NCBI GenBank assembly: GCA_017472925.1
Contig: JAFUNS010000013.1
Span: 1-48,112 of the forward strand
Direction: 5' to 3'
DNA: 48,112 nucleotides
Source of the DNA: Bacteroides sp.
GTDB lineage: Bacteria > Bacteroidota > Bacteroidia > Bacteroidales > Bacteroidaceae
Positions 1-48,112 of this stretch are shown here, in pieces. Below the pieces are notes generated by a model. The model searched no databases and was not told where the DNA came from. It saw nothing but the letters and a program-made list of their open reading frames with translations. Each line of letters opens with the position of its first letter. Position 1 is the stretch's first letter. The position numbers and the translations under genes were made by a program.

Positions 1-809
1 CCCTTTGATTTCTTCATAAAAATCCATGCCCGTAATAATAATCACTTGCTAACCCTCATCCACGACAAACTGAAACCTATAGGTCTCTCACATTCCAAAA
101 TAATCCTTTCTTTTCGTCAAATTTTCTATAAACAATTAACAATATTACCAATGAAAGAATAAAATATTTAAGTTTCACAAGCTCAACTTTCGTGTAGATA
201 AATGAAGTTAAAGGGAGATGTTGCTTCGCTTCTGGGGAGATAAAGGTCAATAGTCTTTCAAGTGACAAGCTACGAGTGACGAATTTTGTGCCTTGGGTAC
301 TTGTAGTTAGTAGTTGATAACTCGTAACTTTTACATTCGGCCTTTAACTCCATTTATCTCCTTCTATCTCCCTTTATCTCCATAAATTCTATTTGCGAAA
401 GTTGAGTAAGATATGTTTTTGGAATCCGTTACCTTCTTCTTCCTCTCGGTCTGTTCCTGTCTGCAACTATAGCGATAGCCGCCATCATGCATCTGCGTCT
501 ATAGCTCTGCTCATCTTCGTCTGGATTGCGCCCATCCCAACAAAGGTCGGATGTGTGTAGAAAATGTACTTGAACATTTCCCACCAAACAAATTGATACA
601 TCCGGTAAAAAATAGCTTATTTCGTAATTCTATACAGAGAGTTCATTCATAGTGATTGGTACGGGTGAAATCTCAGAATACATGTTTTCGTGCAGACCAT
701 ATGTGGTAACAATGCTAACTGGAAGATTAAACCTAACATCGCTCGTAAATAATCTTTATGGGCGATGTTTGTTTTACGGCTCTACTGACTTACTGACTAC
801 ACCTTGGTC
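1..809. other. Region without a confident gene (left edge)
   Basis: No convincing complete gene is seen in this AT-rich stretch. A plus-strand frame is open from base 1 to a stop at 160-162 (53 codons) and could be the tail of a gene lying to the left, but I do not recognise it. A 63-codon minus-strand frame at 77-268 has a hydrophobic middle but no family resemblance. Short words around 186-216 recur in inverted orientation at about 343-409. An 8-bp direct repeat (TACTGACT twice) lies near 783-799. The region may be decayed accessory DNA next to the VapE unit. Confidence 0.4.
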
Positions 810-912
810 TTATAGCAAAGTATCCTACATGCCTACATACCTACATATTGTATTGTATATCAATATAATGGATAATGTAGGATGGTTTATTTATCCTACA
901 TCTATCCTACAC
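810..912 (+). repeat. Left inverted repeat arm of the VapE unit
   Basis: This ~103-bp arm is the near-identical reverse complement of 3303-3404; the outer ~37 bp (from TTATAGCAAAG inward) match perfectly, with scattered differences further in. It contains TATCCTACA at 821-829, 892-900 and 903-911 and the inverse word TGTAGGATG at 876-884. The last two opposing words can pair as a hairpin just downstream of the VapE stop codon, so the arm could also act as its terminator. Confidence 0.8.
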
Positions 913-923
913 TAATGCGAAAA

Positions 924-3014
924 TCATTGTTTTTTCAAGTAATACAGACTCCCTTTAGCGACTCTTTTATGCACTAAATTCCATTTTTGGAGCGAACGAC
1001 CGAACATATTTACCTTGTTTATTGGCAATTTGTCTTTGCTCTTCGATTGAAGATAGTTAAATATGTCCATTACAGTCATCCATTCGCCATCCTGTTGGGA
1101 GGGAGAAGCTGCTTCAAAGTGGGCGAAGAACAGTTGTTCCAATGGACTCATCTGTTCGAATTCGCGGTTCGACTCCTTCAGCAAGGCTTCGTCCTTGTCG
1201 TCCAGCCAATATCTCTCACCGTGCAGCACTTCGTGCATGGCTTGGGCATAAAGCTGTTCGTAGTTGATGGTGATGTTGGTGTCGATGGGAGCCGTCACTT
1301 CCACGCAAATGTACCGGCGGTTACCCGATGTATCGGTCAGCACATCCTTCTGGTTGGTGGTGGCAATGAACGAAGCATATCGGCGCATCTCCCTTACCGC
1401 TGTACCATAAGGCTTTCGGAGGTTGGCAACCGGCTTTTGTAACAGATGTTTTAAATAGGCTTGTTGGGTGACGCTGATTTGGTCGAACTCGTCAAGGTTG
1501 ATTAGGAAGAAACGTCCTAAACAACGCTCCGCCTCCAACTTGCTGCTGAAGTTGAGGCTGTCCGTATAGCCGAAACGGAGTTCGGGTGGCAACAGGATAC
1601 GGCAGAAGGTAGATTTGCGGAATCCTTGTGCCCCAATGAGCACCGGTGTAGTGGCATTACCCCGTTGCTTGTCCATGCCCCGCCAATGTGCCACCATGCC
1701 GAGGAACCAACGGTGGAACAATTCCCGCCAATGTGCTTGTTGGGTAGGCACACAGTCGGCCAACGGACGGATGCGGTCTTTTCCATCCCATCGGCCTACA
1801 CTGAACAGGTATTCTTCCACAGGATTGTATTGAGGTACAAAACTGGAATTCAAGTAGCGGTCCACATCTCTGTCCCACACTTGAAGCCCTTCTTTCAGTG
1901 CATTGATAATAACCTCATTACGCACTCGTTTGTCTACGGGACGGAAGTAAAAGTTCACACTGTTGCGCTCACGATATTCAAGGTCGTCGAGCACGGTGTT
2001 GAAGCGGAATTCGTAACGGCGATGGATAAATTCTTCTAATCGTAAAGCCGTTTCCTGTTCCTTGGTCAGGACCGGGCGTTCGCCAAATCCCTTCATCTCG
2101 TCGTACAAGTTGTGGAATGTGCTTCTAATCAGTTGTTCGTCCTTATAATAATAGTAGTGCATCAGGGTGCGTCGCACGGCTTCTTCTTCGGGAATGCCCG
2201 CTTTGTAACATTCTTCACCAAGATGCACGAGTAACGGCATCAAATCGTCTCCACGCTTCCAGTTCTCTAAAGTGGAAAGCACTCGTTTCAGGGCTGCCTG
2301 AAACATTTGGCCGAAAGTTTGGTAGCTTTCGAAATTATGATTGACACGAAGCAACGGATTGGCCTCCGCCTGCTTCCGTTCGCGGAAAGTCTCGTGTCCG
2401 GGGAGCGACAAAGGTTGCTCCAAGCAGAAAGGAACCGCCTGGGGATTATAGTAAGGCCGTTCGTCTACCGACATACGGCAATGTTGTTGCAGAGTAGGTT
2501 CCTTCAAGGTGATGGAGAAAGGAAGCATGGGCTGGTAACATTTCACCGCCAACCGATAGGCATGGGCATGGAAAAGTAATGCTTGTTCTTCGGTTTGTGG
2601 AAGAGTGCCGTCGGGCAACGAGAACAGCACCCATATCTTCACGCTCTTTCCGCTGGAACCGGCAAAAGCCACCAAAGTCTGTGGAAGTAAGGAGGCCTGT
2701 TCCTTGATGTGTTCCACTTCCGCCCACCCTGAAAGACGGTTCACTTCGAGTTGTACGATACCGTTATAACTTTTGAATCTGTGTTCACCGTTGGAAGTGC
2801 GTTGGTAGGTTACCGCCGGATACACACGGGGAATGCGTCCGATGTTCACAAAGTGGCAATCGCTTCCCTCCAAACGAGGAAGTACATGGCGTAATTGCGA
2901 GATATATCCATCTTTGTTCTCTTTACTCAGTTTTTCCAACCATTTTTCTAATTTACAGACACTCCATTTCTCTTTAGCGCCATCTGTATCCTTCCTGATT
3001 AATGTAATATTCAT
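924..3014 (-). CDS. VirE_N/BT4734-like primase and VapE-type helicase protein
   Basis: A 696-residue protein that looks like a primase-helicase of Bacteroides accessory DNA. Residues about 50-200 resemble the VirE_N (BT4734-like) archaeo-eukaryotic primase-type domain. Residues about 395-600 are a VapE-type P-loop ATPase with Walker A GAQGFRKST (461-469), Walker B LINLDEFD (504-511), a sensor-1-like ATTNQ (551-555) and GNRRY (564-568) as a possible arginine finger. The last ~75 residues fit the DUF3874 C-terminal module. The first motif of the primase domain reads LEVNRL at about 89-94 where family members often carry an aspartate pair, so primase activity is uncertain. The gene stands alone; the HU-like protein and amidase often found beside such genes in Bacteroides are absent. 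Family assignment is firm, biological role is not. Confidence 0.85.
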   Translation of the reverse strand: MNITLIRKDTDGAKEKWSVCKLEKWLEKLSKENKDGYISQLRHVLPRLEGSDCHFVNIGRIPRVYPAVTYQRTSNGEHRFKSYNGIVQLEVNRLSGWAEVEHIKEQASLLPQTLVAFAGSSGKSVKIWVLFSLPDGTLPQTEEQALLFHAHAYRLAVKCYQPMLPFSITLKEPTLQQHCRMSVDERPYYNPQAVPFCLEQPLSLPGHETFRERKQAEANPLLRVNHNFESYQTFGQMFQAALKRVLSTLENWKRGDDLMPLLVHLGEECYKAGIPEEEAVRRTLMHYYYYKDEQLIRSTFHNLYDEMKGFGERPVLTKEQETALRLEEFIHRRYEFRFNTVLDDLEYRERNSVNFYFRPVDKRVRNEVIINALKEGLQVWDRDVDRYLNSSFVPQYNPVEEYLFSVGRWDGKDRIRPLADCVPTQQAHWRELFHRWFLGMVAHWRGMDKQRGNATTPVLIGAQGFRKSTFCRILLPPELRFGYTDSLNFSSKLEAERCLGRFFLINLDEFDQISVTQQAYLKHLLQKPVANLRKPYGTAVREMRRYASFIATTNQKDVLTDTSGNRRYICVEVTAPIDTNITINYEQLYAQAMHEVLHGERYWLDDKDEALLKESNREFEQMSPLEQLFFAHFEAASPSQQDGEWMTVMDIFNYLQSKSKDKLPINKVNMFGRSLQKWNLVHKRVAKGSLYYLKKQ

Positions 3015-3126
3015 TGCTCTGGTTTTCTATTATTCCTCAAAGATAGTAAATAAAATTCAATCATACAAATCAATGGAAATGTTTATGCTTATCCGTGCTT
3101 ATCCGCTTATGCTTTACCTGTCATTG

Positions 3127-3214
3127 CCAGCAGTGTGGCAGAACTCTGCCAACAGTGTTGCACAACTCTGCCACCAATATGGCACTATTCTGCCAACCTA
3201 TTGGCAGAACTGGC
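3127..3214 (-). repeat. Four tandem degenerate 22-bp iteron-like units
   Basis: Four directly abutting 22-bp units start at 3127, 3149, 3171 and 3193. Each begins CCA, and units 1-3 end in CTG. Units 1 and 2 differ at about four positions; units 3 and 4 are more diverged but keep the CCA..GGCA/GCA..CTG frame. They lie ~110 bp upstream of the VapE-type start codon. Iterons in this position bind replication initiators in many plasmids; here that is inference. The words GCTTATCCG also repeat at about 3087-3105. Confidence 0.65.
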
Positions 3215-3302
3215 GGAAGCATGTATATTCATGGATAATACGTAGTGTATAACGTTGTATCTTTTATGGTGTATTAATTTACCAATAACAGGAAACATAA
3301 CC

Positions 3303-3404
3303 GTGTAGGATAGTGTAGGATAAAAAAAGTATCCTACATTACCTATTAACTTGATATACAATACCGTATGTAGGTATGTAGGCATGTAGGATACTTTGCT
3401 ATAA
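3303..3404 (-). repeat. Right inverted repeat arm of the VapE unit
   Basis: Reverse-complement partner of 810-912. It carries TGTAGGATA at 3304-3312, 3314-3322 and 3385-3393 and the inverse TATCCTACA at 3330-3338; 3314-3322 and 3330-3338 form a perfect 9-bp stem with a 7-base loop. The right end falls about 130 bp before the nrnA start codon. Confidence 0.8.
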
Positions 3405-3486
3405 ATGTTTTGAAGAATGATACATGTTATGCTTCCCTTATAAGTCATTGAACATCAGTGTCAGTATCATTGTTTTCCTTCATTTG

Positions 3487-3518
3487 TTAGAATTATCCGG
3501 AGATTATTCGTAACTTTG
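3487..3518 (+). promoter_or_regulatory. Predicted nrnA promoter
   Basis: The Bacteroidota -7 element TAACTTTG is at 3511-3518; TTAG at 3487-3490 stands 20 bp upstream where TTTG is expected. Leader about 20 nt. Confidence 0.55.
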
Positions 3519-3540
3519 CCATTCAAATAAATGAGGAATT

Positions 3541-4581
3541 ATGTTGACTAAAGTAATAGCACAAGCAAATGTAGACCATGCTGAAAAGTGGTTTGAAAAA
3601 GCAGAAAAGATAGTAATTGTAAGCCATGTGTCGCCCGATGGCGATGCCATAGGCTCTTCGTTGGGGTTATATCACTTCCTGCAGACGCAAGAAAAGACCG
3701 TGAATGTGATTGTGCCCAACCAGTTCCCCGACTTCTTGAAATGGATGCCTGGGGCCAAGGATGTGATTATTTATGACCGTTATAAGGATTTTGCCGATCG
3801 CCTTATCCGCGAAGCTGATGTGATTTGTTGCCTCGACTTCAATGAGTTGAAGCGCATTGACACTATGGAAGAAGCGGTTAGGAATGCTTCTGCGCGCAAG
3901 ATGCTGGTTGACCACCATCTCAATCCGGGTAATTTTGCGGGTATCACCATCTCGCACCCTGACATCTCGTCGACTTCCGAATTGGTGTTCCGCTTGATAT
4001 GCCGATTGGGTAATTTTGATGACATCACTCGCGAAGGGGCGGAATGTATCTATACCGGTATGATGACCGATACAGGTGGATTCACTTACAATTCCAACAA
4101 TCGTGAAATCTATTACATCATCAGCGAGTTGCTTTCAAAGGGTATTGACAAGGACCAAATCTACCGGAATACATTCAATACTCACACCGAAGGCCGTTTG
4201 CGCTTGATGGGCTATGTGCTTTATGAAAAGATGGAAATCTATCGTGATTTCAATTCGGCACTTATTTGGCTCACCAAGGAAGACCAACGCAAGTTTCAAT
4301 ACAGGAAGGGGGATACTGAGGGGTTTGTAAATATGCCGCTTTCCATGCAGGGTATCCGTTTCTCTTGTTTCCTTCGTGAAGATACCGAAAAGGACATGAT
4401 TAAGGTATCACTCCGTTCGGTGGGCGATTTCCCATGTAACAAGGTAGCTTCCGATTTCTTTGGTGGAGGCGGACATTTGAACGCATCAGGAGGGGAAGTA
4501 TACGGAACCATGGACGAAGCTATTTCTTTGTTCAAGCAAGCTTTAATCAAGTACGAAGACCAATTATTAGGCAAAAAATAG
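3541..4581 (+). CDS. nrnA: DHH/DHHA1 phosphoesterase, NrnA-type oligoribonuclease/pAp phosphatase
   Basis: A 346-residue cytoplasmic DHH-family phosphoesterase, the usual length for NrnA. It is expected to degrade short RNA oligonucleotides and to dephosphorylate 3'-phosphoadenosine 5'-phosphate. Visible metal-binding motifs are SHVSPDGDAIGSS (D33, D35), LDFN (D99) and DHH (124-126). The C-terminal DHHA1 domain has the glycine-rich GGGGHLNASGG at 308-318. It starts just beyond the VapE unit with its own promoter and is followed after 83 bp by a DUF4827 lipoprotein gene. NrnA is inferred from the domain pair; the single-stranded DNA exonuclease RecJ is excluded by the short length. Confidence 0.9.
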   Translation: MLTKVIAQANVDHAEKWFEKAEKIVIVSHVSPDGDAIGSSLGLYHFLQTQEKTVNVIVPNQFPDFLKWMPGAKDVIIYDRYKDFADRLIREADVICCLDFNELKRIDTMEEAVRNASARKMLVDHHLNPGNFAGITISHPDISSTSELVFRLICRLGNFDDITREGAECIYTGMMTDTGGFTYNSNNREIYYIISELLSKGIDKDQIYRNTFNTHTEGRLRLMGYVLYEKMEIYRDFNSALIWLTKEDQRKFQYRKGDTEGFVNMPLSMQGIRFSCFLREDTEKDMIKVSLRSVGDFPCNKVASDFFGGGGHLNASGGEVYGTMDEAISLFKQALIKYEDQLLGKK

Positions 4582-4633
4582 TTATTTTAGTATAATACGC
4601 TGGAAACAATGGTGATAATTGAAGATGATTTAT

Positions 4634-4641
4634 TACTTTTG
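4634..4641 (+). promoter_or_regulatory. Predicted -7 element for the DUF4827 gene
   Basis: TACTTTTG matches TAnnTTTG and lies 23 bp before the start codon. No good -33 element is seen. Confidence 0.45.
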
Positions 4642-4664
4642 TCCCCGATTTTAAAGAAAACAAG

Positions 4665-5300
4665 ATGAAGAAACTTGGTATATTAATGATAATTGCATTC
4701 GGATTGGGACTTGCTTTTCAGGCTTGCGACAATCATAAGACGTATGCGGAGCTGAAGGAAGAAGAACGCGATGCCATCCGTCGATTTATTGAAGTAAGGG
4801 ACATTAAAGTGATTGACGAAGACCAGTTCTTTGAACAGGATACTACTACCAATGTACAACAGAATGAATATGTACTCTTCGAAGAAAGTGGTGTATATAT
4901 GCAGGTAATTGAACGTGGTGGCGGTGAATTGTTGGAAGACGGACGTTACGAAATTCTGGTTCGTTATGAAGAAGAAGAGATAACCGAAGATGGTACAACC
5001 GATACTTTGTCGCTCAATACATGGGTGAACTATTATCCGCATCCGGATGAACTGATGATTACCAAATCGGGCAAGTCTTTGTCGGGTAGCTTGAACACTG
5101 CTGGTGCTATGTACAGCACACATGGAAGTACATCAGCCCCTTCGGCATGGATGTTGGTGTTCGATTATATTAAGCCCGGACGTAAGTTCTCCGACCGTTC
5201 GCACATCCGTTTGATTGTGCCTCATAGTGAAGGTACCATTACGGCTTCTCGAAGTGTAACTCCAGCATATTACGACATTAAATATCAATTGGCAAGATGA
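4665..5300 (+). CDS. DUF4827 family lipoprotein
   Basis: A 211-residue predicted lipoprotein. A hydrophobic signal peptide ends in a lipobox with cysteine at residue 20 (AFQAC), so the mature protein is probably membrane-anchored in the periplasm or outer membrane. The body resembles the Bacteroidales DUF4827 family, thought to have an FKBP-like fold. No catalytic residues can be assigned. The stop codon overlaps the start of the GlmM-type gene as ATGA (5297-5300), so the two are translationally coupled. Function unknown. Confidence 0.75.
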   Translation: MKKLGILMIIAFGLGLAFQACDNHKTYAELKEEERDAIRRFIEVRDIKVIDEDQFFEQDTTTNVQQNEYVLFEESGVYMQVIERGGGELLEDGRYEILVRYEEEEITEDGTTDTLSLNTWVNYYPHPDELMITKSGKSLSGSLNTAGAMYSTHGSTSAPSAWMLVFDYIKPGRKFSDRSHIRLIVPHSEGTITASRSVTPAYYDIKYQLAR

Positions 5301-6685
5301 CATTAATCAAATCTATATCGGGTATCCGTGGTACCATTGGCGGTAGTGCCGGCCAAGGTTTAAATCCATTGGATATCGTCAAGTTTACATCAGCGTATGC
5401 TACGTTGATTCGTAAGACTACAACTGTAAACAGCAACAAGATAGTAGTAGGTCGTGATGCTCGTATCTCGGGCGAAATGGTGAAGAATGTAGTGTGTGGA
5501 ACACTCATGGGTATGGGCTTCGATGTAGTGAACATTGGTCTGGCTTCTACTCCTACAACCGAGTTGGCCGTAACCATGGAAGGCGCTTGTGGAGGTATTA
5601 TTCTAACCGCCAGCCATAACCCCAAGCAATGGAATGCGTTGAAGTTGCTGAACGAAAAGGGTGAATTCCTGAATGCAGAAGAAGGTAACGAAGTGCTTCG
5701 TATTGCCGAGGCCGAAGCTTTTGAGTATGCAGATATCGACCATTTGGGTTCTTATCGCGAAGATAATACTTACAACGAAAAGCATATAGATAGCGTATTG
5801 GCCTTGAAATTGGTTGATGTAGAGGCTATTCGTAAGGCCAACTTCAAAGTGGCTATCGATTGCGTGAATTCTGTGGGGGGTGTTGTGTTGCCTCAATTGC
5901 TTGAACGTCTGGGTGTAGCGAAAGTGGAAAAGCTTTATTGCGAACCTACCGGCCATTTCCAACATAATCCGGAGCCTTTGGAAAAGAACTTGGGCGACAT
6001 AATGGGACTGATGGCCAAGGGTGGTTATGATGTAGCTTTTGTGGTTGACCCGGATGTGGACCGCTTGGCCATGATTTGTGAGGATGGTACCATGTATGGC
6101 GAAGAATATACGTTGGTCACTGTAGCCGATTATGTATTGAAGCATACACCAGGCAATACCGTTTCTAACCTCAGTTCTACTCGTGCACTTCGTGATGTTA
6201 CCCGTCAGTATGGATGTACATACAATGCTGCAGCCGTTGGCGAAGTGAATGTTGTAACCAAAATGAAGGAAACCGGTGCGGTTATTGGTGGTGAAGGTAA
6301 TGGTGGAGTTATCTATCCCGAAAGCCATTACGGACGCGATGCATTGGTGGGTATCGCCTTGTTCTTGAGCCATTTGGCGCATGAAGGTAAAAAGGTGAGC
6401 GAACTTCGTGCTTCTTATCCGCCTTATTTCATTGCAAAGAATCGCATTGACTTGACTCCTGAAACCGACGTGGATGCTATCCTTGCTAAGGTGAAGGAAT
6501 TGTATAAGGATGAAGAGATAAACGATATAGATGGTGTGAAGATTGATTTCCCCGACAAGTGGGTACACCTTCGTAAAAGTAATACAGAGCCTATCATTCG
6601 TGTCTATTCAGAGGCTTCGACCATGGAAGCAGCCGATGAAATAGGACAGAAGGTGATGGATGTTGTCTATAGTTTGGCGAAATAA
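5297..6685 (+). CDS. glmM: Phosphoglucosamine mutase (GlmM-type phosphohexomutase)
   Basis: A 462-residue alpha-D-phosphohexomutase, expected to convert glucosamine-6-phosphate to glucosamine-1-phosphate for UDP-GlcNAc, peptidoglycan and lipid A synthesis in the cytosol. The phosphoserine loop TASHNPKQWN has the catalytic Ser106; the metal loop is DPDVDR near 248-253; the sugar loop reads GGEGNGG near 330; the phosphate loop is RKSNTEPIIRV near 427. GEGNGG and RKSNTEP recall the archaeal-type GlmM branch more than the E. coli GlmM signatures, so phosphomannomutase/phosphoglucomutase activity is an alternative. It overlaps the DUF4827 gene by 4 bp and converges with the TPR regulator, leaving one base between the stops. 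Confidence 0.85.
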   Translation: MTLIKSISGIRGTIGGSAGQGLNPLDIVKFTSAYATLIRKTTTVNSNKIVVGRDARISGEMVKNVVCGTLMGMGFDVVNIGLASTPTTELAVTMEGACGGIILTASHNPKQWNALKLLNEKGEFLNAEEGNEVLRIAEAEAFEYADIDHLGSYREDNTYNEKHIDSVLALKLVDVEAIRKANFKVAIDCVNSVGGVVLPQLLERLGVAKVEKLYCEPTGHFQHNPEPLEKNLGDIMGLMAKGGYDVAFVVDPDVDRLAMICEDGTMYGEEYTLVTVADYVLKHTPGNTVSNLSSTRALRDVTRQYGCTYNAAAVGEVNVVTKMKETGAVIGGEGNGGVIYPESHYGRDALVGIALFLSHLAHEGKKVSELRASYPPYFIAKNRIDLTPETDVDAILAKVKELYKDEEINDIDGVKIDFPDKWVHLRKSNTEPIIRVYSEASTMEAADEIGQKVMDVVYSLAK

Positions 6686-6686
6686 A

Positions 6687-8276
6687 TCAAACAGGGGAAC
6701 CTAATCTTTTTAGATATTGGCTCAGACTTTCTTCTTTGGGAAGTCTGAGCTTCTCTTTTAAGCGCAATTTCTTTCTACTGATAGAGTTGGTACTGATGCA
6801 ATAGATATCCGCCAAGCTTTGTAAACTGAGATTGATTTTGATGAGGCAGCAGAAATTAATATCTTTTTCTGATAATGTGGGGCAAGTGTCTTTGAGATTT
6901 TTAATAAAATTGGGATATGAACTATCCAACATCAGACGTATTTCTGACCAATCGGTTTCGGATAAGTGTATGTGCTTTCCTTCTTCGATTGATTGGTTAT
7001 GCTCAAGTATTGGAAGTTTTTCTGCTACTTTCATACGCTTGAATAATTCTTCTCGCATCAATGCATCTTTTTCACGTAAAACAGCTTCTTTCTCACGCAG
7101 TAAACTCAGTTCTTCTTGTTGCTTTAAAAGTTGATTGTCTAATAGGAATTGTTTGTGTTCCAATTCCCGTTTCCTATGAAACCAAAGAATAATGAAAAAT
7201 CCGATTATAATAACAACAAGTAAGGCCAATCCTAAAATAGTGATTATATGTCTTTGCCTTTCAACTTTCAGTTCATTTAATAGGTTTTGCTGTTTGAGGG
7301 ATTCAAATTCTGCTCTCTGTTCCTTATAGTATATATCTCTATGCTGGTGATTTGTAGCTTGGATGGCTTTGCTGTGTGCTTGTATGGCGGGTGCAATGGC
7401 ATTTTTTTGGAGATACATATTGCCAATGCGTGTAAAGGCTTGTGAAGCAATGAATGTATTTTCACTTTCAGAAGCTATTTTATAGTGCTTCATAGCAGAA
7501 TCCGGACAATGCATTTCCATCCACAAGTCACCTTGCATTAAATTGATGTATGGAATATCTTTTCGCTTCATCCGTGCTCTGAGCTTTTTTAAATAATCCC
7601 ATGCTTTTTGATAGTTCTTTTCATAAGCTAATAGGTCAAGGATATGGTTGCTATATAGAAAAATATCTTTACCCTCTGCCATCTCTATGGATTTCATATG
7701 ATAATGTATGGCCGAATCTTTTTGTCCGATAGAATGGTATATCACTCCTAATTGCTTGTAGATATGATATAGGGGAAGCTTATTGGTCAGCTCGGCTTCT
7801 TTCAGATAGTGAATGGCGGAATCGTTTTCTGTCAACGTTGTTTTGATGAGTTGTTTATAGAAATACCATCTGGAGGAATCTTTATGAGTAATGGCGTAGA
7901 CATTCATTTGGTTGGCGAGAGAATCGGCCGAAATGGGATTTTCTAATTTCTGATAATGATAAAGCAGTTCAAAACTGCGGGTGTTGAAAGCACGTGAATG
8001 TCCAAGTGGATATGCTTTCTTGAGTATAGTCATAAGGGAATCTAATTCCTTGGAGGTAAAAGACATCAGGTATGAAATATCTGTACCCATGCGGAGATAA
8101 TGGTAATTGTTCTGTTCGGAAGGGGTGAGTGAGGTATAGTCTATCCGAATCAGATGGTATAACATGCTATCATAATGAATACCGAGCAAGTCTTCTGCCC
8201 TGTTCAAGTGTGTCCGACTTTGGTTGCAACTTGCAATCAATAAACTTATGATAGAAAAAAACAATAATCTCCGCAT
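6687..8276 (-). CDS. Membrane-anchored TPR protein with C-terminal HTH-like domain
   Basis: Annotated from ATG 8276, giving 529 residues; the longer frame would need a TTG start that coincides with the predicted -33 element. The N-terminus is a signal peptide with a lipobox-like ASC. Several tetratricopeptide-like repeats follow (two-helix units such as YHIYKQLGVIYHSIGQKDSA). Then come one transmembrane segment (ITILGLALLVVIIIGFFIIL), a coiled coil rich in LLREKEAVLREKDAL, and a C-terminal helix-turn-helix-like region (LSLQSLADIYCISTNSISRKK). This layout matches the Bacteroidales family of periplasmic-TPR regulators whose cytoplasmic end resembles LuxR/SpoIIE-type effectors. It follows a propeller lipoprotein gene on the same strand and may sense it; that pairing is inference. 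DNA binding is unproven. Confidence 0.75.
   Translation of the reverse strand: MRRLLFFSIISLLIASCNQSRTHLNRAEDLLGIHYDSMLYHLIRIDYTSLTPSEQNNYHYLRMGTDISYLMSFTSKELDSLMTILKKAYPLGHSRAFNTRSFELLYHYQKLENPISADSLANQMNVYAITHKDSSRWYFYKQLIKTTLTENDSAIHYLKEAELTNKLPLYHIYKQLGVIYHSIGQKDSAIHYHMKSIEMAEGKDIFLYSNHILDLLAYEKNYQKAWDYLKKLRARMKRKDIPYINLMQGDLWMEMHCPDSAMKHYKIASESENTFIASQAFTRIGNMYLQKNAIAPAIQAHSKAIQATNHQHRDIYYKEQRAEFESLKQQNLLNELKVERQRHIITILGLALLVVIIIGFFIILWFHRKRELEHKQFLLDNQLLKQQEELSLLREKEAVLREKDALMREELFKRMKVAEKLPILEHNQSIEEGKHIHLSETDWSEIRLMLDSSYPNFIKNLKDTCPTLSEKDINFCCLIKINLSLQSLADIYCISTNSISRKKLRLKEKLRLPKEESLSQYLKRLGSPV
6720..6758 (+). terminator. Intrinsic terminator for glmM inside the convergent gene
   Basis: GCTCAGACTT (6720-6729) pairs perfectly with AAGTCTGAGC (6741-6750) over an 11-base loop, followed on the plus strand by TTCTCTTTT. 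The hairpin lies within the last codons of the opposite-strand TPR/HTH gene. Confidence 0.65.
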
Positions 8277-8281
8277 GGGTG

Positions 8282-8312
8282 CAAACTTACTACTTTTAAC
8301 CGATTTATGCAA
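8282..8312 (-). promoter_or_regulatory. Promoter for the TPR/HTH gene, predicted leaderless
   Basis: Minus strand: TTG (8310-8312), exactly 20 bp, TAAGTTTG (8282-8289), then only five bases before ATG 8276. The expected transcription start therefore falls at or next to the A of the start codon. Confidence 0.7.
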
Positions 8313-8320
8313 TGTGTGTA

Positions 8321-9553
8321 TTATAAATCGGTTTTAAGTTTAGCGTATAAGATATAATTGTTATGGTCTTCATCTATTTGCTTTTGTAGGGCTTTTAATT
8401 GTTCTTCTTGTTCTTTGGTCAGTTCATTGTTCTTTAGAGCCTTTTCTATTTGTTCCAACAAAATACTTGGCTCAAGGTTGACTGTGTAATATCCGTCTGT
8501 ACAGGCATAAGGGAAATAAGCTATTTCTAAATTACCCAGATAATCGTTGAAGATTCGGACATAATTCCCTTTATTGCTCTTCTTGTCTACTATGATGAAT
8601 TGTTGCTCTTCGGTTTCGTAAAACCCTTCTGCTATTTGTTTAGGTTGAGTTACCATACACATATAATGTCCGGGGAGTTCCATATAATCGTGTAAAATTG
8701 GATCGTTCTTGAATTCTGCGGTAAAGCGCGGAATCAGTTCTCCTTTGTCCATGTCAAAATGGTATAATGTATCCTTCCGAAGTTCCCAGAAAGTAAAGAT
8801 GTTGAACCCGAAATGATTTTCCGAACGTGATAAGTTGATTTCGTTGCTGAAGTCGGGTTTGATTTTTAAATAGTCAGCATAAGGTTCGTGTATAAAATTA
8901 CCTTCCATATCTTGTATCCAGGTTACGGTAGGCTGATTTTTAAAAGGAAGCAGGGCTACAGCCACTTGATTTTTCTCGGTATTTACTTTGAAAACCCCTT
9001 TGGGTACAACTAAATTTTCGTATTTTTTATTTAGTGGGATGCTTCTTATAAAATTCCCTTTCAGATTATAGGTTAGTATTGCTTTTGCATTCCAAGGAAG
9101 TAGATAAACGAAACCGCCATCTTCATCTATTTGTGCGCAATAAATCAGATTATATTCTCCGGGACCTTGCCCTACGCTTCCTATATTTGCGATATAAGTC
9201 CCATCTTTTTTGAATAACTTGCAGGGAATACTATGAGAACCGGTCGAACGGGTTACTAATATGTAGTTGTCGGATACGTATACTTTTGAGTTACCCACTA
9301 AAGCTTCATCTCTGTTGTCTAAAGGTACGATTTGTAGTTTCTCTGCGAGATAGCTGAGAGGTATATTTACGGTGTCATTCACTAATCCTAATTTTAGGAC
9401 GGTTACATCATGTCCGTTAACGTCGATTGTTTGAGCTATGACTGCTTGATTGTCTAAGCAAAACTTGACTGATGAAAACTTGTCTGATGCTTTGTTGCTA
9501 CATGCTACAAAAATGGTTGCTAATACAATGGAAAGGTAACTTCTTGCTTTCAT
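8321..9553 (-). CDS. Six-bladed beta-propeller lipoprotein (BF3164-like)
   Basis: Start set at ATG 9553, giving 410 residues that begin MKARSYLSIVLATIFVACSN, a typical lipoprotein signal with lipobox VAC. The upstream extension of the open frame lies across the promoter and is not translated. The body shows repeated beta-strand blade-like segments (for example KLFKKDGTYIANIGSVGQGPGEYN) typical of the Bacteroidales six-bladed propeller family, which are surface or periplasmic proteins of largely unknown ligand. The C-terminus has a charged helix. It is transcribed just ahead of the TPR/HTH regulator, 44 bp away, which suggests a sensing pair. Confidence 0.75.
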   Translation of the reverse strand: MKARSYLSIVLATIFVACSNKASDKFSSVKFCLDNQAVIAQTIDVNGHDVTVLKLGLVNDTVNIPLSYLAEKLQIVPLDNRDEALVGNSKVYVSDNYILVTRSTGSHSIPCKLFKKDGTYIANIGSVGQGPGEYNLIYCAQIDEDGGFVYLLPWNAKAILTYNLKGNFIRSIPLNKKYENLVVPKGVFKVNTEKNQVAVALLPFKNQPTVTWIQDMEGNFIHEPYADYLKIKPDFSNEINLSRSENHFGFNIFTFWELRKDTLYHFDMDKGELIPRFTAEFKNDPILHDYMELPGHYMCMVTQPKQIAEGFYETEEQQFIIVDKKSNKGNYVRIFNDYLGNLEIAYFPYACTDGYYTVNLEPSILLEQIEKALKNNELTKEQEEQLKALQKQIDEDHNNYILYAKLKTDL

Positions 9554-9598
9554 ATTAATACTTATTATAATTATGTTATTGGTATGCTCATATAGTTG

Positions 9599-9629
9599 CA
9601 AAAGTATAGTAAATAATAGAAAGCACCAA
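9599..9629 (-). promoter_or_regulatory. Promoter for the propeller lipoprotein gene
   Basis: Minus strand: TTG (9627-9629), 20 bp, TACTTTTG (9599-9606), a textbook Bacteroidota promoter. Leader about 40 nt. Confidence 0.75.
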
Positions 9630-9719
9630 GAATATGATATGGACAAATATAATTTGTTTTGTTTGTTAAATGGTTGAAAAAGAATTGATTAGTTGTTTGT
9701 TGTGGTGGACAAGTCTTTT

Positions 9720-10850
9720 TTATTCTACCCATAATAGGTCGCTCATGATATTGTCTGAAATAAAAATACCTTTAGGCGTAAGTCTTAAAATTTCATTTTC
9801 TTTTGTCAAGGTACATCGTTCAAGATGCGGTTTAGCCATACGTAGACAATAATGGTACAAACCATCACCATATTTTATATGTAGTTGGGAGAGGGGGACT
9901 CCCCAGCAAGTTCGTAAGCGGGTAATGATGAAATCATTGTATTGGGTGTATATGTCCAATTCCTCTATCTCATAGTCAGGCTTATTGTTGGTGATTCCAT
10001 TTATATAAGCATCCAATGAAGCTACATTCCATTGGCGTGAAACTCCGTTGTAGGAATGGGCAGAAGGTCCGCAACCCATGTATTTCTTTCCTGTCCAATA
10101 GGAAGAATTATGTTGTGAATGAAGTCCTGGTAGACAGAAATTGGATATTTCATAGTGTTGGTAGCCTGCATAAGTCAGCTGATTAATGAGAGTCTTAAAC
10201 ATGGATAGGCTCAAGTCTTCATCGGCTTCACTTACTTGATGTTGCTCGCGGAGTTTCCAAAGAGCGGTCCCTTCTTCATAAATAAGATGATAGGCAGAGA
10301 TGTGCTCGGGATGTAATTCGATGGCTTGCTTTATATCGTTTTCCCATTGTTGGAGAGTCTCACCAGGCAATCCATACATCAAATCAATGCTGATGTTTTC
10401 AAAACCTGCTTCCCGAAGTAGATTGTAGGCTTCGATGGCTTGACGGGCGGTATGCCTGCGATGGAGAACTTTTAAAGTATCTTCATGGAAAGTCTGTATG
10501 CCCATGCTTATCCGATTGATGGGTAGTGCACGGAGGGCATGTACGTAATCCGTTGTTATATCATCGGGATTGACTTCAAGGGTGATTTCGGCATTCTTCT
10601 TTACGTTATATACCTTATATATATAGGCGAAGATTGTTTCCAGTTCGGCTGGTGAAAGTTGCGAAGGGGTTCCACCTCCTAAGTATATGGTTTCAACCTC
10701 TTCTCCATCCAAGTAGCCTTTTCGAAGTTCCAGTTCCTTACAGAGGGCTTGGACATAGCGCGACTTCTCTTCATTTCGGGTAGTGGAAAAGAAGTCGCAA
10801 TAGATGCACCTGCGTTTGCAAAAAGGAATATGTAGATAAATACCGGCCAT
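9720..10850 (-). CDS. hemW: HemW-type radical SAM heme chaperone
   Basis: A 376-residue radical SAM protein of the HemN/HemW family. With the start at ATG 10850 it begins MAGIYLHIPFCKRRCIYCDF; the upstream ATG at 10868 would overlap the preceding gene and is less likely. Cys11, Cys15 and Cys18 form the CxxxCxxC [4Fe-4S] motif, followed by the SAM-contacting GGGTPS. The short N-terminus lacks the extra cysteine region of true coproporphyrinogen dehydrogenase HemN, so heme delivery (HemW) is preferred over heme synthesis. It follows the LOG-family gene by 4 bp and is probably cotranscribed with it. Confidence 0.88.
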   Translation of the reverse strand: MAGIYLHIPFCKRRCIYCDFFSTTRNEEKSRYVQALCKELELRKGYLDGEEVETIYLGGGTPSQLSPAELETIFAYIYKVYNVKKNAEITLEVNPDDITTDYVHALRALPINRISMGIQTFHEDTLKVLHRRHTARQAIEAYNLLREAGFENISIDLMYGLPGETLQQWENDIKQAIELHPEHISAYHLIYEEGTALWKLREQHQVSEADEDLSLSMFKTLINQLTYAGYQHYEISNFCLPGLHSQHNSSYWTGKKYMGCGPSAHSYNGVSRQWNVASLDAYINGITNNKPDYEIEELDIYTQYNDFIITRLRTCWGVPLSQLHIKYGDGLYHYCLRMAKPHLERCTLTKENEILRLTPKGIFISDNIMSDLLWVE

Positions 10851-10854
10851 AAAA

Positions 10855-11910
10855 TCAGTTTTCTGCAAAACGAAGGATGGTTTCGGTTATTTCGCTTGTG
10901 GTATCGGATAGGGAAAGAAGCAGGTTCTTGTATTTGCCTTTGGCTACCAAATGTTGCATAAGGGGCCATACGGGCATTTCGTTTGTCCAATATTGGGTGC
11001 CCATAAAAATCATGGGGCTGGCATATCCAAAACTCAAGTAATGATTCTGAACGGCTTCCTGGAAGATTTCTTGCATGGTGCCGGCGCTTCCTGGCGAATA
11101 AATGATTCCACCTTTGGCAATGGTAAGAATACTGTCTTCGCGGATACTGTTGTCGAAATACTTGGCAATGTGTGTGGCAAATGGAGTGGCGGGCTCATGA
11201 CCATAGAGCCAAGTGGGGACACCTAAACTGACAAATGATCCATGAGGATATTTCTTCATGACTTGAAAAGCGGTTTCTAACCAAAGTCGGTCTTTGAATG
11301 AAGGCGCTTCTTGAAGCATATGGAGGGCGTCGTTTACATCACTTTCGCTACGTCCGGCCATCCAAGCTCCCAAATGGGTGGCTTCCATGGCACCAGGGCC
11401 TCCTCCGCTTACCATAATGCATCCCTTTTCGGTGAGTTCCTTACTTACAAGAACTATCTGCCGGTAGGATTCTTCGGTGCGCAATAAGCCATGTCCACCC
11501 ATGATGCCTACCACTTTGCGCTCATCAAATTGCGCAAGAAAATCGTTCATGGCATCGGTCATGGAATGATCATGTAGGGTACGTCCTAATGTTTCCTTGA
11601 TGTCATTGGCCTGTTTACCTTTCTCAAGATAATGATGGTATACCTTATAATCATAAGTATAGGAATAAGAGCCTGGTTTTCCTAATTGGTAGCCTTCGTA
11701 CAAATCTTCTGCAGAATAAAGCGTTCCACGGAATAGATTAAAAGGAACCTGCATGGATGGGGCTTCAATCAGTTCTTTCAGAGCTACAATCGCATCCGAT
11801 TGTATTTCCTGTGCCTTCAAGGCCGTTTTTTTCTTTTTCTTGGGAATTCCTATATTTGCTTTTCGGGCTTGATAGGCTTCGTATTGTTTCTCGAGGTAAT
11901 TATCTGCCAT
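10855..11910 (-). CDS. LOG family nucleotide 5'-monophosphate nucleosidase-like protein
   Basis: Start at ATG 11910, giving 351 residues beginning MADNYLEKQYEAYQARK. A Rossmann-type LOG domain occupies the C-terminal two thirds, with GIMGGHGLLR, VSGGGPGAMEA and the PGGxGTxxE-like SPGSAGTMQEIFQE. LOG proteins hydrolyse the N-glycosidic bond of nucleoside 5'-monophosphates; bacterial members include PpnN. The usual second glycine of PGGxGT is serine here (PGSAGT), so activity on a standard substrate is uncertain. The lysine-rich N-terminal region is not part of the catalytic fold. Upstream of hemW in a likely two-gene operon. Confidence 0.8.
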   Translation of the reverse strand: MADNYLEKQYEAYQARKANIGIPKKKKKTALKAQEIQSDAIVALKELIEAPSMQVPFNLFRGTLYSAEDLYEGYQLGKPGSYSYTYDYKVYHHYLEKGKQANDIKETLGRTLHDHSMTDAMNDFLAQFDERKVVGIMGGHGLLRTEESYRQIVLVSKELTEKGCIMVSGGGPGAMEATHLGAWMAGRSESDVNDALHMLQEAPSFKDRLWLETAFQVMKKYPHGSFVSLGVPTWLYGHEPATPFATHIAKYFDNSIREDSILTIAKGGIIYSPGSAGTMQEIFQEAVQNHYLSFGYASPMIFMGTQYWTNEMPVWPLMQHLVAKGKYKNLLLSLSDTTSEITETILRFAEN

Positions 11911-12033
11911 TGTAATCGTTATAAAATATTTTCGACAAGTGCGAAGATACAAAAAACTCTTCTTATATAATATATAGGATAAGAATTTGTTTGTTTCTGT
12001 TAAAAAACATAGTTTAGTAACATGTAGTTTTCG

Positions 12034-12064
12034 TTGGCTGTTCGGACAAAAATTTCTAATTTGC
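12034..12064 (+). promoter_or_regulatory. Promoter of the EF-G paralogue gene
   Basis: TTG (12034-12036), 20 bp, TAATTTGC (12057-12064), a slightly shortened -7 element. The leader is about 60 nt. In B. thetaiotaomicron the homologous gene is activated by the CRP-like regulator Cur; I could not identify a Cur site here. Confidence 0.6.
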
Positions 12065-12128
12065 GCTCCGTTATTTCAAGAGATATGAAAAGCATATCCT
12101 GACAGTTAATAATTAAACCTTAGATATC

Positions 12129-14285
12129 ATGAAAGTATATCAAACTAACGAAATTAAGAACATTGCCCTTCTTGGTAATGATGGAGCAGGTAAAACCACC
12201 CTCACAGAAGCGTTGCTCTATGAGAGTGGTATTATAAAACGTCGTGGTAGAATTACGGCTAAGAATACAGTGAGTGACTATTTCCCTGTAGAACAAGAGT
12301 ATGGATATTCAGTTTTCTCTACTGTATACCATGTAGAATGGAACAATAAGAAACTTAATATCATTGACTGTCCGGGTAGTGATGACTTTGTAGGAGCAGC
12401 TATGACCGCACTCAATGTAACAGATACTGCCATCCTTTTGTTGAATGGTCAATATGGTCCTGAAGTAGGTACACAAAACCACTTCCGCTATACAGAAAAA
12501 TTGGGTAAGCCGGTTATTTTCCTTGTGAATCAGCTTGACCATGAAAAATGTGATTATGACAATATTTTGGAACAGTTGACCAGTATTTATGGCTCAAAGG
12601 TAGTTCCTGTACAATATCCTCTTCAAACAGGTCCTAACTTCAATTCTCTGATCGACGTATTGTTGATGAAGAAGTATTCTTGGGGTCCTGATGGTGGTGC
12701 GCCAACAATCGAAGATATTCCGGCATCGGAAATGGACAAGGCCATGGAAATGCACAAGGCTTTGGTAGAAGCTGCTGCTGAACATGATGAAACCTTGATG
12801 GAAAAGTTCTTCGAAACAGAATCATTGACCGAAGACGAAATGCGTGAAGGTATCCGCAAGGGATTGGCTGCAAGAGGTATGTTCCCTGTATTCTGTGTAT
12901 GTGCAGGTAAGGATATGGGTGTTCGTCGTTTGATGGAATTCTTGGGTAATGTTGTACCGTTTGTAGACGAAATGCCACCGGTACACAACACTCGTGGTGA
13001 AGTGGTTGAACCTAAGGCTGACGGACCTACTTCATTGTTCTTCTTCAAGACAGCAGTAGAACCACACATTGGTGGTGTACAATACTTTAAGGTGATGAGC
13101 GGTAAGGTTCATGAAGGTGATGATTTGGCTAATGCAGATCGTGGCTCTAAAGAACGTATGGCTCAGTTGTTTGTATGCGCAGGTGCCAATCGTATTCCTG
13201 TAGAAGAATTGCGCGCAGGTGATATAGGTTGTACTGTTAAGTTGAAGGATGTCAAGACTGGTAATACATTGAATGGTAAGGATTGTGACAATCGTTTCAA
13301 TTTCATCAAATATCCTAATCCGAAATATTCACGTGCAATCAAACCGGTGAACGAAGCTGACGTAGAAAAGATGATGTCTATTCTTAACCGTATGCGTGAA
13401 GAAGATCCTACATGGGTAGTGGAACAAAGCAAGGAATTGAAGCAGACTATCGTTTATGGTCAGGGTGAATTCCATCTTCGTACATTGAAATGGCGTTTGG
13501 AAAATAATGAAAAACTCATGATCAAGTATGAAGAACCGAAGATTCCTTATCGTGAAACCATTACTAAGGCTGCACGTGCCGATTATCGTCATAAGAAACA
13601 ATCGGGTGGTGCCGGACAATTTGGTGAAGTACATTTGATTGTAGAACCATATTATGAAGGTATGCCAATGCCTGATACTTATCGCTTCAACGGTCAGGAA
13701 TTCAAGATGAACGTTAAGGGACAAGAAGAAATTCCATTGGAATGGGGCGGTAAGTTGGTATTTATCAATAGTGTTGTGGGTGGTGCCATCGACGCTCGTT
13801 TTATGCCGGCTATCTTGAAGGGTATCATGAGCCGTATGGAACAAGGCCCGTTGACAGGTTCTTATGCCCGTGATGTACGTGTTATCGTATACGATGGTAA
13901 GATGCACCCGGTAGACTCTAATGAAATCTCGTTCATGTTGGCAGGACGTAATGCTTTCAGTGAAGCGTTCAAGAATGCAGGACCGAAGATTTTGGAACCA
14001 ATTTATGATGTGGAAGTATTCGTGCCAAGTGACAAGATGGGTGATGTAATGAGTGATCTCCAAGGTCGTCGTGGTATGATTATGGGTATGAGCAGTGAAA
14101 GCGGTTATGAAAAGTTGGTTGCAAAGGTACCTTTGAAAGAAATGTCCAACTATTCTACTTCACTTAGCTCATTGACTGGTGGTCGTGCTTCATTTATCAT
14201 GAAATTCGCTAGCTACGAACTCGTACCGGGTGATGTACAAGATAAGTTGATGAAGGAATTCGAAGCTTCTCAAGAAGAAGAATAA
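12129..14285 (+). CDS. fusA2: EF-G paralogue (EF-G2/FusA2 type) with altered GTPase centre
   Basis: A 718-residue protein with all five EF-G domains, expected to bind the ribosome and promote translocation. The P-loop GNDGAGKT (16-23) is intact. The G3 motif reads DCPGSDDF (80-87), placing Ser84 where canonical EF-G has the catalytic histidine of DTPGH. The switch I region reads EYGYSVFS (57-64) where canonical EF-G has ERGITITS, and G4 reads NQLD (134-137) for NKxD. These changes match the B. thetaiotaomicron EF-G2 paralogue, reported to support translation without GTP hydrolysis and to be needed in the gut; equivalence is inferred. It lies directly upstream of rprX-rprY and the rpsF operon. 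A ribosomal-protection tetracycline protein is a less likely alternative. Confidence 0.85.
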   Translation: MKVYQTNEIKNIALLGNDGAGKTTLTEALLYESGIIKRRGRITAKNTVSDYFPVEQEYGYSVFSTVYHVEWNNKKLNIIDCPGSDDFVGAAMTALNVTDTAILLLNGQYGPEVGTQNHFRYTEKLGKPVIFLVNQLDHEKCDYDNILEQLTSIYGSKVVPVQYPLQTGPNFNSLIDVLLMKKYSWGPDGGAPTIEDIPASEMDKAMEMHKALVEAAAEHDETLMEKFFETESLTEDEMREGIRKGLAARGMFPVFCVCAGKDMGVRRLMEFLGNVVPFVDEMPPVHNTRGEVVEPKADGPTSLFFFKTAVEPHIGGVQYFKVMSGKVHEGDDLANADRGSKERMAQLFVCAGANRIPVEELRAGDIGCTVKLKDVKTGNTLNGKDCDNRFNFIKYPNPKYSRAIKPVNEADVEKMMSILNRMREEDPTWVVEQSKELKQTIVYGQGEFHLRTLKWRLENNEKLMIKYEEPKIPYRETITKAARADYRHKKQSGGAGQFGEVHLIVEPYYEGMPMPDTYRFNGQEFKMNVKGQEEIPLEWGGKLVFINSVVGGAIDARFMPAILKGIMSRMEQGPLTGSYARDVRVIVYDGKMHPVDSNEISFMLAGRNAFSEAFKNAGPKILEPIYDVEVFVPSDKMGDVMSDLQGRRGMIMGMSSESGYEKLVAKVPLKEMSNYSTSLSSLTGGRASFIMKFASYELVPGDVQDKLMKEFEASQEEE

Positions 14286-14313
14286 ATCAGAAAGTTTTTA
14301 ATTTGATAGTTAA

Positions 14314-14347
14314 AAAGGGTGTGTTTGTTAAAAACGCACCCTTTTTT
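14314..14347 (+). terminator. Intrinsic terminator after the EF-G paralogue
   Basis: AAAGGGTGTGTTT (14314-14326) pairs with AAACGCACCCTTT (14332-14344), one G-U pair, followed by TTT. Confidence 0.85.
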
Positions 14348-14538
14348 ATTTAAGTTTACTTAAACTTTTTGTCTTTTTAAGAGGATGAGTACTTAATTTT
14401 TTATTATTTTTGCAAAACCAAAAGATACTTTCTTTGTTATAGTTGTGAAAATGGTAGATAAAATAGCATAATCGGTTAATAATAAGAAATAGCTGTTTAA
14501 ATTTAGTTAATCTGTTATGCTGTGTAAACAATCGCCTT

Positions 14539-14546
14539 TATATTTG
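14539..14546 (+). promoter_or_regulatory. Predicted -7 element of rprX, near-leaderless
   Basis: TATATTTG matches TAnnTTTG and ends five bases before the rprX ATG, so the transcript probably begins at or next to the start codon. No good -33 element is visible. Confidence 0.5.
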
Positions 14547-14551
14547 TTGTC

Positions 14552-16090
14552 ATGAAAAAGTCAACGATTTGGATACTGGGAATAATAATGGGGCTATCGT
14601 TCCTTAGTTTGCTTTACTTACAAGTGAGCTATATTGAGGAAATGGTCAAGATGCGTAGAGAACACTTCGATGAATCTGTTCAACGAAGTTTGGAGCAAGC
14701 GTGTCGTAATGTTGAATTGGTGGAAACCAGAAAGTATTTGGAGGCTGATGCGGTGGCTATTGAAAGAGCTGCGCAAGCAAGAGAGCAAGCCGCCCATGTA
14801 AGTAATGAGGAAGTTGTGGAATATACACAAAGCTATTATGTTACTTCTCCGGGTGGATTAAGTGGTTTTGAGTGGACAATGAAAGTTAGTCCTAATGTTC
14901 CAAAAATGTCAACTTCTGCTGGAAAGAATATTCCGCAAACGGCAAAAACTTTGCAGCAGATATTTAAAGAAAGAATGGCACATCAGCGTGAATTGCTCAA
15001 TGAAGTGGTCTATAACATATTGTATACGGCAAGTGATAAACCGCTGAAAGAACGGGTTAATTTTAAGCAATTGGATGCTTTCTTGAAGGCGGAACTCATA
15101 GGGAATGGTATAGAAATTCCATATCATTTCACGGTGACCGACCGTGATGGTACTCAAATGTATCATTGTCCGGACTATACATCGGAAGGAAATGAAAATC
15201 TTTATTCGCGTGTACTGTTCAAGAATGATCCACCTGCACGAATGGCTATGGTAAATATACACTTCCCAACGTTGGATAGCTATATCTTTAGTTCGGTGAA
15301 GTTTATGATTCCGTCTGTGATATTCACGTTTGTATTGTTGGTGACTTTTATATTTACCATTTATATTATTTTCCGTCAGAAGAAATTGACTGAGATAAAG
15401 AATGACTTCATCAATAATATGACTCATGAGTTTAAAACTCCAATTTCAACCATTTCATTGGCGGCACAAATGTTGCAAGATCCGGTTATGGCTAAATCGC
15501 CTACAATGTTCCAGCATATTTCAGGGGTGATTAATGACGAGACCAAACGACTCCGTTTCCAGGTGGAAAAAGTACTTCAGATGTCAATGTTTGAACGACA
15601 GAGGGCAACATTGAAGATGAAGGATGTAAATGCCAATGAGTTAATAGCCGGGGTGGTAAATACGTTTGCGCTAAAGGTGGAAAAATATAATGGGACCATC
15701 ACTTCTGAACTTGAAGCTAAGAATCCATGGATATTTGTAGATGAGATGCACTTTACAAATGTTGTTTTCAATTTGTTGGATAATGCGGTGAAATATAAGA
15801 AGGATGAAAGCGAGTTGCAGTTGCATATACGTACATGGAATGAATCAGGTAAACTTCATATATCTATCCAAGACAATGGTATAGGTATAAAGAAGGAAGA
15901 CCTGAAAAAGATATTCGACAAGTTCTACCGTGTTCATACGGGCAATAGACACGATGTGAAAGGTTTTGGTTTGGGCTTGGCGTATGTGAAAAAAATCATT
16001 CAGGATCATAAAGGAAGCATTCGGGCTGAAAGTGAACTGAATGTAGGAACTAAATTTATTATTGTATTACCTTTACTAAAAAATGAATAA
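14552..16090 (+). CDS. rprX: Sensor histidine kinase, RprX-like
   Basis: A 512-residue inner-membrane histidine kinase. The first transmembrane segment spans about 5-25, a periplasmic sensor region 26-250 includes a long helical stretch, and a second segment spans about 251-274. The HisKA domain has NNMTHEFKTPIST with phosphoacceptor His292. The HATPase domain shows the N box (NLLDNAVKYK), DNGIGI and GFGLGLAYV. Together with the next gene it resembles the Bacteroides fragilis RprX/RprY pair, a system whose truncated sensor affects tetracycline expression. The signal is unknown. Its frame overlaps or abuts the response regulator start. Confidence 0.85.
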   Translation: MKKSTIWILGIIMGLSFLSLLYLQVSYIEEMVKMRREHFDESVQRSLEQACRNVELVETRKYLEADAVAIERAAQAREQAAHVSNEEVVEYTQSYYVTSPGGLSGFEWTMKVSPNVPKMSTSAGKNIPQTAKTLQQIFKERMAHQRELLNEVVYNILYTASDKPLKERVNFKQLDAFLKAELIGNGIEIPYHFTVTDRDGTQMYHCPDYTSEGNENLYSRVLFKNDPPARMAMVNIHFPTLDSYIFSSVKFMIPSVIFTFVLLVTFIFTIYIIFRQKKLTEIKNDFINNMTHEFKTPISTISLAAQMLQDPVMAKSPTMFQHISGVINDETKRLRFQVEKVLQMSMFERQRATLKMKDVNANELIAGVVNTFALKVEKYNGTITSELEAKNPWIFVDEMHFTNVVFNLLDNAVKYKKDESELQLHIRTWNESGKLHISIQDNGIGIKKEDLKKIFDKFYRVHTGNRHDVKGFGLGLAYVKKIIQDHKGSIRAESELNVGTKFIIVLPLLKNE

Positions 16091-16091
16091 T

Positions 16092-16790
16092 ATGGACGAA
16101 AAATTGCGTATCCTGTTGTGCGAAGATGATGAGAATCTTGGCATGCTTTTGAGAGAATATTTGCAGGCAAAAGGCTATTCGGCCGAACTTTGTCCTGATG
16201 GTGAAGCTGGATATAAAGCTTTCTTGAAGAATAAATACGATTTATGCGTGTTGGATGTGATGATGCCGAAGAAGGATGGTTTTACTTTGGCACAGGAAAT
16301 TCGTCAGGCAAATGCTCAGATTCCTATTATTTTCCTGACAGCCAAGACTATGAAGGAAGATATTTTGGAAGGCTTTAAGATAGGTGCAGATGATTATATC
16401 ACCAAACCTTTCAGTATGGAAGAATTGACATTCCGTATTGAAGCAATCTTGCGCCGTGTACGTGGAAAACGTAATAAAGAAACAAGCCAGTACAAGATAG
16501 GACGTTTCACTTTTGATACTCAAAAGCAGATTCTTTCAATTGGTGACAAACAGACAAAATTAACGACTAAAGAGTCTGAATTGCTTGGATTACTTTGTGC
16601 ACATGCCAATGAAATTCTTCAGCGTGATTTTGCTTTGAAGACTATTTGGATAGATGATAATTATTTCAATGCCCGTAGCATGGATGTGTATATCACCAAG
16701 CTTCGTAAGCATTTGAAGGAAGATGATTCCATTGAAATTATCAATATCCATGGAAAAGGTTATAAACTTATTACTCCTGAAGTGGAATAA
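16092..16790 (+). CDS. rprY: OmpR-family response regulator, RprY-like
   Basis: Two starts are possible: ATG 16083, overlapping rprX, or ATG 16092, one base after the rprX stop; the second gives a standard N-terminus MDEKLRILLCEDDENL. The receiver domain has the acidic pocket E11/D12/D13, phosphoacceptor Asp55 (VLDVMMPKKDG), the LTAK motif and a KPF lysine. A winged-helix OmpR/PhoB-type DNA-binding domain covers about 135-230 (RSMDVYITKLRKHL). It is expected to be phosphorylated by the adjacent kinase. Sequence similarity to RprY is recognised from memory; target genes are not known from this window. Confidence 0.87.
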   Translation: MDEKLRILLCEDDENLGMLLREYLQAKGYSAELCPDGEAGYKAFLKNKYDLCVLDVMMPKKDGFTLAQEIRQANAQIPIIFLTAKTMKEDILEGFKIGADDYITKPFSMEELTFRIEAILRRVRGKRNKETSQYKIGRFTFDTQKQILSIGDKQTKLTTKESELLGLLCAHANEILQRDFALKTIWIDDNYFNARSMDVYITKLRKHLKEDDSIEIINIHGKGYKLITPEVE

Positions 16791-16806
16791 TGAAGGTGTG
16801 CCCATA

Positions 16807-16931
16807 AATGTATTTTAGGCACGGATTGCACGGATTGCACGGATAAATTTAATGTAAACATACACTAAAAACCGTGTTAATCCGTGTAATCCGTGCCTAA
16901 AAAAAGTGGATGCGTATTTCAACACATCCAC
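16807..16931 (+). repeat. Composite dispersed repeat, copy 1, with terminator-like hairpin
   Basis: It starts AATGTATTTTAG, continues with alternating GCACGGATT words and their inverse AATCCGTG, and ends with the hairpin GTGGATGCGT (16906-16915) / ACACATCCAC (16922-16931). A second copy lies in opposite orientation at 19007-19123. The hairpin can stop transcripts from rprY and from the convergent small gene. Confidence 0.7.
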
Positions 16932-16950
16932 ATTTCTTTAAATGTCTTAA

Positions 16951-17130
16951 TTAGTCAATACGTTTGTTTAAAACGATATGGAGGATAAGACCCAAAAGAA
17001 TCAGACCTACAGAACCACCTAATACAGCATTGCTGTTTACTGCTGCACTACCAGTCATAAATACAGCAACCAAAATGATGGCGCCGGCGATAACTAATAT
17101 CAGACCTAAATTTTTCAATAAGCTTTTCAT
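16951..17130 (-). CDS. Small two-helix membrane protein (59 aa)
   Basis: A 59-codon frame, ATG 17130 to stop TAA read at 16951-16953. The protein begins MKSLLKNLGLILVIAGA and contains two hydrophobic segments, about residues 8-25 and 37-54, separated by the polar stretch MTGSAAVNSNA, and ends with the basic tail HIVLNKRID. The clean start, lack of stops, helical hydrophobic pattern and position between rprY and marR favour a real gene. I do not recognise a family; similar short membrane proteins are common in Bacteroidales. Inner-membrane location is predicted, function unknown. A weak TTTCTTTG element is upstream. Confidence 0.7.
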   Translation of the reverse strand: MKSLLKNLGLILVIAGAIILVAVFMTGSAAVNSNAVLGGSVGLILLGLILHIVLNKRID

Positions 17131-17237
17131 GTGTGTATGGTATTTAATTGTTTATTTATATTCTTCTACAAAGAAAAGCATAATTCTGTAATCACGGAAA
17201 TTATTTTAGGAAAAAAACATGAAAACTCGGAAAAACT

Positions 17238-17684
17238 TTAATCTTTTGTGTTGATAAACACTTTCCTTAGCACTTCTTGCCCAATTTTTAGTTCTTCCAT
17301 AGTTAACCCGTCTAACGCTTGTTCTAATGTAGCGTTGGCTATTTTATATGCTTTACTTTCCAGTTCGCGACCCGTTTTTGTCAGATGGATAAGATTGGTA
17401 CGGCGGTCGTTCTTGTCTGATATGCGTACCACCAAATGTTGGCGTTCCATGTTGTCTATCAATCGTGTCATGCTAGGCTTGTCTTTGAAGGTCGCATAAC
17501 AAAGTTCTTGTTGGGTAACGCCATCTTTTTCCCATAAGGACAATAAAATGGTCCATTGTTCCGGGGTGATTTCGATTCCTTCTTGACGAAAATTACGGCT
17601 TAATTTTCGATTGATGGCAGTGGATACTTTCCCATTAAGGATGGCAAAGACTAATTGGAGGTCTACTCTGAATTGTTCTGGCAT
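17238..17684 (-). CDS. MarR family transcriptional regulator
   Basis: Start set at ATG 17684, giving 148 residues beginning MPEQFRVDLQLVFAILNGK; the longer frame crosses the predicted operator and promoter. It has the MarR winged-helix layout: a helix-turn-helix around ITPEQWTILLSLWEKDGVTQQEL, the recognition part DKPSMTRLIDNMERQHLVVR, and the wing DKNDRRTNLIHLT with the conserved DxR. MarR proteins act as dimers and often repress their own gene. A perfect 12-bp palindrome sits just upstream. The ligand is unknown; the only other nearby gene on this strand is the small membrane protein. Confidence 0.88.
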   Translation of the reverse strand: MPEQFRVDLQLVFAILNGKVSTAINRKLSRNFRQEGIEITPEQWTILLSLWEKDGVTQQELCYATFKDKPSMTRLIDNMERQHLVVRISDKNDRRTNLIHLTKTGRELESKAYKIANATLEQALDGLTMEELKIGQEVLRKVFINTKD

Positions 17685-17691
17685 ATAATTA

Positions 17692-17716
17692 TTGTTTAAA
17701 CAACTTTGCAAAGGTA
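17692..17716 (-). promoter_or_regulatory. MarR promoter with palindromic operator candidate
   Basis: TTGTTTAAACAA (17692-17703) is a perfect 12-bp palindrome between the marR start and a -7 element TACCTTTG read on the minus strand (17709-17716). Its position at the transcription start suits autorepression. Confidence 0.6.
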
Positions 17717-17821
17717 CGATTCTTGTCGGATATAAATTTATCTGAATTCTGAAAAAAATATAAAATCTTGAAAGAATAGGGGAAAGGAAGTGTGAAAATG
17801 AAAATAAATCAGTGAGATATC

Positions 17822-17852
17822 TTTGTGGTTTGGAGGAAAATGTCTAACTTTG
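17822..17852 (+). promoter_or_regulatory. Promoter of the rpsF-rpsR-rplI operon
   Basis: TTTG (17822-17825), 19 bp, TAACTTTG (17845-17852). Leader about 40 nt. Confidence 0.75.
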
Positions 17853-17897
17853 CACCCGCATTTGAAATTTTATTAATCATTTTTAATTAACGTAAGT

Positions 17898-18242
17898 ATG
17901 AATCAGTACGAAACCGTTTTCATTTTGACTCCCGTTTTATCTGATGTTCAGATGAAGGAAGCGGTAGAAAAATTCAAAGGTATTCTCACAGCTGAAGGTG
18001 CAGAGATTATCAATGAAGAAAACTGGGGCTTGAAGAAATTGGCTTACCCCATTGAAAAGAAGTCAACTGGCTTTTATCAGTTGATTGAGTTTAACGCAGA
18101 TCCTGCAGTAATCAAGAAATTGGAAGTGAACTATCGTCGTGACGAACGTGTCATCCGTTACATCACTATCAAGATGGACAAGTATGCTGCTGAATATGCT
18201 GCTAAGAGAAGAAATGTTAAATCAGCAAAGAAGGAGGACTAA
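17898..18242 (+). CDS. rpsF: 30S ribosomal protein S6
   Basis: A 114-residue S6 protein, beginning [14 protein letters not shown] and ending in a basic tail. S6 binds 16S rRNA together with S18 in the platform of the small subunit. The conserved [18 protein letters not shown] is present at about 43-60. First gene of the compact rpsF-rpsR-rplI operon; rpsR starts two bases after its stop. Length and motifs are normal; S6:S18 autoregulatory leader structures are known in bacteria but no such structure was identified in the short leader here. Confidence 0.97.
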
Positions 18243-18244
18243 TT

Positions 18245-18514
18245 ATGGCACAACAACAATCAGAAATCAGATATTTAACACCTCCATCAGTAGATGTTAA
18301 GAAGAAGAAATACTGCCGTTTCAAAAAGAGCGGTATCAAGTATATCGACTATAAGGATCCTGAATTCTTGAAGAAGTTCTTGAACGAACAAGGTAAGATT
18401 CTTCCTCGCCGCATTACTGGTACTTCTTTGAAGTTCCAACGTCGTATTGCACAGGCTGTTAAGAGAGCGCGTCATTTGGCGTTACTTCCATTTGTTACTG
18501 ATATGATGAAATAA
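18245..18514 (+). CDS. rpsR: 30S ribosomal protein S18
   Basis: An 89-residue S18 protein with the basic [20 protein letters not shown] region (about 56-75) and HLALLPF near the C-terminus. It partners S6 on the small-subunit platform. The N-terminus carries the phrase [20 protein letters not shown] with one cysteine, a relic of the zinc-binding variant. Middle gene of the operon, with rplI starting 15 bp later. Confidence 0.97.
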
Positions 18515-18529
18515 TAAGGAGGAATAAGT

Positions 18530-18976
18530 ATGGAAATTATTTTGAAAGAAGACGTAGTAAACTTGGGCTACAAGAATGATATTGTAACTGTTAAGTCTGG
18601 TTACGGTCGTAACTATCTTATTCCTACTGGTAAGGCTGTTATTGCTTCTCCAGCTGCAAAGAAAATGTTGGCTGAAGAATTGAAGCAACGTGCACACAAG
18701 TTGGAAAAGATTAAGAAGGATGCTGAAGCTTTGGCAGAACAGTTGAAGGAAGTTTCTTTGACTATCGCTACTAAGGTGAGTGCAACTGGTACTATCTTCG
18801 GTTCTGTAAGCAACATTCAGATTGCTGACGAACTTGAAAAGCTTGGTCACAAAATCGATCGTAAGATCATTTCTGTAAAGGGTGTAAAGGAAGTGGGCAA
18901 CTATGTTGCAACAGTGAAGCTTCACAAGGAAGTTTCTGTAGAAATTCCTTTCGCTGTAGTTGCTGAAGCAGAATAA
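18530..18976 (+). CDS. rplI: 50S ribosomal protein L9
   Basis: A 148-residue L9 protein. The N-terminal domain [17 protein letters not shown] and [13 protein letters not shown] are conserved, followed by a long connecting helix (about 40-75) and the C-terminal rRNA-binding domain. L9 bridges the base of the L1 stalk and helps keep reading frame. Last gene of the operon, followed by a strong hairpin terminator. Confidence 0.97.
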
Positions 18977-19004
18977 TCTGTAGCAATTAACAATTCATAT
19001 AAAA

Positions 19005-19041
19005 AAGTGGATGTGCCGAAATGCGCATCCACTTCTTTTTT
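19005..19041 (+). terminator. Intrinsic terminator of the ribosomal operon
   Basis: AAGTGGATGTGC (19005-19016) pairs with GCGCATCCACTT (19023-19034) with one G-T pair, followed by CTTTTTT. It forms one end of the composite repeat copy 2. Confidence 0.8.
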
Positions 19042-19123
19042 GGGTACGGATTACACTGATTTCACGGATATATTTGATGTACACACACTTAATAACCGTG
19101 TTAATCCGTGTCTAAAATACATT
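19007..19123 (-). repeat. Composite dispersed repeat, copy 2, inverted relative to copy 1
   Basis: Reverse complement starts AATGTATTTTAGACACGG, passes through ACGGATT/AATCCGT words, and ends in the GTGGATGCG hairpin, in the same order as copy 1 at 16807-16931. The central part is diverged, the two ends are well conserved. Confidence 0.65.
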
Positions 19124-19223
19124 ATGATACACCCTCCTTTTTTGTTTGCAAGGGGTAGAGATAAAAAAAAGTCTGCCATGCTTTCGCATTCAGACTTTCC
19201 TTCTTTCTAATAACCTTTTGGGA

Positions 19224-19466
19224 TTATTCAGCAACCTTTGTAGAGTCGCAACAAGCTTTAACTGAATCAGCGCAGCAAGCTTTAACTGAATCAGCGCAGC
19301 AATGCTTTGTTGAATCTGCACAAGCCTTTACGGAATCATTGCAAGCCTTAGCGCCACAGCATTCTTCTACAGCGGCGTTTTCAGTCTGGTTGTTGGCTGC
19401 CTTGTTGCCGCAAGAAGCGAAAGAAACAGCTACAAAAGCTACGAACAAAAATACTAATTTCTTCAT
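19224..19466 (-). CDS. Cysteine-repeat lipoprotein (80 aa)
   Basis: An 80-residue predicted lipoprotein. The signal peptide MKKLVFLFVAFVAVSFASC puts the lipid-bearing cysteine at residue 19. The mature part carries ten more cysteines at 36, 37, 42, 49, 56, 57, 64, 65, 72 and 73, plus His55, spaced 7-8 residues apart within repeats of the type C-x-D-S-x-K-x-C. At DNA level two exact 24-bp units lie at 19252-19275 and 19276-19299, so the repeat is still expanding or being corrected. Cysteine pairs at this density suggest metal or thiol binding in the periplasm, which is inference. A -7 element TAAATTTG is read on the minus strand at 19517-19524. I do not recognise the family. Confidence 0.75.
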   Translation of the reverse strand: MKKLVFLFVAFVAVSFASCGNKAANNQTENAAVEECCGAKACNDSVKACADSTKHCCADSVKACCADSVKACCDSTKVAE

Positions 19467-19670
19467 TTTCTTTGTCTTTTAAATCTGTAATACAATAGTT
19501 TTCTCTAAAAACGGTGCAAATTTATATGTTTTTTTGATAAGTTGTATGCAAAAAGGAACATTTTTTATTCTTTCCGTGATATCTGATAATCTTTTATATA
19601 AATAAGAATGTGATAGGTTAATACCTATTTAATTCTTTTACTTTCATTTCGCCAATCCATTATTTGTGTT

Positions 19671-19678
19671 TACCTTTG
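19671..19678 (+). promoter_or_regulatory. Predicted -7 element of mtaB
   Basis: TACCTTTG matches the consensus, 20 bp after a TTTC at the -33 position; 20 bases before the start codon. Confidence 0.5.
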
Positions 19679-19698
19679 TTGCATAAATAAGGAAAATT

Positions 19699-21018
19699 AT
19701 GATTGATACGTCTGTGTTTCAAGATAAGAAGGCGGTGTTTTACACGTTGGGATGTAAACTGAATTTTTCGGAAACTTCTACCATTGGTAAAATGCTGAAG
19801 GAGGTAGGAGTGCGTACCGTACGTAAAGGAGAGAAGGCTGACATATGTGTGGTAAACACTTGCTCGGTTACGGAAGTTGCTGATAAAAAATGCCGTCAAG
19901 CTATTCATCGGTTGGTGAAAAATCATCCGGATGCTTTTGTTGTGGTAACGGGGTGTTATGCGCAATTGAAACCGGAACAGGTGGCTTCCATCGAAGGGGT
20001 GGATGTGGTGTTGGGTGCCGAACAGAAAGGTGACTTGATGAAATATCTGGGCGATTTGCAGAAGCATGACAAAGGAGAAGCGGTGACCAGTGCTTTCAAG
20101 GATATCCGTAGCTTTGCACCTTCCTGCTCCAGAGGCGACCGTACCCGTTATTTCTTGAAAGTACAGGACGGATGCGATTATTTCTGTTCCTATTGCACCA
20201 TTCCGTTTGCCCGTGGCCGGAGCCGCAATGGGCGGATAGCCGATTTGGTAGAACAGGCGTATCAAGTTGCGGCTGAAGGTGGAAAGGAAATCGTAATTAC
20301 AGGGGTGAATATCGGAGATTTTGGAAAGTCTACGGGTGAAACTTTTTTTGATTTGATTAAAGAGTTGGATAAGGTGGAGGGGATTGAAAGATATCGTATC
20401 TCGTCTATTGAGCCCAATTTGTTAACTGATGAGATTATTGAGTTTGTTGCTCAATCAAGGGCTTTTATGCCTCATTTTCACATACCTTTGCAAAGTGGTT
20501 GTGATGAAGTCCTGAAATTGATGCGTCGTCGATATGATACCGCCTTGTTTGCTCATAAGATAAAGAAGATAAAGGAAGTTATGCCTCACGCTTTTATTGG
20601 TGTGGATGTTATTGTGGGAACTCGTGGTGAAACGGAGGAACATTTTAATACTACTTATGAATTTCTTAAAGGCTTGGATGTAACACAGTTGCATGTGTTT
20701 AGTTATTCGGAACGTCCTGGTACTCAAGCTTTGAAGATAGATTATATTGTGTCGCCAGAGGAAAAACATCGTCGTAGTCAATTGTTGTTGAATTTGTCAG
20801 AGGAGAAAACGCATGCTTTTTATGCATCACATATAGGTAAAGAAGCGTTGGTGTTGATGGAAAAATCCAAGATAGGTAAACCGATGCATGGATTTACGGC
20901 TGATTATGTTAGGGTGGAATTGGAACGTAATGATAGCTGGGATAATCAGTTGTTGAATGTGCGTATGGGTGAATTTAATGAAGATGGAACGGCTTTGAAA
21001 GGCTCTATTATATCGTGA
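19699..21018 (+). CDS. mtaB: tRNA t6A37 methylthiotransferase MtaB
   Basis: A 439-residue methylthiotransferase that should add the 2-methylthio group to N6-threonylcarbamoyladenosine at position 37 of ANN-decoding tRNAs. The N-terminal domain has Cys19, Cys55 and Cys86 for one [4Fe-4S] cluster. The radical SAM domain has CDYFCSYC with Cys159, Cys163 and Cys166 for the second. A TRAM-like C-terminus covers about 375-439. The early TLGCKLNFSET, as opposed to the MiaB-type GCQMN, and the overall length favour MtaB over MiaB or RimO. Its stop is followed two bases later by the glycosyltransferase start codon. Confidence 0.88.
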   Translation: MIDTSVFQDKKAVFYTLGCKLNFSETSTIGKMLKEVGVRTVRKGEKADICVVNTCSVTEVADKKCRQAIHRLVKNHPDAFVVVTGCYAQLKPEQVASIEGVDVVLGAEQKGDLMKYLGDLQKHDKGEAVTSAFKDIRSFAPSCSRGDRTRYFLKVQDGCDYFCSYCTIPFARGRSRNGRIADLVEQAYQVAAEGGKEIVITGVNIGDFGKSTGETFFDLIKELDKVEGIERYRISSIEPNLLTDEIIEFVAQSRAFMPHFHIPLQSGCDEVLKLMRRRYDTALFAHKIKKIKEVMPHAFIGVDVIVGTRGETEEHFNTTYEFLKGLDVTQLHVFSYSERPGTQALKIDYIVSPEEKHRRSQLLLNLSEEKTHAFYASHIGKEALVLMEKSKIGKPMHGFTADYVRVELERNDSWDNQLLNVRMGEFNEDGTALKGSIIS

Positions 21019-21020
21019 TT

Positions 21021-22037
21021 ATGAACAAAGTTTCTGTGGTTATCTTAAATTGGAATGGCGAGGAAATGCTTCGTCGTTTCTTACCTTCGGTTATAGAACA
21101 TTCAATGGGCGAAGGGGTGGAGGTTTGTGTGGCAGATAATGGTTCGACCGATGCTTCTGTTCAAATGTTACGTGCAACTTTTCCATCTGTCCGATTGATT
21201 GAATTGGATAGTAATTATGGTTTTGCTGAAGGATATAATCGTGCTTTGGGTCAAGTTGAGGCTGAGTATGTGGTATTGCTGAATAGTGATGTGGAGGTGA
21301 CTCCACATTGGCTTGACCCTTTGGTGGATTTTATGGATGATCATCCGGAGGTGGCTGCATGCCAACCGAAATTGTTGAATCAACGGAATAAAAGTTGTTT
21401 TGAATATGCCGGTGCTGCTGGTGGTTATTTGGATAAATATGGCTATCCTTTTTGTAGAGGACGAATATTTGAAGTGGTTGAGGAGGATAAAGGTCAATAT
21501 GAAACAACAGAAACTGTCTTTTGGGTGAGTGGCGCTGCTATGTTTATTCGTTTGAAGGATTATCAAAATGTAGGAGGATTGGATAAGGACTTTTTTGCTC
21601 ACATGGAGGAAATAGATTTGTGTTGGCGATTAAAAAGTAGGGGTAAAGAATTGATGTATGTTCCTCAAAGTAAGGTATATCATGTTGGTGGAGCAACATT
21701 GAATAAAGATAATCCGAGAAAAACATTTCTGAATTTCCGTAATAATCTGTTGATGCTTTATAAAAATCTTCCGGATTCGGAACTGAATTCTGTTCTTCGT
21801 GTCCGTAAATGTTTGGATATTTTAGCAGCCTTGGTCTTTTTCTTAAAAGGGGAAAGAGGTAATGCCCGGGCGGTATTTCAAGCACGGAATGAATTTAAGA
21901 AGATGGTTGGTCTATACAAATCAGTTCGTGAAGAAAATATGCGACAGACGGTGGTGAAATCCATCGGACAACGAACTTCATACAGTATTCTTTGGAAATT
22001 TCATGTTTGTGGTAAGAAAATCTTTACTCAGTTATAG
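21021..22037 (+). CDS. Family 2 glycosyltransferase (rhamnosyltransferase-like)
   Basis: Start set at ATG 21021, giving 338 residues; the GTG at 21015 overlaps mtaB. GT-A fold with SVVILNWNGEEML, the nucleotide-binding VADNGSTDAS, the metal-binding LLNSDVEV, and the acceptor-side WVSGAAMFIRL and HMEEIDLCWRLK. It resembles the rhamnosyltransferase-like GT2 group that builds cell-surface polysaccharide. No membrane segment is evident, so it probably works at the cytoplasmic face of the inner membrane. The sugar donor and product are unknown. It is probably cotranscribed with mtaB, an unrelated function, and converges with folB with a 3-bp gap. Confidence 0.85.
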   Translation: MNKVSVVILNWNGEEMLRRFLPSVIEHSMGEGVEVCVADNGSTDASVQMLRATFPSVRLIELDSNYGFAEGYNRALGQVEAEYVVLLNSDVEVTPHWLDPLVDFMDDHPEVAACQPKLLNQRNKSCFEYAGAAGGYLDKYGYPFCRGRIFEVVEEDKGQYETTETVFWVSGAAMFIRLKDYQNVGGLDKDFFAHMEEIDLCWRLKSRGKELMYVPQSKVYHVGGATLNKDNPRKTFLNFRNNLLMLYKNLPDSELNSVLRVRKCLDILAALVFFLKGERGNARAVFQARNEFKKMVGLYKSVREENMRQTVVKSIGQRTSYSILWKFHVCGKKIFTQL

Positions 22038-22040
22038 CTT

Positions 22041-22409
22041 TTAGCGGATATAGTGAACGGAAACACCGATACTTTTTCCACATGCTCCCATTGGAGGATT
22101 TTCTTTAGTTAACGCAATGTCTATTTCTTCTATAGAAGGGAAATCTCCAAAAAGTCTGTGGGCTATTCGCTCGCATACGTGTTCCAGTAATTTTGAGGGT
22201 ATTCTCATTTCTTCTTTTATAGCTTGATAAACATCTGCGTAGTTGACAGTCTCTTTTAGATTGTCTGTTTGGGCAGCTCTGCTGAAATTGGTTTTTAATG
22301 ATAAGTCAATATAGAAATTTGCACCCACTGTGTTTTCTTGTGGGTCTACACCATGAAAGGCATACAATTGTATGCCTTTCATTTGTATAAACATGTCTGT
22401 TGCTCTCAT
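22041..22409 (-). CDS. folB: Dihydroneopterin aldolase
   Basis: Start set at ATG 22409, giving 122 residues; other Met codons in the first 10 residues are possible. FolB converts 7,8-dihydroneopterin to 6-hydroxymethyl-7,8-dihydropterin in folate synthesis. Visible motifs are QLYAFHGV near the N-terminus, VNYADVYQAIKEE, LLEHVCERIAHRLF and LTKENPP with the conserved lysine. It follows nrdJ by 5 bp on the same strand and is probably cotranscribed. Confidence 0.9.
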   Translation of the reverse strand: MRATDMFIQMKGIQLYAFHGVDPQENTVGANFYIDLSLKTNFSRAAQTDNLKETVNYADVYQAIKEEMRIPSKLLEHVCERIAHRLFGDFPSIEEIDIALTKENPPMGACGKSIGVSVHYIR

Positions 22410-22414
22410 TTTTT

Positions 22415-24955
22415 TTATCCACATCTTGAGGTACCACAATTCTTACAGATGAGGCAACCTTCTTGATAAACTAAGGTTTCTTGTCCGCAATTGGGGCACT
22501 TTTGTCCTTCTGCCTTTGTGCCATCTGTTACGTATTTCTTTAAAGCGCGTTCTACACCGTTTTTCCAAGTATTGATGCTTTCGCTATCCAACTGCAAAGA
22601 GTCAATCAATTTGATAACACGGTCGATAGGCATACGCCAACGGAGCACTCCTGATATCAGTTTGGCATAGTTCCAATATTCTTTGTTAAACTTTTCAGAC
22701 AAACCTTCGATGGTGGTTTTGTATCCACGTTTATTCTCAAATTGGAAGTCGTAATGTTTGTAACCGTCCTCGTCTATGTTCTTGATAATTTTACCGCAGG
22801 TAACAGACTTTGGTAACAAGATACCTTCTTCATCGTCTTGCAAACCGGTGAAGATTTCGTAAGGGTGACCATCGAGCAAACCGACGAATGCTACCCATTT
22901 TTCTTTGTTGTTCTGGAAACGTACCACGTCGGCATCAAGAACTTTAGGACGAACTTCTACTACATCCGGTTGTTTGCAGATAGGTATTTCTTGCTTTTTA
23001 TTGTCACTCTTTGTTGAAACAAGAACACCGGCACGTGAACCATCGCGATATACAGTACATCCCTTACATCCTGATTTCCACGCTTCTACATATAGACGGT
23101 TTACGAGCGCTTCGTCTACATCGTTTGGAAGATTGATGGTTACGCTAATAGAGTGGTCTACCCATTTTTGAATTCTACCTTGCATCTTGACTTTCATGAG
23201 CCAATCCACATCGTTGGATGTTGCTTTGTAGTAGGGTGACTTTTCTACCAGCTCGTCGATTTCTTCTTGTGTGTAACGTTTGTTGGTGTCATAACCGTTT
23301 GTTTTCATCCAAGTCAAGAACTTGTGGTGATAAACAATGTATTCTTCAAATGCATCGCCTGTTTCATCCACGAAATCCACATGAACTTCAGGATCGTTTG
23401 GATTAACCTTTCTTCTTCTTTTGTAAACAGGCATGAAGACTGGTTCGATACCTGAGGTGGTCTGTGTCATCAAACTAGTTGTACCGGTCGGTGCAATAGT
23501 CAAACAGGCAATATTACGGCGACCGTGCTGTTTCATTTCTTCGTACAATGCAGGGTCAGCTTCTTTGATTCTATTTACGAATGGGTTGTCTTTTTCGCGT
23601 TCCCAATCATAAATAGCGAATGCGCCACGTTCTTTGGCCATGTTTACGGAAGAACGATAAGCTTCCAATGCGACCATTTGGTGTACTTTTTCAGAGAATG
23701 AAGTGGCTTCTTCGGTTCCATATCGGAGTCCCATGGCAGCAAGCATGTCTCCTTCGGCTGTAATACCTACACCGGTACGGCGACCTTGTCCACTTTTTTT
23801 GTATATCTTTTCCCACAAATGTCTTTCTGCCCCTTTTACTTCTTCACCTTCTGGATCGGATTCAATCTTTTCCATGATCTTTTCAATCTTTTCCAATTCC
23901 AAGTCGATGATGTCGTCCATAATGCGTTGGGCTAATCCCACGTGTTTCTTGAAAAGGTCAAAATCGAAATATGCTTCTTGGGTGAACGGATAAACTACGT
24001 ATGAATATAAGTTGATGGCCAGCAAACGACAAGAATCATATGGGCAAAGTGGAATTTCACCGCAAGGATTGGTAGATACGGTGCGGTAACCTAAATCAGC
24101 ATAGCAGTCGGGTACAGATTCACGAATGATAGTATCCCAGAATAAAACTCCAGGTTCTGCAGATTTCCATGCATTGTGTACAATCTTTTCCCACAAGGCT
24201 TTAGCGTCTATTTCTTTCTTAACTTTTGGATCATTAGAATAGACTGGGTATTGTTGGGTGTAAAGAGTACCTTCTGTAGCGGCTTTCATAAAGTCGTCAT
24301 CCAACTTAACAGAAACATTAGCGCCTGTTACTTTTCCTTCGGTCATTTTGGCGTCAATGAATGATTCTGAATCGGGGTGCTTGATAGAAACACTGAGCAT
24401 TAATGCACCACGACGTCCGTCTTGAGCTACTTCACGAGTGGAGTTTGAATAACGCTCCATAAAAGGGACTAAGCCAGTGGAAGTCAACGCTGAGTTCTTT
24501 ACAGGAGATCCTTTGGGACGGATGTGTGACAAGTCGTGTCCTACACCACCACGGCGTTTCATCAATTGAACTTGTTCCTCATCAATGCGAATAATGGCTC
24601 CGTAAGAGTCTGCTTCTCCATCCATACCAATTACGAAACAATTGGACAAAGATGCTACCTGAAAATCGTTTCCTATACCCGTCATTGGGCTGCCTTGTGG
24701 AACGATGTACTTAAAATGGTCGAACAACTCAAATAGTTGTTGTGCGCTCAGCCCATTTTGATACTTAGCTTCAATACGGGCTATTTCATTGGCTAAACGC
24801 CAATGCATGTCTTCCGGAGATTGTTCATAGATTTTTCCGAAAGAATCTTTCACTGCATATTTGTTTACCCAAACTCTTGCAGCGAGCTCATCACCTTTGA
24901 AATATTCCAGTGATTTTTCAAAGGCTTCTTCGTAGGAATACGTTTGCTTTTCCAC
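22415..24955 (-). CDS. nrdJ: Class II (B12-dependent) ribonucleotide reductase
   Basis: An 846-residue adenosylcobalamin-dependent ribonucleoside-diphosphate reductase, which makes deoxynucleotides with or without oxygen. The codon at the start is GTG (24953-24955), with no better in-frame ATG upstream. The ten-strand barrel shows the substrate cysteine SLSNCFVIG, NPCGEIPL and the GRRTGVGITAEGD motif. The C-terminus has a zinc-ribbon-like tail with CPNCG and CLICKNCG, ending in a SRCG tail that suits redox re-reduction. Bacteroides generally import B12, so this enzyme depends on uptake. The ~70-nt predicted leader is too short for a cobalamin riboswitch. Upstream of folB. Confidence 0.92.
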   Translation of the reverse strand: MEKQTYSYEEAFEKSLEYFKGDELAARVWVNKYAVKDSFGKIYEQSPEDMHWRLANEIARIEAKYQNGLSAQQLFELFDHFKYIVPQGSPMTGIGNDFQVASLSNCFVIGMDGEADSYGAIIRIDEEQVQLMKRRGGVGHDLSHIRPKGSPVKNSALTSTGLVPFMERYSNSTREVAQDGRRGALMLSVSIKHPDSESFIDAKMTEGKVTGANVSVKLDDDFMKAATEGTLYTQQYPVYSNDPKVKKEIDAKALWEKIVHNAWKSAEPGVLFWDTIIRESVPDCYADLGYRTVSTNPCGEIPLCPYDSCRLLAINLYSYVVYPFTQEAYFDFDLFKKHVGLAQRIMDDIIDLELEKIEKIMEKIESDPEGEEVKGAERHLWEKIYKKSGQGRRTGVGITAEGDMLAAMGLRYGTEEATSFSEKVHQMVALEAYRSSVNMAKERGAFAIYDWEREKDNPFVNRIKEADPALYEEMKQHGRRNIACLTIAPTGTTSLMTQTTSGIEPVFMPVYKRRRKVNPNDPEVHVDFVDETGDAFEEYIVYHHKFLTWMKTNGYDTNKRYTQEEIDELVEKSPYYKATSNDVDWLMKVKMQGRIQKWVDHSISVTINLPNDVDEALVNRLYVEAWKSGCKGCTVYRDGSRAGVLVSTKSDNKKQEIPICKQPDVVEVRPKVLDADVVRFQNNKEKWVAFVGLLDGHPYEIFTGLQDDEEGILLPKSVTCGKIIKNIDEDGYKHYDFQFENKRGYKTTIEGLSEKFNKEYWNYAKLISGVLRWRMPIDRVIKLIDSLQLDSESINTWKNGVERALKKYVTDGTKAEGQKCPNCGQETLVYQEGCLICKNCGTSRCG

Positions 24956-25029
24956 TTTTATTATAATATTAAAATTGTAAACTTGTCTGTTTTTGTAGAA
25001 GTGACGCTGTTTACTAATAAATGTTTTGG

Positions 25030-25060
25030 CAAAGCTATGAATACTTTTTTGAATAACAAA
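25030..25060 (-). promoter_or_regulatory. Promoter of nrdJ
   Basis: Minus strand: TTTTG (25057-25060 region), 19 bp, TAGCTTTG (25030-25037). Leader about 70 nt. No riboswitch-sized structured leader is present between here and the GTG start. Nothing else is seen in 25061-25240, which is AT-rich. Confidence 0.7.
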
Positions 25061-25247
25061 ATAATTGTTAGATAAGTTTTCAACAAAATTAAAGTTTTCT
25101 GTTTGTTTGTTTTATGTGGTTGATTGTTAGATGTTTATGTATTTTGTGTTTTTTATAAAGTTGTCCAAAAAGAAAAACTTTATATGTATTTGGTGTTTTT
25201 GTTGTTTATAAATTAGTTTAATTAGCCGGTGTTTTCTTTTTTTGAAG

Positions 25248-25278
25248 TTGGTGATTATTGAATTGTTTTATATCTTTG
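25248..25278 (+). promoter_or_regulatory. Promoter of the nitroreductase gene
   Basis: TTG (25248-25250), 20 bp, TATCTTTG (25271-25278). Leader about 20 nt. Confidence 0.75.
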
Positions 25279-25301
25279 CACATATATATAATAATAACGT
25301 T

Positions 25302-26036
25302 ATGGAATGTATTAAGAATCGTAGAACCATTCGTAAGTATAAGCAACAGGAAGTACCTGCCAGTTTGTTGAATGGATTGTTGGAAGAGGCTTTTCGAGCT
25401 TCGACTATGGGAAATATGCAACTTTATAGTGTAGTTGTAACTCGTGATGAGGAAATGAAAAAGAAGTTGGCTCCAGCACATTTTAATCAACCGATGGTGG
25501 TGGAGGCTCCTGTGGTATTGACATTTTGTGCGGATTTTAACCGTTTCAGTAAGTGGTGTCGTTGTCGGCATGCAGAGCCAGGTTATGATAATTTCCTTTC
25601 GTTTATGAATGCGGCTACCGATGCTTTGTTGGTTACTCAAAACTTTTGTACTTTGGCCGAAGAAAAAGGATTAGGAATTTGTTTCTTGGGTACTACCATT
25701 TATAATCCAGATCCTATCATTGAATTGCTTCGTTTACCGGAATTGGTTATTCCTGTAGCGACGATTACTGTCGGTTATCCGGATGAGTCTCCAATCCAAC
25801 CCGATCGATTGCCGATAGAAGGTTTGTTGCATGAAGAAACATATTGTGATTATACGCCAGAAGATATTGATCGTATATATGCATATAAGGAATCATTGCC
25901 CGAAAACCAACATTTTATTGAAATAAATGCCAAGGAAACGTTAGCCCAGATATTTACAGACATCCGTTATAAGAAAACCGATAATGAATATATGTCTGAA
26001 TCGTTGATGCGTACTTTGGAACGACAGGGCTTTTGA
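25302..26036 (+). CDS. Nitroreductase family flavoprotein
   Basis: Start set at ATG 25302, giving 244 residues beginning MECIKNRRTIRKYKQQEVP; the upstream extension is promoter. FMN-binding NAD(P)H-dependent nitroreductases reduce nitroaromatics, quinones or similar acceptors in the cytosol. The N-terminal RRTIRKY contacts FMN phosphate, and the ASTMGNMQLYSVVV segment lies in the active site. The C-terminal GLGICFLGTTIYNP and PVATITVGYPDE are family-typical. The protein is longer at the C-terminus than the shortest members. Physiological substrate unknown. Converges with dnaA. Confidence 0.88.
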   Translation: MECIKNRRTIRKYKQQEVPASLLNGLLEEAFRASTMGNMQLYSVVVTRDEEMKKKLAPAHFNQPMVVEAPVVLTFCADFNRFSKWCRCRHAEPGYDNFLSFMNAATDALLVTQNFCTLAEEKGLGICFLGTTIYNPDPIIELLRLPELVIPVATITVGYPDESPIQPDRLPIEGLLHEETYCDYTPEDIDRIYAYKESLPENQHFIEINAKETLAQIFTDIRYKKTDNEYMSESLMRTLERQGF

Positions 26037-26060
26037 TATATAGGTGTTGCGATGAAAAGT

Positions 26061-26105
26061 AATTGGCGTGATATTCTAATAAATCTTAAGAATAACACGC
26101 CAATT
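26061..26105. terminator. Bidirectional hairpin between nitroreductase and dnaA
   Basis: AATTGGCGTG (26061-26070) pairs perfectly with CACGCCAATT (26096-26105); the loop carries a second short pair ATTCT/AGAAT. Located between two converging genes. Confidence 0.65.
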
Positions 26106-26128
26106 ATGTAGAAGTGAAGTTTTGCTTT

Positions 26129-27541
26129 TTATCTCTGCCGGATAGAGTTTTCTATTTCTTCGAGTTCTGTTTTGAAAGATTTGTCTACATCCACTAAATC
26201 TTTGACCATCTTGCAAGCATGGAGTACAGTGGCATGATCTCTATTACCAATTAACTGACCTATCTTGGAAGAAGAGTGGTCTGTATGTTTTTTGGCCAAA
26301 TACATAGCTATTTGTCGAACTTGAACAATCTCTCTTTTTCGGGTTTTGGTGTGAATGCTTCTTTCGTCCAAATTATAATGAGCGCAAACCTTTGTGACGA
26401 TTTCGTCGATGGTTACCGGCTTGTTTTCACAACGAACAGCTTTCCGGACAATTCGTTGGGCCAAATCCATATCAATCTCCCGTTTGAAGAGAATAGATTG
26501 TGCTAAAAGAGAATTGACTATACCTTCCAACTCACGCACGCTGTCACTTACATTTTCTGCTATGTAGTTGATAACATTTTCAGGAATATTTAAACCGTCA
26601 CGATGAATTTTATCACGAAGAATGTTTTTTCTTAATTCGGTGTCGGGCTTTTCCATTTCGGCTACCAATCCCCATTTGAAACGTGTAAGCATACGTTCTT
26701 CCATACCTTGAAGCATAACGGGTGCACGATCGGATGTCAAAATAAGCTGCTTGCCATTCTGGTGCAAATGGTTGAAGATGTGGAAGAAGGTATTTTGGGT
26801 CTTAGTAACTCCGGCAAATTCCTGAATATCATCTACTATCAATACATCAATGTTTTGGTAGAACTTCATGAAATTGTTGTAGTTGTTGGTTCTTACCGAA
26901 TCGGTGTATTGTACTTGTAATAAATGTGCTGAAACGTATAGCACTCGCTTTTCAGGATATAATTCCTTAATGCGAGTACCAATGGCATTGGTCAAATGTG
27001 TCTTTCCTACACCCGATGGACCGTAAAGAAACAAAGGGTTGAAGGTGCGTGCCGGATTCTTAGCTACAGTTTCTCCAACAGTGCGTGAAAACTCATTGCT
27101 GCTTCCTTTGATGAAGTTCTCAAAGTTATAATTCGGATTCAGATGTGGGTCCAAATCCTGTGGTGCAGGAGACTGCATAGGATCAGGGGCCGTATTGCCA
27201 TCTGTAATCGGTCTTCTTTTAGGTAGGGCAGGAGAAATATGGTTGCCTTGCCAATCGGTGGTTTTCTGGTTAGGTTTGTCAATTTGTACACTATACATCA
27301 GTTGCGTGCCTTCTTCAATTTCTTTGTTTAAGGTTACACGCAATAAGTCCGCAAACTTTTCTTCTAAGATTTCATAGAAGAAAGGGCTGGGGACGCCAAT
27401 AGTTAAGGCTTTATCCTCGTACTTCAATGGTACGATAGGTTCAAACCAAGTTTTAAAAGTCGTTTCGGGGACATTGTCTCTAATCATCTTCAGACAACGG
27501 TTCCACAAACCGACGTGATTGTTTTCAATCATATCAAACAT
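26129..27541 (-). CDS. dnaA: Chromosomal replication initiator DnaA
   Basis: A 470-residue DnaA; ATG 27532 ([14 protein letters not shown]) is an alternative start. Domain I (1-80), a low-complexity linker with proline, domain III AAA+ with Walker [11 protein letters not shown] and Walker [10 protein letters not shown], and domain IV with the [22 protein letters not shown] signature for DnaA-box binding. It initiates replication at oriC. The neighbours here are nrdJ and a nitroreductase and not dnaN/recF. No cluster of DnaA boxes (TTATnCACA) was noticed nearby, so oriC is probably elsewhere, as in many Bacteroidota. Confidence 0.96.
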
Positions 27542-27569
27542 TTATTAAAAAGCGAAACTTCTACGAATG

Positions 27570-27601
27570 CAAATATCTAAATGAAATTTTAGAAAAACAA
27601 A
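27570..27601 (-). promoter_or_regulatory. Promoter of dnaA
   Basis: Minus strand: TTTG (27598-27601), 20 bp, GATATTTG (27570-27577), one mismatch to the consensus. Leader about 25 nt. Confidence 0.55.
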
Positions 27602-27739
27602 TGGATTTTTTCTTGCTTTTTTGAATTGAAAACTAAGTTTCTTTGTTTCAGTGATTTATAAAATAACCTATTAATTGAAGAACAAAATTAAATTTGTGTA
27701 TTTGTAAGTGCTTGTTTATTAGAGTAATTGTTGTGTCTT

Positions 27740-27789
27740 TACGAGAAAAGGACATAAGTTTATAAAATGAGAAAAGTCCTTTTCCCGTA
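27740..27789 (-). terminator. Hairpin downstream of the MlaD gene
   Basis: A 14-bp stem with one mismatch joins 27740-27753 and 27776-27789 (TACGAGAAAAGGAC against GTCCTTTTCCCGTA). A smaller AAAAAGTCTTTTT palindrome lies nearer the stop. No strong T-run follows, so termination or mRNA stabilisation are both possible. The rest of 27542-27860 shows only the dnaA promoter. Confidence 0.45.
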
Positions 27790-27860
27790 GTTTGACGCAC
27801 TTCTTAAGGCGACTTTGAGAAAAAGACTTTTTGCCGGTTATTTAGAATGTTTCTATATTC

Positions 27861-28754
27861 TTATTTTGTTTGCTTTTCTTTTCTACCGAAAAGTGAGAAG
27901 TGTACATATCGTTTGGGGTGGGACTTCAAATCTTCCAATAATGATGCTGCATTAGCGGTTGTCGTACTTAAGTTATTATACAAAGTTGGGTCGTTGAATA
28001 ACAATCCTATGGTATTGTCTTTACTGTTTAGTTTGTTGGTCAGTAATTGTACATTATATAAGGTAGAGTCTATACGGCTCATGGTAGCAGCGTAGTCTAT
28101 ACCTTTTAGGTTGTGTGTAATAGTGTTGATGTCTTCACTCATAGTTACCAAATTACCCGTAATCTTTGGTAAATCGTTTTTCATTAGTTTGTTCAGTTCG
28201 TTGGTAGTGATGTTCAGATTGGCGGTAACTTGTTCTGCATTATGCAAAGTGGCGGCCAAAGCAGGGTCGGCCAACAATTGGTTTAGTGAACTGAGTATAG
28301 AGTCCATTTTAGGTAACAATTGCTCTATTTTAGGTACCATGGTTTCGGCTACTCCCATAATACCGTTATTGGCAAATCCTTGTAGAGTGTCACCTGGTTG
28401 TAAATAGGATTGGCTTTCCAAATTCAGCAATAAATTCATTTTTACTGTACCCAACATTTCAGTAACTAATTCGCCTTTACTTCCTGAAGGAATACGCATA
28501 TCATTATCTAACTCAACTTCTACGGTTACACTTCCTAACTTTTCATAATTATATTGTATATCACGTACCAAACCTATCTTGTAACCATTGGCAAATACCG
28601 GGCTTGAAGTCGGTAATCCGTTGATGTTGTTAAATTCTACATAATAGGAACGTGATGACTTGAACATGGTTACTCCTCGAAGGTAATTGATTCCGAAGAT
28701 GAGCATGCCTATTGCGAGAATTCCTATAATACCTATTTTTACTTCTTTTCTCAT
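27861..28754 (-). CDS. MlaD/MCE family protein
   Basis: A 297-residue protein with one N-terminal transmembrane segment (about 7-26) and one MCE domain (about 38-115; SYYVEFNNINGLPTSSPVFANGYKIGLV). The C-terminal 180 residues are a helical region with serial Leu/Asn-rich heptads (ITTNELNKLMKNDLPKITG). MCE proteins form hexameric rings that pass phospholipid or other lipids between inner and outer membrane. The partner ATPase and permease (MlaF/MlaE) are not in this window. It follows the amidase gene by 21 bp, which suggests an envelope operon. Confidence 0.85.
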   Translation of the reverse strand: MRKEVKIGIIGILAIGMLIFGINYLRGVTMFKSSRSYYVEFNNINGLPTSSPVFANGYKIGLVRDIQYNYEKLGSVTVEVELDNDMRIPSGSKGELVTEMLGTVKMNLLLNLESQSYLQPGDTLQGFANNGIMGVAETMVPKIEQLLPKMDSILSSLNQLLADPALAATLHNAEQVTANLNITTNELNKLMKNDLPKITGNLVTMSEDINTITHNLKGIDYAATMSRIDSTLYNVQLLTNKLNSKDNTIGLLFNDPTLYNNLSTTTANAASLLEDLKSHPKRYVHFSLFGRKEKQTK

Positions 28755-28775
28755 TTTATGCTAACTTTTATTGAA

Positions 28776-29933
28776 TTATCTATTTCTTTTGAACTCATTG
28801 ATAGCTTCGTTCACGTTTACTTTTTCTCCGTTCTTGAAAGCTACAATAAAAGCATCCTTAAACTTGGAGGCTATCTGACGTTTGGTTCGAAGCACTTTAT
28901 TATAGTCGGTGCTTTCGCCGTATGTATATTTATAAAGGCCTTTTTCGCGATAATGGTTCACGGGTGATAAGCCTTTGAATTGTTTGCTGTTGGCAGGCAG
29001 TTTCTTTTCAGACACTAAAATCTGTACTTTGAATACAGGCTTTCCTCCCACCTTCTTTGTTGTCTTTTTCGGTTGTGAAGTACTCGATGACGTTTTGGTA
29101 GGTTTGGGAGAACTTGCCACCTCTTCGATAGGTGGAAGGTCTTTAGGAGTTACTCCTGTCTGCTGCCCCTTATAACGGGCAAATGCTTGGTAAATACTTT
29201 TGGCCAAAGCGGTCGTTCCTGCATTGCTTAATAAATATTGTTCTTCTTCGGGATTTGAGATATATCCCAATTCGACCAAAACTCCCGGCATGGTGGTTTC
29301 TCTGAGAACGAGGAATCCGGCTTGATGTACTCCTTTATCAATTCGTTTGGCTGTATTCTTGAATTGTTTCTGAATGGCGGTGGCAAATCCTACGCTCTTT
29401 TCCATATTCTTATCTTGTAAGAATTCGAATATGATATAACTTTCCGAAGAATTGGGATTGAAACCGGCATATCGTTGTTCGTAATCGCTCTCGATGAGGA
29501 TTACGGAGTTCTCCTTTTTGGCCACTTCCAAATTATCTTCCGTACGGTGTAATCCTAACGTGTAGGTTTCGGTACCTTTGACGGCACGCCCTTTGGCTAC
29601 AGAATTGGTGTGTATGGAAATAAAAAGGTCGGCTTTGGCATTGTTAGCTATTTGAGCACGTTTGTCAAGTGCTACGAATACATCGCTTTTTCGGGTGTAC
29701 ACCACTTTGACATCCTTACAATTGTCTTGTATGAGTTGCCCTAATTTCAAGGCTACGTTCAGGTTGATGTTCTTTTCTCTGCCTTTGCGTCCGATGGCAC
29801 CGGGGTCACGACCGCCGTGTCCGGGGTCGATAACTACCGTGAAGTCCTGTGCTTCTGCTTCTATACAACAGAAAGGTAGGGCGGACCATAAGCAGCACCA
29901 AAAGAATATTATGTATAGCCTGTTGAATGTCAT
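28776..29933 (-). CDS. N-acetylmuramoyl-L-alanine amidase (Amidase_3)
   Basis: A 385-residue secreted zinc amidase that cleaves the bond between N-acetylmuramic acid and L-alanine in peptidoglycan. A signal peptide covers about 1-28. The Amidase_3 domain starts VVIDPGHGGRDPGA with the zinc-binding histidine, continues with KAKADLF-like ISIHTNS and ends with the VELGYISN segment with the catalytic glutamate. A Pro/Ser/Thr/Lys-rich linker (about 275-300) leads to a SPOR-like C-terminal region (VFKVQILVSE... to the end), which in other bacteria binds septal glycan. Upstream of mlaD. A role in daughter-cell separation is the natural inference. Confidence 0.9.
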   Translation of the reverse strand: MTFNRLYIIFFWCCLWSALPFCCIEAEAQDFTVVIDPGHGGRDPGAIGRKGREKNINLNVALKLGQLIQDNCKDVKVVYTRKSDVFVALDKRAQIANNAKADLFISIHTNSVAKGRAVKGTETYTLGLHRTEDNLEVAKKENSVILIESDYEQRYAGFNPNSSESYIIFEFLQDKNMEKSVGFATAIQKQFKNTAKRIDKGVHQAGFLVLRETTMPGVLVELGYISNPEEEQYLLSNAGTTALAKSIYQAFARYKGQQTGVTPKDLPPIEEVASSPKPTKTSSSTSQPKKTTKKVGGKPVFKVQILVSEKKLPANSKQFKGLSPVNHYREKGLYKYTYGESTDYNKVLRTKRQIASKFKDAFIVAFKNGEKVNVNEAINEFKRNR

Positions 29934-30092
29934 ACGTATGCAATTGCAAAAGTAACTATTTTTAATGAAATCCCAATCAGCAAAACCTTGTTTTCTACCT
30001 TATGGGACGAAAGATGCCATAAAACCCGAAAAAAAGAGGAGTTTTTTGAAGAATGTTTATTAGTTTTGCACCCCGTAATATAAATAGGTACT

Positions 30093-31046
30093 ATGTTGAA
30101 GTTTATCAAGAATTGGACACTTCCTATAGCCATGCTGGTGGGAGCGTTGGGGTATCTTGTCTTGTCAAATCTATCTTTTATAAACCCTGTCAAGCCTTAT
30201 ATTAACGAGGGGATAGCCTGGTTTACTCCTTTTCTTATTTTTGCCCAGTTGTTGCTTACATTTTGTAAGGTAGAGCCTCGCGAGTTATTGCCTAAAGCTT
30301 GGCATCTATGGTTATTGTCTTTTCAAGCTCTTTCATGTGTAGTGTTGGCAGGAGTGTTGTTGATATTTCCTTTGTCCGATGCTTATCGTAGTGTACTCGA
30401 GGGAGCGATGGTTTGTCTGATTTGTCCTACCGCTACGGCTGCTGCGGTCATAACGGGTAAATTAGGGGGAAGCGCATCTACTCTTACCACTTATACTTTA
30501 TTGTCTAATTTATTAGCTGCAATAGCTGTTCCTTTGGTATTTCCTTTGGTGGAACCTCATGAGGGGATGGGCTTTATGGCAGCTTTTTTCAAAATATTAG
30601 GTAAGGTTTTTCCTTTGTTGCTTTCTCCTTTCTTTTTGGCATTGTTGTTACGCTATTGTTTCTCCAAAGTGCATCAAGGTTTGTTGAAGTATCATGGAGC
30701 GGCTTTCTATCTGTGGGCGATAGCTTTGGCTATTGTTACCGGTCAAACGGTTCGTTCGTTAGTAACCAGTACAGCCGATGTTTCTATCGAAATATTGGTA
30801 GCTTTGGCTGGTTTGGTGGCATGTGCCGTACAGTTCTTTTTGGGAAAGAGCATAGGGGGAGTTTATAATGACCGTATCAGTGCGGGACAAGCTTTGGGTC
30901 AAAAAAATACTGTACTTGCCATTTGGATGGCTTTTACCTATCTCAATCCATTGTCATCGGTAGCACCCGGAAGTTATGTCATTTGGCAAAACCTGTTTAA
31001 TAGTTGGCAATTGTGGAAGAAACGAAAACGTGAACAAAAGAGTTAG
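30093..31046 (+). CDS. BASS-family (bile acid:sodium symporter-like) transporter
   Basis: A 317-residue inner-membrane protein with about nine or ten hydrophobic segments and no signal peptide. It fits the BASS/SBF family; the LICPTATAAAVITGKLGGSAS segment resembles the conserved crossover region, with small residues and Thr typical of sodium coordination. Substrates of the family include bile acids and organic anions; none can be assigned here. The gene stands alone, divergent from the amidase, and ends in a hairpin. Confidence 0.8.
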   Translation: MLKFIKNWTLPIAMLVGALGYLVLSNLSFINPVKPYINEGIAWFTPFLIFAQLLLTFCKVEPRELLPKAWHLWLLSFQALSCVVLAGVLLIFPLSDAYRSVLEGAMVCLICPTATAAAVITGKLGGSASTLTTYTLLSNLLAAIAVPLVFPLVEPHEGMGFMAAFFKILGKVFPLLLSPFFLALLLRYCFSKVHQGLLKYHGAAFYLWAIALAIVTGQTVRSLVTSTADVSIEILVALAGLVACAVQFFLGKSIGGVYNDRISAGQALGQKNTVLAIWMAFTYLNPLSSVAPGSYVIWQNLFNSWQLWKKRKREQKS

Positions 31047-31052
31047 CTAATA

Positions 31053-31111
31053 TAACTCATCGTTTTGCGATGAAGAAAACGACGGTTTACTATCAAGAAA
31101 ACGATGAGTTA
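31053..31111 (+). terminator. Long hairpin between BASS transporter and NamZ genes
   Basis: TAACTCATCGTTTT (31053-31066) pairs perfectly with AAAACGATGAGTTA (31098-31111) around a 31-base loop that holds a second near-copy AAAACGACG. It separates two converging genes. Confidence 0.6.
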
Positions 31112-31143
31112 CGTTTGGTAATCCGACGAACTTCTATGCTCTT

Positions 31144-32304
31144 TCATGGATAGAGCAAATATTTCTTTCTCATTTCTTTATATTGATTCAATTCCTTTTG
31201 CCATTCGGATCGGATAGTCACTTCATCTTTTCCAGTGATGATACCCAAACGTACTTTATTGGTACCCATCAATAAATCAAACCACGAAGGGCGGGTAAAG
31301 AAAGTCTCGGTTTTCCCTGCTTTCCGATAAGCAAGGTAGGCATCAATGACATAACTTAATGTCAACCCTTGTGGAGCTTCGGCCTTGCGTAAGTCCTTTC
31401 CATAACAAGGGGTGTCTTTGTGTAAAGGGTTCTTGTCGAAACCGGGCAGACTTTTGGGAGTAAACGAGTAGGAAGATGATAATACAGGGGAACCATATAT
31501 TTGAAAAGGTATGTAAGTTCCACGTCCCACACTTACGGAAGTACCTTCAAAAGGACAGAGTGATGCATAAAGTGCGATGGATTGGTCGTTCGGCAGATTG
31601 GGTGATGGCTTTATGGGGAGGGAATAGGGCTCTCCATGTTTCCATCCTTCTACGGGAATTACGGTGAGTTTGCATTTCATTTTGCCTTTCAGCCATCCTT
31701 CACCGTTAATCATTTGTGCTAATTCGCCTACGGTACATCCATGCAATACAGGAATGGGATGCATTCCCACAAAACTTTTCTTACTAAGCTCGCGTATAGG
31801 GCCATCCACATAATCGCAAGGATTAGGACGGTCGGTTACTATCAGTTGTTTGTTGTTTTCGGCACAAGCTTCCATTACATAATGCATTGTACTAATATAG
31901 GTATAGAATCGGGCACCTACATCCTGTATGTCGAATACCACCACGTCAATGTCAGATAGTTGTGTGGGTGTAGGTTTCTTGTTCTTTCCGTAAAGCGATA
32001 GGATGGGGAGCCCACTTTTTACATCCCGTCCGTTCTTTACCGTTTCGCCGGCATCGGCTTGTCCGCGGAATCCATGTTCGGGAGCGAAAACCTTTTTTAC
32101 TTCGATACCAAGTGAGAGAAGGGTATCAAGCAAATGTATGTGGGTGCTTCCTACCACAGAGGTTTGATTTACTACCAATGCGGTTCGTTTATCTTTTAAT
32201 AAAGGTATAAGTTTTTCGGTTTGGTCGGCACCGTTACGTATTTGGGCATTCAAAGCCAACGCATATCCCAATAATATCAGTAGAATTTTGAATTTCCGTA
32301 TCAT
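31144..32304 (-). CDS. DUF1343 / NamZ-type exo-N-acetylmuramidase
   Basis: Start set at ATG 32304, giving 386 residues with signal peptide MIRKFKILLILLGYALALNAQ; the longer frame runs into the divergent promoter. DUF1343 proteins of the NamZ type remove N-acetylmuramic acid from the non-reducing end of muropeptide-free glycan in cell-wall recycling. Recognised parts are ALVVNQTSVVG, FAPEHGFRGQADAGE, the DIQDVGARFYTYISTM segment with likely catalytic acid, and TDRPNP. Exported location is predicted from the signal. A small GH2/GH43-nagB group lies further right, but no MurNAc-processing genes are adjacent. Confidence 0.85.
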   Translation of the reverse strand: MIRKFKILLILLGYALALNAQIRNGADQTEKLIPLLKDKRTALVVNQTSVVGSTHIHLLDTLLSLGIEVKKVFAPEHGFRGQADAGETVKNGRDVKSGLPILSLYGKNKKPTPTQLSDIDVVVFDIQDVGARFYTYISTMHYVMEACAENNKQLIVTDRPNPCDYVDGPIRELSKKSFVGMHPIPVLHGCTVGELAQMINGEGWLKGKMKCKLTVIPVEGWKHGEPYSLPIKPSPNLPNDQSIALYASLCPFEGTSVSVGRGTYIPFQIYGSPVLSSSYSFTPKSLPGFDKNPLHKDTPCYGKDLRKAEAPQGLTLSYVIDAYLAYRKAGKTETFFTRPSWFDLLMGTNKVRLGIITGKDEVTIRSEWQKELNQYKEMRKKYLLYP

Positions 32305-32323
32305 GCTTTTGGAGATTATTTCG

Positions 32324-32341
32324 TATACTTGCACAAAAATA
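32324..32341. promoter_or_regulatory. Abutting divergent -7 elements
   Basis: Plus strand TATACTTG (32324-32331, one mismatch) for the HD gene and minus strand TATTTTTG (32334-32341, perfect) for the NamZ-type gene are separated by two bases in a 46-bp gap, so polymerase binding at one should block the other. Confidence 0.5.
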
Positions 32342-32350
32342 CTGAAAAAT

Positions 32351-32887
32351 ATGGACGCAATAGCAATTATCAATAAATATTATCCCGAAGAAAATGAACT
32401 GAAACACATCTTGCTTACTCATAGTCGTTCGGTGGCCGACAAGGCTTTGTGGATAGCCGACCGTCATCCGGAGTTGAATCTTGACCGTGACTTTTTGGAA
32501 GAAGCTGCTTTATTGCATGATATCGGAATCTTTCTTACCGATGCCGATGGTATTCATTGTCATGGAGCACATCCTTATATATGTCATGGCTATTTAGGCT
32601 CCGAACTGATGCAGAAAGAAGGTTATCCCCGCCATGCGTTGGTGTGTGAACGTCATACGGGAGCTGGTATGTCGCTCGAAAGTATTGTCAAACAGAATTT
32701 ACCCGTTCCTCATCGCGATATGGTACCCGTTTCGTTAGAGGAACAAGTCGTTTGTTTTGCCGATAAATTCTTCTCCAAGACTCATTTGGATAGAGAAAAA
32801 AGTGTGGAGAAAGCTTTGAAGAGCATTTCTAAATATGGTGAAGACGGGGTGGTACGCTTCAATGAATGGTGTCGTCGTTTTCTGTAA
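32351..32887 (+). CDS. HD-domain hydrolase
   Basis: Start set at ATG 32351 after the divergent promoter, giving 178 residues beginning MDAIAIINKYYPEENEL. The HD domain has a first metal histidine (THSRSVADKAL), the HDIG motif (LLHDIG), and later histidines and aspartates in ICHGYLGSELM and CFADKFFS. It resembles the YqeK-like/HDIG-family nucleotide or phosphohydrolases, but the exact substrate is not predictable. Converges with nothing; the lptD gene follows on the same strand after 93 bp. Confidence 0.75.
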   Translation: MDAIAIINKYYPEENELKHILLTHSRSVADKALWIADRHPELNLDRDFLEEAALLHDIGIFLTDADGIHCHGAHPYICHGYLGSELMQKEGYPRHALVCERHTGAGMSLESIVKQNLPVPHRDMVPVSLEEQVVCFADKFFSKTHLDREKSVEKALKSISKYGEDGVVRFNEWCRRFL

Positions 32888-32915
32888 ACTATCATAAAAA
32901 TAAATTAAAATCGCT

Positions 32916-32953
32916 CCAAATACTTCATATTTGGCGGATAATGCTTAATTTTG
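32916..32953 (+). promoter_or_regulatory. lptD promoter with adjacent hairpin
   Basis: CCAAATA (32916-32922) and TATTTGG (32928-32934) form a perfect 7-bp stem; the -7 element TAATTTTG is at 32946-32953, 27 bases before the lptD start. The hairpin may end the HD transcript or bind a regulator over the -33 region. Confidence 0.5.
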
Positions 32954-32980
32954 CCCTTTCAAAGCGATTAAGATTGAAGA

Positions 32981-35740
32981 ATGACATCGAAAAAATCATA
33001 TAGATATATACCTTTTGTGTTGTTGGTGCTCTTCCTGCTACTTTCGGTCAGCTCGGATGCGCAGCGTGCACGCCGTAACCGTAACAAGCCTGTTGCCGGC
33101 GATACAACAAAGGTAGATAACACTATAATCATAGATTCATTAAGTGGGGATACCATCTTATTGGATACCATAGGTAAGAAAAAGAAACAGCCTTTGGATG
33201 CGCCGGTGGATTATGAGGCAAAGGATTCTTTGGTGTTCACCCAAGGCGGTTTTGCCACTTTATATGGAGATGGTAAGGTTAATTACGAAAAGATAGAACT
33301 GACGTCGGCGGTCATTACCATGAATATGGATAGTAGCACCGTTTATGCGCGTGGTGTTACAGATTCGACTGGCGTTGAAACCGGAACTCCTATCTTCAAG
33401 GAAGGAGAAACTCCTTATGAATCAAAAATCATGCGCTACAATTTCAAGTCGAAGAAAGGTTTCATCAATGGAATTGTAACTCAACAAGGTGAAGGATATG
33501 TAACCAGTGAAAATGCAAAGAAAGGACCGAACAATGAAATATATCTTCGTTCGGGTAAATATACTACTTGTGATCATGAGCATCCGCATTTCTATCTGAA
33601 ACTTTCTATGGCCAAGGTACGTCCCAAGAAGAATGTAGTGTTCGGACCTGCTCATCTGGTGGTAGAAGATGTCCCTTTGCCGGTTGCTATTCCTTTTGGT
33701 TTCTTCCCTTTTAGTAGCAGTTATCAGTCAGGATTCATCATGCCTACTTATGGGGATGAAATGAACCGTGGTTTTTATCTTCGTGATGGGGGATATTATT
33801 TTGCCATTAGTGATAACATGGACTTGAAAGTGTTGGGTGAGATCTTTACAAAAGGTTCGTGGGGGCTTTCTACCCAATCCAATTATGTAAAGCGTTATAA
33901 GTATAGTGGTTCGTTTAATGCCAGTTATATTGTAACCAAGACGGGTGAAAAGAATATGCCTGATTATATGGTAACTAAGGACTTCAAGCTTGCTTGGAGT
34001 CATCGTCAGGATGCCAAAGCCAGTCCTAACAGTACTTTCTCGGCTAATGTGAACTTTGCCACCAGTAGTTACGACCGTCGTAATTTGAGCAGTTTGTATA
34101 ACCCGGAGCAGTATTCCAATAATACTAAAGCTTCCAGTGTGAGCTATTCTCGTACTTTCCCTGAAATAGGATTGAACATCTCAAGTACATTCAATATTAC
34201 GCAGAATACCCGTGACTCTTCTATCAGTGTGACATTGCCCGATTTGAACGTATCGCTCAATCGTATTTATCCGTTCAAACGGAAAAAGGCTTTGGGTGAA
34301 GAACGTTGGTATGAAAAGATTTCGTTGCAATATACCGGCCGTATGACCAACTCTATCAGTACCAAGGATAATATGCTTTTCAAGCATTCGTTGGGTGAAT
34401 GGCGTAACGGTATGCAGCACACTATTCCGGTAAGTGCCACCTTTACATTGTTCAAGTATTTCAATGTGGTACCCAGCTTTAACTATACCGAACGATGGTA
34501 TATGAATAAGGTGATGCAAAGTTATGACCCTACGGTACAAGGAAATGTACGCAAAGATACCATTAGCGGATTCAATCGTGTGTATAACTACAATTTGAGC
34601 TTGCAGGTTAATACCAAGCTCTATGGTTTTTATAAGCCATGGAAAATGTTTGGCGATAAAGTACAGATGATTCGTCACGTCTTTACACCTTCGGTGAGCT
34701 TCAGTTATGCACCCGACTTTGGACAAGCCAAGTATGGATATTATGATACCTATACTTATACTGATAATAATGGTGAAGTGAGAATGGTTGAATATTCACC
34801 TTATCAGGGTATGGCATTTGGTGTACCGGGTAAAGGCATGCAGAAGTCCTTCAATTTCTCCGTTGACAACAATGTGGAAATGAAAATCAAATCGGATAAA
34901 GATACTACAGGGGTGAAGAAAATCAGTTTGATAGACCAACTATCGGCTAATATTTCATACAATGCAGCAGCACAGACGCGTCCTTGGAGTGATTTGAGTA
35001 TGAATCTACGTTTAAAACTGACCAAGAGTTATACTTTCAACATGAATGCATCGTTTGCTACATATGCTTATCAGTATGACAAAAATGGTAATATTATTGT
35101 GGGAGACCGAACCGAATGGTCATATGGACGTTTTGGCCGTTTCCAGGGATATAGCGGCTCGTTCTCTTATACGTTGAACAATGATACCTTTAAAAAGTTG
35201 TTTGGCCCCAAAGAGGAGGGCGATGAGGATAAGAAAGATGATGAAGATGACGAATATGATGATGAATACATGACCGAGGAAGAAGAAGCCGAACTGAAGA
35301 AAAAACAATCACAACCGAGAAAGACAGAAAAAGCTGCGGTAAGTAGTGATGGTTATTTGGCTTTCAAGATGCCATGGTCATTGAGCTTGAGTTATAGTTA
35401 TAGCATCCGCGAAGACAAGGATAAGGAAAAGTTTAACCGCAAAACCATGCGGTATCCTTATGCGTTGACACATTCGCTTAATTTGAGTGGTAACTTGAAG
35501 TTGGGTAGCCGTTGGAACATCAATTACTCATCGGGTTATGACTTTACCCAGAAAAAGATGTCAATGACTACGGTAAATATTTCGCGTGACCTTCACTGTT
35601 TTACCATGAGCTGTGGTTTGGTGTTCGGTCCGTTTACTTCGTATAACTTCAGTATCCGTGCCCTCTCCAGTATGCTGACAGATGCTTTGAAGTGGGATCA
35701 GCGTAGTAATACCGGTAGCACGGTTAGGTGGTATGATTAA
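32981..35740 (+). CDS. lptD: LptD-like outer-membrane LPS assembly protein
   Basis: A 919-residue protein with signal peptide (about 1-27), an N-terminal OstA/LptA-type beta-jellyroll (about 75-200) and a large C-terminal beta-barrel (LVVEDVPLPVAIPFGFFPF to the end) rich in alternating aromatic residues. LptD inserts lipopolysaccharide into the outer leaflet. It is longer than E. coli LptD (784 aa). An acidic low-complexity stretch at about 744-780 (runs of D and E with YDDEY) lies between barrel strands and may be an exposed or periplasmic loop. Bacteroidota LptD often lacks the E. coli cysteine pattern. Own promoter; ends in a strong bidirectional terminator before ung. Confidence 0.88.
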   Translation: MTSKKSYRYIPFVLLVLFLLLSVSSDAQRARRNRNKPVAGDTTKVDNTIIIDSLSGDTILLDTIGKKKKQPLDAPVDYEAKDSLVFTQGGFATLYGDGKVNYEKIELTSAVITMNMDSSTVYARGVTDSTGVETGTPIFKEGETPYESKIMRYNFKSKKGFINGIVTQQGEGYVTSENAKKGPNNEIYLRSGKYTTCDHEHPHFYLKLSMAKVRPKKNVVFGPAHLVVEDVPLPVAIPFGFFPFSSSYQSGFIMPTYGDEMNRGFYLRDGGYYFAISDNMDLKVLGEIFTKGSWGLSTQSNYVKRYKYSGSFNASYIVTKTGEKNMPDYMVTKDFKLAWSHRQDAKASPNSTFSANVNFATSSYDRRNLSSLYNPEQYSNNTKASSVSYSRTFPEIGLNISSTFNITQNTRDSSISVTLPDLNVSLNRIYPFKRKKALGEERWYEKISLQYTGRMTNSISTKDNMLFKHSLGEWRNGMQHTIPVSATFTLFKYFNVVPSFNYTERWYMNKVMQSYDPTVQGNVRKDTISGFNRVYNYNLSLQVNTKLYGFYKPWKMFGDKVQMIRHVFTPSVSFSYAPDFGQAKYGYYDTYTYTDNNGEVRMVEYSPYQGMAFGVPGKGMQKSFNFSVDNNVEMKIKSDKDTTGVKKISLIDQLSANISYNAAAQTRPWSDLSMNLRLKLTKSYTFNMNASFATYAYQYDKNGNIIVGDRTEWSYGRFGRFQGYSGSFSYTLNNDTFKKLFGPKEEGDEDKKDDEDDEYDDEYMTEEEEAELKKKQSQPRKTEKAAVSSDGYLAFKMPWSLSLSYSYSIREDKDKEKFNRKTMRYPYALTHSLNLSGNLKLGSRWNINYSSGYDFTQKKMSMTTVNISRDLHCFTMSCGLVFGPFTSYNFSIRALSSMLTDALKWDQRSNTGSTVRWYD

Positions 35741-35741
35741 G

Positions 35742-35779
35742 ATATAGAAAGGGCTTGCAATCGCAAGCCCTTTCTATAT
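35742..35779. terminator. Bidirectional terminator, lptD/ung
   Basis: A 17-bp perfect stem, 35742-35758 against 35763-35779, with a 4-base loop AATC. The stem ends are AT-rich in both directions, so it can stop both converging genes. Confidence 0.9.
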
Positions 35780-35783
35780 TATA

Positions 35784-36446
35784 TTACCACTCTATAGGAG
35801 ATTTACCATGACTTATCAGGTATTCATTGGTTCGACTAAAATGCTTGTTGCCGAAAAAACCGTTATATGCCGATAAAGGAGAAGGGTGTGCAGATGCAAG
35901 TACCAAATGCTTGTTTCTGTCTATAAATGCCCCTTTCTTTTGAGCGTAACTTCCCCAAAGGATAAAGACCAAATGTTCCCGTTTGTCGGCTAGTGCACGG
36001 ATGGCTGCATCGGTAAATTCTTCCCATCCTTGACGTTGATGGGAACCGGCCTGATGGGCACGTACCGTCAAGGTTGCATTAAGCAGCAATACACCTTGGT
36101 TAGCCCAACGAGTGAGGTTTCCGCTGCTGGGAACGGGGGTACCTAAATCGCTTTGTATTTCTTTGAATATATTACGTAAAGAAGGAGGGAAGTCTATACC
36201 ATCGTTTACCGAAAAACAAAGTCCATGGGCTTGATTGGGTCCATGGTAAGGGTCTTGCCCGATAATGACTACTTTTACCTTGTCAAAAGGACAGAGATTG
36301 AAGGCGTTGAATATCAATCTACCGGGAGGGTAAATTGTGGTAGTTCTATATTCGTTGCGTACAAAATCGGTCAGTCGTACAAAGTAGTCTTTCTCGAATT
36401 CAGGACTCAACTGTTGCTTCCAACTATCTTCTATCTGTACATTCAT
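35784..36446 (-). CDS. ung: Uracil-DNA glycosylase
   Basis: A 220-residue family-1 UDG that removes uracil from DNA. The water-activating motif is GQDPYHG with Asp65. Other family motifs present are QGVLLLNATLTV, WGSYAQKKG and the leucine-loop region HPSPLSAYNGFFG. Length is typical. Downstream of asnA by 13 bp on the same strand, probably cotranscribed. Confidence 0.96.
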   Translation of the reverse strand: MNVQIEDSWKQQLSPEFEKDYFVRLTDFVRNEYRTTTIYPPGRLIFNAFNLCPFDKVKVVIIGQDPYHGPNQAHGLCFSVNDGIDFPPSLRNIFKEIQSDLGTPVPSSGNLTRWANQGVLLLNATLTVRAHQAGSHQRQGWEEFTDAAIRALADKREHLVFILWGSYAQKKGAFIDRNKHLVLASAHPSPLSAYNGFFGNKHFSRTNEYLISHGKSPIEW

Positions 36447-36459
36447 AAAAGAACTGTTA

Positions 36460-37500
36460 TTAGATAAGTGGCATACCTATGGCTGCACATTCTTTTCTCA
36501 TATCTTCGGGCCAGATGCTTGCTTGGATTTCGCCAATGTGTGCTTTCTGCAAATAAAGCATACAAAGTCTTGACTGGCCGATACCACCTCCAATACTCAG
36601 AGGCAATGTACCTTCAAGCAAACGCTTGTGGAAGTATAGTTCCTTGCGCTCTTCCTGACCACTCAATGCAAGTTGGCGGAGCAAAGCTTCCTTGTCTACG
36701 CGGATGCCCATAGACGAAAGTTCAATGGATCGTCCCAATACTTCGTCCCAAATAAGCAAGTCACCGTTCAAACCGGGTAAACCTGTTTCTTGGTCAATGG
36801 TTGAATAGTCATCGTAGTCAGGAGCACGATTGTCGTGCTTTTCTCCGTTACTCAATAGGCAACCGATACCGATAATAAATACAGCACCAAATTCTTTGGT
36901 AATGGCATGTTCGCGTTCCTTGGGAGTCAAATTAGGATATCTTTGCAATAATTCCTCCGAGTGGATAAAATGGATATCGTGAGCCAGAAACGATTTGATT
37001 TGCGGATACATTTCACAAATCATATATTCGGTACGGCGCATGGCCGAATAGATGCGGGTAACTATTTGCTTTAAGAATGCGATACTCCGTTGTTCGGGAG
37101 TGATGGAGCGTTCCCAGTCCCATTGGTCCACATAAAGGGAATGGAGGTTGCCTAATTCTTCATCGGCACGGATGGCATTCATATCGGTATAGATACCGTA
37201 TCCAGGACCAATATTATATTCTGCTAAAGTAAGTCTTTTCCATTTAGCCAAGGAATGTACTACTTCGGCTTGAGAATCTCCCAAATCCTTGATAGGAAAT
37301 GATACTGCTCTTTCCACGCCATTCAAATCATCGTTGATACCCATTCCCTTTAATACGAAAAGAGGGGCTGTAACGCGGCGTAGGCGTAATTCTGACGACA
37401 AGTTCTGTTGGAAGAATTCTTTAATCTGTTTTATACCTACTTCGGTTTGTTTTAAATCGAGTAGGGGGGTATAGTTAGCAGGTTTTATTAGATAACTCAT
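36460..37500 (-). CDS. asnA: Aspartate--ammonia ligase (asparagine synthetase A)
   Basis: A 346-residue class-II aaRS-like enzyme that makes asparagine from aspartate, ammonia and ATP. It starts MSYLIKPANYTPLLDLKQTE and shows VTAPLFV, the DLGDSQAEVVHSLAKWKR substrate region, GYGIYTDMNAIR and the GGGIGQSRLCM motif near the C-terminus. Length agrees with AsnA, and a glutamine amidotransferase domain is absent, which excludes AsnB. A -7 element TATATTTG read on the minus strand lies at 37538-37545. Confidence 0.95.
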   Translation of the reverse strand: MSYLIKPANYTPLLDLKQTEVGIKQIKEFFQQNLSSELRLRRVTAPLFVLKGMGINDDLNGVERAVSFPIKDLGDSQAEVVHSLAKWKRLTLAEYNIGPGYGIYTDMNAIRADEELGNLHSLYVDQWDWERSITPEQRSIAFLKQIVTRIYSAMRRTEYMICEMYPQIKSFLAHDIHFIHSEELLQRYPNLTPKEREHAITKEFGAVFIIGIGCLLSNGEKHDNRAPDYDDYSTIDQETGLPGLNGDLLIWDEVLGRSIELSSMGIRVDKEALLRQLALSGQEERKELYFHKRLLEGTLPLSIGGGIGQSRLCMLYLQKAHIGEIQASIWPEDMRKECAAIGMPLI

Positions 37501-37704
37501 TTTTTTTCTATTTCTTCTAAAATTGTAATTTGCGATGCAAATATAGGGATTATTTGTGATATTGCTAACTATTTTTAGAGAATTATTATCAAAATGATAA
37601 AATGTACTTAATTTTACTATACAAAATAACGAATTGAAGATATTTCTTTCTTTTTGTTAGGAAGGAAAGAAGATTATTTGTACTTTTGCGCCACTCTAAA
37701 GAAT

Positions 37705-37776
37705 GCACCCGTAGTTCAATGGATAGAATACCGGATTCCGGTTCCGACGATATGAGTTCGATTCTCATCGGGTGTA
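37705..37776 (+). tRNA. tRNA-Arg (anticodon CCG)
   Basis: A 72-nt cloverleaf can be folded: acceptor stem GCACCCG with CGGGTGT (one G-U), D stem GTTC/GAAT with GG in the loop and an adenine at position 20 typical of Arg tRNAs, anticodon loop TTCCGGT giving CCG, T stem ATGAG/CTCAT around TTCGATT, discriminator A. CCA is not encoded, as usual in Bacteroidota. The first anticodon-stem pair (C27-A43) is mismatched. It reads CGG. A -7-like TACTTTTG is at 37681-37688. Confidence 0.93.
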
Positions 37777-37782
37777 CTATTG

Positions 37783-37821
37783 CAGGCTTTTAATCTATCG
37801 ATTATTAGCCTGTTTTTGTTT
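37783..37821 (+). terminator. Terminator after the tRNA gene
   Basis: CAGGCTTTTAAT (37783-37794) pairs with ATTATTAGCCTG (37801-37812) with two T-T mismatches, then TTTTTGTTT. Confidence 0.75.
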
Positions 37822-37961
37822 CTATAGGTGTACTATTGTTAATAAAGCTTACGCATAGTTTTATGACCTGTAGAACATTGTTTTATGAGGGAGAAAACAT
37901 TGTTTTGTATTCCGTAGTATGATGTTTTTTATGAATTTGATAAGAAAAGTAAATTTTTTCT

Positions 37962-37969
37962 TAACTTTG
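37962..37969 (+). promoter_or_regulatory. Predicted promoter of the GH2/GH43 genes
   Basis: TAACTTTG at 37962-37969; a TTTG at the expected area stands about 22 bp upstream, a little too far. Leader about 25 nt. Nothing else is seen in 37822-37961. Confidence 0.5.
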
Positions 37970-37999
37970 CGACAGACTATATATAAAATAAGGTAATAT

Positions 38000-40498
38000 A
38001 TGAAAAACATGAAGCGAACCGTATGTACCCTTTTGGGTAGTTGGTGCTTGTTATCTCTTTTGCAAGCGCAGGTAAGAACAGAATTGCTTTTAGAGAAAGG
38101 GTGGAAATTTACGAGAGAAGATAAAGTGGAATTCAAGTCCGAAGGATTCGATGATAGTAAGTGGCAAAATGTAACCGTACCACACGATTGGGCTATCTAT
38201 GGTCCTTTCAGCCCTCATAACGATCGTCAGTTTGTAGCCATTGAACAGGATGGACAGAAAGAAGCCATCTCTCATGCTGGTCGTACAGGTGGCCTTCCTT
38301 TTGTAGGACCAGGATGGTATCGGTTGGATTTCGAGGTTCCAACCTTTGAAAAGGGAAAGAAAGCTACGTTGATATTTGATGGTGCCATGAGCCATGCCCG
38401 TGTTTACATCAATGGACAAGAAGCCGGATATTGGCCCTATGGATACAATTCGTTTTATGTCGATGCATCTCCTTACTTGAAAGCTGGGCAACAGAATGAA
38501 TTGGCTGTTCGATTGGAAAACTACGAAGAATCATCTCGTTGGTATCCAGGGGCGGGAATCTATCGAAATGTACATTTGGTAGTAACAGAGGGCGCACATG
38601 TACCTACTTGGGGTACCCAAATTACGACTCCGGTAGTAAAGGAAAAGTTTGCCAAGGTGCATTTGAAAACTAAATGGGAAATGCCTGTTGGCAAAAAGAT
38701 AACCGACTATCGCATTGTTACAGAAATCTTGAATCCTGAAGGTAAGATGGTTTCTTCTGACGAACGTCCGGGTGATGTGCTCGAAGAAGGTGTGTTTGTA
38801 CAGGATTTTGTTGTTCATACTCCGGCTTTATGGTCACCGGAAAGTCCGATGTTATATAAAGCTGTATCTAAAATATATGAAGGTAATGAACTTTTGGACG
38901 AATATACCACTCGCTTTGGTATCCGTACCATCGAGATTGTTCCTAATAAAGGTTTCTTCTTGAATGGTAAGCTGACCAAATTCCAAGGGGTATGTAACCA
39001 TCATGATTTAGGCCCCCTTGGTGCTGCGGTGAACGATGCAGCTATCCGTCGTCAAATCCGTATCATGAAGGATATGGGAGCCAATGCCATCCGTACTTCC
39101 CATAATATGCCTGCTCCGGAATTAGTAGCAGCTTGTGATGAAATGGGAATGATGCTGATGTTGGAATCGTTCGACGAATGGAAAAGACCGAAAGTGAAGA
39201 ACGGTTATAACAAAGAGTTTGATGAATGGGTAGAAAAGGATTTGATGAATCTGTTGCATCAGTTCCGCAACAATCCAAGTGTGGTGATGTGGTGTATCGG
39301 TAATGAAGTACCCGACCAATGGAAGGGTGTCACTTTAGCACGTATGATGCAAGATATCTGCCATCGGGAAGATCCTACTCGTCCTGTTACTCAAGGTATG
39401 GACAAGGTAGCTATGGTTATCAAGAACAACGTAGCTGCAACTATGGATGTGGCTGGCTTTAACTATCGTTCTCATCTTTATCAAGATGCTTACGATGTAT
39501 TGCCGCAACAAATAGTATTGGGAAGTGAAACGGCTTCTACCGTAAGTTCGCGTGGCGTATATAAGTTCCCCGTCGAACGTAAGGCTATGGCCATGTATGA
39601 TGACCATCAGTCTTCTTCTTACGATTTGGAATATTGTTCGTGGTCGAATTTGCCGGAAGACGATTGGTTGTGGCACGATGACAAGCCCTGGAGCATTGGG
39701 GAATTTGTTTGGACTGGTTTTGATTATTTGGGAGAACCTACACCATATTATTCCAATTGGCCCAGCCATTCATCATTGTTTGGTATCGTAGACTTGGCAG
39801 GTCTCCCTAAAGACCGCTTCTATTTATATCGTAGTCATTGGAACAAGAATGATGAAACACTTCATATCTTGCCACACTGGACATGGCCGGGACGCGAAGG
39901 ACAGGTTACTCCGGTATTTGTTTATACCAATTATCCGTCGGCCGAGTTGTTCATCAACGGCAAGAGCCAAGGTAAACGTACCAAGGATATGAGTGTAACC
40001 ATCGAAAATAGTAAGGACAGTACCTCGTTGGCACAACTCAAACGCCAGCAACGTTACCGCTTGATGTGGATGGATACCAAGTACGAACCGGGTACCGTAA
40101 AGGTGGTAGCTTATAATGAAAAAGGTGAAGCTGTGGCCGAAAAGGAAATCTGTACTGCAGGTAAACCTCATCATATTGAATTGGTGGCCGACCGCAAGTT
40201 GATTGCCGCCGATGGTAAAGACCTTTCATTCATTACCGTCAAGGTAGTGGATAAGGATGGTAATTTGTGTCCCGATGCCCAACATTCCATTAGATATTCT
40301 GTAAAGGGAGCCGGATTTTATCGTGCAGGTGCTAATGGCGACCCCATTTCGCTTGAACTTTTCCATTATCCGCAGATGAAGGTATTCAATGGTATGATGA
40401 CGGCCATTGTTCAGAATAATGGCAAGCCGGGTGAGATAACTTTAACAGCATCGGGTAAAGGATTGCGCTCGGCAAAGATGGTGATAAAGTGTGAATGA
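38000..40498 (+). CDS. Secreted glycoside hydrolase family 2 protein
   Basis: An 832-residue GH2 enzyme with a signal peptide (about 1-24). Domains in order: a jelly-roll sugar-binding domain (30-200), immunoglobulin-like domain (about 205-310), TIM barrel (about 315-600), then further C-terminal beta domains including an Ig-like region. The acid/base is Glu436 in MWCIGNEVPDQ and the nucleophile is Glu510 in LGSETAS. This layout fits beta-galactosidase-like or related beta-glycosidases; GH2 specificities vary. The GH43 gene starts 24 bp later, and both are exported, so they may act on one plant or host polysaccharide. No SusC/SusD pair is present. Confidence 0.9.
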   Translation: MKNMKRTVCTLLGSWCLLSLLQAQVRTELLLEKGWKFTREDKVEFKSEGFDDSKWQNVTVPHDWAIYGPFSPHNDRQFVAIEQDGQKEAISHAGRTGGLPFVGPGWYRLDFEVPTFEKGKKATLIFDGAMSHARVYINGQEAGYWPYGYNSFYVDASPYLKAGQQNELAVRLENYEESSRWYPGAGIYRNVHLVVTEGAHVPTWGTQITTPVVKEKFAKVHLKTKWEMPVGKKITDYRIVTEILNPEGKMVSSDERPGDVLEEGVFVQDFVVHTPALWSPESPMLYKAVSKIYEGNELLDEYTTRFGIRTIEIVPNKGFFLNGKLTKFQGVCNHHDLGPLGAAVNDAAIRRQIRIMKDMGANAIRTSHNMPAPELVAACDEMGMMLMLESFDEWKRPKVKNGYNKEFDEWVEKDLMNLLHQFRNNPSVVMWCIGNEVPDQWKGVTLARMMQDICHREDPTRPVTQGMDKVAMVIKNNVAATMDVAGFNYRSHLYQDAYDVLPQQIVLGSETASTVSSRGVYKFPVERKAMAMYDDHQSSSYDLEYCSWSNLPEDDWLWHDDKPWSIGEFVWTGFDYLGEPTPYYSNWPSHSSLFGIVDLAGLPKDRFYLYRSHWNKNDETLHILPHWTWPGREGQVTPVFVYTNYPSAELFINGKSQGKRTKDMSVTIENSKDSTSLAQLKRQQRYRLMWMDTKYEPGTVKVVAYNEKGEAVAEKEICTAGKPHHIELVADRKLIAADGKDLSFITVKVVDKDGNLCPDAQHSIRYSVKGAGFYRAGANGDPISLELFHYPQMKVFNGMMTAIVQNNGKPGEITLTASGKGLRSAKMVIKCE

Positions 40499-40522
40499 AA
40501 GATAGATAAATAACTTAGCCTT

Positions 40523-42121
40523 ATGAAAAGAATCTTTGCTTTAATGGCTTTGTGGGGGGCTTTTGTTTGGAATATCCAAGCACAGAACCCTTATCTCCCT
40601 ATGTGGGAATACATTCCGGATGGTGAACCTTATGTGTTCGAAGATCCTGATTGCCCAGGTAAATATCGGGTGTATATCTATGGCTCACACGATAATTTAA
40701 TTGACCAGTATTGTGGACGTGACCAAGTGGTATGGTCGGCCCCGGTAGATGACTTGACCAATTGGCGTTACGATGGCATTATCTTTAAATCGGTCATGGG
40801 ACCTGATGGGCGCCCGCTCAAGGCTGATGGCAAGGGCGATGTGCTTTATGCTCCGGATGTAACCATGAAGATAGGTAAAGATGGAAAGAAAGAATACTAT
40901 TTGTATCCCAACAATCAGGAATGGGGACGAAATGGTATGGTAGCTAAAAGTAACCGTCCTGATGGACCATTTGAAGTGATCAATTGGAGTAAGGACAATC
41001 CTACACAAACGGATGGTGTATTACGCTTTGATCCCGGTGTGTTTGTAGACGATGATGGTAGGGTATATGGCTATTGGGGATTTGGAGAATCTTATGCAGC
41101 AGAGCTTGATCCTGAAACGATGGCAACTGTAAAGCCCGGTTGTGAACCTATTCACAATATGATTCCGGGCTTTGAACAAGATGGTATATTCCGCTTTTTT
41201 GAGGCATCTTCTATGCGTAAGATTAAGGATAAATATGTGTTTATATATAGCCGTATGACGGAGGATGGTGAATTTGGTCTTCCTACGGTAAACTATACGC
41301 TTGCTTATGCATATTCCGATAACCCGTTAGGCCCATGGACCTATGGAGGTACTTTGATTGATGGTCGTGCCCGTGAAACGGATGAACATGGAAAAACCAT
41401 TCCTACTGCTGTCCCGTATGGTAATACACATGGAAGTATTTGTGAAATAAATGGTCAGTGGTGGGTATTCTACCATCGACAAACAGGTACTGATGAGTAT
41501 TCCCGTCAGGCTATGGTTGCTCCAATTACTGTAAAGGTCGAAAAAGGTAAAGGTGGTAAGGTTATTATTTCTGAAGGCGAGTATAATTCAGAAGGGTTCC
41601 GTACGGAAGGACTTAATCCGCTTCATAAATCAGCAGCAGGATGGGCATGTTACTTGATTAATCCGAAGGGGGTAGAACATAATTATCCTAATAATGTATT
41701 TTCGGGCTCTTATGTTAAGTCTACTCGTATGAATGTTGATTCATATGAGGGACCTTTCAATCAAAAGATACCTTATTGCCCGGTTGTCAACAATACTTCG
41801 GGTTCCATCGTAGGTTATAAGTATTTCAATTTCAATCATACTACAGGTGAAGATATGCTTAGGTTGATTGCTCATTTGAAGCCTGAAGGAATTGATGGTA
41901 CTATTACGGTAATGGTGGGCAATCCAAAAGAATCCCGTGGGGGAAAGCGGATAGGGGAGTTTGTTATCAGTAAGGATGCGCCTAAGCAACTGAGTGAATA
42001 TTCAATTCCCGTTACCCCACTTAAAGGTATTAAGGGTAAGCAAGGACTCTATTTCGTCTTTAAATCAGCAACAGAAGACAAGTCCATTTGCGAATTCTAC
42101 GATTTCCAATTCGTAAGATAA
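40523..42121 (+). CDS. Secreted family 43 glycosidase
   Basis: A 532-residue protein with signal peptide MKRIFALMALWGAFVWNIQA. The five-bladed beta-propeller covers about 28-330. Candidate catalytic residues are an Asp in the YVFEDPD segment (or Asp33 just before it), Asp170 in RFDPGVFVDDDG, and Glu227 in FFEASS as general acid, as expected for GH43. GH43 enzymes are mostly alpha-L-arabinofuranosidases or beta-xylosidases. The C-terminal ~190 residues resemble a CBM6-like beta-sandwich domain. It is likely cotranscribed with the GH2 gene. Substrate not determined. Confidence 0.85.
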   Translation: MKRIFALMALWGAFVWNIQAQNPYLPMWEYIPDGEPYVFEDPDCPGKYRVYIYGSHDNLIDQYCGRDQVVWSAPVDDLTNWRYDGIIFKSVMGPDGRPLKADGKGDVLYAPDVTMKIGKDGKKEYYLYPNNQEWGRNGMVAKSNRPDGPFEVINWSKDNPTQTDGVLRFDPGVFVDDDGRVYGYWGFGESYAAELDPETMATVKPGCEPIHNMIPGFEQDGIFRFFEASSMRKIKDKYVFIYSRMTEDGEFGLPTVNYTLAYAYSDNPLGPWTYGGTLIDGRARETDEHGKTIPTAVPYGNTHGSICEINGQWWVFYHRQTGTDEYSRQAMVAPITVKVEKGKGGKVIISEGEYNSEGFRTEGLNPLHKSAAGWACYLINPKGVEHNYPNNVFSGSYVKSTRMNVDSYEGPFNQKIPYCPVVNNTSGSIVGYKYFNFNHTTGEDMLRLIAHLKPEGIDGTITVMVGNPKESRGGKRIGEFVISKDAPKQLSEYSIPVTPLKGIKGKQGLYFVFKSATEDKSICEFYDFQFVR

Positions 42122-42139
42122 GATTGATAGCAAAATGAA

Positions 42140-42177
42140 AACGGTGGCAGAAATTTTAAATCTGTCACCGTTCTTTT
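42140..42177 (+). terminator. Terminator of the GH2/GH43 genes
   Basis: AACGGTGGCAGA (42140-42151) pairs with TCTGTCACCGTT (42161-42172) with one G-T pair, then CTTTT. Its reverse can also serve nagB, which converges. Confidence 0.85.
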
Positions 42178-42189
42178 ATTAAAGCGCTT

Positions 42190-42981
42190 TTATAGATTGT
42201 TCTTTTCTATATCCTTGAAGTACTTATAGGTACTAACTTTCAATTCATCGCAAGCTGCTTCATCGCAAACGATAATACCGTGAGGATGCATTTGCAGGGC
42301 AGTAATGGTCCACATCTGATTTACCGCTCCTTCGATGGCTTGTTGCAAGGCACGTGCTTTGTTATGACCATTGCATACAATCATTACTTCCTTGGCATCC
42401 ATTACTGTACCTACACCAACTGTCAATGCGGTTTTGGGTACTTGGTTGATGTCATTGTCGAAGAAACGTGAATTGGCAATGATGGTATCTGTAGTTAATG
42501 TCTTTACTCGAGTGCGTGAAGCCAATGAAGAACCCGGTTCATTGAATGCAATATGTCCGTCAGGTCCAATACCTCCCATGAACAAATCCACACCACCGGC
42601 CTCTTTTATCATCTTTTCGTAGTTGGCACATTCGGCTTCCAAATCTTCGGCGTTACCATTCAGTATATGTACATTTTCTTTTTGGATGTCGATATGATTG
42701 AAAAAGTTGTTCCACATAAAGGAGTGGTAGCTCTCCGGATGTTCTTCGGGAAGACCCACGTATTCATCCATGTTGAAAGTTATCACATGCTTGAATGAAA
42801 CTTTTCCTTGTTTGTTTAGTTCTACCAAAGCCTTGTACATGCCTAAGGGTGAAGAACCGGTAGGGCAACCTAGAACAAAAGGCTTTTCGGATGTAGGGTT
42901 AGCTGCATTGATTTTGTTGGCTACATAATTAGCCGCCCATTGAGACAATGCCTGATAGTCAGGCTCAATAATCACTCTCAT
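42190..42981 (-). CDS. nagB: Glucosamine-6-phosphate deaminase
   Basis: A 263-residue NagB, which converts glucosamine-6-phosphate to fructose-6-phosphate and ammonia in amino-sugar catabolism. It shows the phosphate-binding [14 protein letters not shown], the active-site NMDEYVGLP (Asp72) and [15 protein letters not shown]. Length matches NagB, not the longer fused forms. Minus strand, with a -7 element TATATTTG read at 43016-43023. Its converse partner in the window is the UDP-GlcNAc branch enzyme glmM. Confidence 0.95.
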
Positions 42982-43054
42982 AGTTTTTTTGTATTTTTAG
43001 AATAAAACGATGGTGCAAATATAAAAATACAATGTCAAAAATGTTCAATTCCTT

Positions 43055-43813
43055 TCAACTTTTTTTGTGCGAACCCTCATTTTTTTTGTTCAGATATTCC
43101 AATAATGTTTTCCAATTATCGTTGAAATCGGGCATGGAATGAAAGAGCAGATTGGCTCCTTGGCTTAATAAAGCATCGTCTGGTAAAGGACCTGTGTTAA
43201 CTGCTATGGTAAAGATACCAGCTGCTACACCGGCTTGGACACCTAATGGCGCATTTTCTATGACAATAGCCTCATTAGGTTGGATTCCACCTTTCTTTAA
43301 AGCCATGAGATAAGGTTCTGGATTGGGCTTTCCATATTTCACATCAAAAGCCGTAACCATCAGTTCACGTTTGAATATGTCAGGGAAATTCTTGTTCAGA
43401 CGGTCAAGTAGAGAGGTTTGGCCCGAACCAGTAACTACCATAGGGGTAATTCCAGCTTCCTTAATTTTTATGAGAACTTCAAGTGCTCCCGGCATTCGTT
43501 CGGCCAACGGATATTGGTTGAATAGTTCACTTTTGGCCTGATAGATTTGTTTGATTTCCTCTTCGGTAGCTTCGTATCCCCGTTCGCGTAGGCTCACGAT
43601 GTTGATAGTACCTGCACCGGTACGTCCTTCGTGCATATAGGCTTCTTCCCGGCTCAAAGTAAAGCCGAATTTGGCCATGGTTTTGTGCCAGGCTTCGGCG
43701 TGATTGGGCATGGAGTTGAACAATACCCCATCCATATCGAAGAGTACAGCCTTCAAGTTTATTTCATCGAATCCTTGTTTCTGCAGATAGTTGTTTATAG
43801 CTTCTTGGTACAT
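43055..43813 (-). CDS. HAD-superfamily phosphatase/beta-phosphoglucomutase-like
   Basis: A 252-residue HAD hydrolase with nucleophile Asp26 and general acid Asp28 in AVLFDMDGV, a helical cap (NHAEAWHKTMAKFG...), VVTGSG as motif II, and KPNPEPYL plus VIENAPLGVQAGVAAG as motifs III/IV. It resembles beta-phosphoglucomutase or phosphonatase-like sugar phosphatases. The N-terminal 20 residues ahead of the DxD motif are unusual for the family. Last gene of the lysS-gpsA-pgi direction; separated from pgi by a palindromic repeat, so it may be transcribed separately. Substrate uncertain. Confidence 0.8.
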   Translation of the reverse strand: MYQEAINNYLQKQGFDEINLKAVLFDMDGVLFNSMPNHAEAWHKTMAKFGFTLSREEAYMHEGRTGAGTINIVSLRERGYEATEEEIKQIYQAKSELFNQYPLAERMPGALEVLIKIKEAGITPMVVTGSGQTSLLDRLNKNFPDIFKRELMVTAFDVKYGKPNPEPYLMALKKGGIQPNEAIVIENAPLGVQAGVAAGIFTIAVNTGPLPDDALLSQGANLLFHSMPDFNDNWKTLLEYLNKKNEGSHKKS

Positions 43814-43835
43814 TCTTTATTGTGATTTAAAATAC

Positions 43836-43916
43836 TGTGTCATTCTGAACGTAGTGATGAATCCGTATACATAAAGTAGATGTTTTCAGATTCTTCGCAA
43901 TGCTCAGAATGACACA
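43836..43916. repeat. Palindromic REP-like repeat downstream of pgi
   Basis: TGTGTCATTCTGA (43836-43848) and its perfect inverse TCAGAATGACACA (43904-43916) bound an 81-bp element that also contains GATTCTTCGCAATGC. A related element lies at 45341-45441. The TGTCATxCTGAGC word is common in Bacteroidota repeats. Confidence 0.75.
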
Positions 43917-43960
43917 TTGGTCATGAGTTTGTATTTCTACACACTCACTTCTTGTTTATT

Positions 43961-45295
43961 TTACAATCGTGCTTGGATTGCTTTCGATTCTTCTTCGTAA
44001 CCCGGTTTGTTCAGCAAGGCAAACATGTTCTTCTTGTAGGCCTCTACACCTGGTTGGTTGAATGGATTCACTTCGAGCAAGTAGCCGCTGATACCACAAG
44101 CTTTTTCGAAGAAATAGATTACTTGTCCCAAGTAGTATTCGTTGAGTTGTGGAACTACCAAACGCATGTTAGGTACACCACCATCAACGTGTGCCAATTG
44201 AGTACCCAATTCGGCCATCTTGTTCACTTCGTCTACACGCTTACCTGCCAAGAAGTTCAAACCGTCCAGGTTTTCTTCATCCGATGGTACGCGTAGTTCA
44301 TTGTCTGGGTTTTCTACAGAGATTACGGTTTCGAAGATGGTGCGTTCACCTTCTTGAATCCATTGTCCCATAGAGTGAAGGTCAGTAGAGAAGTCTACCG
44401 CTGATGGATAGATACCCTTACCATCCTTACCTTCCGATTCACCATACAATTGCTTCCACCATTCGTTCATGTAGTGAAGTTTGGGGTTATAGTTCACTAA
44501 GATTTCAATCTTCTTTCCTTGCTTGTAAAGTTCATTACGGGTAGCAGCATAGATAGCAGCAGGGTTTTCGGCAAACGGAGTTTCAGAACCACAAACCTTT
44601 TCCATGTCGCGGGCACCTTCCACTAACTTTTCGATGTCAAAACCTGCTACGGCAATAGGCAACAAACCTACTGGAGTCAATACAGAGAAGCGACCACCTA
44701 CGTTGTCAGGGATAATGAATGTCTTGTAACCTTCTTTATCTGCGGTTACGCGAGCTGCTCCCTTCTTGGCGTCAGTAACGGCTACAATCACTTTTTGAGC
44801 CATTTCCTTACCGCGTTGGTCTTCGCATTGCTTCTTCAAAAGACGGAATGCCAAAGCTGTTTCAGTTGTTGTTCCTGATTTTGAAATATTGATAACACCA
44901 AATTTCTTGTCCTTCAAATAAGTAGTGAGTTCATACAAATAGTCTTCGCCGATATTATGTCCGGCAAAAACAATGATAGGGTTTTCTTGCTTGTCCTTCA
45001 ACCATTGGAAACTATTTGATAAGGCTTCGATTACGGCACGTGCTCCCAAATAGCTACCACCAATACCGGCTACAACTACGACTTCGCAATTTTCGCGCAA
45101 TACTTGGGCTGCACCTTTCAAATCGGCCAAGTGTTCAGCTGAAATAGAAGAAGGCAAGTGTAACCAACCCAAAAAGTCATTACCTAAACCTGTACCATTT
45201 TCCAATGTTTCCATGCAGGCTTTCACCTGTGGTTCGTAAGCAGCGATTGTATTCATGCAAGCTGCTTTGTTGATGTTCAAACAAATATTTTTCAT
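43961..45295 (-). CDS. pgi: Glucose-6-phosphate isomerase
   Basis: A 444-residue Pgi of the shorter bacterial form, which interconverts glucose-6-phosphate and fructose-6-phosphate in glycolysis. It shows the SIS-fold [12 protein letters not shown], the phosphate-binding [29 protein letters not shown] and a catalytic Glu in the [26 protein letters not shown] stretch. Flanked on both sides by palindromic repeats. Operon link with gpsA upstream is possible but the 156-bp gap with a repeat argues for independent regulation. Confidence 0.95.
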
Positions 45296-45340
45296 ACGTT
45301 TGTATTATATAGGATTGTTTTTGTTCTTTTTATTTTTTAA

Positions 45341-45441
45341 TGTCATTTTTCGCTACGCTCAACAACTCGTCTGAACGGAGTGAAGAATCTGTTTACATAA
45401 TCGTTGGCGTTTACAGATCCTTCGCATTGCTCAGGATGACA
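45341..45441. repeat. Palindromic REP-like repeat upstream of pgi
   Basis: Bounded by TGTCAT (45341) and ATGACA (45441), with an inner inverted pair GAAGAATCTG... and ...CAGATCCTTC and CTGAGC-type ends. Same family as 43836-43916 but longer and more diverged. Confidence 0.65.
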
Positions 45442-45451
45442 AAACGGGGTG

Positions 45452-46447
45452 TTACCTCAGTGAATCCGTTAGGAGTTTGATTTCAATCATCGGTGAAATG
45501 CGTTCATACAAGATGTTGTAGATGGCATCTACAATAGGCATGTTCACATGAAGATGTTTGTTCAATTCCTTGATACACTTGGTACCGTAATATCCTTCGG
45601 CAATCATTTCCATTTCTATCTGTGCGCTTTTTACAGAGTATCCTTTACCAATCATGGTTCCAAATACTCGGTTACGGCTAAAGTTGGAGTAGCCGGTAAC
45701 AAGTAAGTCGCCCAAATAGGCTGAATCGTCAATGGAACGTTCTACCGGATGTACGGTGTTGAGCAAGCGGTTCATCTCTTGTACGGCATTGGCTATCAAT
45801 ACAGCTTGGAAGTTGTCACCATATTTCAAACCGCTACAAATACCTGCGGCAATGGCGTAAATGTTCTTCAAAACCGATGCATATTCAATGCCTGCTACAT
45901 CTTCACTAACGGAAGTCTTGATGTAATGTCCTGAAAGTTTTTTAGCGAATGCTTTGGCTTTTTCTATGTCTTTGCAACCAATGGTCAGGTAGGAAAGGCG
46001 TTCGAGTGCCACTTCTTCTGCGTGACAAGGTCCTGCAATTACGGCTATGTTGTCTTCGGGTACTCCATAAATTTTGTGGAAATAGTCGGAGACAATCAGA
46101 TTTTCATCGGGGACAATCCCTTTGATAGCTGTAATGATAAACTTGTCTTTTAACTTGACTTTCAGTTTCTTGAGGTGGCTTTTCAAATAGGGAGAAGGTG
46201 TTACGAATATCAAAGTATCACTTTCTCTTACTATTTGGTTGATGTCCGACGAGAAGTTTATCCGCTTCAAGTCGAAGCGGACACTCGTCAAATAAGCCGG
46301 GTTATGGCCGAGACGTTTGAAATCTTCAATCCGGTCGTCACGACGCATATACCAATTGATGGATTCTGCTTGCCCCAATACCATCTTAGCGATAGCTGTA
46401 GCCCAGCTTCCGCCACCCATAATTGCTATTTTACCGGGCAGATTCAT
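45452..46447 (-). CDS. gpsA: NAD(P)H-dependent glycerol-3-phosphate dehydrogenase
   Basis: A 331-residue GpsA, which reduces dihydroxyacetone phosphate to sn-glycerol-3-phosphate for phospholipid synthesis. The Rossmann motif is [13 protein letters not shown]. The catalytic lysine region is [16 protein letters not shown] and the [10 protein letters not shown] segment is typical. It starts 5 bp after the lysS stop codon, so lysS-gpsA are cotranscribed. Confidence 0.95.
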
Positions 46448-46452
46448 AATGC

Positions 46453-48112
46453 TTAGATTTTGCTAATCCAACCGGCTACTTCGTCGACAGTTGGATTGTT
46501 CAATCCCAATTTATATTTTTTGTTGATTCCGCAGATGTCCATGTGGAGTTTCTGTGGATTTACTTCTTTCATATCGCTTACCAAATTGTAGCCAGCCTTT
46601 TGGATAACCGGTACCCATTCTTCGGTAATTCCCAGTTCCATATACTTGGCTACATTGTCCTTCGGAGCTACCTTTTCGGGGCGCATTTGTGGGAAGAACA
46701 ATACTTCCTGAATGAATGCGTTTCCGGTCATCAACATCACCAAACGGTCGATACCGATACCAATACCTGATGTAGGAGGCATACCATATTGCAATGCACG
46801 GAGGAAGTCTTGGTCAATAATCATTGCTTCATCGTCACCCTTATCTGCCAATCGCATTTGTTCCTTGAAGCGTTCTTCTTGATCAATCGGGTCATTCAAT
46901 TCCGAGTAAGCATTTGCCAATTCCTTACCGTTTACCATCAATTCGAAACGTTCGGTCAAACCTGGCTTGCTACGATGCATCTTGGTCAATGGGGACATTT
47001 CTACCGGGTAGTCGGTAATGAATGTCGGTTGGATGAAGGTTCCTTCGCAGAATTCGCCGAAGATTTCATCAATCAACTTACCCTTACCCATGGTTTCGTC
47101 AATTTCCATGTTCAATGCCTTGCATACTTCACGAATTTCTTCTTCGCTCTTACCTTCGAGGTCGTAACCGGTCTTTTCCTTGATGGCTTCCAAGATAGGC
47201 AATCTGCGGAAAGGAGCCTTGAAGCTGATAGTCTTACCATCGATAACGGTTTCAGAACAACCATTTACGGCGATACAGATACGTTCCAACATCTTTTCGG
47301 TGAAGTCCATCATCCAATTGTAGTCTTTGTACTGAACGTAAAGTTCCATACAAGTGAATTCAGGATTGTGGTTCTTGTCCATACCTTCGTTACGGAAGTT
47401 CTTGCCGATTTCGTATACACCTTCGAAACCACCTACGATGAGGCGCTTCAAATACAACTCAGTAGCGATACGCATATAAAGGTCAATGTCCAATGAGTTG
47501 TGGTGAGTGATGAATGGACGTGCACTTGCACCACCGGCGATAGATTGGAGAATCGGAGTTTCTACTTCTGTATAACCCGCTTCGTCCATTACGGCACGCA
47601 TGGTCTTCACAATGATAGAACGCTTCAAGAAGGTTTCCTTTACACCATCGTTTACAATCAAGTCTACATAACGTTGACGATAACGAAGTTCTGGATCATC
47701 AAACTTGTCATAAGCCACACCGTCCTTATACTTCACAATAGGAAGTGGTTTCAATGATTTGGAAAGAACGGTCAGTTTCTTGGCATGGATGGAGATTTCG
47801 CCCATTTGTGTGCGGAATACGAAACCTTCAATACCAATGATGTCTCCAAGGTCCAACAAGCGCTTGAATACCACGTTATACATGTCCTTGTTTTCATCCG
47901 GACAAATATCATCACGGGTAATATATACTTGGATACGTCCTTTAGAGTCCTGTAATTCAACAAACGATGCTTTCCCCATTACACGACGGCTCATGATACG
48001 TCCGGCTACCGATACGGGGCGAGGTTCGTCTTCGTCTTTGAATTCAGCTTTTATATCTGTAGAAAATGCATTGGTTACATACTCAGCTGCTGGATATGGG
48101 TCGATACCCATA
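46453..48112 (-). CDS. lysS: Lysyl-tRNA synthetase, class II (5' end beyond window)
   Basis: The frame is open to the right edge. The Met codon at 48109-48111 ([17 protein letters not shown]) is probably internal, because Bacteroides LysRS has about 24 further residues before it; so the gene is partial. Visible: OB-fold anticodon domain, catalytic motif 2 [16 protein letters not shown] and motif 3 [12 protein letters not shown]. After the core ends at [11 protein letters not shown] a C-terminal extension of about 69 residues follows ([16 protein letters not shown] to GWISKI), absent from E. coli LysRS. Upstream of gpsA. Confidence 0.95.

Follow-up and report, generated by a model that had tools for sequence, protein, structure and literature searches.

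An element family of vapE genes framed by inverted iteron modules, with dispersed gene-less derivatives, in Bacteroidales

A 2.6-kb unit in a Bacteroides sp. genome, made up of a single vapE gene, an upstream array of 22-bp palindromic units and two inverted clusters of iterons, represents a family of elements whose layout recurs around diverse vapE genes and whose gene-less derivatives are dispersed. The family is real and bears strong signs of mobility, and it is neither a PICI nor a MITE transposon in the full sense. The unit is probably a transposable element reduced to initiator plus origin, with MITE-like derivatives, and the data suggest that a replication starter without a visible cut-and-paste enzyme underlies the spread of the gene-less copies. 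If true, this would tie the spread of small intergenic repeats within the genomes of gut Bacteroidales to replication initiators. The window referred to below is the whole stretch analysed (48,112 nucleotides of contig JAFUNS010000013.1), and the unit occupies its positions 810-3404.

Anatomy of the unit and its VapE protein

The window unit (Table 1) contains the inverted repeats, the four 22-bp units and the one large gene that a sequence-only reading had described. The inverted repeat is 103 nt long with gaps (810-912 versus 3404-3303, 90.3%, E=5e-29 by self-BLAST) and 91 nt long without (810-900 versus 3314-3404, 90% complementary), and the DNA on the two sides of vapE aligns with a local score of 82, beyond all of 100 dinucleotide shuffles (maximum 18). 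The tandem array, whose 22-bp units are listed at 3125-3211, has a z of 8.1, against a maximum of 3.5 among 20 dinucleotide shuffles. The repeats had been taken for simple ends, but each is an iteron cluster (module A) around a 28-bp AT-rich spacer, with three outward tandem iterons (ATGTAGG) on one side and, on the other, some three inner iterons whose orientation is mixed. The spacers are 71-82% AT, compared with 56% for positions 1-6000 of the window, and the two arms match in iteron type.

Table 1. Features of the unit, in window coordinates
Feature	Position	Strand	Remark
Terminal module A, downstream side of vapE	810..912	-	starts ~12 nt past the vapE stop codon
Outer tandem iterons of downstream module A	~824-846		
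AT-rich spacer of downstream module A	847-874		
Inner iterons of downstream module A	~875-912		
vapE, 696 aa	924..3014	-	PF08800 + PF05272 + PF12990; proposed origin-binding initiator helicase
Module B, 4 tandem 22-bp palindromic units (TGCCA-n6-TGGCA type)	about 3121..3215	.	upstream of vapE
Terminal module A, upstream side, inverted copy	3303..3404	+	
Inner iterons of upstream module A	~3303-3339		
AT-rich spacer of upstream module A	3340-3367		
Outer tandem iterons of upstream module A	~3368-3393		

The absence of a visible transposase or integrase, also part of that reading, holds as well. The sole gene of the unit is vapE, and the remaining ORFs of at least 60 aa in 810-3404 are short and mostly overlap it. 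The ORF list contains no integrase and no packaging or phage-interference gene; no transposase was found in this list or in a family-library search of the VapE protein, in which no recombinase or nuclease domain was found either. Rfam gives zero matches at E<=0.1 across window positions 600-3600, and no circular form or circular junction of the unit was found in this analysis. In the left flank, window positions 196-381 carry short inverted and tandem repeats of the CTCCATTTATCTCC type (19 nt at 95%).

The protein combines a BT4734-like N-terminal domain (BT4734-like_N, PF08800), a VapE-like ATPase domain (PF05272) and a C-terminal DUF3874 domain (PF12990). The Walker A lysine and the Walker B N-x-D-E are conserved without exception in the 21 homologues aligned, with changes at neighbouring residues in L100 (KTR instead of KST) and L191 (DEYD instead of DEFD). 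BT4734-like proteins are counted among the archaeo-eukaryotic primase (AEP) families in the excerpts of PMC5862659, which give the AEP catalytic motifs as hhhDhD/E, sxH and hD/E. In the same alignment, the first acid of motif I is present in 14/21 homologues and both acids in 1/21, the H of motif II is replaced by K in 21/21, and the motif III D is kept in 21/21. The 'primase' of the sequence-only reading thus finds no support, and primase activity is doubtful. AEP primases are the subject of relevant work by Iyer (2005). The nearest solved relative is 7pds, entitled 'Similar to D. nodosus vapE' / 'PriRep1 with dsDNA' (E=2e-14 by profile, 3e-9 by single sequence), and this match and the PF05272 domain together establish homology with the Rep initiator helicases of PICIs and SaPIs. 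The AlphaFold model, built from 6 sequences, is poor (mean pLDDT 58), so its fold matches, weak at E=2e-3, serve as leads only. PADLOC returns a single match, in which the N-terminal domain is hit by the model of a CRISPR-associated PrimPol.

Recurrence of the layout and dispersal of gene-less copies

VapE homologues at E<=1e-120 occur in 43/399 genomes of the bacterial family, with up to two per genome. The 48 vapE loci, drawn from this and further searches, were reduced to 44 by removing L173 (no ORF), L097 and L101 (duplicates) and L187 (92% identical to L168, a relative rather than a duplicate); several of the remaining loci are closely related and hence non-independent. An upstream four-unit array with a period of 20-24, scoring more than 0.5 above the shuffle maximum, is present in 31/43 loci, mostly with a 22-bp period and in some cases non-palindromic. 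An inverted repeat spanning the gene exceeds all 100 shuffles in 18/43 loci, three of them by <=3 points, and is not significant in the other 25, some of which have little flank (L188, with little upstream DNA, is left out of both counts). Just 3' of the gene, a recurrent 7-mer is found in 25/43 loci at <=13/200 mononucleotide shuffles, and in 17/43 at <=2/200, while 18/43 lack a clear iteron cluster there (L099 left out).

The only neighbours that recur in at least 3 of the 44 loci are HU-HIG (14) and DUF6078 (7), named from the members tested; no integrase, transposase, packaging, capsid or interference family does so. By position, such neighbours lie inside the arms in L192, L160, L185 and L190, and outside in L194, L195, L171 and L172. 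Clades of the HU superfamily are the subject of relevant work by Burroughs (2017). Similar cores are found in different surroundings in two pairs of loci, L165/L203 (96% over 3.3 kb) and L166/L167 (94% over 2.7 kb). In the first pair homology ends within the A modules, and in the second ~330 bp are common beyond the A module of L167, so moved DNA does not always stop at the ends of the arms. The pair L184/L185, considered as a precise excision, was rejected: on the downstream side one of the two has a complete A module and the other a partial deletion of it, and within the upstream module of L184 lies what looks by eye like an IS-like insertion of ~1.45 kb. Two B. fragilis genomes (L098 and L099, 8082-8085) are 97% identical until 3 bp past the vapE stop, where the alignment ends.

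In the own genome of the window (2.8 Mb in 79 contigs, ~80% complete), BLAST with the window unit as query identifies arm and array sequences without the gene at C21:24403-24728, C21:142109-142413, C18:2710-3003, C43:34152-35926 and C43:95762-95866, the last a lone arm. The two C21 copies (L123 and L124) can be aligned from one end to the other at 83%; the alignment of the C18 copy is poorer. The sequence-only reading held that repeats found alone, unrelated to vapE genes, would refute a single mobile system; gene-less repeats do occur, but L123 and L124 retain the last ~35-50 bp of vapE beside the array, and are therefore internal-deletion derivatives. At C43:34152-35926 (L125, 5153-6927), DUF6078 and zeta-toxin-like genes lie between array B and arm A, perhaps a vapE-less variant with cargo.

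A second vapE on C21, 71% identical to that of the window, has the same layout with other iterons (GTGTAAGATG type) and another array (GTACTGC type). It likewise has gene-less copies; both full-length close vapE paralogs of this genome have them. Arrays of the GTACTGC type are also seen at L117, L119, L120 and L121. At L120 the array adjoins, by eye, a third arm type (TGTGTAGGTA), which flanks vapE in another genome (G006, L038), so that arms and arrays of different types can be recombined. By eye, the gene-less A or B modules at L118 and L119 (C13 and C64) have SusC-like genes nearby, together with an ORF resembling a tyrosine recombinase. A further vapE, on C19, begins at the contig end, at the same codon where an ~11.5-kb element interrupts two different vapE genes of P. 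vulgatus just past the Walker A codons, as if it held the same repeat. The interrupting element is seen at L129 (G010:C1:2961000-2979000, 2274-13829) and also at L130 and L010; its copies are 95-96% identical across ~7 kb, and a large serine recombinase is encoded in the copy that was tested.

Modules of the window type, searched at E<=1e-8, are present in 1/61 genomes of the genus, the own genome only. This distribution speaks against A and B being ordinary host REP/BIME-like regulatory or structural repeats that vapE merely adjoins. Lone intergenic repeats, some of them beside other repeats, are what such a reading would predict, but the repeat type tracks the vapE paralog, and gene-less copies retain vapE 3' ends, making it highly improbable.

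With L161 as query, dispersed copies consisting of an arm, the last ~350 bp of vapE and the array are found in P. sartorii (G019) and P. vulgatus (G010). The vapE-to-array junction is identical in 9/13 loci examined, and five of these nine also have the array-to-second-arm junction in common; of the remaining four, L232 and L233 lie at the L161 locus and are derivatives with other deletions. As in MITE families, the dispersed non-autonomous copies have termini in common with a gene-bearing one: the same left terminus is found in 15/21 gene-less loci (13 in G019, 2 in G010; a few with mismatches or as fragments) and in the vapE-bearing P. sartorii copy L196. L242 has the terminus of the other arm, many gene-less copies have one A module only, and two pairs of gene-less copies occupy orthologous sites in P. 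sartorii and P. vulgatus. Several P. sartorii copies (L221, L222, L226, L234, L238, L224 and L235) adjoin another intergenic repeat of 50-180 bp, beyond which the flanks mostly differ. The adjoining repeat can be read either as an insertion preference or as an outer part of the element, whose outer limits may therefore lie further out.

One internal deletion common to nine loci points to amplification after the deletion. It would not be expected if the units were decayed PICI-like satellites or prophages that lost integrase and packaging genes, with scattered A and B modules as leftovers of past integrations. Such an origin is suggested by the PICI-like origin anatomy, by the weaker homologues common in phages (462 records at E<=1e-5, with an identity below 60% in 460) and by the AEP affinity of BT4734-like proteins and the prediction, in the excerpts of PMC5862659, that VirE/PF05272 ATPases are helicases of mobile elements. 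We regard it as distinctly unlikely, given also that no integrase, packaging or capsid family recurs in at least 3 of the 44 vapE loci, that 8/462 phage records cover 80% of the protein, that the six best fetched are unannotated faecal contigs (one, L205, 97% identical to the chromosomal L160), and that two scans of IMG/VR with narrow peptide patterns gave just 4 and 6 loci. A plasmid home was also rejected: 74 plasmid records match VapE, 6 of them over 80% of the protein, and the three examined look chromosomal by gene content in our own reading.

One site is occupied in two species, with the element absent in two relatives. This is the intergenic site of L230 in P. vulgatus (~1.0-1.2 kb), which is also occupied in P. 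sartorii (G019); 205 bp are found instead in G298, where the flanks are 98% identical, and 103 bp in G419. Five further genomes gave no readable site. Inspected by eye, copies that have both ends show no evident target-site duplication, and the element-less L230 sites are too diverged to align. An unoccupied counterpart, in P. sartorii, of the site of the P. dorei-like unit L161 was rejected: the left flank is present there without the unit, but the right flank is not colinear. Together, the layout in differing contexts, the dispersed gene-less derivatives and the occupied and unoccupied site uphold, at the level of the family, the earlier view of one mobile unit.

At the window itself, the unit does lie beside nrnA (nrnA-like ORF start at 3541), as first described, but a clean insertion there was rejected. 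Among 13 relatives' loci listed, 11 have a comEC-like ORF directly upstream of nrnA in our own reading (the exceptions are L070, at a contig edge, and L081, with an amylase-like ORF); in the own genome comEC lies on another contig, C7, followed by unrelated DNA. The nrnA loci of 29 relatives, covered up to ~1.5 kb upstream, contain no match to the unit. The nrnA site of the window is rearranged.

Iteron specificity and a candidate mechanism

Iteron types differ between elements. Given the ATPase domain, A-iteron similarity tracks DUF3874 identity (partial r 0.29, 0/1000 permutations) in 23 loci picked for clear iterons from the 25 passing, with a crude similarity measure; a set of 21 loci gave a partial r of 0.31 (0/1000 permutations). 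A-iteron similarity did not follow the other VapE regions tested, and array B correlates weakly with every region of the protein (raw rho 0.11-0.13), with no domain-specific signal.

Module A fits the E. coli PICI descriptions in the excerpts of PMC6092414, leading us to propose firing of the terminal modules by VapE, followed by reinsertion of the extra copies. We infer that VapE brings about both replication and movement. In this proposal, which the covariation supports in its first steps, the C-terminal DUF3874 domain would bind the A-module iterons at the ends of the unit, where VapE would load as a self-loading helicase and open the AT-rich spacer, as SaPI/PICI Rep does at origins. Firing of the terminal origins would over-replicate the unit, or any DNA with A and B in cis, so that gene-less copies could be moved in trans, and extra copies would then be inserted elsewhere. 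The 22-bp palindrome array B may be a second cis site, for control or loading, and a host or helper recombinase might cut and join the ends. The 'origin-carrying' of the sequence-only reading accordingly stays a putative attribute, drawn from the anatomy, the PICI/SaPI analogy and the iteron covariation.

Alternatively, a helper enzyme, a recombinase or transposase whose gene lies elsewhere (in the host, a phage or an ICE), may move any DNA with these termini, VapE being a passenger or only raising template copy number. The common left terminus calls for a cutting and joining enzyme, and none is seen in the unit; the gene-less copies outnumber the single matching P. sartorii vapE locus seen (C121). 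One shared helper would not, however, require iteron types that vary and track the C-terminal domain of the paralog, and no transposase family recurs in at least 3 of the 44 loci; we consider this alternative rather unlikely. The preferred reading, an initiator acting on its own terminal origins, has a further form that we put forward tentatively: the family may be a class of transposable elements categorically distinct from others. An initiator helicase without its own recombinase would then be the sole protein needed, its binding sites would make up the inverted ends, iteron specificity would differ from lineage to lineage, and non-autonomous copies would parasitise the matching initiator. 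The family provides natural initiator/iteron pairs of differing specificity within one genome, and the preferred reading would, if true, assign a function to vapE genes of the 'BT4734/BF3469' type.

Comparison with known systems

BT4734/BF3469 family proteins (NCBI name) are products of the same gene, and their public records show HU or DUF6078 neighbours, but annotate single genes and no element with ends. The titles and abstract starts found by searches of open-licence PubMed Central contain no description of this element family, and a prior description is possible.

The family looks like a PICI replication module in its build and like a transposon with MITEs in its spread. In the excerpts of PMC6092414 and PMC7581432, PICI/SaPI origins have iterons flanking an AT-rich region next to the Rep gene, and the C-terminal domain of Rep is implicated in iteron choice. 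The window unit shares with these modules an AAA+ ATPase of the VapE kind and, comparing anatomy alone, iterons on both sides of an AT-rich region beside the gene. By contrast, it is 2.6 kb long and lacks integrase, packaging and interference genes, its origin-like module is present twice, as inverted arms, and its gene-less derivatives are dispersed. Like families of MITEs and autonomous transposons, it has gene-bearing and internally deleted copies that are dispersed and have one common terminus; unlike them, it has no transposase and no target-site duplication was seen, and its termini are iteron clusters. The SCCmec proteins Cch2/Cch offer a further parallel, being described in the excerpts of PMC7581432 as possible self-loading helicases whose C-terminal domain binds repeats directly downstream of the gene, although SCC elements, according to the same excerpts, encode their own recombinase and further operon genes.
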